A stretch of 64,000 nucleotides of DNA from Nitrospirota bacterium (GTDB lineage Bacteria; Nitrospirota; Nitrospiria; Nitrospirales; Nitrospiraceae). This document shows, piece by piece, positions 1-64,000 of this stretch. How positions within the stretch are numbered: position 1 is the stretch's first letter; every line of letters begins with the position of its first letter. Position numbers and translations under genes: made by a program. A model generated the notes under the pieces. It was not told where the DNA came from, searched no databases, and saw only the letters and a program-made list of their open reading frames with translations. The stretch is taken from NCBI GenBank assembly GCA_040755395.1, contig JBFMAX010000001.1:1-64000 (forward strand), written 5' to 3'.

Positions 1-158
1 CTGGTGGCCTCGTCGAAAATGAGAATCCGGGGATTGGCCACGAGCGCGCGGGCGATGGCGATCCGCTGCCGTTGCCCGCCGGAGAGGGAGCACCCCTGTT
101 CGCCCACCAGCGTGTCGTAGCCTTCGGTCAACTCGAGGATGAAGTCATGCGCACCACG
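1..158 (-). pseudogene. type I secretion ABC exporter, ATPase-domain fragment
   Basis: Reading leftwards from about 158, one frame gives [20 protein letters not shown], then the ABC signature [15 protein letters not shown] and Walker B ILIFDEAT, and it runs off the window edge. The spacing and wording match HlyB/RtxB-type peptide or RTX exporters, which are inner-membrane ATPases of type I secretion. Nothing upstream of GAHDF is ABC-like: at about 150-158 the sequence changes into an unrelated hypothetical reading frame. The Walker A half of the ATPase domain and the membrane domain are therefore missing here. This is either a genomic deletion scar or a misjoined contig end. The family call is firm; the reason for the break is not known. 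Confidence 0.75.
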
Positions 159-373
159 AGCTTCCGGTCGAGTCTCTCCGGAATGGCCTTGCCGTCACGC
201 GCGGTACGGGCGAGCATGGCGAGCATCGCCGGTTCAATGAACCCGAAGTCGAGATAGGCGATGCCCTGCGCCACGGCGACCGTCGTGTAATTGGCCGACA
301 CCGGCTGATCCGCGTGCTCGACCGGTGTCAGCGTCACATTCAACGCAACCACTTTCTCGTTTCATTCGGCCAT
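128..373 (-). pseudogene. conserved hypothetical gene with early nonsense codon and fused 3' end
   Basis: The natural start appears to be the ATG at 373, placed a few bases after a GGAGGAAG ribosome site. The fourth codon (364-362) is TGA, after which the frame continues as a well-formed protein (NEKVVALNVTLTPVEHADQ and on, with an IAYLDFGFIEP segment) until it meets the ABC exporter fragment near 155 and stops at 128. A GTG at 352 could restart translation but has no good ribosome site. The protein is not assigned to a family. The nonsense codon and the chimeric end both argue for decay. Confidence 0.5.
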
Positions 374-688
374 GGCTTCCTCCGATATTCCTCCGTGATA
401 CCCAAACCTCTTTCTTGGCTGCATGGACCATCGCTCATCTAGACTGCCACCTAGACGTTGTCAACGACGAAAAAGTACTAGTTTGTGTAGGAACAGCCGC
501 ACACGCGGAAGGCCCGTGGTTTCGCCAGAACCCTGCACAACCGGCCTTACCGCTCACCACAGCGTGACTCGACGGCAGGCACCGGAGATTCTGCGAACCC
601 GCGATGAGAATTTTCTCGGGTTTCCGCCGCGGTTGACGCCATCCGGGCACAGGCTATACTTGGTCACAATACAGCATGAGGTCACGCG
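374..688. other. intergenic, no gene recognised
   Basis: Several overlapping open frames cross this stretch on both strands, but none has a ribosome site, a plausible composition or a recognisable motif. I see no RNA gene or repeat in it. Confidence 0.5.
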
Positions 689-1000
689 ATGGATTGGCAC
701 CTGGCGCTTTGGACGGCCATCAGTTGGATGTTCAGCGGTGGCATCCTGTATCTCGTGTACCGGTTCGGCCTGAACAGCGCGATCGAGCAGGGCCTGAAAT
801 GGAACTCCTGGCGGAGCATCTTGTTGCTGTTGGGATTTGTCGTCTGTCTCGCTATGTTCGGGACGGACTATCCGGACCAAGGCCTGCTCGTTCAATTTGA
901 CCAGGACGATCAAGCCCGGTTCGTCGGCATCTTCGGCATCATCGTCCTCACGTACGCCTTCGGCTACTTCGACGGGAGATCTCAGGAAACGACCGCGTAG
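689..1000 (+). CDS. small membrane protein, unknown function
   Basis: A 103-residue protein with three likely membrane segments (about residues 8-26, 43-60 and 79-93) and short polar loops. The start ATG follows a GAGG ribosome site by about 8 bases. No motif links it to a named family. It stands alone on the plus strand; the next gene begins 126 bases later after a hairpin. Confidence 0.7.
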   Translation: MDWHLALWTAISWMFSGGILYLVYRFGLNSAIEQGLKWNSWRSILLLLGFVVCLAMFGTDYPDQGLLVQFDQDDQARFVGIFGIIVLTYAFGYFDGRSQETTA

Positions 1001-1048
1001 TCGAGGTCTCCTTTCTCCTCTTGCGGCCCCGCGGCCGGCCCCACCCCT

Positions 1049-1067
1049 CAGTAGAATTCCTCTACTG
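1049..1067. repeat. short perfect inverted repeat
   Basis: CAGTAGA and TCTACTG form a perfect 7-bp stem around a 5-base loop between the membrane-protein gene and the lipoprotein gene. It has no T-run, so it is not a convincing intrinsic terminator. It could be an operator or a processing hairpin. Confidence 0.4.
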
Positions 1068-1126
1068 GCTCCCACGATCCGGCGGTGAGTAGAATAATCT
1101 GCCACCCTATCACCGGGAGGTGGGTT

Positions 1127-1768
1127 ATGACACACCACACACAGCGGGAGGCCCTCGGGCCTCTGATCGGTTTCGCCGTCTTGCTTGCCGCGACCGGCTG
1201 CGCGACCACCTCCGATCTGGACAAGCTGGAGCATAATCTGGCGCAAAAGGTCGATGCCCAGACGAGAGCCATCCGGTCGGAGGTCGCCACGATTCGCGAC
1301 CAGGTCAAAGGGATCAAAGCGGAAGTGGAAGGCTTGCGCGCCCAGGTCGGCACGTTCCAAATGGATATGCGCGCGGCGCTGGAGGACGAGAAAAAGACGG
1401 ACGCCATGCGGGATCAAATCCTTAAGGATCTGACTCTCGTCACGACCGGCACGAAGAAGGCGGTGGAAGGCTCTCAGGCCGCCGCGCAAGAAGAGCTCAG
1501 GAAGCTCGAAGCGGTGACGGGCGACGCGGCCAAGCAGCTTCAGGCGTTGCAGCAGATGGTCTCCACCGTCGGCGTCAGGATGGAACAGTTGCCCGCGCAG
1601 GTCAGCGCGCTGAGCGGCGATCTGCGCGCCCTGACCGACACGCTGTTGGGGACGTATACGCTGGAAGAAGCCGCGCTCAAGGACCGCTTGAAGGCGCTGG
1701 ACGAGATGAAGCGGCGCCTGAAGCCTCTTGAAGCCCGGCAGCCAGGCGAGGCCGGACCGGCCAGGTAA
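1127..1768 (+). CDS. coiled-coil lipoprotein
   Basis: Starting at the ATG at 1127, after a strong GGGAGGT site, the 213-residue product has a signal peptide ending in the lipobox LAATGC. It would be exported and lipid-anchored at that cysteine. The rest is almost entirely charged heptad-like helix (about residues 30-205, with the repeated pattern IRSEVATIRDQVKGIKAEVE), so an extended periplasmic coiled coil is likely. An in-frame ATG at 1085 would add 14 residues before the signal and lacks a ribosome site. The function is unknown; structural or envelope-spacing roles resembling Lpp/YbgF-type proteins are possible but not shown. Confidence 0.8.
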   Translation: MTHHTQREALGPLIGFAVLLAATGCATTSDLDKLEHNLAQKVDAQTRAIRSEVATIRDQVKGIKAEVEGLRAQVGTFQMDMRAALEDEKKTDAMRDQILKDLTLVTTGTKKAVEGSQAAAQEELRKLEAVTGDAAKQLQALQQMVSTVGVRMEQLPAQVSALSGDLRALTDTLLGTYTLEEAALKDRLKALDEMKRRLKPLEARQPGEAGPAR

Positions 1769-1845
1769 AAAGGTTCCCGCGCGGGCCGCGCCGCCGGAGC
1801 GGTCCTGTCGAAGGCCGTGCTGAGAACCGAAGGGAGGTGAGGGAG

Positions 1846-2010
1846 ATGCCCATGTATGAATACAAATGTCTGGACTGCGGCAAAGAAGCCGTCCTGTCCC
1901 TCAGCCTAAGGGAGCGGGAAAGCGGGGAGGTCGCCTGCCCATCCTGCAAGAGCAAACGGATGGAACAACTGTTTACGAGCGTAATGGCGAAGACCAGCCG
2001 GAAGAGCTGA
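1846..2010 (+). CDS. FmdB-type zinc-ribbon small protein
   Basis: A 54-residue protein beginning MPMYEYKCLDCG and carrying a second CPSC pair at residues 31-34, so two CxxC knuckles bind one zinc. This is the hallmark of FmdB-like putative regulatory zinc ribbons, whose biochemical role is generally unclear. A strong GGGAGGTGAGGG ribosome site precedes the ATG. It ends seven bases before the convergently oriented cytochrome b gene. Confidence 0.82.
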   Translation: MPMYEYKCLDCGKEAVLSLSLRERESGEVACPSCKSKRMEQLFTSVMAKTSRKS

Positions 2011-2017
2011 CGCTCCG

Positions 2018-3343
2018 TTACGTCTGGCGTTTCAGACTCAGCATGTAACTGGTCAGATCGTTGAGTTCCTGCTCGGTCAGCGGGAACTTCGGCATGATCG
2101 ATCCCGGCGAGACCGATTGCGGATCGCGGAAATGCCGCAGGTGCCATTCCCGTTCGGGCCTGACCTCGCCCACGTACGAGAGATCGGGGCCCACCGCCCC
2201 GCCTTCTCCGTGAATCCGATGGCAGCCCGCACAGCCGTATTTCGCGTAGATCTCTTTGCCGTGCGCGACGGCCGGATCCACGCGCGGCACGGCATAGAGA
2301 TTTTTGAGGGAGATCCCGAGCAAGGAAAACACCACGACCAGAAAGACCACACCGGCCCCGATCGCCACGGGGCGTGAAGAGGGATGCCGGACCGGATTGC
2401 GATCAATGAACGGCCAGAAGAGCAGCACCAGCACGAACAGGGCCGGCAGGATCCATGTGGCCACCGGTTCGAGCGGCCCGTGCACGTATTTCAACAACTC
2501 ATAATAGAAGAGGAAGTACCACTCCGGCACCGGCACGAAACTGGTGTCTGAGGGGTCGGCCTTGTCCGTGAGCGGGAACGGAACGGCGAGCGCGAGCGTC
2601 GCGATGACCAGGAACACCCCCAGCATCACGACCGCATCCATGTAGACCTGCCGGGGATAGAACGTTTCGCTCCCCAGCGCCGCGCGATCTTCGCTCCACG
2701 GGCCGGCCGGCCCGACCCGCCTCAGGATGAACAGGTGCAGCGCAATGCCGGCCACGGTCAGCGCGGGCAGAAAGAGGACGTGGACGGCGAAGAATCGGGA
2801 CAGCGTCAGCGCTCCGAGCGTCTCTCCGCCGCGCAGGACCCGCACCAAAAAATCTCCGACCAGGGGGACGGTCCCGACCATGTTGATGCCGACCTGCGTA
2901 GCCCAGTAGGCCGTCTGGTCCCACGGCAGCAGATAACCCGTGAACGCGAAGGCCATGACGAGCAGAAACAGGACGACGCCGACCATCCACATCAGTTCCC
3001 GCGGAGGCTTGTAGGCGCCGTAGAGAAAGACCTGCAGCATGTGCAAGCCGATGGCGACGACCATCCCAGACGCCCCCCAGTGGTGCAGTCCCCTGACGAA
3101 GGCGCCGAAAGCCACCTGTGTTTCAATGAATCGAACGCTGTCGTAGGCATGGTCCGGGGTCGGCGCGTAATAGACGGCGAGAAACATCCCGGTGACGGCT
3201 TGCAGGACGAAGAGGAAGAGCGTCGCCGAGCCGAATACATAGACCCAACTGGCGCCGCCCGGAATGGGCTCGTCCAGGAGCGTCCGCTCGATCGGCTTGA
3301 GCTTCAGCCGGCTATCGAGCCAGTCATACACTCTGGAGGCCAT
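2018..3343 (-). CDS. cytochrome b (b6-type) fused to C-terminal cytochrome c
   Basis: This 441-residue quinol-oxidising subunit combines a whole cytochrome b with a monohaem cytochrome c tail. Haem b ligands are H87/H101 and H188/H203; the 15-residue spacing of the second pair is the b6-type spacing. The Qo motif PEWY lies near residue 275. After the last helix, CAGCH at 371-375 binds haem c and M417 in SIMPKF is the likely sixth ligand. The fused cytochrome c would replace a separate c1/f subunit on the periplasmic face. It follows the Rieske gene on the same strand, 92 bases apart, the usual pairing in a bc-type complex III. Confidence 0.93.
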   Translation of the reverse strand: MASRVYDWLDSRLKLKPIERTLLDEPIPGGASWVYVFGSATLFLFVLQAVTGMFLAVYYAPTPDHAYDSVRFIETQVAFGAFVRGLHHWGASGMVVAIGLHMLQVFLYGAYKPPRELMWMVGVVLFLLVMAFAFTGYLLPWDQTAYWATQVGINMVGTVPLVGDFLVRVLRGGETLGALTLSRFFAVHVLFLPALTVAGIALHLFILRRVGPAGPWSEDRAALGSETFYPRQVYMDAVVMLGVFLVIATLALAVPFPLTDKADPSDTSFVPVPEWYFLFYYELLKYVHGPLEPVATWILPALFVLVLLFWPFIDRNPVRHPSSRPVAIGAGVVFLVVVFSLLGISLKNLYAVPRVDPAVAHGKEIYAKYGCAGCHRIHGEGGAVGPDLSYVGEVRPEREWHLRHFRDPQSVSPGSIMPKFPLTEQELNDLTSYMLSLKRQT

Positions 3344-3344
3344 G

Positions 3345-3436
3345 CGTCCCTCGTGAAGCGTGAAGCGTATTTCGTCCTTGGGAAGCGCCGTTCATCGACT
3401 GCGAGATACGTTTCACGAGTTCCGCTTCACGCACAT
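3345..3436. repeat. 7-base-period array, inverted halves (array 1)
   Basis: From 3345 five successive heptads of the form CGTnnnn (two of them CGTGAAG) lead away from the cytochrome b start codon. From 3402 five heptads such as CGTTTCA and CGCTTCA run in the opposite sense up to the Rieske stop codon. The whole Rieske-cytochrome b gap is therefore one imperfect palindrome with a 7-base period. Confidence 0.65.
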
Positions 3437-3987
3437 CATAATTCCACGCTTCGTGGTAAGCCCGCCTTGAATTCCCTGTACTGGACCAGGAGCCGGCCGT
3501 TCTCGATTTTCGATGGCAACCGATCCAGCGGCCTGGGCGCGGGTCCGCCCATGACCCGGCCCGTGACGTCGAACACGCTCCCGTGGCATGGACATTTGAA
3601 CCGCCGGTCGGCTCCGTCCCACCGATAGCCGCAGCCGAGATGGGTACACATCGGCGAGAAGACCGTCACCTGCCCGTCACCCTGCTTGATCGCCCACACG
3701 GCTTTGTTGGACTTCGCTTCCATCCAGCCGTCTTTGACGGTCGCCACGTAGTCGAGCTGCTTCGGTTCGCCGACAGGCAATTCGTCGAGCCCTCCGACGT
3801 CGACCCATGATGACTCGCGACGTTTCAACGCCGGCGAGACAAAGTAGCCGACCAGCGGCACCGCCAGGGTGAGCCCGATCACGGCCGCCGCCGCGGCGGT
3901 GACCCACCCGAAGAACGTGCGGCGCGATCCGACCGGCGTGAAGAAGCCTGGAGTCTGCTTATCTTTGGGCTCATCCGGCGGATTCAT
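3436..3987 (-). CDS. Rieske iron-sulfur protein of a bc-type complex
   Basis: 183 residues with an N-terminal SRRTFFGW Tat-like motif followed by a membrane anchor (about 29-50), then the Rieske fold. Cluster motifs are CTHLGC (C114, H116, C119) and CPCHGS (C132, C134, H135), giving two Cys and two His 2Fe-2S ligands plus the disulfide pair. The length is typical. It passes electrons from quinol to the c haem of the neighbouring fused cytochrome b-c. It is the first gene of the pair. Confidence 0.95.
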   Translation of the reverse strand: MNPPDEPKDKQTPGFFTPVGSRRTFFGWVTAAAAAVIGLTLAVPLVGYFVSPALKRRESSWVDVGGLDELPVGEPKQLDYVATVKDGWMEAKSNKAVWAIKQGDGQVTVFSPMCTHLGCGYRWDGADRRFKCPCHGSVFDVTGRVMGGPAPRPLDRLPSKIENGRLLVQYREFKAGLPRSVEL

Positions 3988-4003
3988 GCGCGTTTCCTCA
4001 AAT

Positions 4004-4073
4004 GGATGACGGCTAACAGCGAATAGCCAATAGCAAATAGCTCAGAGTTATTCGCTGCTTGCTGCTCGCTGCT
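4004..4073. repeat. 7-base-period array, inverted halves (array 2)
   Basis: Ten heptads without interruption. The left half has AGCGAAT, AGCCAAT and AGCAAAT; the right half (CGCTGCT, TGCTGCT, CGCTGCT) reads the same motif in inverted sense, so the array could fold on itself. It lies just upstream of the Rieske gene. Confidence 0.65.
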
Positions 4074-4082
4074 CTGAAAATG

Positions 4083-4119
4083 CCCCCTCGATCCCCTCCC
4101 CCTTGAAGGTGGAGGGGAA
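4083..4119. repeat. C/G-rich hairpin repeat, copy A
   Basis: CCCCTCC at 4093-4099 pairs with GGAGGGG at 4111-4117 around a short TTGAAGG-type loop. Related hairpins occur at 7931, 27853 and 30039. It sits directly beside array 2. Confidence 0.6.
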
Positions 4120-4198
4120 GTGCGGCTACAGTCTGTTCGCTATATGCTGCTAGCTGTTTCAAAGCAGTTGAGCCCCATCGCAAGCCTCCGCCCCTTCT

Positions 4199-4600
4199 TC
4201 AGCGCTGCAGACAGGGCTCGAACATCTGTTCGCAGTGCTCCATCCCGCCGATCGACTCCGGCACAGGCACGTACTCCACGTCCGTCACCCGCTGGTCTTT
4301 GAGTTTCAGGCGCGCGCGGCACCCATTCGGCACGATGGGCACGCTGGCCTTCGAGCCGACGAAGGACCGTTCCAACGGAGGAGCTTCCCGGTAATAGATC
4401 AGGACGGCTCCTTCCTGGCCGGAGGTCCTGGCAAGCGGCTCGCCGGCGCAGACCACGACATCCTGTTCGGTTTTCCCGATCAGAGCCGCCCTCGCCGGAA
4501 AAGGTTGATCCGTCTCGAGGGTGGCGCATCCTCCGACGGCAAGGAGGCTCCAGGCCGTGAGGACCGGAGCCAGCCCCGGAGGATGCCGTTCCGCCAACAC
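4199..4600 (-). CDS. lipoprotein, unknown function
   Basis: With the GTG at 4600 as start the product is 133 residues, with a short signal ending in the lipobox LAVGGC, then GKTEQDVVVCAGEP, a YYREAPP segment and a Cys-containing C terminus (HCEQMFEPCLQR). This is an envelope lipoprotein with four mature cysteines after the anchor. An alternative GTG at 4669 overlaps the stop of the upstream gene (GTGA) and would couple translation, but it gives an unusually long charged region before the signal. The start is therefore uncertain. No function is assigned. Confidence 0.7.
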   Translation of the reverse strand: MLAERHPPGLAPVLTAWSLLAVGGCATLETDQPFPARAALIGKTEQDVVVCAGEPLARTSGQEGAVLIYYREAPPLERSFVGSKASVPIVPNGCRARLKLKDQRVTDVEYVPVPESIGGMEHCEQMFEPCLQR

Positions 4601-4665
4601 GTCGTGACGAGCCGGCCGGGCGCCTGCCGCCGGCAGGTTCGACCGGCTCGGTCGCCCGCGCGCCT

Positions 4666-4884
4666 TCACGGCTTTCCCATGGACGCCGGCGGACAGGTGT
4701 TGATCCCGAAGAGCTTCCAGGCCGGACAGAAGCCAATCGCCCCCGTCACGAGCGCCACCGCGCCGACCACGAAGGCGATCCCGGCGCCCCAAGGGGGAAG
4801 CTCCGCAAACGCGCCGACCCCCAACAACACGATGCCCAGTACGATCCGAATCGGTCGTTCAATCCCGCCCACGTTGCACGTCAT
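4666..4884 (-). CDS. DUF2892 (YgaP-type) inner-membrane protein
   Basis: A 72-residue protein beginning MTCNVGGIERPIRIVLG with two membrane helices and the ending GFCPAWKLFGINTC. The N-terminal 'NxGxxxRxIR' pattern and the C-terminal CP..lfGinTC pattern are characteristic of DUF2892. The family is sometimes fused to or located beside rhodanese proteins, but its function is not settled. It ends at or just before the lipoprotein gene and probably shares its transcript. Confidence 0.85.
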   Translation of the reverse strand: MTCNVGGIERPIRIVLGIVLLGVGAFAELPPWGAGIAFVVGAVALVTGAIGFCPAWKLFGINTCPPASMGKP

Positions 4885-5091
4885 GGCTCCACCTCCATAC
4901 CAAGCTTCGCTTGATCCGGCCGCTCTTTTACGCGTTATCGCGATGAACGCGGCCGGAGAGACTGCTCAATTCGCTTTCCCGGATTTCAGCACCGAGCTTG
5001 CTGAGCCGCTCGCTCTTTATCGTTTCATGCACGACTGCGTGTCTTCACGAATGAATCACCCGTGTCGCATCCGGTCCTGCCGACTCAAACA

Positions 5092-7875
5092 CTATATAGG
5101 AGTCGGCCGCCTATGAAAAGATTCATGCGAGGCCAGCATGAGCTTCCACAGCTCCATCGCCAGCAGTGGGACCAGTCCGACTCCGACCACCAGCATCCAG
5201 TGCTCCGGATCGAACGGGCTGACCTTGAAGACTTCGCGCGCCGCCGGCAGCAGGATGATCAGGACCTGCAAGGCGGCCGAGACCCCGACCGCCCAGAGCA
5301 GAGACCGATTCGAGAACACGCCGATCGAGAAAATCGACCGCCGGTCGCTCCGGCAGTTGAACGCATGGAACAACTGCGCCAACACCATCGCGGTGAAGGT
5401 CACCGTGCGCGCCCGCTCGAGGCTCTTGTCCATGGCGAACAGACAGTACGCAAAGACAAGCATCGTGCTTGCGGCGATGAGCGTCCCTTGGCCAAACATG
5501 AGCAGAAACCGTCGCCGAGACAGGAACCGTTCCTTCGGATCGCGCGGCGGCCGGGTCATGATGTCGGGCTCCTTCGGATCGGCGGCCAGGGCAAGCGCCG
5601 GGAATCCGTCGGTCACCAGATTGATCCAGAGGATCTGGACCGGCAACAACGGCAAGGGAAGCCCCAACAAGGTCGCCAGCAGCATCAGCAACACCTCGCT
5701 GAGGTTGCACGACAGGAGGTAGTGAACGGATTTTCGGATGTTGTCGAAAATGGCCCGCCCTTCCTCGACAGCCGCCGCGATCGACGCGAAGTTGTCGTCC
5801 GTCACCACCATGTCCGACGCTTCTTTGGTCACGTCCGTGCCGGTCAGCCCCATCGCGACGCCGATGTCTGCCGCTTTGATCGCCGGCGCGTCATTGACGC
5901 CGTCGCCCGTCATCGCCACCACCGCGCCCCGAGCCTTCCAGGCCCTGACGATCCGGAGCTTGTGCTCCGCCGACACGCGCGCATAGACGGCGACCTGCTC
6001 CACGCGCTCCACCAGGGCCCGGTCGGACAAGGCATCCAGCTCGGGTCCCGCCAGCGCCTCCCCCCGCCCGTTCACAAGACCCAGGTCTTTCGCGATCGCG
6101 ATCGCCGTTTCCTTATGATCGCCCGTAATCATTACGGTTCGAATGCCCGCCTCCCGGCACTGCCGCACAGCGACCTTGGCTTCAGGCCGCAGCGGGTCCT
6201 TCATGGCCATGAGCCCCAGAAACACCAGGGCCTGTTCGATGTCCGCGGCTCGGAGATCGACCGGCTTGTCGTCCAGTTGCCGGCGGGCGATCCCCAACAC
6301 CCGCAACGCTTCGTGGGCGAACGTCCGGTTGGCCTCCACGATCTTCCGCTTCGCCGACTCATCGAGCGGCTTGACGGCGCCGTCGACCGTCAACATATGG
6401 GCGCATCGTTCGATCAAAACATCCGGCGCGCCCTTCACGAATGCGGCGATCCCGCCGGGGGTTTTGCGGAGCACGGTCATCATCTTGCGTTCCGGGTCAA
6501 ACGGAACCTCCCCGACGATGGGCGCCTCCGCCTCCAGCGATTCCTTCCACAACCCAAGCTTCGCCGCCGCCACCAACAGCGCGCCCTCGGTCGGATCGCC
6601 GAGCACCTGCCAGGTCGCGCCCACCTGCCTGAGCGTCGCCCCGTTGCACAAGACGGCCGCGGTGAGCAGCTCCCGTAGCCCGTTGCCCGTTGCGCGTCCA
6701 CCGTTTCCGGCTCGTTCGGATAACGGATCACAGATTACGGATAACGGACCACGCCCAATCTCGCGAATCTCGCCCTCCGGCGCATACCCTTCGCCGGTCA
6801 CCTCGAACGTTCGGCCGTCGATGAAAAGACGGGTCACCGTCATCTCATTCTTGGTCAAGGTGCCGGTCTTGTCGGTGCAGATGACGGTCGTGGATCCCAA
6901 CGTCTCGACCGCAGGGAGCCGGCGGATGAGCGCGTGGCGCGCGACCATACGCGTGACACCCAGCGCCAGCGTGATCGTGACGATCGCAGGAAGTCCCTCG
7001 GGGATGGCCGCGACGGCCAGACTCACTGACGTCAGGAACATGCTGACCAGTGGCTCTCCGCGCAGCAGCCCCAACACGAAGACCACCGCCACGACCCCCA
7101 GCGAGAGATAGAGCAGGAGATGGCCGAGTTGTTCGAGACGGCGCTGCAGCGGCGTGACCTCCGGTTCGGCCGTCCGGAGCATGGTCGCAATCCGCCCTAA
7201 CTCGCTCTGCAAACCCGTTGCGACGACCACCGCTCGCCCTTTCCCGGCGACGACGACTGTACCCATGAACACGAGGTTCCGTCGTTCGGCGAGGGGATGG
7301 TCATCGCCGCTCATGGCGGCGACAGATTTGTCCACCGGCGTGGATTCTCCGGTGAGCGCCGCTTCCTGCGTCCGGAGGGCGGCCGCATAGGTGAGCCGCG
7401 CGTCGGCGGGCACATAGTCGCCCGCTTCGACCAGGATGAGATCGCCCGGCACCAACTCCCGTGCGGGAATCGATCGGGCGCTTCCATCCCTCACGACCCG
7501 CGCCGTCGCGACCGAGAGCTTTTTCAACGCGGCCAGCGAACGCTCGGCCTTGAACTCCTGCGCGAATCCCAAGATTGCGTTCAGAAACACGATCGCGAGA
7601 ATGGCGCCCGCATCGACCCATTCCTGGAGCAACCCGGACACGACCGCCGCGCCGATCAAGACCCAGATGATGAGGCTGGAAAACTGGGCGAAGAACAGAG
7701 ACAACGGTGACGGCAGCGGGGCCTCCGGCAATTCGTTCGGCCCGTGCAGGGCGAACCGGCGCGCGGCCTCCTGTTCGCTCAGTCCGTGATCCAGGTCGGA
7801 GCCCAGTTCGCGGACCGCCGCACCAGGCGACATCGCGTGCCAGGAAACGGGTTTCAGAGAGGACGCCGGTGTCAT
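5092..7875 (-). CDS. P-type cation-transporting ATPase (Ca2+/PMA-like, P2A/P3)
   Basis: 927 residues. An N-terminal cation_ATPase_N region (GLSEQEAARR, GPNELPE) is followed by the actuator motif LTGES (about 174-178), the membrane motif PEGLP in helix 4 (about 292-296), the phosphorylation motif DKTGTLT with D335, and the hinge TGDGVNDAPA. PEGLP and the C-terminal helices fit a Ca2+-ATPase-like pump. Residues about 373-402 (segment GPLSVICDPLSERAGNGG and on) are unusual: they are encoded by a 7-base-period array at 6671-6754 inserted in frame near the start of the nucleotide-binding domain. The next gene downstream in the cluster, an antiporter, also looks Ca2+-related. Confidence 0.93.
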   Translation of the reverse strand: MTPASSLKPVSWHAMSPGAAVRELGSDLDHGLSEQEAARRFALHGPNELPEAPLPSPLSLFFAQFSSLIIWVLIGAAVVSGLLQEWVDAGAILAIVFLNAILGFAQEFKAERSLAALKKLSVATARVVRDGSARSIPARELVPGDLILVEAGDYVPADARLTYAAALRTQEAALTGESTPVDKSVAAMSGDDHPLAERRNLVFMGTVVVAGKGRAVVVATGLQSELGRIATMLRTAEPEVTPLQRRLEQLGHLLLYLSLGVVAVVFVLGLLRGEPLVSMFLTSVSLAVAAIPEGLPAIVTITLALGVTRMVARHALIRRLPAVETLGSTTVICTDKTGTLTKNEMTVTRLFIDGRTFEVTGEGYAPEGEIREIGRGPLSVICDPLSERAGNGGRATGNGLRELLTAAVLCNGATLRQVGATWQVLGDPTEGALLVAAAKLGLWKESLEAEAPIVGEVPFDPERKMMTVLRKTPGGIAAFVKGAPDVLIERCAHMLTVDGAVKPLDESAKRKIVEANRTFAHEALRVLGIARRQLDDKPVDLRAADIEQALVFLGLMAMKDPLRPEAKVAVRQCREAGIRTVMITGDHKETAIAIAKDLGLVNGRGEALAGPELDALSDRALVERVEQVAVYARVSAEHKLRIVRAWKARGAVVAMTGDGVNDAPAIKAADIGVAMGLTGTDVTKEASDMVVTDDNFASIAAAVEEGRAIFDNIRKSVHYLLSCNLSEVLLMLLATLLGLPLPLLPVQILWINLVTDGFPALALAADPKEPDIMTRPPRDPKERFLSRRRFLLMFGQGTLIAASTMLVFAYCLFAMDKSLERARTVTFTAMVLAQLFHAFNCRSDRRSIFSIGVFSNRSLLWAVGVSAALQVLIILLPAAREVFKVSPFDPEHWMLVVGVGLVPLLAMELWKLMLASHESFHRRPTPI
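6671..6754. repeat. 7-base-period array inside the P-ATPase gene (array 3)
   Basis: Twelve heptads: the first part carries GCCCGTT twice, the second carries ATAACGG twice plus ATTACGG, the inverted form of the same unit. At 84 bases the array is a multiple of both 7 and 3, so the host reading frame is kept open. Confidence 0.65.
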
Positions 7876-7930
7876 GCAGTTCGTAATTGTGTCGCGATAG
7901 CCAACAGCGAGCAGCCGTCAGCTCTTCCGC

Positions 7931-7989
7931 TTCCCCCTCATCTGTTTCCTCTCCCCCATTCCTGGGGGAGAGGGCTAGGTGAGGGGGAT
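7931..7989. repeat. C/G-rich hairpin repeat, copy B
   Basis: Nested inverted repeats: inner arms CCTCTCCCCC and GGGGGAGAGG (7949-7973) and outer arms TCCCCCTCA and TGAGGGGGA (7932-7940, 7980-7988). They lie between the antiporter and P-ATPase genes and could act as a stem-loop terminator or a REP-like element. Confidence 0.65.
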
Positions 7990-8015
7990 TTTCGTTCCCC
8001 GTGGAAAAATGACCG

Positions 8016-9029
8016 CTACCGAAATAGCAGCCACAGCCCGAGGAAATAGCCGACGATCATGACCATGCTGTCAGGTTCGATCAGCAGATAGCGCTTTTCC
8101 ACCCGGTACATAATACCCATGAGACCGACGTTCATCAGCAGAATGCTCCATAAGGCCGTCAGCGCGTGCGCGGGATCGACCGCGCTCAGCAGAGGTCCCT
8201 CGCGAAACGCGGCATCGGCGAAAAAGAAGGCCGCCATGTTGAAGGCGTTGCTGCCGAAGAGGTTGCCGACGGCCAGATCGAAGGCGCCCAGGCGCACGGC
8301 CGCCAGCGCCGTGACCAGCTCCGGCATGGAGGTGGTAATGGCCACCAACGACGTGCCGATGAACGTCGCGCTGACGCCGGTCCCCTCGGCGATCTCCTTG
8401 GCCGAACCGGCCAGGAGCGGTGCCGCGCCAAGCAACGCCAGCGCCGAAATGAAAAACCCCGCCAAGGCCCATCGCAGCGTCTTACGCCGCTTCCCATGCC
8501 TGTCCTCCGCCAACACCGCCGCTTCTGCGACTGCTTCCTGCTCCCGCTGGCGGCGCTTCACATCTTCCTGCCGGAAGATCATCCGCATTCCTAAGACGTA
8601 CATCACGAGCAGGAGCACACTGCCGAAGCCGATCCCCGCATGTTCCACATCCGCTCGCAAGAGCACCAGAAACGCAGCCAGCCCGGTTAGGACCATCGCC
8701 AGAGAGGCCACCAGGGTATGTTCGAAGGCCGCCTGCTGCCACACCCGCCTCCTCCGATACGCAAGATCGATCACGCCCAGCGTCAGCATATTGCTGAGCC
8801 CGGCGCCAAAGAGATCGCCAGCGGCGAGATCGGGCGCGTGAAGCAGGCCCGCGCTCATGGTGGTGAAGACTTCCGGCAACGATGTGGCGGCGGCCATCAG
8901 CAGCACGCCGATCCAGAGCCGGCCCAACCCCGTCAGCTCGGCGATCCGATCGCCGTATTGCGAAAGCTTCGTGCCGGCAAAGACGATCGCCACGGCGCTC
9001 AGCGCGAAAAGCCCCCACGTCAGCACCAT
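8016..9029 (-). CDS. Ca2+/cation antiporter (CaCA family)
   Basis: 337 residues with about ten membrane helices and the two alpha-repeats that define the family: AAATSLPEVFTT near residue 47 and ITTSMPELVTAL near 230, each followed by a G(D/N)LFG motif. It would exchange Ca2+ or another cation for Na+ or H+ across the inner membrane. A charged cytoplasmic loop (RRQREQEAVAEAA) separates the halves. The ATG at 9029 follows GGAGAGG; the preceding TTG is the alternative start. It is upstream of the P-ATPase on the same strand, suggesting a cation-homeostasis pair. Confidence 0.88.
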   Translation of the reverse strand: MVLTWGLFALSAVAIVFAGTKLSQYGDRIAELTGLGRLWIGVLLMAAATSLPEVFTTMSAGLLHAPDLAAGDLFGAGLSNMLTLGVIDLAYRRRRVWQQAAFEHTLVASLAMVLTGLAAFLVLLRADVEHAGIGFGSVLLLVMYVLGMRMIFRQEDVKRRQREQEAVAEAAVLAEDRHGKRRKTLRWALAGFFISALALLGAAPLLAGSAKEIAEGTGVSATFIGTSLVAITTSMPELVTALAAVRLGAFDLAVGNLFGSNAFNMAAFFFADAAFREGPLLSAVDPAHALTALWSILLMNVGLMGIMYRVEKRYLLIEPDSMVMIVGYFLGLWLLFR

Positions 9030-9068
9030 CAAGCCTCTCCTCCGCGGCCGAGAAGCCGGCCCTGGCGT

Positions 9069-9422
9069 TCACCGAGTCAGCGACCGGACATAGGCGAGCA
9101 CGTTTCGGCTCTCCTCCTCCGACAACCGCAATTTCCACGACGGCATGTTCGGTTTGCCTTCGTGCAGCGTCTTCAGCAGTTCTTCGTCGGATTTGCCCTT
9201 GGTCGACGGCGAGGTGAGGTTCGCCGGCTCCGGACCGAGCAGCCGGTAGCCGTCACCTCTGCCTTGCGGACCGTGACATCCTGCGCAATGCCGCTGATAC
9301 AACGCCTTGCCCCTTGCCAGGTCGCGGGCCGGCGAGCCGGTCTCAGCCGACGCGCCGATCCCGCCCATGATCCCCAGATTCCAGAGCGTCGCCGCCACCC
9401 CCATCAGCCACGCACTCTTCAT
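9069..9422 (-). CDS. small periplasmic cytochrome c
   Basis: 117 residues with a signal peptide (about 1-26) and one CAGCH haem c site. Downstream lie the sixth-ligand region MPSWK and the class I ending ILAYVRSL-like (NVLAYVRSLTR). It is a soluble electron carrier or a subunit-like cytochrome. The ATG overlaps the TGA of the upstream decayed cusA (ATGA), so it may have been translated by coupling to that operon. It also has its own GAGGTGACG site. Confidence 0.88.
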   Translation of the reverse strand: MKSAWLMGVAATLWNLGIMGGIGASAETGSPARDLARGKALYQRHCAGCHGPQGRGDGYRLLGPEPANLTSPSTKGKSDEELLKTLHEGKPNMPSWKLRLSEEESRNVLAYVRSLTR

Positions 9423-10531
9423 CGCGTCACCTCTTCCGAAACCACCTCCGACATGTCGTCCGCAAACAGCTTCTCCTCGGCGGCAGGAGCCTTCGGCCGA
9501 TCGCCGGGCTCCTCGAACCAGCGGTACAGCGCGGGCAGCACGACCAACGTGAGCAACGTCGAGGTGAAAAGCCCGCTGATCACCACCGTCGCCAGCGGCC
9601 GCTGGATTTCCGCCCCGATGCCCTGCGAAACCGCAAGCGGCAGAAGCCCGAGCAGCGTCGTCATCATCGTCATCGTGACCGGGCGGAGCCGCAACGTGCA
9701 GCCGGCGATGATCGCCTGGTCCGTCGGCCGCCCTTCGCCCCGGAGCTGATTGACATAGGATACCAGCACGATCCCGTTCCCCACCGCAAGACCGAACAAT
9801 TCGATGAAGCCGATGGACGCCGGCACGCTCAGGTACTGGCCGGTGAGCCACAGTGAGACGACCCCGCCGATCAGCGCGAAGGGAAGATTGAGCATGATCA
9901 GGATCGCGTACCTCCACGAATGGAAAGCGACGAACAACAGGAAGAGAATCAGGCCCAGGGCGATCGGGACCACGATCATCAAGCGGGCATTGGCCCGCTC
10001 CATGTTCTCAAAGGCGCCTCCCCACGTCACAACGTAGCCTTGCGGCAACCGCAGCTCCGTCGCCAGCTTCCGGCGCCCTTCATCCACCACACTCCCGATG
10101 TCGCGATCCACCACATTGAACCCGATATAAATGCGGCGGCGCACCTGTTCGCGGCTAATGCGCGCCGGTCATTCCCGCATCTCGATGGTCGCCAGCTCGC
10201 TCAAAGGGATCGGCGCACCGGTGGCGGCCTTGACTCGAATCTCTCCGATGGCCCCGACGCTGTTGCGATACACTTCCGGAAATCTGAGGATGAGCTGAAA
10301 CTTGATCGCGCATTCGGTCCTGATGCCGGAGATCAGTTCATCGACGCGTTCCTGGATCGGTTGGCTCATGAGGACCGAAATACCGGGAATATCGGCCAGC
10401 CGCCGGCGAATCGCGTCCACGAGACCCGATTTGGTCTTGGCGGTGGTCCAGGTCTCTCGCGGACGCAGCAAGACGACCGGGTCGCTTTCGTTCGGCTCTT
10501 CCGGCGCGTTGGCGATCTCAGAGCAGCTCAA
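9419..10531 (-). pseudogene. decayed CusA/CzcA-type RND efflux pump
   Basis: The first 120 codons give the porter-domain sequence IANAPEEPNESDPVVLLRP and RRRLADIPGISVLMSQPIQER. An in-frame TGA at 10169-10171 interrupts it; the same frame then resumes (ISREQVRRRIYIGFNVVDRD) through the last five membrane helices to 9419. The first half of the pump is absent, and about 75 residues are missing after ECAIKF, where the normal sequence continues before LILRFPE. Full-length family members have about 1,030-1,060 residues. An intact homologue is at 13993-17175. Confidence 0.85.
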
Positions 10532-11084
10532 GCCGGTTCCTGGCTTCGCGCGCCTCTGCGCAAGCCGTTCTCAACTCCGCTTCGCGTTTCTGAAACTCGG
10601 CAAGGCTGACCGCCCGGTGCTGGTAAAGATCATGAGTTCGTTCATAGACCAGTTCCGCTTCGTGTAGTTTCGCCGTCGCCTTGAGATACGTCGCCTCGGC
10701 CAAACCGAGCTCCGTACTGTGGAGCAGGGCCAGCAGCTCGCCTTTCTTGACGTCCTGGCCGAAGTCCACATACACCTTCACCACGCGCCCGCGAATCAGG
10801 GTGGTGACATCGGCCAGTTCGTTTTCATTGGGCTGTACCGTGGCGGGAAACTCCCGGTACAACCGGAATTCGCCGCGGGTCACGGGGTGGACCTCGATCC
10901 CCGCCCGCACGATCTCGTCAAGTTTCAGGCGCAAAATGCCCGAGGGTGCGGCGGCCGGAGCGGGCTTCGCGCCGGAAGCCTCGTCTCCCTCTCTGCCGCA
11001 ACCCGGCGGGCCGACCAGACACATCAGCAGGACGACCGCGCAGAATTGCCGGAGTGAGCGCGTAAGACGACCCGGCGGCGTCAT
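10518..11084 (-). pseudogene. truncated CusB-type periplasmic adaptor
   Basis: The start ATG at 11084 gives a lipoprotein signal (LVGPPGC), then the adaptor's barrel and lipoyl parts (VKVYVDFGQDVKKGELLALL) and part of the coiled-coil hairpin. The frame stops at ARNRLELL, about half the usual 400 residues. The sequence passes within some ten bases into the middle of cusA in another frame, so one deletion appears to have removed the second half of cusB and the first half of cusA. Confidence 0.82.
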
Positions 11085-11751
11085 CGCTTCTTCACGGCGG
11101 TGCACAAGTACGGCTTCACCATCTCCCAGGAATCTGTGGTGTTCACGGGAAACTCGGAGATCGGACAAAAGAAGGGCGGAACCGCACGCCACAACCGCAC
11201 CGACGCCCCTCACCAGGCCTATGCAGACAAGGCACTGCTCCCACTCTCGTTGCGTCCGGCAAAGGTCATAATTACCCACGAGTGACCGAGGCAAGCCTAA
11301 TGCCAGCCTAGGCCGTTGGAACGAGGCAATTTCTTAAAGGATCTTGCAGCGGCGACAAGACGCTTCAGACGGCACAGTGGCAGAAAGGGGCAGCTTCATT
11401 GGAACCCCAGGCCCAAAACACCCCGTGCCGCGGCCTGAACCGCGGGGATGGTAGTCGTCTCCCACGGTAATCGGGTAACCATCGAGGCACGAGATAAATT
11501 TCTTCACTATAGAGATAGGCGCAGGATCGGTCTGCCGATCTTGCACTTGGTAACGGTAGCCTGAATCCTTGGGCGAGCCACCATTCTCCCTTTTCTTTCA
11601 TTTCGCATCGGACGCTGTGAACGGCGGAATGAGCAGACGTGGAAAGAAGAACAACTGGCCACGTTGGAGAGAGGCCAAAGAAGCAGCATCCCGCAATAAA
11701 GGATGCCGTGCGCCCAGTCCACTGTTACAGGATACACCTCGAATATAAGGG
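11085..11751. other. non-coding or degraded stretch bordering the low-GC island
   Basis: Only short, poorly composed open frames are present and none has a motif. Base composition falls from the GC-rich background towards about half G+C going right. It may be debris of the missing outer-membrane gene of the decayed cus operon or of the island's insertion, but nothing recognisable remains. Confidence 0.4.
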
Positions 11752-12417
11752 CTACTTATAGTTTGCTCGGAAGCTGTTTAAGAAGCTTGTTATTCGATCA
11801 AAAGCTGAATGATCAAGCGGTATTAAGGTTTCCGGACGGCTCCAGGCCCATTTCAAAGGCGTATATGGATCACTCTTGCACGCGGCAGACAAGAAGCAAC
11901 GCATTTGCAGTTTAGATAACTTCGATTTCGGCCAAGATTCCGCATTCGTACAACGAACGAAATCCTCAACACATGGTCTAAGGCTAAACCACTTGTCGAG
12001 GGCTGCCCCCAGGCAAAGCGTTTCCAGATTGCCAGGTTGGTCCGCTTCAGGAAGTAAGACTACTGCGATGTCCGGCGATCCACCGCGCGTAGCAATTGTA
12101 AAAGGCCGGTCAGGAACCGGGTAGGTCTCAGCTGATTCAATTTGTTCTCTAAGCTTTGCGAACGCACTGCCTGCATCGTCATCGCTGTCGGTCACAATGA
12201 CTATGCCGGAGATCTTTTCGAAGCCCTCAAGGACCCTAAGGGCGACGAGTAATTGGCCAAAACCTTTCTTGCCTCCAGTGTCCGACTCTGGTTTTCCAGG
12301 GAAAGCGACTTGAAAACCGTTCAAATTTCTTTGTTCTACGAGATGCCGAAAAAATGCTTCGTCATCTTCTCCTTCTCCGACAATCAAACATGGACCAACT
12401 AACGGCCTTGGAACCAA
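11752..12417 (-). CDS. TOPRIM-fold nuclease-like protein (DUF3226/OLD type)
   Basis: 221 residues starting at a TTG (12417), ten bases after the ATPase stop codon and preceded by AGGTAGGG. The TOPRIM acidic signature is visible: the glutamate in LIVGEGEDDEAF near residue 15 and the DxD of IVIVTDSDDD near 72-76. That layout fits DUF3226-like or OLD-type TOPRIM domains, which cleave nucleic acid with metal ions. Paired with the upstream ABC-type ATPase it resembles two-gene anti-phage modules (PARIS, split OLD). G+C is clearly lower than in flanking genes. The fold is well supported; the exact family and the defence role are inferred. Confidence 0.72.
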   Translation of the reverse strand: MVPRPLVGPCLIVGEGEDDEAFFRHLVEQRNLNGFQVAFPGKPESDTGGKKGFGQLLVALRVLEGFEKISGIVIVTDSDDDAGSAFAKLREQIESAETYPVPDRPFTIATRGGSPDIAVVLLPEADQPGNLETLCLGAALDKWFSLRPCVEDFVRCTNAESWPKSKLSKLQMRCFLSAACKSDPYTPLKWAWSRPETLIPLDHSAFDRITSFLNSFRANYK

Positions 12418-12427
12418 AAGATGATCC

Positions 12428-13483
12428 CTACCTCACTTCGAGATCCTGATCCATTGCGCTACGAAGCTCCTTTCCGCTAAACATTCTGATATTGCAGCGA
12501 TCATCTTGTCTCTCAGCTCTTAAGAGTCTGAAGTCATCCTGATTCTCTTTAAGCAACGGTGACAGTGCTCTGAGGCAATCCAAGCTGTGAGTTGAGGCAA
12601 TCAATTGAACATCGTAGTCCTTTGCGAAAGTAAAGAGAGAAGACCAGATAGTAGACAATCTGTCGTAGTAAAAGCCATTTTCGATCTCGTCCACGTAAAC
12701 AACTCCATGAGGGTTGCTCGCAATGGCTAACAGTAGACTCACAAACTTGTTGATTCCACCGGAAACCAGCGTTAGCGGCAGCCTTCGACTTATCGAAGGC
12801 GCCACCAATCTTGCGTATACCATAGGCGAGCCAGAATCTATCTCGACGGATAATCCCTGAATATAGGGGAATTCTCTGTTGAGAGCCTTGACCAATTCGC
12901 CTTCTTTCCCTTGTTTGCTAAGCTCTGAAAAATGAGCAGCGTTTTCCTCGGCATTCGGATTATGGAACGAAGCAAATAGGGAACCAGGGAGCGGATCGAT
13001 GAACTGGCCGACGTTCAGACCTCGCGGTGTCAATGCGGGTTTAACCTCAAAGGTTTTGCCTCCGCTTATTGTCCATTCCATCCTGATGGGTGTGATGACT
13101 GACATATCATCCCTCTTCTCCAGGATGGGAATAGTCAAGGATTCCTCGGATCTATAATAGATCTTCAAGGACCTGTCCGCTCCGTGAGTTCCGGACGTCC
13201 TAATGGATATCTGTCGATTTTGGTCAAATGCGTAAAATAGGTCTCGCCACAAGGACTCGTAGAATCTTCTTTCGTAAGTGATCTTCAGAACATCTCCAAA
13301 ACCCCTCCATCCGCGCAAGCGCAAGAAGACCTCGGCAGATCCTGCAGCCACAAGAAAAAGAGACTCCAGGAAAGCAGTTTTACCGGTGGCGTTTTTCCCG
13401 ACCAGTAAGTTAATTCTGCTCAGACCATCAAGGTTCAATTTCTCAAAACACCTAAAATTTTGAATTTCGATTGTGCTGATCAT
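12428..13483 (-). CDS. ABC/AAA-type ATPase of a putative defence module
   Basis: 351 residues beginning MISTIEIQNFRCFEKLNL, the usual start of RecF/OLD-like ATPases. Walker A is GKNATGKT (about 29-36). An ABC-like signature TLVSGGINKF is followed by Walker B VVYVDEIENG and the switch histidine in LIASTHSLDC. It has no nuclease domain of its own; the downstream TOPRIM gene would supply one. Both genes have lower G+C than neighbours and lie between a decayed and an intact cus operon, suggesting lateral arrival. The ribosome site before the ATG is weak. Confidence 0.85.
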   Translation of the reverse strand: MISTIEIQNFRCFEKLNLDGLSRINLLVGKNATGKTAFLESLFLVAAGSAEVFLRLRGWRGFGDVLKITYERRFYESLWRDLFYAFDQNRQISIRTSGTHGADRSLKIYYRSEESLTIPILEKRDDMSVITPIRMEWTISGGKTFEVKPALTPRGLNVGQFIDPLPGSLFASFHNPNAEENAAHFSELSKQGKEGELVKALNREFPYIQGLSVEIDSGSPMVYARLVAPSISRRLPLTLVSGGINKFVSLLLAIASNPHGVVYVDEIENGFYYDRLSTIWSSLFTFAKDYDVQLIASTHSLDCLRALSPLLKENQDDFRLLRAERQDDRCNIRMFSGKELRSAMDQDLEVR

Positions 13484-13992
13484 CTAGACAATGTGCTGAG
13501 ATTCCTTGCACACCTCCCTAACTAGCGCTGCATAATACGTTACCGGATGTTTTTTGTCACGCTGTGAAGTGTGCCCCAACTGGCTTGGTTGCTTCCGCTG
13601 GGTGCATCATCGACCCCTTTATATTCTTCCCACTGCATTCGAACTGTAATGGGTACCTGGCACAGTCTTAGATGTTACCTTCAAACTTGTTGTTTTCTCC
13701 GCGTGTATTGGAGCTTGCATCAAAGCCGTCTTGTGCTCCGGCGTATCACGTCCAGGCGGCTGGGCTGGAATTCCTGCCGCACATCGCCGTAGTGGGCGGG
13801 ACACAACTTGTCGCAGCATGCGGCCCTTGCTTCCGAACAGCAAGGGCGAAGCCTGTACTGTTTGAGGCCGCTGCGGCCGAGTTTACAGGATTCGAGCAGG
13901 CAAGGCTTAGTTGGGTGCCCCCGGAGGCGTCTTCAGCGGCAGAATTCCGGCCCAGCCACCGTTCCCACTCCAAACGGCCAGGGACCCATTGC
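13484..13992. other. intergenic, no gene recognised
   Basis: About 500 bases between the ATPase start and the cusA stop. Open frames on both strands lack ribosome sites and sensible composition. Composition returns to GC-rich towards 13700. It may hold the island boundary and the promoter of the ATPase-TOPRIM pair, but I see no clear -35/-10 pair. Confidence 0.4.
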
Positions 13993-16900
13993 CTAACTGG
14001 GCTTCGTGCAACGGGTGTGAGCGGAGGCAGTCAGTCCATCGCTCTTCCCCTCGCGTCCCGTCTCTTTGTCCTTCCGCCACCGCCACGTCACATACACCGC
14101 CGGGATCACGAACAGGGTCAGGATCATCGCTGAAAGTACCCCGCCCACCTGCGGAGCCGCGACCCGCTTCATCACGTCCGCCCCAGTCCCCGTCGCCAGC
14201 ATGACGGGGACCAGGCCCAGCACGTCCACCAAGCCGATCATCGCCATGGGCCGGATGCGTTCCACCGCGCCGCGCTGGACGGTTTCCAAGAGATCGTCCA
14301 GGGTTTTCAACCCGCCCGCCGCCTTGCGGCGGGCGCAGGCCTCGTCCAAATAAGCCAGCATCACCGCGCTCGTTTCGGCCGCGGTGCCGACGACGGTGAT
14401 GATCCCGACCCAGACCGCGATGCTCATGTTGTACTCCAGCGCAGCCAGGTACCAGATCGCGCCGACCAGCGCGAGCGGCACGCCCAGCATGACCATCAGC
14501 GTTTCGGCAACGGACTGGAACGTGAGATAGAAGACCACGAAGATGATCAACAAGGTCAGCGGGACCACGACCGCCAGCCGTTCCCGCACCCGTTGCATGA
14601 ACTCATACTGTCCGGACCAGGCGATCGTGTAGCCCGGCGGCAGCTCGATTTTCCCCTGCACAGCGCGCTTGAGGTCCTCCACATACCCACCGACGTCCCG
14701 CCCGGCCATATCGACGTACACGTAGGCCGCGAGGCGGCCGTTCTCGTCGCGGATCATCGGGGGCCCGCTCACGAAGCGCAGCGCGGCGAGTTGCGCGAGC
14801 GGCACCTGGATGCCCGCCGGTGTCGTGACAAGGACCCGCTTGAGCTTCTCCGGATCGTCGCGCAGCTCCCGCAGGTAACGGACGTTGATCGGATAGCGCT
14901 CGCGCCCTTCGATCGTGGTTGCGATATTCTCCCCGCCGATGGCGGACTCGATGATCCGCCCCACGTCCATCACCTTCAGACCGTAGCGCGCAATGTCCTC
15001 GCGGTTGATCTCGAAATCCAGGAAGTATCCGCCGGTGACCCGCTCGGCGTACACGCTGCGGGTCCCCGGCACCTCCTTCGCGACCATTTCCACATGTCGC
15101 CCGATCCGTTCGATCTCCTTGAGGTCTGAACCGAAGATCTTGATGCCGACCGGCGTCCTGATGCCGGTGGTCAGCATGTCCACCCGGTTCTTGATCGGCA
15201 TCGTCCACGCGTTGGTCACCCCTGGGAACTGCAATGCTCGGTCCATCTCGTCGATCAGGCCTTCATAGCTGAGGCCTGGCCGCCACTGCGCTTTCGGCTT
15301 CAACATGACGACCGCTTCGATCATGCTGAACGGCGCCGGATCGGTGGATGTCTCGGCCCGTCCGGCTTTGCCGAAGACCCGCTCCACCTCGGGGAACGCC
15401 TTGAGCTTCTGGTCCATCAGTTGGAGGAGTCGGCCGGCTTCGGTCACCGAGAGGCCGGGCAGCGTCGTCGGCATGTAGAGGATCGTCCCTTCGTACAGGG
15501 GCGGCATGAACTCGGAGCCGAGTCGCTGAAACGCGGGAACCGTTCCCGCCAACAGCGCCAGAGCCGCCAACACCACCAGGCCGCGGTGGCGCAAACAGCC
15601 CCTGAGGGCCGGCGAGTACAGCCGCTGCAGCAGCCGGCTCACCGGATGGCGCCGCTCCGGAAGAATCCGGCCCCGCATGGCGCCCGGGAGCACCGCCGGT
15701 ACGAACGTGATCGCGAGCACCGCGCAAGCCGCGATGGCGAGATTGTTCGTCCAGGCCAGGGGCCGGAACAGCCGGCCTTCCTGCTCCTGCAGCGTGAAGA
15801 TCGGGATGAAGGAGATCGCGATCACCACCACCGACGCGAACGTCGCCGGCCCGACTTCCTTTGCCGAGTCGATCAGGACTTTGGCGCGGTCTCCTTGCCG
15901 GCCTGCTTGCTCCCATTCCTCCAACCGCTTGTGCGCGTTGTCCACCATCACGATCGCGGCGTCCACCATGTCTCCGATCGCCACGATGATCCCGCCCAAC
16001 GACATGATGTGGACGCCGATGTTCATCAGGTACATCGGCACGAACGCGATCAGCACGGCCAGCGGCAAGGTCAGGATCGGGACGGCGGCCGATCGGACGT
16101 GAAGGAGGAACAGGACGATCAGGGCGCCGGTCACGATCAATTCTTCCGCCAGGCTTTCGTACGCCGTGGCGATGGATTCTTCGATCAATCCGCTCCGATC
16201 GTAGGCGGTCACGACCTTGACGCCCTTCGGGAACGACGGTTCCAGCTCCTTGAGCTTGGCCTTGACGCGCTCGATGACGCTCAGCGCGTTCTCGCCGAAG
16301 CGCATGACGACGATGCCGCCGACCGCTTCCCCGATCCCGTCCATTTCGGCCAGCCCCCGCCGCATGTCCGGGCCGAGACGGACCGTCGCGACATCACGGA
16401 GCAGGATCGGCGTCCCGCTCTCGCTCACCCCGACGGCGATCTTCTCGATGTCACTGACGGCCTTGATATACCCGCGGCCCCGGATCATGTACTCGATTCC
16501 CGAGAACTCCACAACCCGGCCGCCCACATCGTTGTTGCTTTCCCGGATCGTTTCGATGATCGCCGGGATGGACAGCCGATAGGCCAGCACCTTGGTGGGA
16601 TCGAGGTTGACTTGGTATTGCCGGACGAAGCCGCCCACGCTCGCCACCTCGGCCACGCCCTCGACCGCGCGAAGCCAGTAGCGCAGATACCAATCCTGGA
16701 AGCTGCGGAGCGAGGCTAGGTCGTGCTGCCCCGACTCGTCCACGAGCGCGTACTGGAACACCCACCCGACGCCGGTCGCGTCGGGGCCGAGTTGCGGCGC
16801 GACCCCTTCGGGCAGGCGCCCTTCGAGCTGGCTCAGATACTCCAACACGCGGGATCTCGCCCAGTAGATGTCCGTGCCGTCCTTGAAGAGCACATATACA

Positions 16901-17175
16901 TAGGAAAACCCGAAGTCCGAGAGCCCGCGCACTACCGTGACCTTCGGCGCGGACAGCAAGGCGGTCACGATCGGATAGGTGATCTGGTCCTCCACGAGAT
17001 CGGGCGAGCGTCCCGGCCACGTCGTGTAGACGATCACCTGGGTATCGGACAGATCCGGCAGGGCATCCACCGGCGTCTGCCGCACGGCCCACAGTCCGGC
17101 CGCCGCGGCAAAGAACACCAGCAGCAGGACGAAGAACCGGTTCTTCGCGCTGAACTCGATGATGCGTTCAACCAT
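13993..17175 (-). CDS. cusA: CusA-type heavy-metal RND efflux pump
   Basis: About 1,060 residues, full length for the HME-RND family. The proton-relay helix reads AIGDMVDAAIVMVDNAHK, close to the Cu+/Ag+ CusA form rather than the divalent CzcA form. The porter domain starts after QTPVDALPDLSDTQV and the C terminus has a full set of membrane helices. Driven by protons, it would export Cu+ or Ag+ through CusB and CusC. The start at 17175 (MVERIIEF) fits the family; the ATG at 17190 lies inside a heptad array. It is the last gene of cusCBA. Confidence 0.93.
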   Translation of the reverse strand: MVERIIEFSAKNRFFVLLLVFFAAAAGLWAVRQTPVDALPDLSDTQVIVYTTWPGRSPDLVEDQITYPIVTALLSAPKVTVVRGLSDFGFSYVYVLFKDGTDIYWARSRVLEYLSQLEGRLPEGVAPQLGPDATGVGWVFQYALVDESGQHDLASLRSFQDWYLRYWLRAVEGVAEVASVGGFVRQYQVNLDPTKVLAYRLSIPAIIETIRESNNDVGGRVVEFSGIEYMIRGRGYIKAVSDIEKIAVGVSESGTPILLRDVATVRLGPDMRRGLAEMDGIGEAVGGIVVMRFGENALSVIERVKAKLKELEPSFPKGVKVVTAYDRSGLIEESIATAYESLAEELIVTGALIVLFLLHVRSAAVPILTLPLAVLIAFVPMYLMNIGVHIMSLGGIIVAIGDMVDAAIVMVDNAHKRLEEWEQAGRQGDRAKVLIDSAKEVGPATFASVVVIAISFIPIFTLQEQEGRLFRPLAWTNNLAIAACAVLAITFVPAVLPGAMRGRILPERRHPVSRLLQRLYSPALRGCLRHRGLVVLAALALLAGTVPAFQRLGSEFMPPLYEGTILYMPTTLPGLSVTEAGRLLQLMDQKLKAFPEVERVFGKAGRAETSTDPAPFSMIEAVVMLKPKAQWRPGLSYEGLIDEMDRALQFPGVTNAWTMPIKNRVDMLTTGIRTPVGIKIFGSDLKEIERIGRHVEMVAKEVPGTRSVYAERVTGGYFLDFEINREDIARYGLKVMDVGRIIESAIGGENIATTIEGRERYPINVRYLRELRDDPEKLKRVLVTTPAGIQVPLAQLAALRFVSGPPMIRDENGRLAAYVYVDMAGRDVGGYVEDLKRAVQGKIELPPGYTIAWSGQYEFMQRVRERLAVVVPLTLLIIFVVFYLTFQSVAETLMVMLGVPLALVGAIWYLAALEYNMSIAVWVGIITVVGTAAETSAVMLAYLDEACARRKAAGGLKTLDDLLETVQRGAVERIRPMAMIGLVDVLGLVPVMLATGTGADVMKRVAAPQVGGVLSAMILTLFVIPAVYVTWRWRKDKETGREGKSDGLTASAHTRCTKPS

Positions 17176-17184
17176 CGTCAAACA

Positions 17185-17284
17185 CGTCATGCGTCATGCG
17201 CGACACGTTATGCATCATGAGTGACAGAACCGGGTATTTCTTGTCCTCTCCACGCTTCGCGCATCACGTCTCACGCATCACGTC
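17185..17284. repeat. 7-base-period array between cusB and cusA (array 4)
   Basis: Six heptads from 17185 (CGTCATG twice, CGCGACA, CGTTATG) and four from 17253 (CGCTTCG, CGCATCA twice, CGTCTCA) fill most of the gap between the two genes. The array covers the region where a cusA ribosome site would be expected. Confidence 0.6.
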
Positions 17285-18487
17285 CTATTTCATTCCCGGC
17301 ATCCCGGCCATCCCGCCGACGGCGGCTTTCAACTGACTCTCGGAATCGATCAGAAAGTTCGCCGAGGTCACGACATGGTCACCTTCCTTGAGCCCCTGCA
17401 CCACTTCGACCCAGTCGCCGGCCCGCTCCCCGAGCTTCACGGTTCGCCACTCCAGCTTGCCGCCGCCGTGATGGATGAAAATAATCTGGCGTTCGCCGGA
17501 TTCCAGCACCGCATCCCTGGGAATCGCCAGCCGGGTCCCGAGCGGGATCTTCAGCTCCACATTGGCGTACATATCAGGCTTGAGCCGCTCGCCTGGATTG
17601 TCGACCTCGAACCGGACTCTGGCCGTTCGCGTCTTCGGATCCAGCGTCGGATAGATGAATCCCACGTGACCGTGCAGCTTCGTCTGCGGGTCATAGGACA
17701 GCGTGACCATGGCGCCCTGCCCGATTCTGATGGAGGGAAGTTCGTACTCGTAGATGTCGGCCATGATCCAGATCTGCGAGAGATCGGCGATGAAATACAG
17801 CTCCGTCCCGGGCGTGACGTACGTGCCGGCCCTGGCCTGCATGCGGATGACCGTGCCGGTGATGGGCGAATGAATCGGCAGCGTCCGGAGCACCCGGCCG
17901 GTGCGCTCAAGATCGCGGATATGGTCCTCCGTGATATCCCAGAGCTGGAACCGCCGCTTGGTGGCCTCCAGCAGTTCTTTGGCCCCGCGGGCGACCTCGG
18001 GAAACTCGCTCCCGCCGAGTTCGCGGTAACTCTGCAACGCCAGCAGGTATTCCTCCTGAGTCGCGACCAGGTCCGGACTGTAGATCGTAAAGAGGATCTC
18101 CCCTTTCTTGACGTGGTCCCCGACCGCGCTGACCCGGAGATCCTCGATCCAGCCGTCGAACTTGATGTTGACCCGAGCAAGCCGGCGCTCGTCGATCTCG
18201 ACCCGCCCCACCGTCCGAATCGCTTTCTCGAGCGGCCGCCGCGCGGCTTCCTGGAACCGCACCCCGATCGTCTGCAACCGCTCCGGGGCGATCGTCACGG
18301 TGTTGCGTTCCGCAACCGGCGTGGACGGCGCCGCCGGCGCGCCGGCGTGCGGCGCCCCTTCGCGGGGTATCGTCTCATGCGGCTTCGCCGGCGCACCCGG
18401 CGGTTCCTGCGTCAGGAACCAATAGCCCGCCGCCAGCCCTGCCGCCAGCAACGCAAACGCCCCTGTGATGACGATCATGCGCTTCAC
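17285..18487 (-). CDS. cusB: CusB-type periplasmic adaptor
   Basis: 400 residues: one N-terminal membrane anchor (about 5-26), a Pro/Ala/His-rich linker with APHAGAPAA, then the adaptor core. VSAVGDHVKKGEILFTIYSPDL marks the lipoyl-like half and IYEYELPSIRIGQ the barrel. The C-terminal tail GGMAGMPGMK contributes clustered methionines, which suit Cu+/Ag+ handling. It connects CusA in the inner membrane to CusC in the outer membrane. Gaps to the neighbouring genes are filled by heptad arrays. Confidence 0.92.
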   Translation of the reverse strand: MKRMIVITGAFALLAAGLAAGYWFLTQEPPGAPAKPHETIPREGAPHAGAPAAPSTPVAERNTVTIAPERLQTIGVRFQEAARRPLEKAIRTVGRVEIDERRLARVNIKFDGWIEDLRVSAVGDHVKKGEILFTIYSPDLVATQEEYLLALQSYRELGGSEFPEVARGAKELLEATKRRFQLWDITEDHIRDLERTGRVLRTLPIHSPITGTVIRMQARAGTYVTPGTELYFIADLSQIWIMADIYEYELPSIRIGQGAMVTLSYDPQTKLHGHVGFIYPTLDPKTRTARVRFEVDNPGERLKPDMYANVELKIPLGTRLAIPRDAVLESGERQIIFIHHGGGKLEWRTVKLGERAGDWVEVVQGLKEGDHVVTSANFLIDSESQLKAAVGGMAGMPGMK

Positions 18488-18497
18488 GTGCCCTCCG

Positions 18498-18602
18498 CGG
18501 TCCGCAGTCCGCCACCCGTCATCCGTGATGCGTCACCCGTGATCCGTGAACGGTGATCGGAAAACGGGTGACGGACAACGGCTAACGGTTCGCGGATAAC
18601 GG
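18498..18602. repeat. 7-base-period array running into the cusC 3' end (array 5)
   Basis: Fifteen unbroken heptads. The left part has units ending CCG (TCATCCG, TGATCCG); the right part has units ending CGG (ACAACGG, CTAACGG, ATAACGG), the inverted sense. The centre is near 18546. The right end overlaps cusC, so the last codons of cusC (LSANR and stop) are array sequence. Confidence 0.7.
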
Positions 18603-19841
18603 GCCTCCGGTCAATTCCTCCAATCTCGCCAGCGCCTTTTCGTGCGCGACCATTTCCCCGTGCAACTCAAGTTCATTTTCCTGCAAAGTCAGGAGACTAT
18701 TCAGCAGCGTCAAGAAGTCCACTTTGCCGACGCCGTAGCCCGCCTGAGCGGATTGCAACGCCAGCGTCGCTTGGGGGATGATCGCGTCCCGGAGAATCAT
18801 CACAAGGCGCTCCGCGCGCTGCGCCTGGACGAACGCATCCTTGACCCTGAACAGCACCTCCTGCCGCGACGTGCTCAAGTCCTCCCTCGCGCTGGTCAGC
18901 CCGGCGAGCGCTTGATTGACGCCCTGTCGCTGTTTGGTGGCATAGTAGAGCGGGATACGGATGCCGAGCATGACCTGATACCCATTGTCGTTGATCCGGT
19001 CGTTCCGGAGCCCCAAGGCGGTCACATCGAAGTCTGGAAAATACTCGCGTCTGGCCAGGGCGACGGCTTGCTCGCCTCGCTCGACCCCCTTGGCCGACGC
19101 CTGCAGAATCGGAGAGAGCGCCTCGGCCCGCCGGCTCAGCTCTTCCAACGGAAACGGGAGGAGGGCGACCTGGATCTCCTCGGGAGTGCCGAGCGCCGCG
19201 GCGGGGGGACGATTCAGAATGCGGTTGATCGCCGCATGGAAGCTCTCTTTCTGCTGCTCGAGCACCGCCAGACGGTCAAGGACCCGGGAGATCTCGACTT
19301 GCGCGCGAAAGACATCCTGCTGGGCCGCCCGTCCGACGGTGTACCGTGCTTTCGCGGTCTTTTCGAATTGGATCAGGAGCTGCTTGTTCTTCTCGACGAT
19401 CTCGATGGCCTTGTGGACGAAGTGCAAATCAAAGTAACTCTGTTTGAGAGCCGCGATCAGCCGGAGCCGGGTCGCCAGATAGTCCCGTTCCAGCCGCTCG
19501 GCTTCCCGCTGGGCGACCTCACCGCGGAGCCGGAGCTTTCCGGGAAACGGGATCTCCTGTCCGAAGCCGTACACGGCGCCCTGAAGCGGCTCCACCATCG
19601 GCATCCGCTGATAGCCGAGCTGAACCTTCGGATCAGGGAGCGTTTGCACCTGCGGCACGATCGCCTTTGCCGCTTCCCATCGCTCGCGCGCCGCCCTGAC
19701 CTCCGGGTTGTTCTCCATCACCTCCGTGATGAGGTTGTCCAATGACAGCCTCGTCTCTTGCGCGGCATTCGCGGCGGGGATCACACACCAGAGGCAGACA
19801 GCCGAGGCCGCCGCCATCCATCCTGTCATCAAGCGGATCAT
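18582..19841 (-). CDS. cusC: CusC/TolC-type outer-membrane efflux protein
   Basis: 419 residues with a signal peptide (about 1-26, ending NAAQE) and the two repeated OEP domains. The first contains NPEVRAARERWEAAKA and the second LGIRIPLYYATKQRQGVNQA. It would form the trimeric outer-membrane duct for the CusBA pump. The C terminus is formed by heptad-array sequence, so the natural end may have been replaced. It is the first of the three structural genes, 87 bases after a small Cys-rich secreted protein gene. Confidence 0.9.
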   Translation of the reverse strand: MIRLMTGWMAAASAVCLWCVIPAANAAQETRLSLDNLITEVMENNPEVRAARERWEAAKAIVPQVQTLPDPKVQLGYQRMPMVEPLQGAVYGFGQEIPFPGKLRLRGEVAQREAERLERDYLATRLRLIAALKQSYFDLHFVHKAIEIVEKNKQLLIQFEKTAKARYTVGRAAQQDVFRAQVEISRVLDRLAVLEQQKESFHAAINRILNRPPAAALGTPEEIQVALLPFPLEELSRRAEALSPILQASAKGVERGEQAVALARREYFPDFDVTALGLRNDRINDNGYQVMLGIRIPLYYATKQRQGVNQALAGLTSAREDLSTSRQEVLFRVKDAFVQAQRAERLVMILRDAIIPQATLALQSAQAGYGVGKVDFLTLLNSLLTLQENELELHGEMVAHEKALARLEELTGGPLSANR

Positions 19842-19928
19842 GGTCGTCCTCCCTCAAAGAAAAAGAACGGAGAGCCCTTGACCGAATCGGTCGCCGGCCC
19901 GTTGACGCAGCCGTTTCTCAGGAGAGGA

Positions 19929-20285
19929 TCAAATGCGCAGGACGGCGTTCAGGGGAAGATTGCGCGGAGGATCGTGGAGCGTCCGGACGAGCAGGTGGGC
20001 ACAACCAGACGCCGGCTTTGCACAGGAGACCGCGGGCACCGCACCTCCGGGGCAGAGCCGGTGCGCATCACCGGCGGGATCGAGGGTCTGGCCGGTCTCC
20101 ACGGTGAGGGTCTTAAAGGCTTCGCAAAACTGGGGAGTCGGCTGTTGCCCCGACGTCGAACACCCGGCGCCCATCGTCGTTGCCGGGTGCCCGACGAACG
20201 GCAGCAAACAGGCGTAGGCGTTGAAGCTGAAGCCGGCAAACAGAACGATCAACAGGGCGACGAGGATGGCGCGTGCGCGACGCAT
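19929..20285 (-). CDS. small secreted Cys-rich protein ahead of cusCBA
   Basis: 118 residues with a signal peptide of about 24 residues ending FNAYA. Six cysteines in the mature part (near residues 26, 42, 54, 77, 86 and 93) could form disulfides or bind metal. The position directly upstream of cusC on the same strand suggests a periplasmic partner of the efflux system, for instance metal binding, but this is inference. No family is recognised. Confidence 0.7.
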   Translation of the reverse strand: MRRARAILVALLIVLFAGFSFNAYACLLPFVGHPATTMGAGCSTSGQQPTPQFCEAFKTLTVETGQTLDPAGDAHRLCPGGAVPAVSCAKPASGCAHLLVRTLHDPPRNLPLNAVLRI

Positions 20286-20404
20286 CGATGATCTCCCTTA
20301 CGCGAAAGCATACGCCTGCCGCGCAGACGAGTCAATTTGCAGGCGCGGGAGCGGTGTGCTCCGCCTGAGCACGCCCGTTTACAATCAAACGGAATCCTAT
20401 TTGC

Positions 20405-21268
20405 TCACCGCACCACCAACACCGAACAGGAGCTGTGTTGCACGACTTTCGTGGACACACTGCCGAGCAGGAAGCGCGCGATGGCGCCCAAGCCTTTGGC
20501 GCCGGTGACGATCAGATCGGCTTTCTTGCGCGACGCGACCTTGATGATTTCCTCGGCGGGCTTCCCGAGGCGGAGCACCTCTTCGACGTGATAGCCGGCT
20601 TTGACCAACTTTTCCGCGCACCGTTCGACGACCCTCTTGCCAGCTTCTTTCAGCTCGGGATACTTCAGAAACGGCATCACGTGCACGACCGACACCCGGA
20701 TCGGCTCGGACCTGCCAGCGGCCGCGCCTGCGTCCGCCCTGAGCTTGCTTGTCAGAAACCGGATCGCTTTCTCGGACGACGGGGACCCATCGGTTGCGAA
20801 GACGATGTGGCGGACCGGCCTGGCCTCCTCCTTGACGACGAGCACGGAACAGGGCGCATGGAGCGTCACCTGCGTCGAGACGCTGCCGAGCATGAACCGA
20901 TCGAGCGCGTCCAGTCCCCGGCTGCCGAGGGCGACCACACCGTCGCGCCTGGGAGCCTGCTTCAGAATCGTCGAGGCGATGCCACCGTTTTGGGTGACGA
21001 CTTTTCCCTTCAGGCCATGAGCCGAGAAGAGCGAGCGGGTCTCTTCAACCACTTTTTTCGCCCGCGTCTCCAGCCGCTTGATTTCCTCCTGAATGAACCG
21101 CTCGTTCCCGGCCACCACAGGCTGCACCACGAAGGGCGCGCGCAGCGCCGCGACGTCCATGACGTGCAACGCCGTCACCTGAGGCGGTGAAACAAATGGC
21201 AACCGCGCGATCCATTCCGTCGCCCACCGACCGTACTTGGAGCCGTCGACCGCTAAGAGGATTTTCAT
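20405..21268 (-). CDS. tandem UspA universal stress protein
   Basis: 287 residues from the ATG at 21268 (MKILLAVDGSKYG), two UspA domains. Each ends in the nucleotide-binding pattern G-2x-G-9x-G-S: ALGSRGLDALDRFMLGSVS and VTGAKGLGAIARFLLGSVS. It is cytoplasmic, binds ATP or AMP in the family, and supports stress endurance. An upstream ATG at 21310 would add a tail that does not fit the fold. It follows the PfkB-type kinase gene on the same strand. Confidence 0.92.
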   Translation of the reverse strand: MKILLAVDGSKYGRWATEWIARLPFVSPPQVTALHVMDVAALRAPFVVQPVVAGNERFIQEEIKRLETRAKKVVEETRSLFSAHGLKGKVVTQNGGIASTILKQAPRRDGVVALGSRGLDALDRFMLGSVSTQVTLHAPCSVLVVKEEARPVRHIVFATDGSPSSEKAIRFLTSKLRADAGAAAGRSEPIRVSVVHVMPFLKYPELKEAGKRVVERCAEKLVKAGYHVEEVLRLGKPAEEIIKVASRKKADLIVTGAKGLGAIARFLLGSVSTKVVQHSSCSVLVVR

Positions 21269-21336
21269 CGTCACCGTCCTTTCGTATTCAAAGAGGCGAG
21301 AGGCGCCCATTCCTCATTCACCATCAGCATTCGTCC

Positions 21337-22269
21337 CTAGCCCAGCGCCTGAATTTTGATCCGGGCCAGCAGCCGCTGCACGTCCTTGAGCCGGCACAAT
21401 TGGTTGCCCGGCGCGAGGGTGGCCGCCGTGCCGGCGGCCGTCGCGAAGCGGACGCACTCCTCCAAGTCTTTGCCGCCCGCATGCTTGAACACAAAGCCCG
21501 CGACGGTCGAGTCGCCGGCTCCGACCGTGCTGCGAACCGTCACGGCCGGAGGCACGGCCCGGTATCGCTCGGCGCCGCTGACCGCCAGCAGCCCACGCCG
21601 TCCCTGTGAGACCAGCACGATCCGCACCCCCGCCCGATTCAGCGCCCGCGCCGCATCCCACACTGCGCCTTCGGTCCGCAACGGCCGCCCGGTCAGGCGA
21701 CGCAGCTCATTCAAGTTGGGCTTGATCGCGAAGGGCCTGGCCTTGAGGCCCGCTTGGAAACAGGGTCCGTCCGCGTCCAACATCGCTTTCGCGCCTTCCC
21801 GCTGGACGAGGGCGATGATCTGCCGGTACGCATCCTGCGGGACGCCGCGGGGCAGACTGCCACCCAGCACGACATAGGCGCCTTGCAGGTCCAGCAAACC
21901 CAGATGCGTCAGAAACGCCCGCCATTCCTCCGGGGCGACGACAGGACCTTTGGCGTTGATCATGGTCTGCGTACGGCGCTGTTTCGCGCAGATAATGATG
22001 TTGCGGCGGGTTTCCTGCGCAATCGCCGTGAAGTAACAGGTCACGCCCTCGCCTTTGAGCAGATCGACCATGAGCCGCCCGTTATGCCCGCCGATAAACC
22101 CCAGGGCGATGCTGTCGCCGCCCAGACGCCGGATCGCGCGCGACACGTCGATGCCTTTCCCTCCGGCGTAGATGCATTCTCCCGTCGCGCGGTTGGCGTC
22201 GTCCACCCGCAGATCCTCGACGTCGAGGAAATGATCCAGCGCGGGATTCAGGGTGATGGTGTAGATCAT
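21337..22269 (-). CDS. PfkB-family sugar-phosphate kinase (1-phosphofructokinase/tagatose-6-P kinase type)
   Basis: 310 residues from MIYTITLNPALD, the standard start of FruK/LacC/PfkB kinases. The substrate loop GGKGIDVSRAI is near residue 38, and the catalytic GAGDSTVAGF (Asp base) near 255. It phosphorylates a hexose phosphate with ATP; the exact substrate cannot be read from sequence, though 6-phosphofructokinase (PfkB) activity would suit glycolysis. The adjacent UspA and FNT/formate dehydrogenase genes on the same strand hint at an energy-stress group. Confidence 0.88.
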   Translation of the reverse strand: MIYTITLNPALDHFLDVEDLRVDDANRATGECIYAGGKGIDVSRAIRRLGGDSIALGFIGGHNGRLMVDLLKGEGVTCYFTAIAQETRRNIIICAKQRRTQTMINAKGPVVAPEEWRAFLTHLGLLDLQGAYVVLGGSLPRGVPQDAYRQIIALVQREGAKAMLDADGPCFQAGLKARPFAIKPNLNELRRLTGRPLRTEGAVWDAARALNRAGVRIVLVSQGRRGLLAVSGAERYRAVPPAVTVRSTVGAGDSTVAGFVFKHAGGKDLEECVRFATAAGTAATLAPGNQLCRLKDVQRLLARIKIQALG

Positions 22270-22328
22270 CGCTTGCGCGCGGCCACGGGGCAAGAGGCTT
22301 GTGGCGAGAAGATCACGTGAGGTTTCCC

Positions 22329-23180
22329 CTAGCCCCGCGCCTCTAGCCTCGCGCCTTCTTTGCGAAGATACACGAACCAATAGACCAGCGCCACCAGCAC
22401 CGTCCCGCCCAGGATGTTGCCCGCAGTCACGAGGACCAGGTTGTCGACGGCATCCCCGACCGGAATCGGCGCACCGCTTCCCGCCGCGACCGCGAGTCCG
22501 ACCGGGAGGAAAAACATGTTGGCCACCGAGTGCTCGAAGCCGCAGGCGACGAAGGCGCTGATCGGGAAGATAATGGCCAGGATCTTGTCGGCCACGCTGC
22601 GGGCTCCCATGCAGAGCCAGACGGCCAGGCAGACCAGCACGTTGCATAACATGCCCCGCGCCAGCGCGGACAGCGGATCGAGCGAGGCTTTGGTCCGCGC
22701 GATCCGGGCCATCATCTCACCGACCGCACCGTCCTCCAGTGTGTGGACTCCCGCCAGCCACACCAACACCGCCGTCCCAAGCGCGCCCAGCAAATTTCCA
22801 AGATACACCCACCCCCAATTCCTGATGACCTGTGCAGTCGTGATGCGGCGGGCCGCCCATGCCATCGCGATCAGGTTGTTCCCGGTGAACAACTCGGCGC
22901 CGCCGACCACGACCAGCACCAGTCCCAGACTGAACGTGAGCCCGCCGGCCAGGCGTGTCAGGCCGAACGCCCCGGCCGAGCCGCCAGGCCCGGCGGTGAT
23001 TGTCACGATGTAGAAGAGCGCGCCTAGCGAGATGAACGCCCCGGCCAGCACGGCCAGCGCGAGCGTCGTCAGGACCGGCGCCGCCGCTTTGGCCACCCCG
23101 ACGTCCCGGACGCGCACCGCGATCTGGGCTGGCGCGTAGGCGTCAAATAGGGGCACAGAAGAGATTGACGATTGGTCCAT
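22329..23180 (-). CDS. formate/nitrite transporter (FNT family)
   Basis: 283 residues with six membrane helices and the FNT signatures GAFISLGALFY in helix 1 and GGAELFTGNNL (about 93-103), with ACGFEHSVANM in the second half supplying the central histidine. It is a pentameric channel for formate or nitrite. Its place immediately downstream of a formate dehydrogenase argues for formate uptake, but in a nitrite oxidiser nitrite is an obvious alternative. Confidence 0.92.
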   Translation of the reverse strand: MDQSSISSVPLFDAYAPAQIAVRVRDVGVAKAAAPVLTTLALAVLAGAFISLGALFYIVTITAGPGGSAGAFGLTRLAGGLTFSLGLVLVVVGGAELFTGNNLIAMAWAARRITTAQVIRNWGWVYLGNLLGALGTAVLVWLAGVHTLEDGAVGEMMARIARTKASLDPLSALARGMLCNVLVCLAVWLCMGARSVADKILAIIFPISAFVACGFEHSVANMFFLPVGLAVAAGSGAPIPVGDAVDNLVLVTAGNILGGTVLVALVYWFVYLRKEGARLEARG

Positions 23181-23307
23181 CGCTCTTGGCTATTCCGATC
23201 ACAAAGACGGCGTTACCTACCTGCGAGAAATGCGTGACTTGCGAGAAGCGCCAGAAGGACCAAACCCGCGAGCCGCCAGTCGCGCGTTTCCCGCCTGTCT
23301 CGCCGTC

Positions 23308-26124
23308 TTACGTAATCAACTTCGCCTGTACGCGGCCGAGTTCGGCCTCGTCCTCAGGCTCGATCTTCTCCCGGTCCAGGCGCTCCACCCGCACGGCCGA
23401 CACCTTGTACTCGGGACATTTCGAGCTCTCGTCGGCGCTCGACGACAGCAGGGCATTGATCGCGGTGCCCGGAAAATGGAAGCTGGTGAAGAGCTGACCG
23501 TGCTGGACCCGCTCGCTGATCGCCAACGGAAGCGTCGCGTCGCTTCTGGCGCTCACCAGCCGGACGATTTCGCGGTCGCGGAGCCCCAGCCTGGCTGCGT
23601 CGTCCGGGTGCATCTCCAAGACATCGGCGTCGACCACCTGCAGAATCGCGGTTCGCCGCGTCTGCGCCCCGCAGTTGTAATGCTGCAGGATGCGGCCCGT
23701 GATGAGGATGAACGGGTACGCCTCGCTCGGCGATTCGCCCGGCGGCAAATAGTCCACGGCGACGAATCGAGCCTTTCCTCCGGGAAACCGTTCCTGATGC
23801 ATCAGGGAAGTGCCGGGATGGGTCGGAGCGGGGACCGGCCACTGCAACCCTTCGGGCGTTTCCAGCCGGTCATAGGACACACCCGCGAACATCGGGGTCA
23901 GCCGCGCGATCTCGTCCATGATCTGAGACGGATGCGCGTAGCGCATGGGATAGCCCATCCGCGTCGCCACCTCACAGACGACTTGCCAGTCCGGCAGGAC
24001 GCCGGCGGGCGGCTCGACGACTTTCCGAATGCGCTGAATCCGCCGTTCGAGATTCGTGAAGGTGCCGTCCTTCTCCAGAAAGGAGGCGCCGGGGATCACG
24101 AGCCGGGCGAACTTCGCCGTCTCGCTGAGGAACAGGTCCTGCACGACCAGGAAGTCCAAACTCGCCAGAGCCTGCCGGACCTTCTTGAGATTCGGATCGG
24201 TTTGCGCCACGTCGTAGCCGATGATCCACAAGCCCTTTAAGCGGCCGTCGAGCGCTGCATCCCACATGTCCGGAATCTTCATGCCGCGCGCCGTCGGCAG
24301 CGGACGTCCGGTGACCGTCAGGTGCCGCGCGGCCAACTCGGGATCGTCGAGGCTCTGGTATCCGGCGAAATAGGTCGGCAGGCAGCCGACATCGGAGGCC
24401 CCCTGCACGTTGTTCTGCCCGCGCAACGGGTTGATGCCGGTTCCGGGCCGGCCGATGTTGCCGGTCGCCAGCGCCAGGTTGCAGAGCGCGATCACCCCGT
24501 GGCTGCCCCAGCGATGCTCGGTCACGCCGAGGCCGTGGACGCAGAGCGAAGCGCCGCTGGTCGCATAGCGCCGGGCCGCATCGCGGATCATGGCCGCCGG
24601 GACGCCCGTGATCCGCTCGGTCACTTCCGGCGTGCAGGACGCCACGGTCTCCAGCCAGTCGTCGAGCCCCTCCGTCCTCGCCGCCGTGAAGGCATTATCA
24701 ATAAGACCTTCTTTCGCGATCACATGGCCCAACCCGTTCAGCAGCGCGACGTTCGTGCCCGGCTTCAACTTGAGATGCAGGTCGGCCAGACGCGCCAGCT
24801 CCGTGCGGCGGGGATCGATCACGATCAGCGGTACGCCGCGCCGCTTCGCCTGCTTGATCCTCGCGCCGACCACCGGATGGGATTCGGTCGGATTGGCCCC
24901 GACGACCATGATCAGCTTGGCCAGATCCACGTCGGCGATCGAGTTGGTGGCGGCGGAGGCGCCGAGGGTCTCCATCATGCCGGTCACGGTCGCGCTGTGG
25001 CAGACGCGGGCGCAGTTGTCGATGTGGTTGGTCCCGATCACGCAGCGGATGAACTTGGCGAAGAGATAATTCTCCTCGTTGGTGCCGCGGCTGGAGGAAA
25101 TGGCTGCCAAGGCATCGGGGCCGTAGGTCTTCTTGATGCGCGCGAACTCCAGCGCCACGCGGTCGAGCGCCGCCTCCCAGGACACCTCCTCCCACCGATC
25201 GCCCCGGCGCAGGAGCGGAACCCGTAACCGGTCCGGCGCCGAGATGTACGTCCAGCCGAAGCGGCCCTTCATGCAGGCGTGGCCTTCGTTCGACGGCCCG
25301 TCATCCGCCGGTACCATGCTGACTACCCGGCCGTCGCGGACGCCGGCGTCGAAGGCGCAGCCGACCCCGCAATAGGCGCAGATGGTGCGGACGGTCCGGG
25401 TCGGGGGTCCGAACTCAAGGACGGTCTTTTCCGTCAGGGCTCCGGTCGGGCATTCCTTCACACAGGCGCCGCACGAGACGCAATTCGAAGAGGCGAATCC
25501 GTCGCCATCCCCAGAGAGCGGGCCGGCGCCGGCGACCGGCCGCGAGCCGAAGCCGCGGTCGATCATCGTGAGCGCGAAGGTCCCCTGAATTTCGTCGCAG
25601 GCCCGGACGCAGCGCGCGCAGGACACGCAGATCGCGTTGTCGAAGGTGAAAAACGGGTTGGAGTCGTCCCGGTACGGGACGCGTCGCGCCGCGTCCGTGT
25701 ACCGCACGCGTTCGAGCCCCAGGCTGGAGGCTAACTGCTTGAGGACATCCGGCGTCGGCGCATCCTGGGGTAGTTCCGAAAGGTACAGCTCGACGATATT
25801 TCTTCTGTGTCGCCGCAGCCGGTCGGTCTTGGTCTGCACCACCATCCCCTCCCGCACCGGGGTCGTGCAGGAAGCCGGGGTACCGGCCAGGCCCTCCACT
25901 TCGCAGAGACACAGACGACAGGAGCCGAACGGATTGAGATGATCCGAGGCGCAGAGGCTCGGAATGACGATGCCCGCCCGTTGCGCGGCTTGGTAGATCG
26001 TCTCGCCGGGAGAGGCGGAGACGGATCGGCCGTTGATCGTTAGCGTGACCACTGAGAGCGCGGGGCGTGTGGCATCCAGCCTGCGATCGGAGGGAAGGGT
26101 CGATCCCTGCGATACTCCGTTCAT
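23308..26124 (-). CDS. fdsA: NAD-type formate dehydrogenase, molybdopterin catalytic subunit
   Basis: 938 residues. An N-terminal 2Fe-2S plant-type domain (CASDHLNPFGSCRLCLCEVEG region) is followed by a His-Cys 4Fe-4S segment, two 4Fe-4S ferredoxin motifs (CVSCARCVRACDE and CVSCGACVKECP), then the 4Fe-4S/molybdopterin domain starting CAYCGVGC. The active-site residue is Cys in RVCHSATVTG, encoded by TGC, so this is not a selenoenzyme. It oxidises formate to CO2 and passes electrons to FdsB/FdsG and NAD+. The upstream leader is a heptad array and a transposon copy. Confidence 0.93.
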   Translation of the reverse strand: MNGVSQGSTLPSDRRLDATRPALSVVTLTINGRSVSASPGETIYQAAQRAGIVIPSLCASDHLNPFGSCRLCLCEVEGLAGTPASCTTPVREGMVVQTKTDRLRRHRRNIVELYLSELPQDAPTPDVLKQLASSLGLERVRYTDAARRVPYRDDSNPFFTFDNAICVSCARCVRACDEIQGTFALTMIDRGFGSRPVAGAGPLSGDGDGFASSNCVSCGACVKECPTGALTEKTVLEFGPPTRTVRTICAYCGVGCAFDAGVRDGRVVSMVPADDGPSNEGHACMKGRFGWTYISAPDRLRVPLLRRGDRWEEVSWEAALDRVALEFARIKKTYGPDALAAISSSRGTNEENYLFAKFIRCVIGTNHIDNCARVCHSATVTGMMETLGASAATNSIADVDLAKLIMVVGANPTESHPVVGARIKQAKRRGVPLIVIDPRRTELARLADLHLKLKPGTNVALLNGLGHVIAKEGLIDNAFTAARTEGLDDWLETVASCTPEVTERITGVPAAMIRDAARRYATSGASLCVHGLGVTEHRWGSHGVIALCNLALATGNIGRPGTGINPLRGQNNVQGASDVGCLPTYFAGYQSLDDPELAARHLTVTGRPLPTARGMKIPDMWDAALDGRLKGLWIIGYDVAQTDPNLKKVRQALASLDFLVVQDLFLSETAKFARLVIPGASFLEKDGTFTNLERRIQRIRKVVEPPAGVLPDWQVVCEVATRMGYPMRYAHPSQIMDEIARLTPMFAGVSYDRLETPEGLQWPVPAPTHPGTSLMHQERFPGGKARFVAVDYLPPGESPSEAYPFILITGRILQHYNCGAQTRRTAILQVVDADVLEMHPDDAARLGLRDREIVRLVSARSDATLPLAISERVQHGQLFTSFHFPGTAINALLSSSADESSKCPEYKVSAVRVERLDREKIEPEDEAELGRVQAKLIT

Positions 26125-26125
26125 G

Positions 26126-26158
26126 TCTCGCGTCTCCCGCCCTTCGCCTCTCGCCTAA
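26126..26158. repeat. short 7-base-period array before fdsA (array 6)
   Basis: Almost five heptads (TCTCGCG, TCTCCCG, CCCTTCG, CCTCTCG) directly upstream of the fdsA start codon and ending at the target duplication of the transposon copy. Confidence 0.5.
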
Positions 26159-26336
26159 CCCGCATTATTCATGAACGCTTCTGCTGCAAACGCGGACACG
26201 CTGTTCCGACGGGCGTGCTCGCCACTCAGTCGGTCAACATACTGTTGCAAGTATGCTTCCCTCCTTCGTGGCTGTGCTTGCCCGTCTCACAACGCGTCTC
26301 CGCGTTTTCCCGACGAACCGTCATGAATAATGCGGG
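26159..26336. mobile_element. non-autonomous inverted-repeat transposon (MITE-like), copy 1
   Basis: 178 bases bounded by perfect 16-bp inverted repeats CCCGCATTATTCATGA, flanked on both sides by CTAA, a 4-bp target duplication (26155-26158 and 26337-26340). It encodes no transposase. A 207-base relative lies at 44063-44269. It sits between fdsB and fdsA, and its right end provides the fdsB stop codon. Confidence 0.88.
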
Positions 26337-27805
26337 CTAAATTCGTGAGGAAAATGCTCGATCGCCGTCAGCACCGGATAGGGCGCGCGGCCGCCGAGCG
26401 CGCAGAGACTCGCCGTTTTCATCGTCTCGCCGAGATCGGCCAGCAGCGCCAGATCGTCGGCGGTCCCGCGGCCCGCCTGGATGCGTTCCAAGATCTCCCG
26501 GCCCCGCACGGACCCGATCCGGCAGGGTGTGCACTTTCCGCAAGACTCGTCCGCCGTGAACGCCATGAAATGCCGCGCCAACTCGACCATGTCCGTCTCA
26601 TGGTCGTACACCACGATGCCGCCGTGCCCCAGGATCGCGCCGGCCTCCGCGAAGGCGTCGTAGCAGATCGGAATGTCGAGCTTGGATTCCGGAAACAAGC
26701 TCCCCAATGGTCCACCGACCTGCACGGCCTTGAAGCGCGCGCCGGGAGCCATGCCTCCGCCGAAGCGGTCCAGCACGTCGCGCAAGGTCAGGCCGAACGG
26801 AACTTCGACGAGCCCCGGTTGTTTCACCCGTCCGCCGATCTGGAGAGGGATCGTCCCGCGCGACCGTTCGGTGCCCAGCGAGGCGTGCCAGGCGCCGCCG
26901 CGCGAGAGGATATTCGGCACGGTGGCGAAGGTCAGCACATTGCTCACGATGGTCGGCCGGCCGTAAAGCCCGGAGACCGCGGGATAGGGAGGCTTGGCGC
27001 GCACCACGCCGCGACGGCCTTCCAGGGATTCCAGCAGGGCCGTCTCTTCCCCGCAGACGTAAGAGCCGGCGCCGCTCACGACTTCCAGCCGGAAAGGAGT
27101 GCGGCCGAGTTGCAAGAGACCGGTCCGCTCGGCCTCATCAATGGCGGCCCGCAGCGTCCCGGCCGCGGCCGGATATTCCTGACGGCAATAGATGTAGCCG
27201 CTGTCGGCGCCGATGGCGCGGGCGCAGATCAGCATGCCCTCGATCAGGCGGAAAGGCTCCCCTTCCATAACCATACGGTCGCAGTAGGTTCCGGCGTCGC
27301 CCTCATCGGCGTTGGCGACCACGTATTTCCGGCCGGCCGGCGCCTGGCGGGCCACATCCCACTTGTTCCAGACCGGGAAGGCGGCGCCGCCGCGGCCTCG
27401 TAGTCCGGAGAGACGCACCTCTTCGATGATGGCCTCAGGGGACATCGATCTGGCGGCCTCGAGTCCCTTGAGTCCGCCGTGGGAGCGATAGTCCTCCAGC
27501 GAGAGCGGCCGGGTCACGCCGAAGTTCGCGAAGGTGACCCGTGTCTGCTCCTTAAGAAAGGGAATCTGATCGACGGGGACGCCGCCCGCGCCGTTCACGA
27601 TCCGGGGCACGTCGTCCGGGGTCACGTTGAACCAGGCGATGCGCCCGCCCGGCGTGTCCCGTTCGACCATCGGCTCGAGGAAAAACGCGCCCCGCGAGGA
27701 CGTCCGGATCACCTCGACGCCGGGCCGATCGCGCAAGGCTTCCGCCACTCGATCGGCGCCCGCGGCAACGGCCGATGTATCGCTTGAAAGGTAGAGGCGA
27801 ACCAT
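26321..27805 (-). CDS. fdsB: formate dehydrogenase, NuoF-like diaphorase subunit
   Basis: 494 residues: an N-terminal thioredoxin-like part, then the NuoF core with the NADH/FMN motif GLRGRGGAAFPVWNKW (about 136-151), NADEGDAGTYCDR, GAGSYVCGEETALLESLEG, and the 4Fe-4S site ESCGKCTPCRIG. It transfers electrons from the FeS chain of FdsA to NAD+. The last four residues (PHYS) and the TGA come from the inverted repeat of transposon copy 1, so the original C terminus was cut by the insertion. The loss looks short. Confidence 0.92.
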   Translation of the reverse strand: MVRLYLSSDTSAVAAGADRVAEALRDRPGVEVIRTSSRGAFFLEPMVERDTPGGRIAWFNVTPDDVPRIVNGAGGVPVDQIPFLKEQTRVTFANFGVTRPLSLEDYRSHGGLKGLEAARSMSPEAIIEEVRLSGLRGRGGAAFPVWNKWDVARQAPAGRKYVVANADEGDAGTYCDRMVMEGEPFRLIEGMLICARAIGADSGYIYCRQEYPAAAGTLRAAIDEAERTGLLQLGRTPFRLEVVSGAGSYVCGEETALLESLEGRRGVVRAKPPYPAVSGLYGRPTIVSNVLTFATVPNILSRGGAWHASLGTERSRGTIPLQIGGRVKQPGLVEVPFGLTLRDVLDRFGGGMAPGARFKAVQVGGPLGSLFPESKLDIPICYDAFAEAGAILGHGGIVVYDHETDMVELARHFMAFTADESCGKCTPCRIGSVRGREILERIQAGRGTADDLALLADLGETMKTASLCALGGRAPYPVLTAIEHFPHEFSPHYS

Positions 27806-27810
27806 ACATT

Positions 27811-27930
27811 AGCTTTCAGCTTTCAGCTTTCAGTCATCAGCTATCAGCTAAACTCTCTCCCTCGCCCTCCCCTATTTAGGGGGAGGGAAGGGTGGGGGTA
27901 CTGACGGCTGATAGCTGACAGCCGAAAGCT
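27811..27930. repeat. 7-base-period array flanking a hairpin (array 7)
   Basis: Three perfect AGCTTTC units lead into AGTCATC and AGCTATC on the left. On the right CTGACGG, CTGATAG and CTGACAG are the inverted sense of the same units. Between them sits a C/G-rich hairpin (27853-27900). The entire gap between fdsG and fdsB is this composite palindrome. Confidence 0.7.
27853..27900. repeat. C/G-rich hairpin repeat, copy C
   Basis: CCCTCCCCTA pairs with TAGGGGGAGGG around a very short loop. It is the core of array 7 and related to copies at 4083, 7931 and 30039. Placed within the fds operon, it could attenuate or process the transcript. Confidence 0.6.
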
Positions 27931-27933
27931 TCC

Positions 27934-28404
27934 TTACTTGTACTTCTCAATGACCGCCGCAAGCTCCGCCGGCGTCATCCGCCCGTACAGATCGCCGTCA
28001 ATGATGACGGAGGGCGAGACCGCGCAGTTGCCGACGCAATAGACGTTCTCCAATGTGAAACGGCCGTCCGGCGTCGTTTCTCCGACCCCGACCTGCAATC
28101 GGTCGCGCAACTGACAGAGCACCCGTGCGCTGCGGTTCGCAAGGCAAGATTCGCCCATGCAGACGCGGATGAGATGGCGCCCCGTGGTCCTGACGCGCAA
28201 ATCAGGGTAATAGGAGAGTACGCCGGCCACATCCGCTTCCGTCACCTGCAGCGCATGGGCGATCTCTCCGACGGCGTTCGGGGGCACATGCCCCAGCCTT
28301 TCCTGTACTACGAGCAAGGTCTGCAGTACGTTCGCCCGGTCCGGCCGCTGCGGCCGGCACCTATCGAGAATCTCGGCCAGGAGCGACGCCTGCTCGTCCT
28401 TCAT
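27934..28404 (-). CDS. fdsG: formate dehydrogenase, NuoE-like 2Fe-2S subunit
   Basis: 156 residues from the ATG at 28404. The thioredoxin-like 2Fe-2S ligands are in RVCMGESCLANRSA and YCVGNCAVSP, the four-cysteine pattern of NuoE/HoxE/FdsG. The family length is normal. With FdsB it forms the NAD+-reducing part of the formate dehydrogenase. The start overlaps the stop of the upstream hypothetical gene (ATGA), implying translational coupling. Confidence 0.92.
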   Translation of the reverse strand: MKDEQASLLAEILDRCRPQRPDRANVLQTLLVVQERLGHVPPNAVGEIAHALQVTEADVAGVLSYYPDLRVRTTGRHLIRVCMGESCLANRSARVLCQLRDRLQVGVGETTPDGRFTLENVYCVGNCAVSPSVIIDGDLYGRMTPAELAAVIEKYK

Positions 28405-29792
28405 CGCACCACCTCTTCGATCCCGACATGGGCGCGGAGCCTGTTGTAGTCGAATGCCGGCCGACCCGTTCGCCGCCGGCCGATGTCGTTCCGTTCCATC
28501 TCGTCGATGAGCGCCGCGACCTTGTCGCGCGCCGCGGGAGACGCCGCCGCGTGGCGAGGCGTCTGCCCGCCGAGCGCGGGCGACTCCTGATCGGCCCATT
28601 CGAGGTATGTGGTCTCCAAAAAGGAGGCCAGCAGCGCCCGATCTTCTTCCGGGGTAATCACGAGAGACACCGGCTTCTCTGCGGCGAGATCCGACACAGA
28701 GGGCCGACGACCCGGCGGAGTCGTGGACTCTCCTCGAAACCGGAGCGCATACCCGAACGCGTACGCCATCCGGTGTTTGATCTCTTCCAAGCGATCGCGC
28801 AAGTCGCACTCGACCATCAGTTGGGTCGGTGTCAACGTCAGCCTGGCTATGACGCCGGTTCGTCCATTAGTCCCATCCCCGCGCTGCACCCAGGTACGCA
28901 CCTGACGTGTTCCCCATCCAGGCCCGTCCTCGAGCTGCAGGATGGCCTCCAGCTCCAGCCCCTCCATCGCCGCCAAGCCGTCCGCCAGAAACCGATACTC
29001 ATGATGCTCGTAGAACGCGATGGCGTAGAGATAGGGCTGGCCGTCGGGCGTGCAATAGCGGATGTTCGTCACCGCCTGAAGCAACGCGGCGAAACGCATC
29101 CTCGCGAAGTTCCAAAGGAGGACGTAGCCGTAGAGCTTGGCGAACTCCGTCCATTCACCGAGCGCGAAGGACCCGGAGGCGGCCTCCATGGCAAGCCGCT
29201 GTTCGTGGGTGAGTTGGTAGAGGCTTTGAGCGTCGGATGCGCTCAGCACGATGGCGCTCCCGGGAATGACCGCGCGATCGGTGTCGGGATCGCCCGGTTC
29301 ACGGATGAGCCTCGTGAACAGGATCTGCCCGGCCGCCAGCCCCTTGGCGAACTCGCCGCCGGTGACGCGGAATACCTGACTGTCGCCGACCGAACGCACG
29401 GCGAACATCCCGCTCGGAGGGCCGACCTCAGCGGGCATCACCTCCAAGAGATCCATATACGAATGCTTCAACGGGTCCAACCAGGCGCGCTCCTCGTCGG
29501 GCACGTGCTCCGTAATCGTGTCCCGGAGTTGCTCGATCAGACTCAACTGCCCTTCGGGGTAGAAGTCTGCGTAGACATACAGATTCGCCAGTTCCACCTC
29601 TTGCGCCAGAGGCGCGAGGGGCGTCGCCGCGCCCGCTTCCAGATACGGTCTGAGCGCCTGCTCCAGCGCCGCCTTTCGTTGTCCCGCGAATCCCGGCTCC
29701 AACGACAAGGCTTCGAGGCGCGCCAGGACCGCCTCCAGGGACGGCTTCATCGGCGCCCACAGGCCGGCCGTCTGTTCATTCGCGAGCTTCAT
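28401..29792 (-). CDS. unknown protein coupled to fdsG
   Basis: 463 residues, soluble, with no signal or membrane segment. The C terminus has a segment ALGGQTPRHAAASPAARDKV that resembles the MbcA/ParS-like tail found in some SEC-C and toxin-antitoxin proteins; the rest is not recognised. It shares an ATGA overlap with fdsG and itself overlaps the upstream DUF2934 gene by 17 bases, so the three are likely made together. A role in formate dehydrogenase assembly or regulation is possible only by position. Confidence 0.75.
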   Translation of the reverse strand: MKLANEQTAGLWAPMKPSLEAVLARLEALSLEPGFAGQRKAALEQALRPYLEAGAATPLAPLAQEVELANLYVYADFYPEGQLSLIEQLRDTITEHVPDEERAWLDPLKHSYMDLLEVMPAEVGPPSGMFAVRSVGDSQVFRVTGGEFAKGLAAGQILFTRLIREPGDPDTDRAVIPGSAIVLSASDAQSLYQLTHEQRLAMEAASGSFALGEWTEFAKLYGYVLLWNFARMRFAALLQAVTNIRYCTPDGQPYLYAIAFYEHHEYRFLADGLAAMEGLELEAILQLEDGPGWGTRQVRTWVQRGDGTNGRTGVIARLTLTPTQLMVECDLRDRLEEIKHRMAYAFGYALRFRGESTTPPGRRPSVSDLAAEKPVSLVITPEEDRALLASFLETTYLEWADQESPALGGQTPRHAAASPAARDKVAALIDEMERNDIGRRRTGRPAFDYNRLRAHVGIEEVVR

Positions 29793-30003
29793 GAATCTCC
29801 TCCATCACGATGGCTTCGGCATCCAGCCAATCCTGCAACGCGTAACCTTCGCGCCGTCCCCGTTCTTCCCACAGTTCGTAGGCCTTGGTGGCGATCCGTT
29901 CCCACATGCCGTCCGGCAACTCGATGGGTTTCTGAGCGGAGACGGCTACGGTCCGTTTGGGCGTCGCCTTGGCAGCGCCGTTTTTCTTGACCGAGACTTT
30001 CAT
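29776..30003 (-). CDS. DUF2934 small protein
   Basis: 75 residues from the ATG at 30003, after a GGGAGG site. A basic, Ala/Lys-rich N terminus leads into KAYELWEERGRREGYALQD and WLDAEAIV, the conserved DUF2934 pattern. The family is common in Nitrospira-like and plant-associated bacteria and has no settled function. It is the first gene of the likely operon leading to fdsG-fdsB-fdsA. Confidence 0.85.
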   Translation of the reverse strand: MKVSVKKNGAAKATPKRTVAVSAQKPIELPDGMWERIATKAYELWEERGRREGYALQDWLDAEAIVMEEIHEARE

Positions 30004-30038
30004 GACATCCTCCCTGTTCTGAAAATAGCCAATAGCTT

Positions 30039-30093
30039 CACCCCCACCCTCCCCTCCCCCTTCAAGGGGGAGGGTCTCGGGGAGGGGGTTTTT
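30039..30093. repeat. C/G-rich hairpin repeat, copy D
   Basis: CCCTCCCCCTT and AAGGGGGAGGG form a long perfect stem, enlarged by outer CCCC and GGGG arms, and a T5 run follows on the plus strand. No plus-strand gene precedes it, so a terminator role would serve only antisense transcription. Confidence 0.6.
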
Positions 30094-30107
30094 CATGCTG
30101 CCGGGGT

Positions 30108-30134
30108 ACCCGTTGCTCTGACGCGGCAACGGGT
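30108..30134. repeat. 9-bp-stem hairpin, also found in transposon copy 2
   Basis: ACCCGTTGC and GCAACGGGT enclose a 9-base loop beginning TCT. The same stem and loop start occur at 44211-44237, inside transposon copy 2. In both places it is preceded by GGGGT or GGGT. Confidence 0.6.
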
Positions 30135-30167
30135 CGTGGCCGACATCTCATGACGACTGTGGAGAAC

Positions 30168-30223
30168 ATAGCGAGCGGCAAGTAGCCAACAGCTCTCAGC
30201 TATTCGCTGTTCGTTGTTGGCTC
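30168..30223. repeat. 7-base-period array over the usp 3' end (array 8)
   Basis: Eight heptads. The left half carries GTAGCCA and ACAGCTC; the right half carries TTCGCTG and TTCGTTG in inverted sense. The usp gene stop codon (30200) lies within it, so its last residues (PTTNSE) are array-encoded. Confidence 0.6.
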
Positions 30224-31165
30224 AATTTTATGAACGACCGGCCGATGATCCGGCGCGAACTTCGGACTCCGCACCGTCAACACCGGGCAGTCCGCCCGCC
30301 GCAGCACCGCTTCGGTGACGCTGCCGTTGACCAAGTGAGAAATCCCCCGGCGGCCGTGCGTGCCCATCACGATGAGATCGACCGCCTGGCTGCGCGCATG
30401 GTCGAGAATGGAATCCGCCGGCAGACCTCCCCGCAGCGCCTCGTCCGCCTTCAGTCCGCACCCGGCCGCCGCCGCGGTCAGATCCCGGAGCCGCCGGCCG
30501 AGCTTCGCCCGCTTTTCTTCCAATTCGGACGGATGAGACAGCGTGAAATCCAAACCGTACGCCAGCGGCTCCATGACATAGAGAATCGTGACGGCCGCGT
30601 TCAATCGCTTGGCGACCTGTACCGCATACTCCAACGCATCCAGCGAGCAGTCGGAAAAATCGATCGGCACCAGCATCCGTCGGACCACGATCGGCGAGGA
30701 ACGGTCCGGGACCTGCGCCGTCCTCGGTTTGTGCCCGCGAACCGCCAACACCGGACAGGGCGCGCCGCGAATGACCCGCTCCGCCGTGCTCCCCAGGAGC
30801 ACATGCTCCAGGCCGGTCCGGCCGTGCGTCCCGACGACCACTAGGTCGTCGCCGTTGTCACGGGCGATCGCGGTGATCTTCTGGCTGGGAATCCCGATCA
30901 CGACCTGCTTCTTCGCCGAAAGCCCGACTTGCGAAGCCCGCTCCGCCAACCGCTCGAGATGGCGATCGGCCTCTTTCCGGAGTTGGCCCAGGTACACGTC
31001 GTTGATCGGATACTCGGGGTTCATCCCGGGCGGAAATTCCAACACGCTCACCATATCGAGGCTGGCCCCCCAAGCCGAAGCCAGGAACAGCGCATACTCC
31101 TCGGCGCGAGCCGCGTAAGCCGAGCCGTCGGTGGCTAAGAGGATGCGGTGAATGAGCGGTGTCAT
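30200..31165 (-). CDS. tandem UspA universal stress protein
   Basis: 321 residues from the ATG at 31165 (MTPLIHRILLATDG), two UspA domains with VVGTHGRTGLEHVLLGSTA and VMGTHGRRGISHLVNGSVT, both with the ATP-binding G-2x-G-9x-G(S) pattern. Sequence upstream of this ATG is a perfect CCGTTGT-type tandem repeat; read in frame it would add repeated NGQRTTD residues, which are almost certainly not natural. The C-terminal residues are supplied by array 8. Thus both ends of this gene touch 7-base arrays. Confidence 0.9.
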   Translation of the reverse strand: MTPLIHRILLATDGSAYAARAEEYALFLASAWGASLDMVSVLEFPPGMNPEYPINDVYLGQLRKEADRHLERLAERASQVGLSAKKQVVIGIPSQKITAIARDNGDDLVVVGTHGRTGLEHVLLGSTAERVIRGAPCPVLAVRGHKPRTAQVPDRSSPIVVRRMLVPIDFSDCSLDALEYAVQVAKRLNAAVTILYVMEPLAYGLDFTLSHPSELEEKRAKLGRRLRDLTAAAAGCGLKADEALRGGLPADSILDHARSQAVDLIVMGTHGRRGISHLVNGSVTEAVLRRADCPVLTVRSPKFAPDHRPVVHKIEPTTNSE

Positions 31166-31263
31166 CCGTTGTCCGTTGTCCGTTGTCCGTTGTCCGTTGT
31201 CCGTTGTCCGTTGCCCGTTGCCTTTCACCCCTCAGCCTTTACCCCTTACCCCTCACGCCTCAG
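31166..31263. repeat. 7-base tandem repeat, six perfect units (array 9)
   Basis: Six identical CCGTTGT units (31166-31207), two CCGTTGC, then six degenerate pyrimidine-rich heptads such as CCCTCAG and CCTTTAC, fourteen units in all. It fills the space between the cupredoxin gene and the usp start, where a ribosome site should be. Confidence 0.85.
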
Positions 31264-31268
31264 GTCCT

Positions 31269-31697
31269 TCAGACCGCTTCGACATTGAGCAACAACAACT
31301 CGCCCTTCATGCCGGGATGAATCGAGCACTTGAATTCGTACCGTCCCGGTCGTTCGATTGTGAACCGGATCTCGGTCTGCTTCTTCGGATCCAGAAAGAC
31401 GCCGCCGATCCCCTTGCCGTAGGAAATGACCCCGTCGCTCTCGACCTTGGTCAAGGTGCCTTCGAACATCGGCGACCCGAAGTCGTGTCGCTCCCCGTCC
31501 TGATTCCGGATCACGATCACCGTGGGCAGGCCGAGCCGCAACGGCGCCTGTTTGGCGACGAACGCATACTCCTTGATCGTGACATCGACGCGCTGCTCGG
31601 TTTGCGCGCCGACCGGCGCCAAGCACCCGAGCGCGATACAGCCGGCCACCACCACCTTGCTCATCCATCTGCGCGCATCCGATAGCCAGTGTGTCAT
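31269..31697 (-). CDS. periplasmic cupredoxin-like copper protein
   Basis: 142 residues with a signal peptide ending CLAPVGAQ. The fold carries the type 1 copper ligands: an upstream His in ERHDFGSP and the loop FKCSIHPGMKG, giving Cys, His and Met. It likely shuttles electrons or binds copper in the periplasm. Its ATG overlaps the TGA of the preceding usp gene (ATGA), an unusual coupling of a cytoplasmic stress protein and an exported copper protein. Confidence 0.88.
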   Translation of the reverse strand: MTHWLSDARRWMSKVVVAGCIALGCLAPVGAQTEQRVDVTIKEYAFVAKQAPLRLGLPTVIVIRNQDGERHDFGSPMFEGTLTKVESDGVISYGKGIGGVFLDPKKQTEIRFTIERPGRYEFKCSIHPGMKGELLLLNVEAV

Positions 31698-32206
31698 CGT
31701 CCTCCTCCTTCACGAGACTCCGTCCCGCGCGGCCGCAGTCGGACCGGCAACGGGACGGTCAAGACCGGACAACCCGCCGTCCGCACCACTTTTTCGGCCG
31801 TGCTGCCGAAAAAGATCTTGTCCACGCTCTCGACCTGGCCTCCATAACTGCCCATCACGACCAAATCCACCCTTTCCATGCGAGCCGTCCGGGCGATCTC
31901 GACAAAGGGAGCGCCCTCCGCCAACAGCCGCCGGATCGTCACCCCCTTGGCCTCTTCGAACTGCAACAGCCGACGCGCCTGGAGCCGCGCATGATGTCGT
32001 AACCGTTTCTTCTGCCCGGTTTCTTCTGACGGAAGCGCCAGCCCCAGCCTGTTCAACGCGGTCAAGCTCTTGGTATCGATGACGTGCAACAGCAGCACCT
32101 CCGCGTGGAACAGACGCGCCAACGACAGCGCGACACGGAACGCCTCCTCCGAGCACGGCGAGAAATCCACCGGGACCAGAATCTTCGAAAAGAGTCTCTC
32201 ACCCAT
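31694..32206 (-). CDS. single-domain UspA protein
   Basis: 170 residues from the ATG at 32206, which has a GAGAGGGT ribosome site. It begins MGERLFSKILVPVDFSPCS, the usual UspA start, and contains VVMGSYGGQ with FGSTAEKVVRTAGCPVLTV; the loop between the glycines is longer than the standard nine residues. It is coupled to the downstream cupredoxin gene by an ATGA overlap. An in-frame extension to 32398 has no support. Confidence 0.9.
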   Translation of the reverse strand: MGERLFSKILVPVDFSPCSEEAFRVALSLARLFHAEVLLLHVIDTKSLTALNRLGLALPSEETGQKKRLRHHARLQARRLLQFEEAKGVTIRRLLAEGAPFVEIARTARMERVDLVVMGSYGGQVESVDKIFFGSTAEKVVRTAGCPVLTVPLPVRLRPRGTESREGGGR

Positions 32207-32380
32207 AAGCACCCTCTCTACGCCCAAACGAGCGAATCGCTCATAGCAAGCCGCGAACAGCCAAGCCGCCCCTTCTTCTCCGCATCTAGCGTCCGGCAAG
32301 GGCAAGACACAGAGTGGATTCGCTGCCTGTCCGTCAGGGTCTGCGGAAATAGTCAGCAAGGCCGGTGCCACCTGCGGAGA

Positions 32381-32470
32381 GCAAACAGCGAATAGCAAGT
32401 AGCGAATAGCAAAGGGGGAAATCCCGCGGTAGCCGGCTGCGAGCTGTTCGCTGCCAGCTACCGGCTGAGA
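32381..32470. repeat. 7-base-period array, inverted halves (array 10)
   Basis: Left units GCAAACA, GCGAATA, GCAAGTA and GCGAATA; right units GCTGCGA, GCTGTTC, GCTGCCA and GCTACCG in inverted sense, with a short GGGGG/CCC centre. It occupies the space upstream of the usp-cupredoxin pair. Confidence 0.65.
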
Positions 32471-32529
32471 AGAAGGGGGAGTCTTGCTACAGTCCCACCT
32501 GAGTCCCTGTAGCGGAAGGCCACAAAGAC

Positions 32530-32557
32530 CGTGAATCGTGAGGCGTGACGCGTGGAC
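32530..32557. repeat. short 7-base-period array
   Basis: Four CGTGnnn heptads (CGTGAAT, CGTGAGG, CGTGACG, CGTGGAC). A looser pyrimidine-rich series with the same spacing follows at about 32620-32668. Confidence 0.5.
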
Positions 32558-32724
32558 CGCAGAAAGACAAAGCGGCTGCTCGTGTTCATCAGATGCCCGT
32601 GATCTTTCACGCTTGACGGATTCCTCTTAACCCGTTTACCTCTTCCTGCTTACCCCTCTCGCCTCGGCACGGCACCCCTCTTGCTCCGGATTCATTTATG
32701 TGAAAGGTCGGGAGGGAGAGACGG

Positions 32725-32820
32725 ATGACGAAAGCAGAGTGGTTACTGGTGGGGGCCGTCCTGTTAGGAGTAGCGATCGTCGTGTACTTCGTCTTCCTCT
32801 GCCCAACCGAATGCCACTGA
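32725..32820 (+). CDS. 31-residue single-helix membrane protein
   Basis: MTKAEWLLVGAVLL starts a single hydrophobic helix followed by the tail CPTECH. A strong GGGAGGGAG ribosome site lies 6-12 bases upstream. The C-terminal Cys/His residues might bind metal. Small size makes the call less certain, but the ribosome site and helix are convincing. Confidence 0.6.
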   Translation: MTKAEWLLVGAVLLGVAIVVYFVFLCPTECH

Positions 32821-32876
32821 CACGACCGGCACGAGGCTCGGGGCAAGGGGTCTAGACACTGCACCGGGAGGAGAAG

Positions 32877-33113
32877 ATGTACTGTGAACGATGTCACGGA
32901 CTCATGGTAGTGGATTCTTTCATTGATCTCCAAGACGACTCCGGACATCTGTGGCTACGGGCCTGGCGCTGTGTGAACTGCGGCGAGGTGAGCGACCCGG
33001 GCATCATCAAGAACCGATCGGCTCACCGGTTCTGGCTTGCCGGGCTTGCCGGGCGCATGTTGTCCAAGTCCAAACGGCCGCGCACCGTTGAGCTGATCCC
33101 GCTGGCCGCGTAA
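32877..33113 (+). CDS. small zinc-ribbon protein
   Basis: 78 residues beginning MYCERCHGLMV, with a second CVNCGE pair about 30 residues later, so two CxxC motifs can hold a zinc. The C-terminal half is basic (SKSKRPRT), which would suit nucleic-acid contact. GGGAGGAGAAG precedes the ATG. It is followed 12 bases later by the MgtE-like gene, likely one transcript. The function is unknown. Confidence 0.8.
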   Translation: MYCERCHGLMVVDSFIDLQDDSGHLWLRAWRCVNCGEVSDPGIIKNRSAHRFWLAGLAGRMLSKSKRPRTVELIPLAA

Positions 33114-33124
33114 CGGACACGGCG

Positions 33125-34072
33125 ATGACCACGGCCGCCGATCTGATGACACCCGCCGTGCCGCGTGCGAACCCCGACCACACTGCGGGGCAAACGCTCG
33201 CGTCGCTCCGCGAGCAGATATGGACCGAAGTCGGCCACATCTATCTCATCGACGCGGACGCCCGCCTCATCGGGCAGGTGCCGATCGAAACCCTGCTGAG
33301 CGCCGAAGCTCACCGCCGCCTTGACGATCTGCGAGGCGCGCCTCCCCTGGAAGTCTCGGCGGAGGACAACGCCGAAACCGTCGCCCTCACGGCGGTGGAG
33401 CGGCATGACGCCGACGTCGCGGTGATCGATGCGGAACGCCGGCTGTTGGGCGCGATTCCCATCGGTCGCTTGTTGGCGCTGCTTCACGAGGAACACGTGG
33501 ACGACTGGCTGCGCATGGGCGGCATCGGAAGGGTCCATCCGGAACCGACGGCCCAGGGCGGCACGTGGACGGCCTTCCGGGCTCGGTTGCCTTGGCTCCT
33601 GATGGGATTGGTCGGCGGGTTCCTGGCGGGTGGAATTGCGGAGACGTTCGAGACTTCGCTCAAGCGGGAAATCGCGCTGGCGTTCTTCCTGCCGCTCGTG
33701 GTCTATATGGCCGATGCGGTGGGCACGCAGACTGAAACCGTGCTGGTTCGAGCGTTGGCCTATGGGACCGTCCCGTTTGGGCCGCAACTTCTCCGGGAAG
33801 CCACCGTCGGCACGCTGATCGGCGGAACGATCGGGCTTCTGGCCGGAGCCGGGCTCTTGTATTGGGATGGACGAGCGTCCGTGGCCGTGATCGTCGCTAC
33901 AACGCTCGCCGTCACGGCGGTTGTCGCCACAGTGGTCGCGAGCCTCCTTCCGCTGGGCCTCGTCCGGCTCGGAGCCGACCCGGCGCTGGCCAGCGGGCCG
34001 GTGGCGACGGTGTTGCAGGATCTTCTCAGCGTGGCAACCTATTTGAGCATCGCCACGGTGATCCTGCGCTGA
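33125..34072 (+). CDS. MgtE-like divalent cation transporter (CBS pair plus membrane domain)
   Basis: 315 residues. Two CBS motifs (about 5-60 and 70-125; HIYLIDADARLIGQVP and VIDAERRLLGAIP) precede five membrane helices of the MgtE type (LPLVVYMADAVGTQTETV, matching the conserved pore helix). Full MgtE proteins have an extra N-terminal magnesium-sensing helical domain, absent here, so gating is probably simpler. Mg2+ or Co2+ import is the likely role. Confidence 0.85.
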   Translation: MTTAADLMTPAVPRANPDHTAGQTLASLREQIWTEVGHIYLIDADARLIGQVPIETLLSAEAHRRLDDLRGAPPLEVSAEDNAETVALTAVERHDADVAVIDAERRLLGAIPIGRLLALLHEEHVDDWLRMGGIGRVHPEPTAQGGTWTAFRARLPWLLMGLVGGFLAGGIAETFETSLKREIALAFFLPLVVYMADAVGTQTETVLVRALAYGTVPFGPQLLREATVGTLIGGTIGLLAGAGLLYWDGRASVAVIVATTLAVTAVVATVVASLLPLGLVRLGADPALASGPVATVLQDLLSVATYLSIATVILR

Positions 34073-34094
34073 TAGCGCGGGAAAGAGGGCACCA

Positions 34095-34754
34095 ATGTCG
34101 CAGTACAGCCGAGGTCCCGACGAGCAGCCCGTGACGCTCCCCGGCCCCGGTGTCCGGCTGGAAGGTGTCCTGGCGGTTCCACCGCGCCCCGTCGGTGTCG
34201 TGGCCTTCGCCCATGGGAGCGGAAGCGGCCGATTCAGCCCCCGCAACAATTTCGTCGCCCGGAAGCTCCAGGACGGCGGCCTCGCCACGTTGCTCATCGA
34301 TCTGCTCGACGAACGGGAAGCGGACGATCGCCGCAAGGTCTTCGACATCGATCTGCTGGCCGATCGGCTTCTACTGGCGAAGGCCTGGCTGGCGGAACGG
34401 CCGGAGACCCGGACCCTCCGCCTGGGCTATTTCGGCGCCAGCACCGGCGCCGGCGCGGCGCTGCAGGCCGCCGCGCGTGACCCTTCATCCGTCGGCGCCA
34501 TCGTTTCCCGCGGCGGGAGGCCGGATTTGGCCGAACGCTATCTGCCCGCGGTGACCGCACCGACCCTCTTGATCGTGGGAGGTCACGACACCCCGGTGAT
34601 CGAGATGAACCAGAACGCATTTCGGCGCCTCACATGCCCGAAAGAGCTGGTTATTGTGCCGGGCGCCGGCCACCTGTTCGAAGAACCCGGCGCCTTGGAA
34701 CAGGTCGCGGACCACGCGCAGCGCTGGTTCCTCCGGCACTTCATTCACACGTAG
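34095..34754 (+). CDS. alpha/beta hydrolase (dienelactone hydrolase-like)
   Basis: 219 residues. FAHGSGSGRFSPRN carries the oxyanion region, GASTGAG the nucleophile elbow (serine), GGHDTPVIE the acid and GAGHLFEEPG the histidine. This is the common small hydrolase set found next to UspA or phosphoribosyltransferase genes. The substrate is unknown. It lies 22 bases after the MgtE-like gene on the same strand. Confidence 0.85.
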   Translation: MSQYSRGPDEQPVTLPGPGVRLEGVLAVPPRPVGVVAFAHGSGSGRFSPRNNFVARKLQDGGLATLLIDLLDEREADDRRKVFDIDLLADRLLLAKAWLAERPETRTLRLGYFGASTGAGAALQAAARDPSSVGAIVSRGGRPDLAERYLPAVTAPTLLIVGGHDTPVIEMNQNAFRRLTCPKELVIVPGAGHLFEEPGALEQVADHAQRWFLRHFIHT

Positions 34755-34938
34755 GGAATCGCGAGCGCACGCTCGTCGGATGCGCAAGACCGGAGTCTGG
34801 GTCATACTCTGCTTATGGAAGGTCAATTGTTATTGGTCACCGGTCATTCGCGAAGAGCCCCGTATGGCTCCCGAGATCTCCGTGCGTCCGGCCGATAACC
34901 ATTGACGAATCGCCAATGACCAGAAAATGGAGGAGGCC

Positions 34939-35802
34939 ATGCGGATCTTACTGGCTGTGGACGGATCGGATAATTCGTACGAAGCCCTTCGGGCGCTGGC
35001 CCATCTGACTCGAGCCGAACAACTCATCCTGCTTCACGCCCTGGACGTTCCTCAGCCGACCTACCCGATGATGATGCCGGAGGTCGCCCGCGACATTTAT
35101 ACGACCGTGGAGAAGGAGATGCGGGAAGACGGCGAGCGGCTGCTGGACCGGATGGCGTCGTTGCTTCCGATGAACGTCGGTCCGGCAACGAAACGGATCG
35201 AGGTCGGCACGCCGTCCGAGGTCATCGTCAATGTCGCCCGGGAAACGGGGACGGACTTGATCCTCATGGGCGCCCGCGGCGTGGGTCCGATCAAGGAACG
35301 GCTCTTCGGCAGCGTGTCTCACCGCGTCCTGACCCACGCTTCCTGCGCGACCCTGATCGTCACCGGACCCGTTCGGAGCATCAAGCAGATTCTGCTGCCT
35401 CTGCAGGGGCCCGACGATGCCGAGGCTGCGATCCGGTTCTTGACCATGACACCGTTTCGAGAGCCGGTCGACCTGATGCTCGTCACGGTTCTCCCCTTCG
35501 CCCAACCTCTGTGGCCGGCGGGTATCTCCGTGACGGAGGCCATGAAAGAACAGGTGTTGCAGAGCGCACGGGCGTTCCTCGATGACGTCGCCGGGAAGCT
35601 GACCGGGTTGGGGTACCGCGCCCGGGGCGCGACGCTGCTCGGCGCCGCCGCCCCCATGATCCTGCATGAGGCCTCGAAGCTGAATCCGGACCTGATCCTG
35701 ATGGGCTCCCGCGGACGCGGAGGTCTCACCCGCTTCGTGCTCGGCAGCACGTCTCATGCAGTGATGCACCAAGCCCCCTGCCCGGTGCTGGTGTTTCATT
35801 GA
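34939..35802 (+). CDS. tandem UspA universal stress protein
   Basis: 287 residues from the ATG at 34939 (MRILLAVDGSDNS), directly after GGAGGAGG. Two domains each end in the ATP-binding pattern: LMGARGVGPIKERLFGSVS and LMGSRGRGGLTRFVLGSTS. It is the fourth UspA gene within 15 kb. The ATG at 34927 is in frame but overlaps the ribosome site. Confidence 0.92.
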   Translation: MRILLAVDGSDNSYEALRALAHLTRAEQLILLHALDVPQPTYPMMMPEVARDIYTTVEKEMREDGERLLDRMASLLPMNVGPATKRIEVGTPSEVIVNVARETGTDLILMGARGVGPIKERLFGSVSHRVLTHASCATLIVTGPVRSIKQILLPLQGPDDAEAAIRFLTMTPFREPVDLMLVTVLPFAQPLWPAGISVTEAMKEQVLQSARAFLDDVAGKLTGLGYRARGATLLGAAAPMILHEASKLNPDLILMGSRGRGGLTRFVLGSTSHAVMHQAPCPVLVFH

Positions 35803-35928
35803 CGAAAGGCCACGTAGGTAGTACTCTCTGGTTCAGTCAAGCCGCAAGCCGCCCGATGCCGCCTCAAACCGTTGCAGGCCTCGTTCGGTCTTGAGGCCGG
35901 TCACGGACCCGGTCGTTGAGATATCGAA

Positions 35929-36999
35929 ATGAGCATCTTAATCGTGGATGATTCGCCGGACGAACTACGCTTGCTCAGTTCGCTCCTGGAGAAGGCGGGG
36001 TACCGATCGATTCTCACCGCCATTTCCGCAGAAGATGCCTTTCGAACACTGGGGGTTGACGGCTCTGAATCCTCCCCGACAGCGGTCGATCTGGTTCTGA
36101 TGGATATCGTGATGCCGCAAACGGACGGGCTCGAGGCCTGCCGGCGGATCAGAGCGCACCATCGACTCCACGACCTCCCCATCATCGTGATTACGGTCAA
36201 GAGCGACCCCGGTGACCTGCGCGCCGCGTTCACGGCAGGGGCCACGGACTTCATCCGCAAACCGGTCAACGAGGTGGAGCTGGTCGCCCGCGTGAGCGCC
36301 GCCCTCACGTTGAGAGAAGAACGGGAATGCCGCAGGGAGAGAGAGGAACAACTCGTCGGCCGTACCAAAGAGCTGGAACGCGCTCTCCAAGAAGTGAAGG
36401 TTCTCCGAGGCCTTATTCCGATCTGCAGCAACTGCAAGGGTGTGCGAAATGAACAAGGCTATTGGCAGCACATCGAAGAGTACATTCGTGATCATTCAGA
36501 GGCGGAATTTACCCATGGCTTGTGCGAGACCTGCATGGCCGAGCGGCGCGCTCAAGACCGCGTTGAACGGACGAAGCAAGACGAGGCGGATTCGTCTCCT
36601 GCGGTCTCGGTCACCGGAATAGACAAGCCCGGTCAAAGCGAAGTGCGCGATGTTGAGTCGGTATCATCTGAGGCGGCAGGAGATTGGGCGCGGGCCAGGA
36701 AAGCTCGACGCGTGAAAATACAGTGTCGGCTCCTTTTCTCTGCGGAGAATATTTCGTCGGGGGAAGCTCGTGTCCTGGACCTCTCCACCTCGGGTTGCAA
36801 AGCGGAATCCCTCACGCCGGTGAGAAAGGGAATGGAACTGGCAGTGAAGCTCTTTCTCCCGGATCACGAGTGGGAACTCAAAATTGAACGGGCGGTGGTC
36901 CGATGGATCGAAGGGAAGACGTTCGGCTTGGAGTTTCTCGGCATACGCCCTGCCCAGCGCGAACGGATTCGACTCCTTCTGGCGAGAAGCGAGAAATAA
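35929..36999 (+). CDS. REC-zinc motif-PilZ response regulator
   Basis: 356 residues. Receiver domain at 1-125 with the acidic pair in IVDDSPDE, the phospho-acceptor in LMDIVMP and the lysine in FIRKPVN. A coiled coil (about 130-160) leads into LIPICSNCKGVRNEQGYW and HGLCETCMAE, a four-Cys motif common in such regulators. A C-terminal PilZ domain (about 255-350) has RKARR and LDLSTSGCKAES, the c-di-GMP-binding pattern. It would join phosphorelay and c-di-GMP signals. No kinase is adjacent. Confidence 0.88.
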   Translation: MSILIVDDSPDELRLLSSLLEKAGYRSILTAISAEDAFRTLGVDGSESSPTAVDLVLMDIVMPQTDGLEACRRIRAHHRLHDLPIIVITVKSDPGDLRAAFTAGATDFIRKPVNEVELVARVSAALTLREERECRREREEQLVGRTKELERALQEVKVLRGLIPICSNCKGVRNEQGYWQHIEEYIRDHSEAEFTHGLCETCMAERRAQDRVERTKQDEADSSPAVSVTGIDKPGQSEVRDVESVSSEAAGDWARARKARRVKIQCRLLFSAENISSGEARVLDLSTSGCKAESLTPVRKGMELAVKLFLPDHEWELKIERAVVRWIEGKTFGLEFLGIRPAQRERIRLLLARSEK

Positions 37000-37116
37000 T
37001 TGCCGCCCATTTGGCATCCGGTAAAGCCGTGCAGGCCTCTCTACGCATCGATCAGATGGAAACACGGGCCATCAGTTTCTACTCGGCCTTCGAAGCCTCG
37101 CACAGGGGTCCGAACT

Positions 37117-37650
37117 TCACAGGAACCGTTGCTTGACGATCGTGAGAACCCGCTCGGCTGCTTCTGCCGGCGTCGCCTTTGTCGTGTCGATCCGAAGGTC
37201 AGGCTTCAGGGGCTCTTCGTAAGGAACCTGGAGACCTGGCACCGTCGCGGACTCCCCGCGCTGTCCCTTCCGGTAGGTGCCTTTTTTGTCCCGCGCCATG
37301 CACACCTCCAGCGGGCATTCGACGGCGATTTCGAGAAAGCGCGGGATCAGGCCTCGCGCCGAGTCCCGATAGGCCCGCCGGCCGGCGGTGGCGTCGAAGA
37401 TCACGGTGACGCCGTGTTCGACGAGCCGGGAGCCCGTGAAGGCCAGCGCGCGATAGAACAGGTCGCGCTCCTCCGGCGAATAAGTTGGCTCGGGCGTCAG
37501 CACGCGCCTGACCTCGTCCGACTCCAACACGTCCACGCGCAACCCCAACGCCTCCAGCTTCGGACGCAGCGCCGCGACGATCGTGCTCTTCCCCGAGGCC
37601 GGAAGGCCGGTGATCCAGACGGCGAAGGCCTCCTTTGAAAATGCCGTCAT
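37117..37650 (-). CDS. cysC: adenylylsulfate kinase-like protein
   Basis: 177 residues with Walker A GLPASGKST, the APS-kinase region IFDATAGRRAYRDSARG and the lid GTYRKGQRG. APS kinases make PAPS from APS and ATP; the P-loop GLPASGKST differs slightly from the usual GLSGSGKST, so a related nucleotide-linked kinase is possible. No sulfate-assimilation genes are adjacent. The ATG lies inside a heptad array and has no ribosome site of the usual kind. Confidence 0.82.
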   Translation of the reverse strand: MTAFSKEAFAVWITGLPASGKSTIVAALRPKLEALGLRVDVLESDEVRRVLTPEPTYSPEERDLFYRALAFTGSRLVEHGVTVIFDATAGRRAYRDSARGLIPRFLEIAVECPLEVCMARDKKGTYRKGQRGESATVPGLQVPYEEPLKPDLRIDTTKATPAEAAERVLTIVKQRFL

Positions 37651-37679
37651 TCGTCAATCGTCATTCGTCAATCGTGAAA
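37645..37679. repeat. 7-base-period array over the cysC start (array 11)
   Basis: CGTCATT and CGTCAAT alternate twice, followed by CGTGAAA: five heptads, four of them nearly perfect. The first unit contains the cysC start codon. Confidence 0.75.
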
Positions 37680-37730
37680 ACGGGAACAGGCACCGCTTTG
37701 TCTTATCTCGCCTCTCGCCCACCCATGATT

Positions 37731-38615
37731 TTAGATCCGCTTGCTCCACTTCGCGAACCGGTCCGCCAACAGGACCCCGTTCGTCTTCAGCCCTTCGGTC
37801 TGAATGGTTTTCCGAACCGCTTCGATCCGGCTGGAGAAGTTCGGGTGAGTCTTGAAGAACGCGCGGTCGTCCCCCTTGAGGTCGCGCAGCCGGGTCAGCA
37901 GCGTCACGTAGGCGAGTGGATCGTAGCCGACCCGGGCCGCAAACACGTCCCCCCGTTGATCCGCCTCGGTCTCCTTGCTCTGGTCCAGCCCTTCGTCCAA
38001 CAGTTTTTTCACGGCTCCGTCGATCAGGTTCTTGAACGCCGCCGGGTTCTGATTGGCGTAGGCGAGTCCGGCTTCAGTGATCCCGGCGATCTGCTTGCTC
38101 CTCTGGATCACCTGCAAAATGTGCTTCTCGGTCACATGGGCGATTTCGTGGCCGAGCACCGCCGCCAGTTCCGCCTCGTTCCGCACCTGCTTGAGCAAGC
38201 CTTTCGTGACGAAGATATAACCCGCCGGCGCGGCGAAGGCGTTGATCGACTCGTGGTTCAGGATCGCGAAGCGATAGGGAATGTCGGGCCGGTCGCAGGT
38301 GTTGGCGACCGCCCGGCCGACGAGATTGACGTAGCGCGTGAGGGCCGGATCCTCGACGACCCCGCCGTATCGGGCCACCACCTGCAGCGCGATGGCCTGA
38401 CCGATGGAGGATTCCTCCTCATAGCCGATCGGGAGCAACCCGGCGACCAAGGTCCCGGTCCCGCGGATCACCCCGGCGAGCCGCTCATTGCCGGATTGCC
38501 GCGCGACATCTTCGGCCGCCCGCTGCACTTCGGCGCACCCGCCGAGCGTTGTAACGAAAGCCAGTATGCCCATAACGGCAGTTCCCCAGAATCCCTTGGC
38601 CCACCCACGCATCAT
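37731..38615 (-). CDS. M48-family metalloprotease lipoprotein
   Basis: About 294 residues from MMRGWAKGFWG, with a lipoprotein signal ending LGGC. The zinc site is VLGHEIAHVTEKH (HExxH), and the third ligand is probably the Glu of KETEADQRG. It acts in the envelope like BepA/YggG-type proteases that maintain outer-membrane proteins. The frame is open upstream to 38792, but that part is a repeat-rich, hairpin-forming stretch and unlikely to be coding. Confidence 0.88.
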   Translation of the reverse strand: MMRGWAKGFWGTAVMGILAFVTTLGGCAEVQRAAEDVARQSGNERLAGVIRGTGTLVAGLLPIGYEEESSIGQAIALQVVARYGGVVEDPALTRYVNLVGRAVANTCDRPDIPYRFAILNHESINAFAAPAGYIFVTKGLLKQVRNEAELAAVLGHEIAHVTEKHILQVIQRSKQIAGITEAGLAYANQNPAAFKNLIDGAVKKLLDEGLDQSKETEADQRGDVFAARVGYDPLAYVTLLTRLRDLKGDDRAFFKTHPNFSSRIEAVRKTIQTEGLKTNGVLLADRFAKWSKRI

Positions 38616-38770
38616 GAAAATGCGGGTGGCGCCGACCTGGGCGCCCATCCGCCCGGAGCGGGGCCCCCACACCGGGCGGGGTGCGAGGACGGATGGCGGG
38701 TACCCACGCGAGTGGGTGGTGAACCGGGTGCCCTTTGGGCGGCGAGCGGGCGACAGGACCTGCATTTTCA
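38601..38770. repeat. hairpin-rich intergenic element with inverted ends
   Basis: The two ends, TGAAAATGCGGGT at 38614 and its near-inverse ACCTGCATTTTCA ending at 38770, match at 12 of 13 positions. Inside are ACCCAC/GTGGGT and further G/C-rich inverted repeats. No target duplication is visible. It may be a second kind of short mobile element or a regulatory leader. Confidence 0.4.
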
Positions 38771-38781
38771 GAACAGAGATC

Positions 38782-39291
38782 TTATTTCGCATACTCGCCG
38801 AGCCCTCCTTCCTTCAGAAATTCTTCGACCTCCTGATCCGGAATCTGATACGCGGTCATGCGATCGACCGTGTCGCGGTCTTTTGGGGAAATCCCCGCGC
38901 GATCGGCGTAGCCTTCGGAGACCTTGTCCAATCCGCGTGCGCCGGCCGACGCGGTCACCGCCGACGTCTCGCTCCCGCGCATGCTGCGCCCGAGCTGCGC
39001 CAGCCCGCTGTCGCCGCCGCTGGGCTTGGTCTTGCTGGTCTTGCCGGCGTAGATCCAGCCCTGCGCGCCGCTCTCGGTCTTGACCTGCAACCAGCTTCCT
39101 TCCTTTTTCACCACCTCCAACTGATCCCCGTATCGCAGGTTGGCCACTACCTGATCCAGCGATGTCTTGCCGGACCGAAGTTGCGCCGTCCTGGCTTGCA
39201 CATAGACGGTTTCAGCGAAGGCGGCGGTTACACAGACCAATGCCGCGCCGACGATCAGCCCTTGCAGCGTCCACCCTCTCCGTCGTGTCAC
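38782..39291 (-). CDS. secreted SH3-domain protein
   Basis: 169 residues from the GTG at 39291, after an excellent GGAGGAGGAG site; the in-frame ATG further upstream lacks one. A signal peptide ends near AAFAET. A bacterial SH3 domain follows (VYVQARTAQLRSGKTSL, GDQLEVVKKEGSWLQVKTES, GWIYAGK), and a helical C-terminal region. Such domains bind peptidoglycan. It lies upstream of the M48 protease on the same strand, so the two may cooperate in envelope maintenance. Confidence 0.85.
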   Translation of the reverse strand: MTRRRGWTLQGLIVGAALVCVTAAFAETVYVQARTAQLRSGKTSLDQVVANLRYGDQLEVVKKEGSWLQVKTESGAQGWIYAGKTSKTKPSGGDSGLAQLGRSMRGSETSAVTASAGARGLDKVSEGYADRAGISPKDRDTVDRMTAYQIPDQEVEEFLKEGGLGEYAK

Positions 39292-39368
39292 GATCTCCTC
39301 CTCCTTTTGAACCGGCTTTCCAATCGAGTCTATTGCCCCTCGCCGCTCGCCCCGCGCCGCCCTGACCA

Positions 39369-41507
39369 TTACTTCGATTTCAGTTCATACACTCCGTCCC
39401 AATCCGGCGGCGGAGGAGCCGTCAGATACGCAGCCGCCCGCTCGCGATAGACTTTCGACGGCCCGTCCGACGGGTCCAGCGCCAGCGCCGCCTCGAATCG
39501 CTGCTTGGCCGCGGCGAAGTCCCGCCGCTTGTAGGCCGCCAGGCCTTCGAGATACATGTCCGCCACTTTTTTCCGTTCGACCGACAGTCCTCCTTTGCGC
39601 CCCAGCAATTCGTACACCGTCACCGGTTCTTTCTTGCCCTTCACCCTGAGCAGATCCACCTCGCGCGCCTCGATATCCTTCTGGGCCAATTCGTAGGTCC
39701 GCGGCCCCAACAGAATCAGCGTATCGTAAAACTTGTTCGCCCCTTCCAGCCGCGAGGCGAGATTCACGCTGTCGCCCATCACGGTGTATTCGAGTCGCTC
39801 CGGCGACCCCATGTTACCGACGACCAGCGGCCCCGAGTTGATGCCGATCCGCGCCACGATCTCCGGATAGCCCTCCGCTGTCCACGCGTCGCGCAGCCGC
39901 GCCAATTCCGCCTGACTGTCCAGCGCCGCATAGCAGGCCTGCGTCGCGTGATTCGGATCGCCCAACGGGGCGCCGAAGATCGCCATGATGCCGTCGCCCA
40001 AGTACTTGTTCACGTTGCCCCGGTGCCGGCGGATGATGTCGGTCATGGCCGACAGATAGCGGTTGAGCAACTCGACCAGTTCTTCCGGCTGCAGTCGCTC
40101 GGAAATCGTGGTGAATCCCGCGACGTCCGAAAAGAAGACGGTGAGTTCTTTTTTTTCCCCGCCGAGCTTGATGCGCTCGGGGTTGCGCATGATCTCTTCG
40201 ACCACTTCCCTGGACATGTACTTGTCGAACGCGGCCCGCAGTTGGCGCCGCTGCCGTCCCTCGATCAGATATTCCACGGTCGCCGCGACGCCGAAGGAGA
40301 CGGCCAGCGCGCCCTCCGGAAACACCAACTCGATCCACAGCCCGTGCGACGCGAAGGCATGGACAGCGAGGGCGTAGTAGGCCGCCGCCAGTGCCGCGAC
40401 GAGCCCGATTTTCAGGACCTGCTGCCGGATCAGCATGAAGCTCCAGGCCGTCGCCTGGCATAGCGCCAGCGTCGCGACAACAAACATCCAGTACGGCGCC
40501 TGCCGCATGAACTGTGACCGCAGGATGTTGTCCAGCGCGGCCATATGGATCAGCACCCCAGGCGTGAACGGTGACAGGGGCGTCACGCGCAATTCGTACG
40601 TGCCGGCCGCGGTCGTGGCGACGAACACGATTTTGTCCTTGAAGACCGCCGGATCGAGCAGCGGTCGCTCTCCCTTCTGAAGCTGCGCAAAGGACTGGAG
40701 CACGGCGCCGGCCGAATAGGACGGATAGGTCCTCTGCTCCAGCGTCCCATGCCAATCGATCAACATGGCGCCCTGGGAGGTCAGCGGCACCGACGTGGCT
40801 CCCATCCGGATCACGCCCGGCTCCAACGACACCTGATCCGCGCCCAGGAGGTACCGAGCCGCAGCCGCAGCGATATGGGGGAGGTGGTGACCCTGGGCAG
40901 CGGCCACAAGCGGAATGCGGCGCGTCGTCCCGTCGGAATCAGGCGTCAAGTTGATGAACCCGAGACCCCGTGCGGCCTCGGCGAGCGGCTGGATCGGCAA
41001 CTTCACGCCGGGATAGGTCGCCAGCGGCGGAGTTGCCTCATCCGCCCGCACATCGACCGGCACGCCGGCCTTGGCCAACAGCTCCGGCGCGACGTCTTGC
41101 GACTCCCCCTGGAACAGAACCGGCAGGAACACGTTGCCGGCCGCCTGCACCTCGTCGGCGAACACCTGATCGAACTCTTCGGCGTTATCGTCCGGTTCCA
41201 AGAACAGGATATCGAAGACGACCGCCTTGGCTCCCGCATCGCGCAGAAACCGTACCAGGTACCCATGCCGGTCGCGCGGCCAGGGCCAGCGGCCGAACGC
41301 TTCCAAACTGGCTTCGTCCACGGCGACCAACACGATGTCTCGACCGGATTTGGAGGGATCGGCGTAGATCCGGAAGCGATGGTCGAGCGCTTTGAGCTCC
41401 GCGATCTCGAGCCAGCCGGTCCGATGCAGCATCAGCGCTAGAACACAGACCGACAGTCCCACGGCGGTCGCGATCAACGCTTTCTTGGCCGACTTGGATA
41501 GTTCCAT
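39369..41507 (-). CDS. CHASE2-adenylate/guanylate cyclase with C-terminal TPR
   Basis: 712 residues: an N-terminal helix, an extracytoplasmic CHASE2 sensor (about 35-330; DIVLVAVDEASLEAFGRWPW), three membrane helices (about 335-415), then a class III cyclase with metal aspartates in FFSDVAGFT and YLGDGIMAIFG and the base-contact region YTVMGDSVNLASRLEG. A short TPR-like tail (YLEGLAAYKRRDFAAAKQRF) ends it. It makes a cyclic nucleotide, most likely cAMP, in response to an unknown periplasmic signal. Confidence 0.9.
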   Translation of the reverse strand: MELSKSAKKALIATAVGLSVCVLALMLHRTGWLEIAELKALDHRFRIYADPSKSGRDIVLVAVDEASLEAFGRWPWPRDRHGYLVRFLRDAGAKAVVFDILFLEPDDNAEEFDQVFADEVQAAGNVFLPVLFQGESQDVAPELLAKAGVPVDVRADEATPPLATYPGVKLPIQPLAEAARGLGFINLTPDSDGTTRRIPLVAAAQGHHLPHIAAAAARYLLGADQVSLEPGVIRMGATSVPLTSQGAMLIDWHGTLEQRTYPSYSAGAVLQSFAQLQKGERPLLDPAVFKDKIVFVATTAAGTYELRVTPLSPFTPGVLIHMAALDNILRSQFMRQAPYWMFVVATLALCQATAWSFMLIRQQVLKIGLVAALAAAYYALAVHAFASHGLWIELVFPEGALAVSFGVAATVEYLIEGRQRRQLRAAFDKYMSREVVEEIMRNPERIKLGGEKKELTVFFSDVAGFTTISERLQPEELVELLNRYLSAMTDIIRRHRGNVNKYLGDGIMAIFGAPLGDPNHATQACYAALDSQAELARLRDAWTAEGYPEIVARIGINSGPLVVGNMGSPERLEYTVMGDSVNLASRLEGANKFYDTLILLGPRTYELAQKDIEAREVDLLRVKGKKEPVTVYELLGRKGGLSVERKKVADMYLEGLAAYKRRDFAAAKQRFEAALALDPSDGPSKVYRERAAAYLTAPPPPDWDGVYELKSK

Positions 41508-41640
41508 CAACCTTGGTTGGGACGGATATGGAAGCGCTCCCGCGTCGCCGTCCGCGGCTTGGTGAGGACTCTATCGCGCTCTCGGAAGCGGGCATTCGCC
41601 GGGAGGGAGATCCGCCGGAGAACGTGCGGCCCGACTGCCG

Positions 41641-43263
41641 TCAAGGCACGTCCTGGGCGCAGCGGAACCCGAGGGTCGGCCCCCAGTAGGTCATCTCGTC
41701 CCAGCTCCGGTAGCTGGCGCGCAGCTCGAGCGGCCGCTCGTTCCAGTCCCCTCCCCGCAACACGCGGAAGGAACCGCGGAGCGGCCCTTGCGGGTCGCGG
41801 GCGGGCGACATCTGGTAGAAGTCCTCGGCATACCAGTCCTTCACCCATTCCCACACGCTGCCGACGAGATCATGGACTCCGTAGGGCGACACGGTGGCCG
41901 CCTGGCTGCCGATCTTTTCCGTGCTGTTTGCGCCGGCTTTGATCTCGCCGTTCTTGGGACGGCCCTTGATCACGTCCTCGCTGTTGCCCCAGGGATAACG
42001 CCGCCCGTCCGTCCCGCGCGCGGCCTTTTCCCATTCGGCCTCGGTGGGCAGGCGTTTGCCGCGCCACTCGCAATAGGCCCGTGCCTGCGTCCAGGTGACG
42101 CTGGTGACCGGATGCTGCGCCCGTTCGGGATCGTCGAAGGCCTGCCGATCTTTGGGCGGCGTACAGCCTCCTCCATCGACGCACTGACGATACTGCGTAT
42201 TGGTGACCTCGTACTTGTCCAGCCAGTACGAGCTCAGATACACCCGGTGCATCGGCCGCATGTCCGGCAGGCCGTCCTCCGCGCCCATCAAGAACTCGCC
42301 GGCCGGAACCAGCACCATGCCCTCCGGCGGGGTAATCCCTTGCTGGACCAGCTTGCGCAACTCTTCCTGTTGCACCGCTTGCAATTGTTGATTGACTTTG
42401 GCGATCTGGGCCTCGTCGTCGTCCGCCGACGGCTGATCCGGAGCGGGCGCCGGGTGACCCCGCGGCGCCGGCGCGGGAGTCTTGCCGGTCTTCGGCGCTC
42501 CGCCCGACGGCTGATTGATCGTCTGTCCCGCCGGAGGCGACTCCGCGACCCGCACCGTCTCGATCCTGACCGAGGCCCTCATCAAGTCGTGAACCAGGTC
42601 GGCCTCGTCGCCTTTCGCCTTGGGCTCTTTGCCGCCCTTGCCGATCGACGTAAAGTCGAAGTCCGGAATGTTCGCCAACAGCGGCGTCGCATAGCTGATC
42701 GGCACGGCGAAGGCCATCCCTTCCGGCACGATGCCGGAGGGATGGCTGAATTTGGTCGTCACGATGCCGATCACCTCGCCCCGGCGATTGAACACCGGGC
42801 CGCCGCTGTTGCCTGGATTGACCGCCGCATCGACCTGAAACACCCGCTGCACGCCCTTCGTGCGGACGGCCGCCACGCGTCCGCGGGTGACGGACACTTC
42901 CCGCAGACCGAACGGAAATCCGACCGCGATGACTTCCTGATCCAGCCGCACCGCCCCGGCATAACCTAAGGCTGCTTCGGACAGCCCCACGGTTTCGATT
43001 TTGAGCAAGGCCAGATCATGCTCCGGATCGGCGCTGATGAGGATGGCCGGCGCGCGGAACTCGCCCGGCGTCACGACCACGATCCGCCGCGCGTTCGAGA
43101 CGACGTGATGCGCGGTCAGGATATACCCGTCCGTGTGCACGATGACGCCGCTGCCGGCCGGTTTTTCCGCCGGAAGAGCGGGACGTTCGGCCGCCCCGAT
43201 GAGCCGGGCTCCGCCCGCGATCGCCAGCGTCGCCGTCAGTGTCAGCAATGCCGTCCGTTTCAT
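41641..43263 (-). CDS. trypsin-like protease fused to FGE-sulfatase (formylglycine-type) domain
   Basis: 540 residues with a signal peptide (about 1-25). A DegP-like S1C protease covers about 35-205: ILTAHHVV (His), DPEHDLALLK (Asp), NPGNSGGP (Ser). A Pro/Ala-rich linker precedes an FGE/SUMF1 domain (about 315-538; LVPAGEFLMGAEDG, LDKYEVTN, RLPTEAEWEKAARG, LRGGDW). No PDZ domain is present. Whether the FGE domain is catalytic or only a binding fold is unclear, since the key cysteine pair is not evident. It is coupled by ATGA to the upstream haem-domain gene. Confidence 0.88.
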   Translation of the reverse strand: MKRTALLTLTATLAIAGGARLIGAAERPALPAEKPAGSGVIVHTDGYILTAHHVVSNARRIVVVTPGEFRAPAILISADPEHDLALLKIETVGLSEAALGYAGAVRLDQEVIAVGFPFGLREVSVTRGRVAAVRTKGVQRVFQVDAAVNPGNSGGPVFNRRGEVIGIVTTKFSHPSGIVPEGMAFAVPISYATPLLANIPDFDFTSIGKGGKEPKAKGDEADLVHDLMRASVRIETVRVAESPPAGQTINQPSGGAPKTGKTPAPAPRGHPAPAPDQPSADDDEAQIAKVNQQLQAVQQEELRKLVQQGITPPEGMVLVPAGEFLMGAEDGLPDMRPMHRVYLSSYWLDKYEVTNTQYRQCVDGGGCTPPKDRQAFDDPERAQHPVTSVTWTQARAYCEWRGKRLPTEAEWEKAARGTDGRRYPWGNSEDVIKGRPKNGEIKAGANSTEKIGSQAATVSPYGVHDLVGSVWEWVKDWYAEDFYQMSPARDPQGPLRGSFRVLRGGDWNERPLELRASYRSWDEMTYWGPTLGFRCAQDVP

Positions 43264-44048
43264 TTCCGGATGGGAATCATCACGCTGATCGCCCCTGCGT
43301 TCTGGCCGAGCTTCAAGCCTTCGCGCGGATACCCGGTGCGATCCAACTCACCCTTCGGCTCCCCGTGACAATCGAGGCACTGTCGGGTCGTGTACAGCGG
43401 AAACATCAGCCGCAGCCAACCGCTTTTGGCCGTCACCTCGCTGATCACTTTCTCGCGGGGGAACGCCGGATCGGCGAACGCCTCCAGCGCCGCCCGTTCC
43501 GCCGCATCGGGCGCATTGCGAGGGTTCCGCGGAGACAAGGCCGTCTGCTTCAGGCGCACGCCGGTCCGCTCGGTGAACCGCGCGGCCACCCGCGCGCCGA
43601 AGACGGCCGGAATGAATCCTTTGAACCCGACATCGGGTCGATTGATTTCCGGCTGCGCGTCCGCGACCACTTGCTTGCTGACCACGACCAACTCCTTGAG
43701 CAACCGCTTGGCGCCGTTGGGAATGCGGGCCTCGTCCAGATCCTGCAGATCCACGCCGGACCGGCTCCGGAACATGTCTACAAGCTGCCGCTCAAAGAGA
43801 TCGGGCGTAAAACCTTTCTCTATCCGCCCGGGATCGTCGAAGAGGGACTGGTTGTCGTTGATGACGGCACGCCCGGAGTCCAGCAGAATCGCCAGAAGGC
43901 GGGCGGCACTCTCGAATTCGAGAACTGTTTGAAGCGGGACACCGGCGTCCGGGCTCCGCTCGCGGGCCGCGGCCGCCTCGCGTTCACCTCCTCCGCAGGC
44001 CATCAGGACCATCAGCGACGCGACCGTCAAGCATAGGCGGCGAAACAT
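43260..44048 (-). CDS. DUF3365 c-haem sensor-like lipoprotein
   Basis: 262 residues from the ATG at 44048. A lipoprotein signal ends LMACGG. The DUF3365 (Tll0287-like) fold is indicated by PLYTTRQCLDCHGEPKG, a c-type haem site, and the surrounding AVFGARVAARFTERTG. Such proteins are often redox or gas sensors. Its last base pairs overlap the start of the protease-FGE gene, so the two are produced together. Transposon copy 2 lies just before it and may have changed its promoter. Confidence 0.85.
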   Translation of the reverse strand: MFRRLCLTVASLMVLMACGGGEREAAAARERSPDAGVPLQTVLEFESAARLLAILLDSGRAVINDNQSLFDDPGRIEKGFTPDLFERQLVDMFRSRSGVDLQDLDEARIPNGAKRLLKELVVVSKQVVADAQPEINRPDVGFKGFIPAVFGARVAARFTERTGVRLKQTALSPRNPRNAPDAAERAALEAFADPAFPREKVISEVTAKSGWLRLMFPLYTTRQCLDCHGEPKGELDRTGYPREGLKLGQNAGAISVMIPIRK

Positions 44049-44062
44049 CGTGTCGATCCCAG

Positions 44063-44269
44063 CCCGCATTATTCATGAACGTTTCTGCTGCAAACGCGGA
44101 TACGCTGTTCCGACAGGCGTGCTCGCCCCTCAGTCGGTCAACATACTGTTGCAAGTATGCCTCCCTCCCTCGTGGCTGCGCCTGCCTGTCTCACGACGCG
44201 TCTGCCGGGTACCCGTTGCTCTTTCGGTGCAACGGGTGCAGCGCGACGAACCGTCATGAATAATGCAGG
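44063..44269. mobile_element. non-autonomous inverted-repeat transposon (MITE-like), copy 2
   Basis: 207 bases, ends CCCGCATTATTCATGA and (inverted) CCTGCATTATTCATGA, one mismatch in 16. The flanks are CCAG on both sides (44059-44062 and 44270-44273), a perfect 4-bp duplication. The interior matches copy 1 closely but holds about 29 extra bases forming the ACCCGTTGC/GCAACGGGT hairpin. No transposase gene. Confidence 0.88.
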
Positions 44270-44296
44270 CCAGGAGCCTGTCCGGCAGGCTCCTGG
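44270..44296. terminator. perfect 11-bp hairpin split by the transposon boundary
   Basis: CCAGGAGCCTG pairs with CAGGCTCCTGG around a 5-base loop. Its first four bases are the target duplication, so transposon copy 2 seems to have inserted at the foot of a stem-loop. No T-run follows, so a terminator role is a guess. Confidence 0.45.
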
Positions 44297-44332
44297 CGCG
44301 TACGCTCGTGAGGTGAAGCGGTGGACGGATGT

Positions 44333-44357
44333 CCCCCGCCTGATCATCAGGCGGGGG
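44333..44357. terminator. 25-bp perfect palindrome downstream of the 44427 gene
   Basis: CCCCCGCCTGAT and ATCAGGCGGGGG flank a single base. It lies 70-95 bases past the stop codon of the minus-strand gene at 44427, where a transcript end is expected. No T-run is visible; it could also be a dyad operator. Confidence 0.45.
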
Positions 44358-44426
44358 AACATCTTGGCGTGGATGGTACTTTTGCCCTCCCGTGAAGTCA
44401 AGCCGGGCGGGTGGGGTGAGGGGATT

Positions 44427-44933
44427 TCAACGACCTCGATGGATGTCGACCATCACGTTGTCGGCATCGAGCTCGATCGTGATAGGCATACCTTCCTGGA
44501 GAACGGAGAGCTTGCTGCCGGCCAGCGGGTCAACCTCATAACTGGCAGGTCCGTCGGGAGTCGAGAGTTGGATTTCGCTCCAATAGGGGTCCGAGTACCG
44601 AACGGTGCCGGCAATGAAGCGATGATCCGGGAAAAACCGATCCGTTCGCGAGACGTCGATCAGCACGTTCCCCGAATCCACTAACAGATTCACCTGCTCC
44701 CCGACCTTCGCCTCATGGAGTCCCACCCGATCCGCTTTCGACGGGCTGATCGTCCGAGGCTGCAGTCCCTTCTCGGTCTTCACAAAAAGAATCCCCGAAC
44801 GGATCTTGGCAATCACCCCGCTGAAACCGTAATGGGCGGATTGAACGAACGGCGTCATCGGCTCGGCACCCGCCGGCGCGACCCCCGCCGCCAGGAATGC
44901 CCCGGTCAGGAAGAAAGAGAGGACGTAACGCAT
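44427..44933 (-). CDS. secreted protein, unknown function
   Basis: 168 residues from the ATG at 44933, with an AGAGGTGAGG site. A signal peptide ends APAGAEP. The mature part is beta-rich (SGVIAKIRSGILFVKTEKG, NVLIDVSRTDRFFPDHRF, DADNVMVDIHRGR), recalling small OB- or barrel-like periplasmic folds. No known family is recognised. It is the last of four minus-strand genes for small exported proteins. Confidence 0.75.
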   Translation of the reverse strand: MRYVLSFFLTGAFLAAGVAPAGAEPMTPFVQSAHYGFSGVIAKIRSGILFVKTEKGLQPRTISPSKADRVGLHEAKVGEQVNLLVDSGNVLIDVSRTDRFFPDHRFIAGTVRYSDPYWSEIQLSTPDGPASYEVDPLAGSKLSVLQEGMPITIELDADNVMVDIHRGR

Positions 44934-45066
44934 AACCTCACCTCTTGTCTTTCCGGAAGGAAAGCGGGCCCGTCGGCGTTCGCCCGGAACTGCCTCCTCC
45001 TCGCAATTCCCGGCCGACCAGGCCCGCATCCTCCGCATCGGTTCGCACGGAGCGGCGCGAGAGACC

Positions 45067-45438
45067 TCAGAACCCGCCGCCCGGCGGAGGCGGAACCGAA
45101 ATCCCGTATTCCTGAACAGGCGTGACCATCAGGGCGAAGTTGAGCAGTTCATCGGCCGCGATGTCGTTGATCCCATGCTCGCGGTTCCGCAACATCTTGA
45201 ACCACTTGCCCATCTCGGTCCTCACGGTGCGTTGATCGCCGCGCGCCAAAGCATCCTTCACCAACGTGAGCTTCTCCTGGTATGGCTGCCAGTTGGACGT
45301 AGGATAATTGGACTTATAGAAACTGACGGAATTGGCGATTTCATCCACCCAATTGGCCTGGGCGAGCGCAAGACTCGCGGAACACAGCAGCACCGCACAG
45401 GCGCTGATCACCGCCAGAGACAGACTCTTCCTGTTCAT
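45067..45438 (-). CDS. secreted helical protein, paralogue of the 45976 gene
   Basis: 123 residues from the ATG at 45438 after AAAGGAGGGG. A signal peptide ends LALAQ. The mature protein has NWVDEIANSVSFYKSNYP, PYQEKLTLVKDALARGDQ and HGINDIAADELLNFAL, all matched by the protein encoded at 45976-46479. It ends in a Pro/Gly tail (PPPPGGGF). The function is unknown. Confidence 0.8.
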   Translation of the reverse strand: MNRKSLSLAVISACAVLLCSASLALAQANWVDEIANSVSFYKSNYPTSNWQPYQEKLTLVKDALARGDQRTVRTEMGKWFKMLRNREHGINDIAADELLNFALMVTPVQEYGISVPPPPGGGF

Positions 45439-45499
45439 GTGCCCCTCCTTTGCGGTTCCTCGACCGTTCCCGGTCAAACCCGGTATCGGCCGCTCCGCT

Positions 45500-45829
45500 T
45501 TAAAACGAGATGGCGGACTGGGTGTCCGATTCTCTCGCGTTCTCGAAGTCGGACAAGTCCGGGCCTTTCAGGTTCTTCAGATCGATCTGGAACGTTTCGT
45601 TGTCGGGCACCTTCAGGGGTTGCTCGGCGCCTTTCCCGAGTTCACCCGGCATCGCCTCGGTCGACTTCGAAGTCGACTCATGGCCCGGCTTCTCCTTCTT
45701 GATCTCGACCGGAGGACCGGTCGTCGCGCCTGACTGTTCAGCCGCGAGCGCGAGCGGCGCCAGCACGAGCAACAGCGCGACGAGCGCCGCACCGATCAAA
45801 GCCACTCCTATGATGCGACCGTGTGTCAT
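45500..45829 (-). CDS. small exported or membrane-anchored protein, unknown
   Basis: 109 residues from the ATG at 45829 after GAGGTGAG. One N-terminal hydrophobic segment (about 6-29, signal or anchor, ending LALAAEQ), then a charged, disordered-looking tail rich in Lys, Glu and Ser (EIKKEKPGHESTSKSTE). It lies between the two paralogous genes on the same strand. No family is recognised. Confidence 0.7.
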   Translation of the reverse strand: MTHGRIIGVALIGAALVALLLVLAPLALAAEQSGATTGPPVEIKKEKPGHESTSKSTEAMPGELGKGAEQPLKVPDNETFQIDLKNLKGPDLSDFENARESDTQSAISF

Positions 45830-45975
45830 GGTTCTCACCTCCTCGTTCTGTGTCGACACTTGGGCTGTGCCCCGGCCCCGCTGGTCGTTGTGTTATCCTA
45901 ATCGCGGATCGCACGCACGAGCATCGCCGGAACGGTGGATTTTCTATCGCCCGATCGGGTGATGGCCGCGCGCGG

Positions 45976-46479
45976 TCACCCGGCGGCTCCGGGGTCGTAC
46001 ACATCGTCGATCCAGTAATCGCAGCCTCCCTCCTTGCACGGCGGCCCGCCCTCGAACGGCGTCTGTAAGGTGTGATCGGGAACACTCATCGGCTTCTCAT
46101 TGCCGATTCCCAGCTCGATCGCGCCCGTCGTCGTTCCCGGCTCCGCCGGTCGGACGCTCAACGCAAAGTTGTACAGCTCATCCGCCGCGACGTCGCTGAT
46201 GCCGTGCGCCCGCTCCTGCAGCATCCTCAAAAAGCGATCCGTTTCCACCTTCACCAGGTGCTGATCGCCGCGGAGCAGACTTTCGTGGATTCTCGCCAAC
46301 TGTTCTTGATAGGGAGCAAAATCCGAAGCGGGGTTGTTCGCTTTCTCAAAGGCCACCATGCTCTGGATTTCATCCACCCAGGTCCCTGCGGCAAACGCCG
46401 GGCCCGCGAGGAGCACGCACCAGGCGCCTGCCATGGCCAGCAGCAGGGCCGTCCGTCGTCGAATCGCCTGTGTGTTCAT
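45976..46479 (-). CDS. secreted helical protein, paralogue of the 45067 gene
   Basis: 167 residues from the ATG at 46479 after AGGAGG. A signal peptide ends PAFAAG. The core TWVDEIQSMVAFEKANNP, PYQEQLARIHESLLRGDQ and HGISDVAADELYNFAL mirrors the paralogue, then a unique tail with CKEGGCDYW adds two cysteines. Duplication followed by tail divergence is likely. First gene of the small-protein group. Confidence 0.8.
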   Translation of the reverse strand: MNTQAIRRRTALLLAMAGAWCVLLAGPAFAAGTWVDEIQSMVAFEKANNPASDFAPYQEQLARIHESLLRGDQHLVKVETDRFLRMLQERAHGISDVAADELYNFALSVRPAEPGTTTGAIELGIGNEKPMSVPDHTLQTPFEGGPPCKEGGCDYWIDDVYDPGAAG

Positions 46480-46784
46480 CTCGGCCTCCTTATGTGATTG
46501 TCCTGTCCGATCCCTGCCGATCCTTCCCGCGCTCTCCCTCATCGATCACCGCGGGCGCATCGGCCTCCCCGGCGGTCGACGCGCGCAACGTCCGTCACCG
46601 GCGGCGCGCGGGAACTCGCACAAGACACCTTCGGCACGACGTCTCCTCTTCCTCCGGTGACGAACCCATCCGAGCGCACCGGTCATCATAGGCGGCGGAG
46701 GAGCGACGGACTATTCCCGCGAGGGCGGATTTTTTCTCCATCGTTCGGGTGAGAAGATGGGAAGAGGAAGAGAGAAGGTCTCGG
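46480..46784. other. intergenic, no gene recognised
   Basis: About 300 bases between the secreted-protein group and the response regulator gene, both on the minus strand. No supported open frame or clear hairpin. It must carry the promoter of the small-protein genes, but no definite -35/-10 pair is seen. Confidence 0.4.
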
Positions 46785-47429
46785 TTAGTTGGCGTTCAGG
46801 TACGCGAGAACCGCTTCGACGCGCCCTGTCACGCCGAGTTTGCGGTAGATGTGGTGCAGATGGGTCTTGACCGTGTCGGCGGAGACGCACAACTGGTCGG
46901 CGATTTCCTTGTTCCCGCGCCCCGCAGCGGCAAACGCCAGGATCTCGCGTTCCCGCTCGGTGAGCGCCGCGAGTCCGCCGGGCTCCTCCGCGCGGACCCG
47001 GTTCATGGCGGCGAAGGCCGTCCGCGCGAACCCGTCCGGCATGAAGGGCGAAAGCACCGCTTCGCCCCGCGCGCTTGCCCGGATGATCCGGAGGAACTCC
47101 TGGTGATCGGCGTCCTTGAGAATATAGCCGCAGGCTCCGGCCCGGACCGCCGCGACGATCCGCGCATCATCGTCGTGCACGGAGAGCATCAACACTTTGG
47201 TCTCCGGCAGGCAGCCGCGGATCAACCGTGTGGCGGTCACGCCGTCGAGCTTCGGCATGTCCACGTCCATCAGCACCATATCGGGCTTGAGCTGCGTGAC
47301 GAGGTCGAACGCCTCCCGGCCGTCCGTGGCCTCACCGAGCACGGACAGGTCGGGTTCCCGTTCCAGCAGCAGGCGCAGGCTCTGTCGAAACAGCCGCTGA
47401 TCCTCGGCGATCACAAGGGTGATAGGCAT
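46785..47429 (-). CDS. NarL/FixJ-type response regulator
   Basis: 214 residues: a receiver domain (about 1-120; VIAEDQRLFRQ, phospho-acceptor in LMDVDMPKLDG, K in YILKDAD) and a LuxR-type helix-turn-helix (LTEREREILAFAAAGRGNKE, VSADTVKTHLHHIYRKLG). It activates or represses genes when phosphorylated. It overlaps the upstream histidine kinase gene by 19 bases, which identifies its partner. Confidence 0.93.
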   Translation of the reverse strand: MPITLVIAEDQRLFRQSLRLLLEREPDLSVLGEATDGREAFDLVTQLKPDMVLMDVDMPKLDGVTATRLIRGCLPETKVLMLSVHDDDARIVAAVRAGACGYILKDADHQEFLRIIRASARGEAVLSPFMPDGFARTAFAAMNRVRAEEPGGLAALTEREREILAFAAAGRGNKEIADQLCVSADTVKTHLHHIYRKLGVTGRVEAVLAYLNAN

Positions 47430-49711
47430 GGCGCCTCTTGATTGGCCGGCAGGAGGATCGAGAACACCGCCCCGCCCTCGGCGCGATTCGCCGCCCAGAT
47501 CCGGCCGTGATGGGCCTCCGCCACCAGCCAGCAGAAGTGCAGCCCCAGACCCCGCCCGATCCGCAGGTCGCGGCCGTCCTTCTTGCGGAAAAACATCTCG
47601 AACAGGTGCGGCAAGTCTTCGGGTTCGATCCCCGGCCCCTCATCCTCGACCCGGATCAGCACCGCCGACTCGGCCCGGCCGGGTCCTTCCGCGCGCAGGT
47701 CGACTTCAGGTTGCGCCTCGAGCGTGACCGTGATCCGGCTTTCCGGCGGCGAGTACTTGAGCGCATTGTGGATCAAATTCATGGCGACCCGCTGAAACCG
47801 GCGACGGTCGGCCGTCATCCAGACCTCCTCATGCGGCACCCGCAGACGGATGATCACATCTCTCGCTTCCGCTTCGCTCCGGAACAGTTGCACCACCTCC
47901 CCCAACGCCGCATTGACCGAGAACCGGGAGGTAATGAGCGGGAGACCGGAATAGCTTTCCTGATAGACATCCAGCATGTCGTTGATCATGCCCAGCAACA
48001 GGTCCGTGGTAAACCGAAGGTCCTGAAACCAGCGCCGCTGGGGTTCGGCCTGCAGTTCTTCCCGCTGGCCGAGCAGCTCCAGCGTTTTCTTGATCCCCGC
48101 CAGGGGGTTCCTGATGTCGTGCGCGAACATTGAGGCGAACTGACTGAGCGAGGCGAGCCGCTCGGAACGCAACAGTTGCCGCTCCAACTGCTTCTTCTCG
48201 GTCACATCGCTCAATTGCAGCATGACGGAGGCGCCGGCCCCGACCGGCTCGACAAGAACGAGATCCGTTTCCATCACCAGGACGGCGCCGTCCGGCGTCC
48301 GCACCCGCAGGTCCGCCGCCGTGTTCTCTTCGCCGGTCTCCAAAACTTTCCGAATGGCCTCCAGGAAAACCGCGCGGTCCGCTTCGACGAACAGATGCTC
48401 CGCCTGCATACCGACCAACTCTTCGGCCCGCCGGCCCAGCTTCATCTCAGCCCGGCGATTCGCGCCTTGCACGATCCGCGCGGCATCGACGAGCAGCTTG
48501 GCATCGACCGAATGGTTCCAGAGCATGCGGTAGTGCGCTTCGGACGTCGCCATCTCGCGATTCGCTTTTTCCAATTCCCGCACATAGCGTTGGCTCTCTT
48601 GGGATGCGCGCTCCAACCGTTCGGTCAAATCAGCGAAACTGGCCGCCAAGGTGTCGATCTCCACAATCCCCGAGGGCGGGGTGGCGAGCGGCTTGGGGAG
48701 AGGCCCTTGCCCGATCGACCGCACGTGATCCACCAGCGCATTGATCGGCTTGACGATGCGACGCGCCAAACGCCAGCGGAACAGGGCCACGAGGCCGACC
48801 GCGCCGACCCAGAACGCGGCGAGCTTCCACGTCAGCGCGACCAACGGAGCGTAGGTCTCCCGAGGATCCTGCCTCACCAGGATGTACCAGATCCCGTCCG
48901 GCGCGATCTCGGACGGCAACGAGACGGGCGCGATCCCCACGATACTGCCGCGACTCCCGTGCGTATCGCTTTCCACCTCAAGCCATGCGGCGCCCCGCCT
49001 TACGCGGCCAGATCGGTCGCGCAGCGCCTGTATGCCCGCCGCCTTTCGATGCCACGCCGGTGGGAGCACGGGACAGGCCAAGACTTCCCCCCGCTCTCCG
49101 ACCAGCATCACGTGGCCCGTCTCCCCGATCCGGCTGCGCAAGACCGACGCGAAGAGTTCGTCCTTGCCGATGACGACCTTCAGCGCGCCGAGCGCCGCGC
49201 CGTCTTCGTCGATGATCGGCGCCGCAATCTCCCAGAAGCCGCGCCCCGATTCATCGACCCTGAGGTCCCCGGCCCAGGGACGTCGCTGCTCGAACACGAC
49301 AGGCCACCACGGCTGGCGTTGATAGTAGGTCCTCGCCGCGTCGCTCGTCACTCCTCCGACCGAGCGTCCCTGACGATCGATCACCACCAGAGAGCGGAAG
49401 TATTGGCGCTGTTCCTCGCGCCATTCGTGAAACGCGGGTCTATCAAGGACCAGCCTGGACCCTTGCCTTGCGGCGCTCTGCACATCCGGCAAGGCACTCA
49501 AGCGTTCGACCCATTCGATCTCTTTGGCCAGAATCAATCCGACCTTGTCGGCGCTTTGGCGAGCGAGTTCCTGGAACGTCAGACCGATCGAAGCCTGGAG
49601 GGAGAGCTTCGCCTGCCAGTAGGCATACGCGAGACCGATCGTGCCCGAGAGCAGACCGATCGTAAGGACTGAGAGCGTGATCAGACTTTGGAGACTGATC
49701 CGCCTGGTCAT
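47411..49711 (-). CDS. membrane sensor histidine kinase (Cache-HAMP-PAS-HisKA)
   Basis: 766 residues: a first membrane helix (about 11-30), a periplasmic Cache-type sensor with FRSLVVIDRQGRSVGGVTSD, a second helix (about 293-312), HAMP, coiled coil, one PAS domain (about 395-510), then the phospho-acceptor SMFAHDIRNPL and an ATPase domain (NLIHNALKYS, DEGPGIE, RGLGLHFC). HisKA kinases are less often paired with NarL regulators than HisKA_3 kinases, so the overlapping partner is notable. The start ATG lacks a clear ribosome site. Confidence 0.92.
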   Translation of the reverse strand: MTRRISLQSLITLSVLTIGLLSGTIGLAYAYWQAKLSLQASIGLTFQELARQSADKVGLILAKEIEWVERLSALPDVQSAARQGSRLVLDRPAFHEWREEQRQYFRSLVVIDRQGRSVGGVTSDAARTYYQRQPWWPVVFEQRRPWAGDLRVDESGRGFWEIAAPIIDEDGAALGALKVVIGKDELFASVLRSRIGETGHVMLVGERGEVLACPVLPPAWHRKAAGIQALRDRSGRVRRGAAWLEVESDTHGSRGSIVGIAPVSLPSEIAPDGIWYILVRQDPRETYAPLVALTWKLAAFWVGAVGLVALFRWRLARRIVKPINALVDHVRSIGQGPLPKPLATPPSGIVEIDTLAASFADLTERLERASQESQRYVRELEKANREMATSEAHYRMLWNHSVDAKLLVDAARIVQGANRRAEMKLGRRAEELVGMQAEHLFVEADRAVFLEAIRKVLETGEENTAADLRVRTPDGAVLVMETDLVLVEPVGAGASVMLQLSDVTEKKQLERQLLRSERLASLSQFASMFAHDIRNPLAGIKKTLELLGQREELQAEPQRRWFQDLRFTTDLLLGMINDMLDVYQESYSGLPLITSRFSVNAALGEVVQLFRSEAEARDVIIRLRVPHEEVWMTADRRRFQRVAMNLIHNALKYSPPESRITVTLEAQPEVDLRAEGPGRAESAVLIRVEDEGPGIEPEDLPHLFEMFFRKKDGRDLRIGRGLGLHFCWLVAEAHHGRIWAANRAEGGAVFSILLPANQEAPCLSPL

Positions 49712-49774
49712 GGGAGGGCGATAGCCGTTACGACAGAACTACAACGGGCAGGCCTGCCGAACACAGACAAGCGT

Positions 49775-49933
49775 TTACGCCGCGTGCCTCGTCTTGCCGC
49801 CCGAGCCGTCGGCGAACGATTGGCCGGTGGAGGAGGCCGACCGTCGATGCTCCGCATCGCTCTCGCCCGCCAGGGTGGCGGCCAACAGCCAGAGCAGCGC
49901 ACACATCGTCGCAAGGCCGATAATCTCGACCAT
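49775..49933 (-). CDS. small single-helix membrane protein
   Basis: 52 residues from the ATG at 49933 (MVEIIGLATMCALLWLLAATL), one N-terminal helix and a polar tail (ESDAEHRRSASSTG). AGGTGTGACC precedes the ATG. It follows another small membrane protein and lies before the kinase gene, all on the same strand. The function is unknown. Confidence 0.5.
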   Translation of the reverse strand: MVEIIGLATMCALLWLLAATLAGESDAEHRRSASSTGQSFADGSGGKTRHAA

Positions 49934-49979
49934 GGTCACACCTGTTTCGGCGCCGTACGCCTGGTCGAACGTCACGCGC

Positions 49980-50159
49980 TCAGGCCGCGTGTTTGCCGCT
50001 CGTCCGAGTCGTCTCAGCCTGTTTCGCCGGAACATCGCCGACTCCGGCCAGACCGTCGAGCGGCTTCCTCGCCCTGGAGTACAGAATCTCCATGCAGACG
50101 AAGAACACGACCAGAAGCGCGACCAGGCCCGCCACGATTCCCCAATATCCCCAGGACAT
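49980..50159 (-). CDS. small single-helix membrane protein
   Basis: 59 residues from the ATG at 50159 (MSWGYWGIVAGLVALLVVFF), one helix followed by a soluble tail with ILYSRARKPLDG. GGGTGAATT precedes this ATG; an earlier ATG at 50195 would add 12 residues. The compact helix plus tail resembles accessory subunits of membrane complexes, but none is recognised. Confidence 0.55.
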   Translation of the reverse strand: MSWGYWGIVAGLVALLVVFFVCMEILYSRARKPLDGLAGVGDVPAKQAETTRTSGKHAA

Positions 50160-50248
50160 AAGCAATTCACCCGCGTATGAGGCCGACATCTCCATCCGCC
50201 CCCGTCGCTGCGGAGCGCCGCCTGTGGCGGTGCTCCGACAGATCTGCC

Positions 50249-51202
50249 CTAGGCCGTCTTTCGATACGCCTGAGTCGGCTCCGGCCGGATTTCGCCGATC
50301 ACCACTCCACGCTCCCGCTCGGCGGATGGCAGCAGGAGCCCTGCAAGGAACAGCCCGATCAACCCGATCGAGGCTGCGAACAAGTATCCGACCGGAATCT
50401 CCGGCCAGGACCGCGGTTCAGTCACCGGGACGGACGTCCGTCGAGCCAGCGGTTCGGCCGCATCAAGCTGCGCAAAGAGGTCCGCTCGCAGTTCGGTCCG
50501 AATGGCCGCAATTGCCGCGCTGGCGATCTGCCCCTGGTTCACGGCGCGCGCCTCGTCGTAGCCGGCTTGCACTTTCGCGACCTGAACAACGGCCGCCCCG
50601 ATGTGTTCCTGCGTCCGCTCGACCGCGCCCGCACGGTGCCGGCTGGCGGTCATGATCAGCTGCCCCAGATAGGGCTGCCAGCCGTTTTGGAACTCTTCAT
50701 CCATCCGCGCGCCCATGGCCTGCGTCTGACGAATCATCCGCTTGTTAAACCCACTCTCGTATTGGGCCGGCGAGAGCACGCCGCTCCGGACCCCTCGTTG
50801 GGTGAAGTTCACGATCGCGCGGCCCATGACCGCTTGAATGCGACCGGCCTCGTCAGCCGCAACCGCGGCTGCGTGCGAACGGATCGCGTCGATATGCCTG
50901 AAGGGATCGGTCGATAACCAGTGCTGGGTCATCGTCGCCCGATTTAAATCCGAGACGGCGGTCGCCAAGTTTTCGGCCGCGGCGCGCTCAAGCAGATAAT
51001 CCTCCACGATGGCCTGGCCGAGCGCCGGCTGGACCCACTCCATGCCGGCCATGATGCCGGTCGAGTGATTCAGCGAGACCGTCTCCGGGCCGGCGGCCTC
51101 CAAGGTCCCGTTTGCCGATATGAAGACGGCATATCCTCCAAGCAGTGTCGCGCAGAGTCCGATCACGACCATTAAATCGACTGGTTCCAGCGTCCGCCTC
51201 AT
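50249..51202 (-). CDS. two-helix membrane protein with large extracytoplasmic helical domain
   Basis: 317 residues from the ATG at 51202, following GGGAGGTGACC. Membrane helices at about 10-28 and 280-300 enclose a mostly helical domain (NRATMTQHWLSTDPFRHIDA, QTQAMGARMDEEFQNGWQ). The shape resembles a sensor without a kinase or a scaffold. It starts a possible operon with the two small membrane proteins and the Cache kinase and regulator. No family is recognised. Confidence 0.75.
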   Translation of the reverse strand: MRRTLEPVDLMVVIGLCATLLGGYAVFISANGTLEAAGPETVSLNHSTGIMAGMEWVQPALGQAIVEDYLLERAAAENLATAVSDLNRATMTQHWLSTDPFRHIDAIRSHAAAVAADEAGRIQAVMGRAIVNFTQRGVRSGVLSPAQYESGFNKRMIRQTQAMGARMDEEFQNGWQPYLGQLIMTASRHRAGAVERTQEHIGAAVVQVAKVQAGYDEARAVNQGQIASAAIAAIRTELRADLFAQLDAAEPLARRTSVPVTEPRSWPEIPVGYLFAASIGLIGLFLAGLLLPSAERERGVVIGEIRPEPTQAYRKTA

Positions 51203-51578
51203 GGTCACCTCCCTGATAGACGTCCGACTTTCGCTTTGTGACAAGTCCGGATACCCGATCGCTTGCCGTCCGCCGACGACACCGCCATATGAATGACGCA
51301 AGCTCAGTGCCTATCGCAAGCCTGCGGAACCCGTTGATCTGTTGAGAGCCTTATGAATTCCAACCATTTTGGCGTGGTTGATTCCAACCAGTCGCGCGCC
51401 AAATCCACCACATCCGCCGACGTGACTTTGACCCGAGGCGTCGCGTCGGCGCCATGTTCCGGATACACCGGATACACGTGGGAAGGACTCTGTCCTCCCG
51501 GTCCAGCACAGACACAGACGTTTGGGCTAGGGCCAAACGGCCCTAGGCAGATTCCACTTTCAGCAGTATCGTATCTCT
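51203..51578. promoter_or_regulatory. divergent regulatory region with several repeats
   Basis: 375 bases between a minus-strand and a plus-strand gene. It holds ATTCCAACCA twice (51357-51366, 51381-51390), a tandem CCGGATACA pair (51459-51476) and a perfect palindrome at 51527-51546. No open frame is supported. This density of repeats suggests binding sites. Confidence 0.45.
51527..51546. promoter_or_regulatory. perfect dyad CTAGGGCC/GGCCCTAG
   Basis: Two 8-base arms separated by AAAC, about 33 bases before the start of a histidine kinase gene. A related dyad (GTAGG/CCTAC) occurs after the partner regulator gene at 54579. A regulator binding site is a reasonable reading. Confidence 0.45.
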
Positions 51579-53906
51579 ATGTTTTCTTTACGAACTCTTC
51601 TGTGTTCCCGCCGCGCTCCGGTCAACGTCATTCCGAGTTCGGCGGGCACTCGGTATTTTCACGCTCAGCCCGTTGCCCGGTCGGGCGGATCTCTAAAACC
51701 GAACGCCGCGACCGATACGCTTCTTCATCGCATCGCGCACAGCGCGAGCACGTCCCGAACCGCAGCAGGAACATTGATCTTGGGGATTTTCCTGTTGGAT
51801 CTCTTTGCTCCGCCTGGTTCTGCGGTCTGGATGCTCTATCTCCTCGCTTTGTGGCTTGCTTTTCGGTCTTCGAATCGGCGGTTCCCTCTCACGATCGCCG
51901 TCGTCTGCACCGGCCTGATTGCAGCGGGCTATGTCCTGTCCACGCCCGAAGAGCCTGTCCGGTTTGCGCTCATCAACCGCGCGTTGGGCGTGCTCGCCCT
52001 GTGGACGCTGGCGATGTTAGTTCGTCAGCGAGCCGACATGGAAGACCGACTCGCGGACAGCGAACGACGTGTTCGGCTCTTGGCCGACGCGGCACCGGTC
52101 ATGATCTGGGCGGCCGGTCCCGATACGCAATGCACCTTCTTCAACAAGCCGTGGCTGGACTTTACCGCTCGCACCATGGCCGAGGAATTAGGAAACGGCT
52201 GGGCCCGGGGAGTGCACCCCGAAGACCGCGATCGCTGCTTCGCTACATATCTAGGCGCGGTCGAGGCGCGCGAGCCGTTCCGGATGGAGTATCGTCTCAG
52301 GCGGGCGGACGGCGACTATCGATGGATACTGGATACCGGCGCTCCGTTGTTCTCGTCCGACGGATCGTATGCAGGACACGTCGGGTCCTGCATCGATATC
52401 TCGGACTATCGGCTCGCGCAGGACACGTTGGAAGACCGGATCCGCGAGCGCGAAGCCCTCTTCGCGTCGTTCATGGACCACCTCCCGGCCTTCGCGTGGG
52501 TGAAGGCCCCCGACGGACGCTACGTCTATGCGAACAAATATTTTTGCGAGGTCTTCGGGCTCAAGTCCGACAAAGTGCTCGGACGCACCGACACAGAGCT
52601 GTTCCCGCCTGATACCGCGAAGCAATTCGTGGAGAACGACCGGTACGTCCTGACCACCGACCAAGAACTCCAGACCATCGAAACGTTTCGGATCGACGGC
52701 CGACAACGTTACGGCTTGGTCCGCAAGTTTCCGATTAGGGACGGGGGCGCGATACGACTGGTCGGCGGCGTCGCCATCGATATGACCGAGGCGAAGCTGG
52801 CGGAAGAGGCGCTGCGGGAGAGCCGGGAACGATTCAGCAGCGCGTTTCGCGACGCGGCCATCGGCATGGCTCTGGTCGGCCCGGACGGCCGGTGGCTCCA
52901 GGTGAATCGGGCCCTTTGCCGAATCGTCGGGTATTCGGAAGAGGAGCTGCTGGCGACCACGTTCCAGGCCATCACTCACCCGGACGACCTCGACGCCGAT
53001 CTGGCATACGTGAACCAGATGTTGCGTGGCGAGATCCCCACCTACCAAATGGAAAAGCGGTATTTTCACAAGCGTGGCCACATCGTCTGGATTCTCCTGA
53101 GCGTGTCTCTCGTTCGCGACCAGGAGGGAAAGCCGCTCTATTTCATCTCTCAGATTCAGGACATCACCCAGCGCAAGCTGGCACTGGAACAACTCCAGGC
53201 CGCGCATGACCGGCTGCGCGACATGACCCGCAAGCTCGTGGCCGCCGAGGAAGAAGAACGGCGACGGCTGTCACGCGAACTGCATGATGAGTTCGGACAG
53301 GCCCTGACCTGTCTGAAATTCGACCTGGTGGCGGTGATCAAGAGCCTCTCCCAGGGCGGAGCCGCCGTTCAACCCGCTGAGGTGACGGACAAAGTCCGCG
53401 CCATGGCGAACCTGGTCGACGACATTATTGAATCGACCCGGCGGATCGCCACCGGCCTCCGACCAAGCATTCTGGATGAACTGGGTCTGGCGGCCGCCGT
53501 CGGGTGGCAGGCGCACCACTTCCAGACCCGCACCGGCATCGTCTGCGAGACAATCATCGATCCGCGGCTCGCGCAATCTCCCGTCGAGGCGACCCTCTCC
53601 ACCACGATCTTTCGTATCCTTCAAGAGTTGCTGACCAACGTGCAACGGCATGCCCAGGCGACCCGTGTACGCATCGCTCTATTCGAGAAAGAGAATGCGC
53701 TGGTCTTGTCCGTGCAGGACAACGGCAAGGGCATCGAACCGGCCCGGACCAGCGGATCGGCGACGCTCGGTATCCGAGGCATTCAAGAGCGGGTGGCGCT
53801 GCTCAGCGGCGAGTTTTCACTGCACGGGGACCCGGGACGGGGCACGTCGGTGGAGGTGAAGCTTCCCCGCCGGGAAGCAACGAGGCCGGAGGGGCCTGGG
53901 CGATGA
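51579..53906 (+). CDS. multi-PAS sensor histidine kinase (HisKA_3)
   Basis: 775 residues. An N-terminal membrane region (about 66-148) of four or so helices is followed by three PAS domains with PAC motifs (about 165-290, 290-410, 415-540; e.g. [20 protein letters not shown]), a coiled coil, the HisKA_3 site [15 protein letters not shown] and an ATPase domain ([22 protein letters not shown]). The first 60 residues look poorly conserved and the start is uncertain. The stop overlaps the next gene's start (ATGA), its cognate regulator. Confidence 0.9.
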
Positions 53907-54541
53907 GCTTGAAGCACATCCTTGTCGCGGACGACCACGCGATTCTCCGGCAAGGATTGAAACAGGTGCTGGCCGAGGAGTTCGGCGACGCCTTCATCGG
54001 GGAGACGGGCTCCGGACAGGAAGCCTTGGAAAAACTCCGATCCCAACGATGGGATCTCATGATCTTGGACATCAACCTGCCCGACAAGAGCGGGCTGGAT
54101 GTCATCAAAGAGGCGAAGGCCGTGCAGCCTCTCTTGCCGGTGATCGTGTTGAGCATCTATCCGGAAGATCAGTACGCCGTGCGCGCGCTCAAAGCAGGAG
54201 CGGCGGCGTATCTGAACAAGGAAGCGGCCCCGGATGAGCTGGTCAACGCCGTGAAGACCGTGGCGCAGGGTAGGAGATACGTCAGCGCCAGGCTGGCCCG
54301 CGAGTTGGCCAAGAACGCCGGCGACGAACCCGCCGCGCCGCCGCACGCAACCCTGTCCGATCGTGAATTTCAGGTCCTGAGCTTGATCGCCAAGGGCAAA
54401 ACCCTCAAAGAAGTCGCCGAGACGCTGGGACTCAGCAGCAAGACCGTCAGCACGTATCGCGCTCGCTTGCTGGCCAAGCTCAGCCTGCCGACAACGGCCT
54501 CGTTGATCCGGTACGCCATCGAGCAAAGGCTAGTCGAATAG
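53903..54541 (+). CDS. NarL-type response regulator, partner of the upstream kinase
   Basis: 212 residues from [19 protein letters not shown] at 53903. Phospho-acceptor in [14 protein letters not shown] in YLNKEAA; LuxR-type DNA-binding domain [26 protein letters not shown]. It starts within the kinase stop codon (ATGA) after GGAGGGGCC. This is the standard HisKA_3/NarL pairing. Confidence 0.94.
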
Positions 54542-54578
54542 CGTCTCCCCCCCGGCCATTTTCCCAAAAGCACGATGC

Positions 54579-54594
54579 GTAGGATTAACCCTAC
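54579..54594. promoter_or_regulatory. dyad GTAGG/CCTAC
   Basis: Arms of five bases separated by ATTAAC, in the 220-base space before a receiver-only regulator gene. It resembles the (C/G)TAGG...CCTA(C/G) form of the palindrome at 51527, so both may bind the same protein. Confidence 0.35.
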
Positions 54595-54761
54595 ACAAAA
54601 TGAGACTTTTCCGTAGACGCTGGAAATTCATCAGCTATACTCCAGTTTGGGTTGACTCCGCACCGGAGCGAAGAGAAGCGTCGGCGCAGGTCAACACACG
54701 GCGCATCCGACCCGGCACGGCTGCTCGGAATGACCGGACTCACGATTCAAGGAGCCGCAAC

Positions 54762-55175
54762 ATGGCCAGGATTCTAGTGGTGGACGACGAACAAAGCATC
54801 CGGGATCTGCTCGATACCATCTTGCGTCGGCGCGGGCACGATGTGCTGTTGGCCGACCAAGGCCAGAAAGCCCTGGAACTGTTCCAGCGAGAACGGCCGC
54901 ATGTCGTGATCCTGGATCTTCACATGCCGGGCATGAACGGGATCGCCGCGCTCAAGCAGTTCCGGACGATCGACGCGCAGACACCGGTGATCATTCTGAC
55001 CGGTGTCGGGACCGAAGCCATGGAACAACAGGCTCGGACGCTCGGAGTGACGGACTTTCTGCAAAAGGGCTTCTCGCTCCATGCCCTCGGAAGCGCACTC
55101 GACCGGGCGCTGAAACAAGCGAATCCTGCGACTTCATCGTCTCCTTCCGCGGCGCCTTCGACGGCAAAGCGCTAG
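54762..55175 (+). CDS. single-domain response regulator
   Basis: 137 residues, a receiver domain with no output: acidic pair in VVDDEQSI, phospho-acceptor in VILDLHMPGMNG, conserved T in IILTGVG and K in FLQKGFS. A Ser/Pro-rich tail ends it. It is likely a phosphorelay intermediate, possibly for the hybrid kinase downstream. AAGGAG precedes the ATG at 54762. Confidence 0.9.
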   Translation: MARILVVDDEQSIRDLLDTILRRRGHDVLLADQGQKALELFQRERPHVVILDLHMPGMNGIAALKQFRTIDAQTPVIILTGVGTEAMEQQARTLGVTDFLQKGFSLHALGSALDRALKQANPATSSSPSAAPSTAKR

Positions 55176-55201
55176 AGCGTCAGGCCACCATAGCAAGCAA
55201 C

Positions 55202-55588
55202 ATGGCGCACGTGTTGATCATCGACGACGAGCTTCCTGTGCGGACGGTGCTCCGCGCCCTCTTGGAGCGCGAAGGGCACACCGTTCTGGACGCACCTGAC
55301 GGTCGGGTCGGCCTCGCTCTACTCCGGACGTCCTCGGTGGACCTTGTGCTGACCGATATTTTCATGCCGGAAAAAGACGGGATCGAAGTCATCATGGAAA
55401 TCAAACGCCGCTGGCCTCATTCGAAAATCATCGCGATCACGGGCGGGGGGCAAACCGGCCAGACGGAATTGATCCCGGCTGCGCTTCTGTTGGGCGCCAC
55501 GCGAATGTTGCAGAAGCCGATCGCCAAGCAAGCGCTCATCGACGCGGTCACCGAAGCGCTCGCAGACCGGGCCGTCGGCGGGGCTTAG
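55202..55588 (+). CDS. single-domain response regulator
   Basis: 128 residues, receiver only: LIIDDELPVR, phospho-acceptor in LVLTDIFMPEKDG, T in AITGGGQ and K in MLQKPIA. It is 26 bases after the first receiver-only gene on the same strand. Two stand-alone receivers followed by PilZ and a hybrid kinase suggest one multi-step relay. Confidence 0.9.
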   Translation: MAHVLIIDDELPVRTVLRALLEREGHTVLDAPDGRVGLALLRTSSVDLVLTDIFMPEKDGIEVIMEIKRRWPHSKIIAITGGGQTGQTELIPAALLLGATRMLQKPIAKQALIDAVTEALADRAVGGA

Positions 55589-55673
55589 CTCTCGAACCCA
55601 GCCCGCTGCATTCCGGCGACGTCCGGCACAGGCACCGCGTGACAATCCGAGTGGAAACACAGGACAGCCTCCT

Positions 55674-56060
55674 ATGATCAATCGACGCCAACACACACGC
55701 TACAAGGTCGCCTTTCCGAGCACGTTTCATGGAGAGCGGGTCGACGGGGAAGGGACCGTCGTCGACATCTCGACCGGCGGTTGCCGGATCACGAGCGAGG
55801 CCGCCGTCTTCACCGGCGACTACATCGGGATCGCCATCCAGCTCTCCGGCGAGACCGCTGTCCTGACCGTGGACTTGGCCGCCGTGCGCTGGTCGATCGG
55901 CAAAGAGTTCGGCGTCGAATTCATCCGCATAAAAGCGGACCACCAAGAGCGCCTGCGCGCCATTGTCGCGCAGATGGAGCAAGCCTCCGCGCACCGGCAA
56001 GAAATCGCCTCCGGGAGCCCCGATGCGGTCGTCGCCGAGGAGTGTCCGAATCAGCAATAG
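55674..56060 (+). CDS. PilZ-domain protein
   Basis: 128 residues with the PilZ c-di-GMP-binding signature: RRQHTR at the N terminus (RxxxR) and VDISTGGCRITSE (D/NxSxxG). It is almost a single domain. Its place between receivers and a hybrid kinase parallels the REC-PilZ fusion at 35929. It likely reports c-di-GMP to the phosphorelay or motility machinery. Confidence 0.9.
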   Translation: MINRRQHTRYKVAFPSTFHGERVDGEGTVVDISTGGCRITSEAAVFTGDYIGIAIQLSGETAVLTVDLAAVRWSIGKEFGVEFIRIKADHQERLRAIVAQMEQASAHRQEIASGSPDAVVAEECPNQQ

Positions 56061-56145
56061 CGAGGCCGCCCGCACCGGCGGCCCGGCCAGGCCGACGAGG
56101 CAAGGACGAGAGCCCGACCTCTCCCTTCCTCTGGAAGATTTACCG

Positions 56146-58296
56146 ATGGATCATCCGTCGCCCGACAAGACCGCCGCTCAGGTCGAGACCCCGCTCGTTT
56201 CCTCGACAGGTTACAACCGCTACCAACTGATCCTCCTCCATACTCTCGTCACCATCGTCCTCTGCTACCAGCTTCTGTTCAGCAAAGATCCGCTGCTTCA
56301 CTCCACCGTTCTGGACCTTGTTGCCCTCGCGCTCATCGGCACGATCATCGGATTGAGCGTCCTGCCGCGGAGCCTGTGGGCCACACGGTGGCTCGTCTGG
56401 GCGCTGGTCTTGTTCGACACCGGCATCACCACCGTGGCCATCTACCTATCCGGACACGCGAGCTCCAACTTCTACGTGGCGTATTTCCTGATCATGCTCA
56501 TCGCCGCTTTCGCCCCGACCTTGTCACAAATGCTCGGCCTCTCGGTGATCCTCTGCCTCTCGTACGGCGTCATGCTGTACCTGGAGACCGGTGAACTCGG
56601 CGTCCTGGGCGAGAGCCATTGGCTCCAGATCCCCATTCTGCTGATTCTGGCCATCTTCTACGGGAGCACCAACGAGAGTGCGCGAAAGCTCAGCCGCGAC
56701 AAGACCCTGCTAGTCGAGCAGATCAGCGAGCGCAAACGCGCCGAAAAGGCGCTCCGCGAGAGCGAGGAGCGCTATCGCCGCCTCGTGGAAGTCTCGCCGT
56801 ACGCTATCTTCATCACCAGACGCCATCGCATCGTCTTCATGAATCAAGCGTGCTATCGGCTCTTGAAGGCCACCAGTCCGGACCAGATCATCGGGCGCTC
56901 GCCGTTCGACTTCTTCGATCCGGAAGACGATCCCGCCGTCAACGACACATTCCGCCGGGCGCTCGGGGAAGGACGACATCTCCCGTTGATCGAGCGACGG
57001 ATCCTGTGTCTTGACGGAACGGTCATCACCGCCGAACTCGCCGTCTCTCCCCTGACCGATCACGCTTCCGCGGCGATGCAGGTAATCCTCCACGACATTA
57101 CCGAACGCAAGCACCTGGAAGAGCAGGTCCGCCAGTCCAAGAAAATGGAAGCCGTGGGACAGCTCGCAGGCGGCGTCGCGCACGATTTCAACAACATGCT
57201 CACCATCATCGCCGGGCACGGCGATTTGTTGGCCGAAGACTCGACGCTGACTGATGATCAGCGCCGCAGCATCGAACAAATCAGGCAGGCCTGCATACGA
57301 GCCTCCTCGCTCACCGCTCAACTGTTGGCCTTCAGCCGGCGGCAAGTGATGCAGCCGAAGGTCTTGAACCTCAATGACGTCGTCGCCAACATGGAGCCGA
57401 TGCTGCGACCGCTGGTCGGCGAACACATCACCCTGTTCACCGTCCTGTCGCCGGGCTTGGGCCATGTCAGGGCCGATCCGAACCAGCTCGAGCAGGTGCT
57501 GATCAATCTGACCATGAACGCCCGCGACGCGATGCCAGACGGCGGGACCCTGACCATCGAAACCGGCGGCTGTGACCTGGATGAGGACGTGATCAGTCGG
57601 CAACGCCTCGACGCCCGGCCGGGTCGATATGTGTCGCTTCGCGTGGCCGACACGGGAGTCGGCATGGACGAGGACACCCTCACCCGAATCTTCGAACCCT
57701 TCTTCACCACGAAACCGAAAGGCAAGGGGACCGGATTGGGCTTGTCCACCGTGTACGGCATCATCAAGCAGAGCGGCGGCAGCATCGCAGTGTGCAGCAG
57801 ACCCGACCAGGGCGCCTCTTTCACCATCTATCTGCCCCGGGTTGAAGAGCCCGTCTGCGCGGACATCACGGGCACCGAGTCACCCGACGCCTTCGAAGGA
57901 ACGGAGACCGTGCTCGTCGCCGAAGATGAACCGGGAGTCAGAAGTCTGGTGCGCGACTCGTTGCGATTGAAAGGCTATACCGTGCTGGAAGCCGGCAATG
58001 GGACGGAGGCCTTGGCTCTGGCTGAACGACACTCGGGACCGATCCATCTTCTGCTCACCGACGTGATCATGCCGCAGATGAACGGGCGGGAACTGAGCGA
58101 ACGGCTCAAGGCGCGAAGGCCCGGCCTCAAAGTGTTGTTCATGTCCGGCTATACGGACGACGCGGTTCTCCGGCACGGGGTCGTCACCGAGGACCTGCCA
58201 TTCATTCAGAAACCCTTCACCCCTTCGGCCCTGGCGGGCAAGATGCGAAACGTACTTGATGCTCGCGATGCGAAACCGGCCTCCGCGATTCGGTAG
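56146..58296 (+). CDS. hybrid sensor histidine kinase (PAS-HisKA-REC)
   Basis: 716 residues from the ATG at 56146. About five membrane helices (25-175), a PAS domain (about 215-330), the HisKA site [17 protein letters not shown], an ATPase domain ([34 protein letters not shown]) and a C-terminal receiver (VAEDEPGV, phospho-acceptor in [13 protein letters not shown] in FIQKPFT). This is the PAS/hybrid type common in Nitrospira. No output domain is present, so the receivers upstream may be its targets. Confidence 0.92.
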
Positions 58297-58394
58297 CCCG
58301 CATTCTCTCACGAGGGTGCGTGACCGTCGCGGCGTTGCTTCGACCCACTCCAGTCGGCGGAGCGATGCGCATCACGAGCCCGAGCCATTTCGCA

Positions 58395-60815
58395 CTATCT
58401 CAACTCGACAATCGTGACGCCGTCGCCGCCCTCGGCTCGTTCTCCGGACCGAAAGCTCGCGACGTACGGAGATCCCTTCAAATACTCCCGCAGAACGGCC
58501 TTCAAGCGCCCGGTGCCGTGGCCGTGAACGACCTTCAGCAAGGATTCCCCGCGCAACGCCGCCCGGTCCAAACCGGCGATCAGCAGATCGAGCGCTTCGT
58601 CGGCCGCTTTGCCGCGGACATCCAGCGCGGCCGGCATATCACGAGCGGGATAAACGGCCGGCCCGAACGGGTTCGTTGTCCAGGCCCGTTTGCTGCGAAC
58701 TGGCTCTTCGGTCGACGATCGGTTGACACCGGCCAGACCGGAGACCGGCACCGAGACTTCACCGTCGCCCACCTTGACGCGGACCCGCTTCTTGCCCGAT
58801 GGGGATTCGAGCAACGTCCCGGTGGCCCCGACGCCGAGGATCTCCACCGGGTCTCCGACGTGAAGCTGTTCCACCGGCATCGGGTCCGACGGAGCCGCCA
58901 GCCGGGCCCTTTCACGTTGTTCCAATTCGGCCAGCCGCTGCTTGGCCTCTTTCGCCTTCTGCGCCGTGCGTTCGCGCTTCAGATCATCGAGAATCGCCTG
59001 GACCTCCGCGCGCGCCCGCAACAGTTCTTCGGTCAGCTTGCGCTTGACACCTTTCCGTTCTTCCCGCTCCGTCTCGCGCAGCCGAGCGAGAATCTCGGCC
59101 GCCTCGCGCGAAGCCCGCTCGGCCTCGACGCGGGCCTGAGAGGCCCGATCCGCTTCCACTGCCAGCCGCCGCTGGTGCTCCTGGAGATCGGTCAGCAGAT
59201 CTTCCAGAGCCCGCTCGTCGCCTTTTAAGAACCGGCGGGCGTCTTCAAGGATCGACTCCTCCATCCCCAACCGGCCCGCGATGTCGAAGGCGGAAGACCC
59301 GCCCGGCATTCCCATCAGCACGCGATACGTCGGCGACAAGGTGCCGACATCGAATTCCACGCTGGCGTTGGCGAAGTCCGGTCTGCTCTGCGCCAGCGCC
59401 TTGAGCGCGTTGTAATGGGTCGTCGCCACGACCTTCATGCCGAGTTGGGCCAGCCGCACCAGGAGCGCTTCCGCCAAGGCCGCCCCTTCCGCCGGATCGG
59501 TGGACGTGACCGGCTCGTCCAAGAGCACCAGCGCCCGCGGCGTCTGGCTGGCACTATCCATCGCGGTCACGGTCGTCGCATGGTTCAACAACCGGATCAT
59601 CTGCGTCATGTGGGCGGAAAAGCTCGAAAGATCCTTGGTCAGATCCTGCGCGTCGCCGATGTCGGCGTAGATTTCCGGGAAAAACGCCATCTCCGAATCC
59701 GACGCGCAGGGCAGCGGAAGCCCGGCGCGGACCATCAAGGCGAACAGCCCGAGCATCTTGAGCGTGACGGTCTTGCCGCCGGTATTGGGTCCCGAGATCA
59801 CGAGCACCCGAACCTGGTCATCCAGCAGGAGATCGTTGGCGACCACCCGGTCTTTCGCCAGCGCCAGCAGCGGGTGTCTCGCTTGCTTGAGCCGGATCCG
59901 GCCGCACTCGTTCAACACGACCGGTCGAGCCCTGAGCCCGCGGCTCAGCGCGGCCTTGGCTGTGACGCAATCCAGTTCCGCCAGGACCTCCATCGCGCCG
60001 ACCATCGCGTCGGCGTGCTCCGCGACCATCGCGGACAGCTCCCGGAGGATCCGCCGCACTTCCCGGTCGACTTCCAGATCGGCCACTTTGATCGCGTTGT
60101 TCAGTTCGACGAGTTCGCGCGGCTCGAGGAACACCGTCGCGCCGCTGGCCGAGACATCGTGAACGATGCCGGGAATTTTTCCCCGCATCTCGGCCTTCAC
60201 CGGGACGACGTATCGGCCTTCGCGTTGGGCGAAGTAGGTTTCCTGCAGGACCTCGGCGTAGCGCTTGGAGTGAAGAATCTGCTCCAGGCGCTGGCGCATG
60301 CGCTGCTTCAGGTCATGGGCGTGGTGGGTCAAGCGCCGGAGCTCGGGGGAGGCGGATTCGCGGATCGAGCCGTCCGGCTCGATGGCCCAGTCGATCTCGC
60401 GCTTGATATGGCCGACTTGCGGAAAGCTTTCCAACGGCTTGGCCAGCTCGCACAGCGCCGGGGCCCGGTCACGGTGACGGCCGATAGAGCGAACGACCTC
60501 GTCGACGAGCCCGAGCACGCTCGAGCAGTCCCGCAATTCATGCGCCTCCATAGGCGCGCCCTTGCTCGCGCGGGCGAGCGGCTCCCGGACGTCGGGAAAC
60601 GTCAAAGCCGGAAAGGGATCGGCGGTTTCTTGGAGCGAGAGCAATTCGGCGGTCTCTTGCAACCTAGTCCGCGCAGCCCGCAACCCTGACTCCAGCGGAA
60701 GGGCCCGGCAGCGGTGGACGCCCATGCTGGAACGGGCGTGCCGAGCCAACGCCTCAAGCAGCCTGTCCCATTCCAGTACGTTCTTGGCCTGTTCAACCAA
60801 CGATGGTTCGTTCAT
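58395..60815 (-). CDS. mutS2: MutS2 (endonuclease/ribosome-rescue ATPase)
   Basis: 806 residues. An N-terminal MutS2 core-lever region is followed by Walker A ISGPNTGGKT (about 333-342), Walker B LVLLDEPVTSTDP, a long coiled coil (about 515-625) and a C-terminal Smr domain (about 725-806; LDVRGKAADEA and VVHGHGTGRLK). MutS2 limits recombination and, in some bacteria, acts on stalled ribosomes. The ATG at 60815 (MNEPSLVE) is preferred to the one at 60830. It is divergent from gapA. Confidence 0.95.
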   Translation of the reverse strand: MNEPSLVEQAKNVLEWDRLLEALARHARSSMGVHRCRALPLESGLRAARTRLQETAELLSLQETADPFPALTFPDVREPLARASKGAPMEAHELRDCSSVLGLVDEVVRSIGRHRDRAPALCELAKPLESFPQVGHIKREIDWAIEPDGSIRESASPELRRLTHHAHDLKQRMRQRLEQILHSKRYAEVLQETYFAQREGRYVVPVKAEMRGKIPGIVHDVSASGATVFLEPRELVELNNAIKVADLEVDREVRRILRELSAMVAEHADAMVGAMEVLAELDCVTAKAALSRGLRARPVVLNECGRIRLKQARHPLLALAKDRVVANDLLLDDQVRVLVISGPNTGGKTVTLKMLGLFALMVRAGLPLPCASDSEMAFFPEIYADIGDAQDLTKDLSSFSAHMTQMIRLLNHATTVTAMDSASQTPRALVLLDEPVTSTDPAEGAALAEALLVRLAQLGMKVVATTHYNALKALAQSRPDFANASVEFDVGTLSPTYRVLMGMPGGSSAFDIAGRLGMEESILEDARRFLKGDERALEDLLTDLQEHQRRLAVEADRASQARVEAERASREAAEILARLRETEREERKGVKRKLTEELLRARAEVQAILDDLKRERTAQKAKEAKQRLAELEQRERARLAAPSDPMPVEQLHVGDPVEILGVGATGTLLESPSGKKRVRVKVGDGEVSVPVSGLAGVNRSSTEEPVRSKRAWTTNPFGPAVYPARDMPAALDVRGKAADEALDLLIAGLDRAALRGESLLKVVHGHGTGRLKAVLREYLKGSPYVASFRSGERAEGGDGVTIVELR

Positions 60816-60970
60816 GGGCGCCCCGCGCACCCGCCGCAGTCACCCCTCGCGAGGGAGCCTCGGCTATGCGGACTCTACCGAAGAACCCGGTCTAGAACAA
60901 GGCGCCCCCGGACCGGCCGAAACACGTAGCGTCTAGGAAAAATCACCGACCCTTTGCTTCATTCCCCGGC

Positions 60971-60999
60971 TTGACAAGGATTCGACGGCTGAGTACTAT
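60971..60999 (+). promoter_or_regulatory. sigma-70-type promoter of gapA
   Basis: TTGACA at 60971-60976 and TACTAT at 60994-60999 are separated by exactly 17 bases. The -35 box is consensus and the -10 differs from TATAAT at two positions. Transcription would start near 61006, directly before a stem-loop. Confidence 0.65.
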
Positions 61000-61009
61000 C
61001 GGGCTTGTC

Positions 61010-62063
<1,054 letters not shown>

Positions 62064-62180
62064 ACGCCTGATCGCCAGGACAGGAACCACGCCTGAGTCC
62101 ATCTCTCCCCTCCGGTCCGCCGCTCCACCCGGACCGCAACTCGGGGCCAGCGGCGTGAAGCGTGAATAAGGAGCGGTGAT

Positions 62181-63380
62181 GTGAACCTGCACAAACAGAC
62201 CATCGAAGACCTTCAACTGTACAACAAGCGCGTCATCATCCGGGCCGACTTCAACGTCCCTCTTGACGACTCGTTGCAGGTGGCCGACGACACCAGGATC
62301 CGATCCACGCTGCCGACCATCAACCGCGCGATCGACGAAGGCGCCAAGGTCATCCTCTGCTCGCACCTCGGCCGTCCCAAAGGAAAGTTCGATCCGAAAC
62401 TCAGCCTGGCCCCGGTGGCCAAGCGACTCCAGCGCTGGCTCGGCAAAGATGTGGTGTTCGCGCCTGACTGCGTCGGTCCAGCGGTCGAGAACGTGGTCGC
62501 ACGCATGAAGCCCGGCGACGTGCTGCTCCTGGAAAACCTGCGCTTCCATCCCGGGGAGGAGAAAAACGACGACGATTTCTCCAAGGCGTTGGCTTCGCTC
62601 GGCGACGTGTACATCAACGACGCCTTCGGCGCCGCGCACCGGGCCCATGCCTCCATCGTCGGCATTCCCAAGTTCGTCAAGGAATCGGCGGCCGGATATC
62701 TTCTGAAAAAGGAAATCGAGTACCTGGAGGGCGCGGTCGAGAACCCGATCCGGCCGTTCGTGGCGATTCTGGGCGGCGCGAAGGTGTCCGGCAAAATCGG
62801 GGTCATCGAGAACCTGGGCAAGAAAGTCGACAAGGTCATCATCGGTGGCGGTATGGCCTTCACCTTCATCAAGGCGATGGGGTTGGAGATCGGCAACTCG
62901 CTCGTCGAAAACGACATGCTCGATTTCGCTAAAGGCGTGCAGGAACACGCTTTCTCGCGCGGGGTGAAGTTTTACCTGCCGGTCGACTGTGTCGTGGCGG
63001 CGAGCCGGGAGCCCGGGGCGGAGACCAAGATCGTACCCGTGCAGGAGATTCCGAAGGACTGGTACGCCCTGGACATCGGCCCCGCGTCGGTCAAACTGTT
63101 CACCGAAGCGGTGCAGAACGCAAAGACGATCCTGTGGAACGGCCCGATGGGCGTGTTCGAAATCGACGCATTCGCCCGCGGGACGATGGCCATGGCCCAT
63201 GCGGTCGCCAACGCGTACGCCTTGACCATCGTGGGCGGCGGTGATACGGCCCTGGCCGTGCACCGGGCCGGCGAGTCGGAAAGTATGTCCTTCATTTCCA
63301 CCGGCGGCGGCGCGGCCCTGGAACTTCTGGAAGGCAAGCAACTCCCCGGCCTGGTCGCCTTGCCCGACCGGAACCCCTGA
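62181..63380 (+). CDS. pgk: phosphoglycerate kinase
   Basis: 399 residues from a GTG start after AAGGAG. Signature VIIRADFNVPLDD near the N terminus, SHLGRPKG, and the C-terminal nucleotide loop WNGPMGVFE with GGGDTALAV. It transfers phosphate between 1,3-bisphosphoglycerate and ADP. Normal length. Second gene of the glycolytic run. Confidence 0.96.
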   Translation: MNLHKQTIEDLQLYNKRVIIRADFNVPLDDSLQVADDTRIRSTLPTINRAIDEGAKVILCSHLGRPKGKFDPKLSLAPVAKRLQRWLGKDVVFAPDCVGPAVENVVARMKPGDVLLLENLRFHPGEEKNDDDFSKALASLGDVYINDAFGAAHRAHASIVGIPKFVKESAAGYLLKKEIEYLEGAVENPIRPFVAILGGAKVSGKIGVIENLGKKVDKVIIGGGMAFTFIKAMGLEIGNSLVENDMLDFAKGVQEHAFSRGVKFYLPVDCVVAASREPGAETKIVPVQEIPKDWYALDIGPASVKLFTEAVQNAKTILWNGPMGVFEIDAFARGTMAMAHAVANAYALTIVGGGDTALAVHRAGESESMSFISTGGGAALELLEGKQLPGLVALPDRNP

Positions 63381-63422
63381 ATTCTCGTGCCAGTCGCATA
63401 ACGATCCGTTGAGGTCACCGCC

Positions 63423-64000
63423 GTGCGCCGACTGCTCATCGTGGGCAACTGGAAGATGCACAAGACGGCCTCGGAGGCGGCGGACCATGTCCGGCATCTC
63501 TTGGCGCTGATCCCGGAGACGATCGGGATCGAAGCGGTCCTCGCGCCGCCGTTCACGGCGTTGCAGGCGGTGCGTGACGCGCTGGCCGGCGATTCTCGCT
63601 TCGTCCTTGCCGCGCAGAACCTGTTCTGGGAAGACCAGGGCGCATTCACCGGAGAGATTTCCGGACCGATGTTGAAGGACCTCGGCTGCCGATACGTGAT
63701 CGCCGGCCATTCAGAACGGCGGCAGATCTTCGGAGAGCAGGACGAACTCATCAACAGAAAGGTGCGCGCCGCCGTGAAACATGGCGTACGGCCGATTCTC
63801 TGCGTCGGAGAATCGGCCACCGAGCGTGACGCCGATCGCACCGATGCCGCGGTGACCGGACAGCTTCTGAAGGGACTCGCCGGCCTGCGCAAGGAAGACG
63901 TTGCGGCGGTGACCATCGCGTACGAACCGGTGTGGGCCATCGGCACCGGACGGGCCGCTTCGCCGGAACAGGCGGCGGCCGTGCACCGGACGATCCGGAA
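63423..64000 (+). CDS. tpiA: triosephosphate isomerase (cut by the window edge)
   Basis: A GTG at 63423 begins MRRLLIVGNWKMHKTASE, the standard TIM start (N and K of the active site). The catalytic histidine is in AGHSERRQ and the catalytic glutamate in AYEPVWAIGTG. The frame stays open to the end of the window. It follows pgk by 42 bases, completing the usual three-gene order. Confidence 0.95.
   Translation, partial: MRRLLIVGNWKMHKTASEAADHVRHLLALIPETIGIEAVLAPPFTALQAVRDALAGDSRFVLAAQNLFWEDQGAFTGEISGPMLKDLGCRYVIAGHSERRQIFGEQDELINRKVRAAVKHGVRPILCVGESATERDADRTDAAVTGQLLKGLAGLRKEDVAAVTIAYEPVWAIGTGRAASPEQAAAVHRTIR

Follow-up and report, generated by a model that had tools for sequence, protein, structure and literature searches.

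A pair of adjacent genes in the window (the whole stretch of 64,000 nucleotides from a Nitrospirota bacterium that was analysed) is likely to be a phage-defence module of two genes that was gained laterally and is of the AbiL / PDC-M38 kind, belonging to the DUF3226 branch and most likely acting through abortive infection. The pair consists of the following parts:

12428..13483, minus strand: ATPase gene (351 aa), an SMC/RecF/OLD-type ABC ATPase of the AbiLi / PDC-M38A type
12418..12427, minus strand: intergenic spacer of 10 nt, with a GGGA stretch resembling a ribosome site 5' of the TTG start
11752..12417, minus strand: TOPRIM gene (221 aa), DUF3226, PDC-M38B type

Both open reading frames are read on the minus strand, the ATPase gene from an ATG at 13483 to its stop at 12428 and, after it on the same strand, the TOPRIM gene from a TTG at 12417 to its stop at 11752. 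The original prediction of an OLD/RecF-type ATPase and a separate TOPRIM protein ten bases apart is thus borne out by the reading frames and the spacer. As the ATPase stop codon and the GGGA stretch lie just before the TTG, coupled translation of a two-gene operon is suggested by the sequence. The open reading frames are real and not chance occurrences, because both proteins have Pfam matches (ATPase: AAA_15, 1.7e-17, and AAA_21, 2.4e-13; TOPRIM protein: DUF3226, 4.6e-17, 63 bits against a cut-off of 27) and because an intact relative exists in a second genus of the family. In this nearest relative (genome G036, locus L004) the ATPase is 72% and the TOPRIM protein 50% identical, and gene order and TTG start are the same, with a spacer of 9 nt. 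Synonymous sites between the two pairs are saturated while dN is 0.20 for the ATPase and 0.42 for the TOPRIM protein, and both proteins therefore appear to be under purifying selection. No second copy of the pair was found in the bacterium's own genome, where the other ATPase match (L002) belongs to the family only distantly and no adjoining TOPRIM gene was found.

In order to place the pair among known systems, both proteins were compared with the PADLOC models, with matches read by E-value and bit score (PADLOC's own score cut-offs are not part of the output). AbiLi (PDLC02336) ranked first for the ATPase at 1.6e-52, aligning residues 1-351 to positions 1-340 of the 340 in the profile, followed by PDC-M38A (PDLC04611) at 5.1e-40. 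AriA of PARIS scored well below both (1.8e-19) and was covered only in part. The TOPRIM protein matched PDC-M38B (PDLC04623; 1.6e-9, 35.9 bits), and DUF4435, AriB and AbiLii gave zero matches to it at E<=1 in PADLOC and Pfam. The HMM check proposed in the original prediction thus returned defence-type models (AbiLi, PDC-M38A/B) and left the PARIS nuclease model unmatched. The view that the TOPRIM protein is closer to DUF3226 than to DUF4435 was confirmed, while the suggestion of a distinct subtype of PARIS or split OLD did not hold, given how far the AbiLi and PDC-M38A models outscore AriA.

Each of the known systems shares part of this build. PDC-M38, a PADLOC candidate, likewise has an ATPase gene followed by a DUF3226-type TOPRIM gene, and both window proteins match its models. 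The window TOPRIM is divergent from it, however, as seen in the low score to PDC-M38B and in 63 bits to DUF3226, where other DUF3226 members of the phylum reach about 180 bits, and the window ATPase is placed in a separate clade of 17 rows with full support. AbiL of Lactococcus lactis also comprises two genes and its AbiLi is matched over the full length, but the window nuclease is not AbiLii; the latter, related to RloB, is the protein through which AbiL brings about abortive infection (PMC10440598). PARIS likewise encodes its ABC ATPase and TOPRIM protein separately and resembles the pair in fold, whereas its AriA, at 464 aa in the solved structure, is larger than the window ATPase. A PARIS subtype was considered and ruled out on the PADLOC ranking and the missing AriB/DUF4435 match. 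OLD and GajA have the same type of ATPase and the same TOPRIM metal site, but are single fused proteins, in contrast to the window, where a stop codon separates two open reading frames (about 350 and 220 aa). No helicase gene was found among the window neighbours. We hardly doubt that the pair is a PDC-M38-like paired module. It is a somewhat divergent member of an architecture catalogued by PADLOC and not a new kind of system; since the PDC-M38 category already covers this architecture, the pair is an added member of a known, hardly studied kind. PDC-M38 itself is only a candidate defence category. Neither DUF3226 nor PDC-M38 is mentioned in the literature searched, which is weak evidence of absence as most subscription journals lie outside it.

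Public genomes were searched with the ATPase alignment alone, and the best 80 loci were fetched; the TOPRIM alignment was too divergent to serve as query, and a search of phages, plasmids and viral contigs with the single TOPRIM protein gave zero matches. In 72 of the 80 genome loci a DUF3226-type TOPRIM gene lies on the same strand at -200 to +25 nt of the ATPase gene. The remaining eight comprise two with the TOPRIM gene slightly further on and six without one, of which one is a contig end. Tight pairs were likewise present in 16/29 IMG/VR loci. The distances among the ATPases and among the TOPRIM proteins correlate (r=0.81, 97 pairs), a value reached in 0/2000 permutations (maximum 0.12), and the two proteins almost certainly work together. 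At E<=1e-20, all relative ATPases (62/62) match both the AbiLi and the PDC-M38A model. Of the TOPRIM relatives, 58/59 match DUF3226 and 48/59 the same PDC-M38B model as the window protein, with 12/59 matching OLD-like_TOPRIM and 3/59, weakly, AbiLii.

DUF3226 pairs occur in bacteria and archaea, on plasmids and on viral contigs, with carriers in about 20 named phyla (21 groups), archaea included. The window pair belongs to the 17-row ATPase clade (SH-aLRT 100), together with representatives from Acidobacteriota, Magnetococcales, alphaproteobacteria and viral contigs. A conserved third gene was not found: 111 Pfam families were recorded over 107 neighbours and none occurred in more than four, and the unit is therefore one of two genes. 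Defence genes were present without being dominant in about 50 sampled neighbourhoods, so that the neighbourhoods give modest support by association. Most frequent among the sampled neighbours was an IS1595-type transposase family (4/107), a member of which lies directly upstream of the second-nearest relative pair (L052:4331-4975). ATPase genes without a TOPRIM gene were observed at L023-L027 (viral), L086, L094, L098 and L103. In one of them, a viral contig of the same clade (L027:3928-6079), a transposase-like gene stands 98 nt downstream, at the place where the TOPRIM gene is expected.

Lateral gain of the pair is supported by its low GC content, its presence in few close genomes and its differing sites, and anticipated in the original prediction from composition and a scarred location. 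Its GC content is 47.4% as compared with 63.1% for the window, in which the lowest other 1.7-kb stretch has 59.9%, and GC3 amounts to 0.45-0.52, the genes used for comparison having 0.72-0.87. In ten relatives of the 17-row clade that were checked, as well as in L004, each pair lies about 6-20 GC points below its flank, and the AT-richness therefore travels with the module. A close match to the TOPRIM protein was found in 2/61 near-relative genomes, i.e., in one besides its own, and DUF3226 exceeds its cut-off in 8/295 genomes of the phylum, where an ATPase of the same type is directly upstream. The surroundings of the pair in G036 are quite unlike those in the window, which indicates that the module has moved. 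That a relative pair is carried on plasmids of about 4 kb is a further sign of mobility. A search for terminal or direct repeats bounding the pair as a transposable unit gave just short pairs at chance level.

This distribution also bears on the reading of the two genes as a housekeeping DNA-repair pair related to RecF and SMC. A generic RecF match of the ATPase (6.6e-12) and its SMC- and Rad50-like fold (see below) would be in line with such a role, yet 45.2 bits to the curated RecF model are far below the cut-off of 172. Low GC content and differing sites likewise speak against it, and as the patchy distribution in the genomes sampled refutes a housekeeping function, we consider this reading extremely improbable.

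The surroundings of the pair in the window show the scars that had been predicted. The pair sits between an intact CusA-CusB-type pump operon (13993-18487) and the broken remains of another at 9419-11294 on the minus strand, which are split into pieces at 9419-10144, 10169-10531 and 10518-11294. The CusA-like remnants match profile positions 605-676 and 812-1020 only, and the piece at 10518-11294 is a truncated CusB-like protein. Elsewhere in the same genome (contig C8, about 28390-28805; L181), an integron-integrase-like gene lies in two pieces and is apparently broken; the pieces match positions 1-65 and 236-314 of the integron-integrase model, below its cut-off.

A second feature of this region stands 292 nt upstream of the pair:

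13775-13941, minus strand: structured element of about 166 nt, in the interval from the CusA stop codon to the start of the ATPase gene

The secondary structure of the element has strong support. Across 15 copies, 27 of 51 base pairs are altered on both sides in a compensatory manner, and 93.9% of cells pair as compared with 35-39% when the partners are slid, in an alignment that was itself fitted to the covariance model and in which many copies are orthologous sites. By covariance model the element occurs in 48/175 genomes of the same family, with one to three copies each, and in none of 24 sampled genomes from other families of the order. The element has no match in Rfam, and no RNA family matched near the pair at E<=1. 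A same-strand open reading frame of at least 100 aa ends within 130 nt 5' of the element in 26/33 loci; often the distance is 14-16 nt and the frame looks, by sequence and not by model search, like a monothiol glutaredoxin gene. On the 3' side, which in the window is occupied by the ATPase-TOPRIM pair, several loci carry Phd, ParE, PIN, DUF433-DUF5615, Gp49, CopG antitoxin or HSDR_N_2 genes, a list of raw neighbours. The element is a candidate for a new structured 3' RNA or a recombination site, or else may act as a terminator. We also entertain, as a speculative and rather unlikely extension, that the 17-row clade and its divergent DUF3226 nuclease make up a branch of AbiL/PDC-M38 that differs in function and has its own trigger and substrate, and that the pair was delivered to a site 3' of a gene that is marked by this family-specific element and also gathers toxin-antitoxin and restriction genes.

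The residues expected of an ATP-driven switch and of a metal-dependent nuclease are present in the two proteins. All lie on the minus strand:

13376..13399, minus strand: Walker A GKNATGKT of the ATPase (residues 29-36), with G29 and K35 unchanged throughout 62 relatives
12746..12766, minus strand: ABC-signature-like VSGGINK (residues 240-246), G243 nearly invariant in 62 relatives
12686..12703, minus strand: Walker B VVYVDE (residues 261-266), with D265 and E266 unchanged throughout 62 relatives
12584..12598, minus strand: ASTHS with switch histidine H299, invariant in 62 relatives
12431..12439, minus strand: C-terminal E349-V-R351 of the ATPase, with E349 and R351 almost always kept among 62 relatives
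12373..12375, minus strand: TOPRIM catalytic glutamate E15, kept in 97/98 relatives
12181..12189, minus strand: TOPRIM motif D77-S-D79, D77 in 98/98 and D/E79 in 88/98 relatives
12022..12024, minus strand: E132 of GxLE (G129-x-L-E132), probable second metal ligand, 98/100
11911..11913, minus strand: K169, probable active-site lysine, 96/100

The predicted ABC signature and the E...DxD set of the TOPRIM protein are thus both present and conserved, and the AbiLi and PDC-M38A profile matches run to the last profile position at the C-terminal E349-V-R351. The active site of OLD from B. pseudomallei consists of E400, E404, D455, D457, E508 and K562 (PMC6755086), to which E15, D19, D77, D79, E132 and K169 of the TOPRIM protein correspond in this order, an equivalence based on motif order and shared fold. 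Judged from these residues, the TOPRIM protein carries an intact OLD-type two-metal site and is predicted to be a nuclease. The same site is common to RNase M5 and AriB (PMC6755086, PMC12409363) and therefore does not distinguish between DNA and RNA as the substrate.

Structure prediction, suggested as a check in the original prediction and run protein by protein with AlphaFold2, yielded confident models for the TOPRIM protein (pLDDT 93.6) and the ATPase (pLDDT 93.8). The best fold match of the TOPRIM model is PH0156 of Pyrococcus horikoshii (PDB 2p62; Z 12.0, 187 aligned), which is also the top profile match by sequence among solved structures, yet is only 16% identical and was deposited as a hypothetical protein. 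OLD nuclease domains are next (Z 8.2-9.2; 6nk8, Z 9.2), and AriB (8ux9_A) follows with Z 7.1 over 169 aligned residues. Unrelated folds score up to Z 8.4 in the same list, so that the AriB match alone would be weak. The ATPase model matches the heads of SMC, Rad50, GajA, PtuA and AriA at Z 17-20 (AriA, Z 17.3), which in the model reflects the general fold class.

The rank of the OLD DNA-nuclease domains, the counterparts of the OLD metal ligands and lysine in the window TOPRIM and the OLD-like_TOPRIM matches among its relatives are all consistent with an OLD-like direct defence, in which an ATPase-gated TOPRIM protein would nick or degrade phage or plasmid DNA and the death of the cell would not be needed. 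Because RNase M5 and AriB share the site, these observations are not specific for DNA, and the separate-gene relatives tested so far, AriB and the TOPRIM_OLD toxins, are toxins or tRNases. We regard direct attack on DNA as possible, albeit less probable than abortive infection.

For the abortive-infection module that we favour, a defence role as such seems probable. In PARIS, AriA keeps AriB inactive until it senses a phage protein and then sets AriB free to act as a tRNase (PMC12409363), and in E. coli TOPRIM_OLD toxins are neutralised by paired AAA proteins and show toxin-antitoxin behaviour (PMC10440598). Given this division of labour in AriA/AriB, AAA/TOPRIM_OLD and AbiL, together with the intact sites of both window proteins, we favour a model in which the ATPase senses and restrains while the TOPRIM protein kills. 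We posit that a homo-oligomer of the ATPase would hold the TOPRIM protein inactive and would sense a phage product or an infection-linked change, upon which an ATP-dependent rearrangement would free or activate the TOPRIM protein as a Mg2+-dependent nuclease. The target of the nuclease would be a nucleic acid on which host and phage both depend. By the example of AriB this would most likely be host tRNA, and its cleavage would halt translation before phage release. On this analogy RNA or tRNA is slightly preferred over DNA as the main substrate; AriB is the one precedent for tRNA, whereas the related TOPRIM domains of OLD and GajA cut DNA. Phage or toxicity data for any DUF3226 pair were not found in the literature searched.

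The E. coli toxins also lend themselves to another reading, in which the two genes are a plain addiction pair: the TOPRIM protein would be a toxin and the ATPase its neutraliser, stabilising a mobile element, with an anti-phage effect being incidental or absent. A distant relative pair on 4.2-kb ColRNAI plasmids of Klebsiella (L008:1953-3700) makes up most of their coding sequence and is their main cargo. An ATPase match was found in 132 Klebsiella plasmid records, and a distant relative pair is also present on a Plesiomonas plasmid. The toxin-antitoxin genes that adjoin several copies of the structured element point in the same direction. The antitoxin, however, would be a large ATPase whose catalytic site is fully intact, which fits sensing better, and the closest characterized pairs, AbiL and PARIS, defend against phage. 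We therefore hold a pure addiction function to be unlikely, noting that it is not exclusive of abortive infection; both it and the attack on DNA are compatible with the sequence evidence.

By itself, this pair does not establish a new kind of immunity. As a probable abortive-infection module of the AbiL / PDC-M38 kind, it makes testable whether tRNA is also cut by split ATPase-TOPRIM systems other than PARIS, a test for which the high-confidence models of both proteins and the conserved active-site residues listed above are assets.
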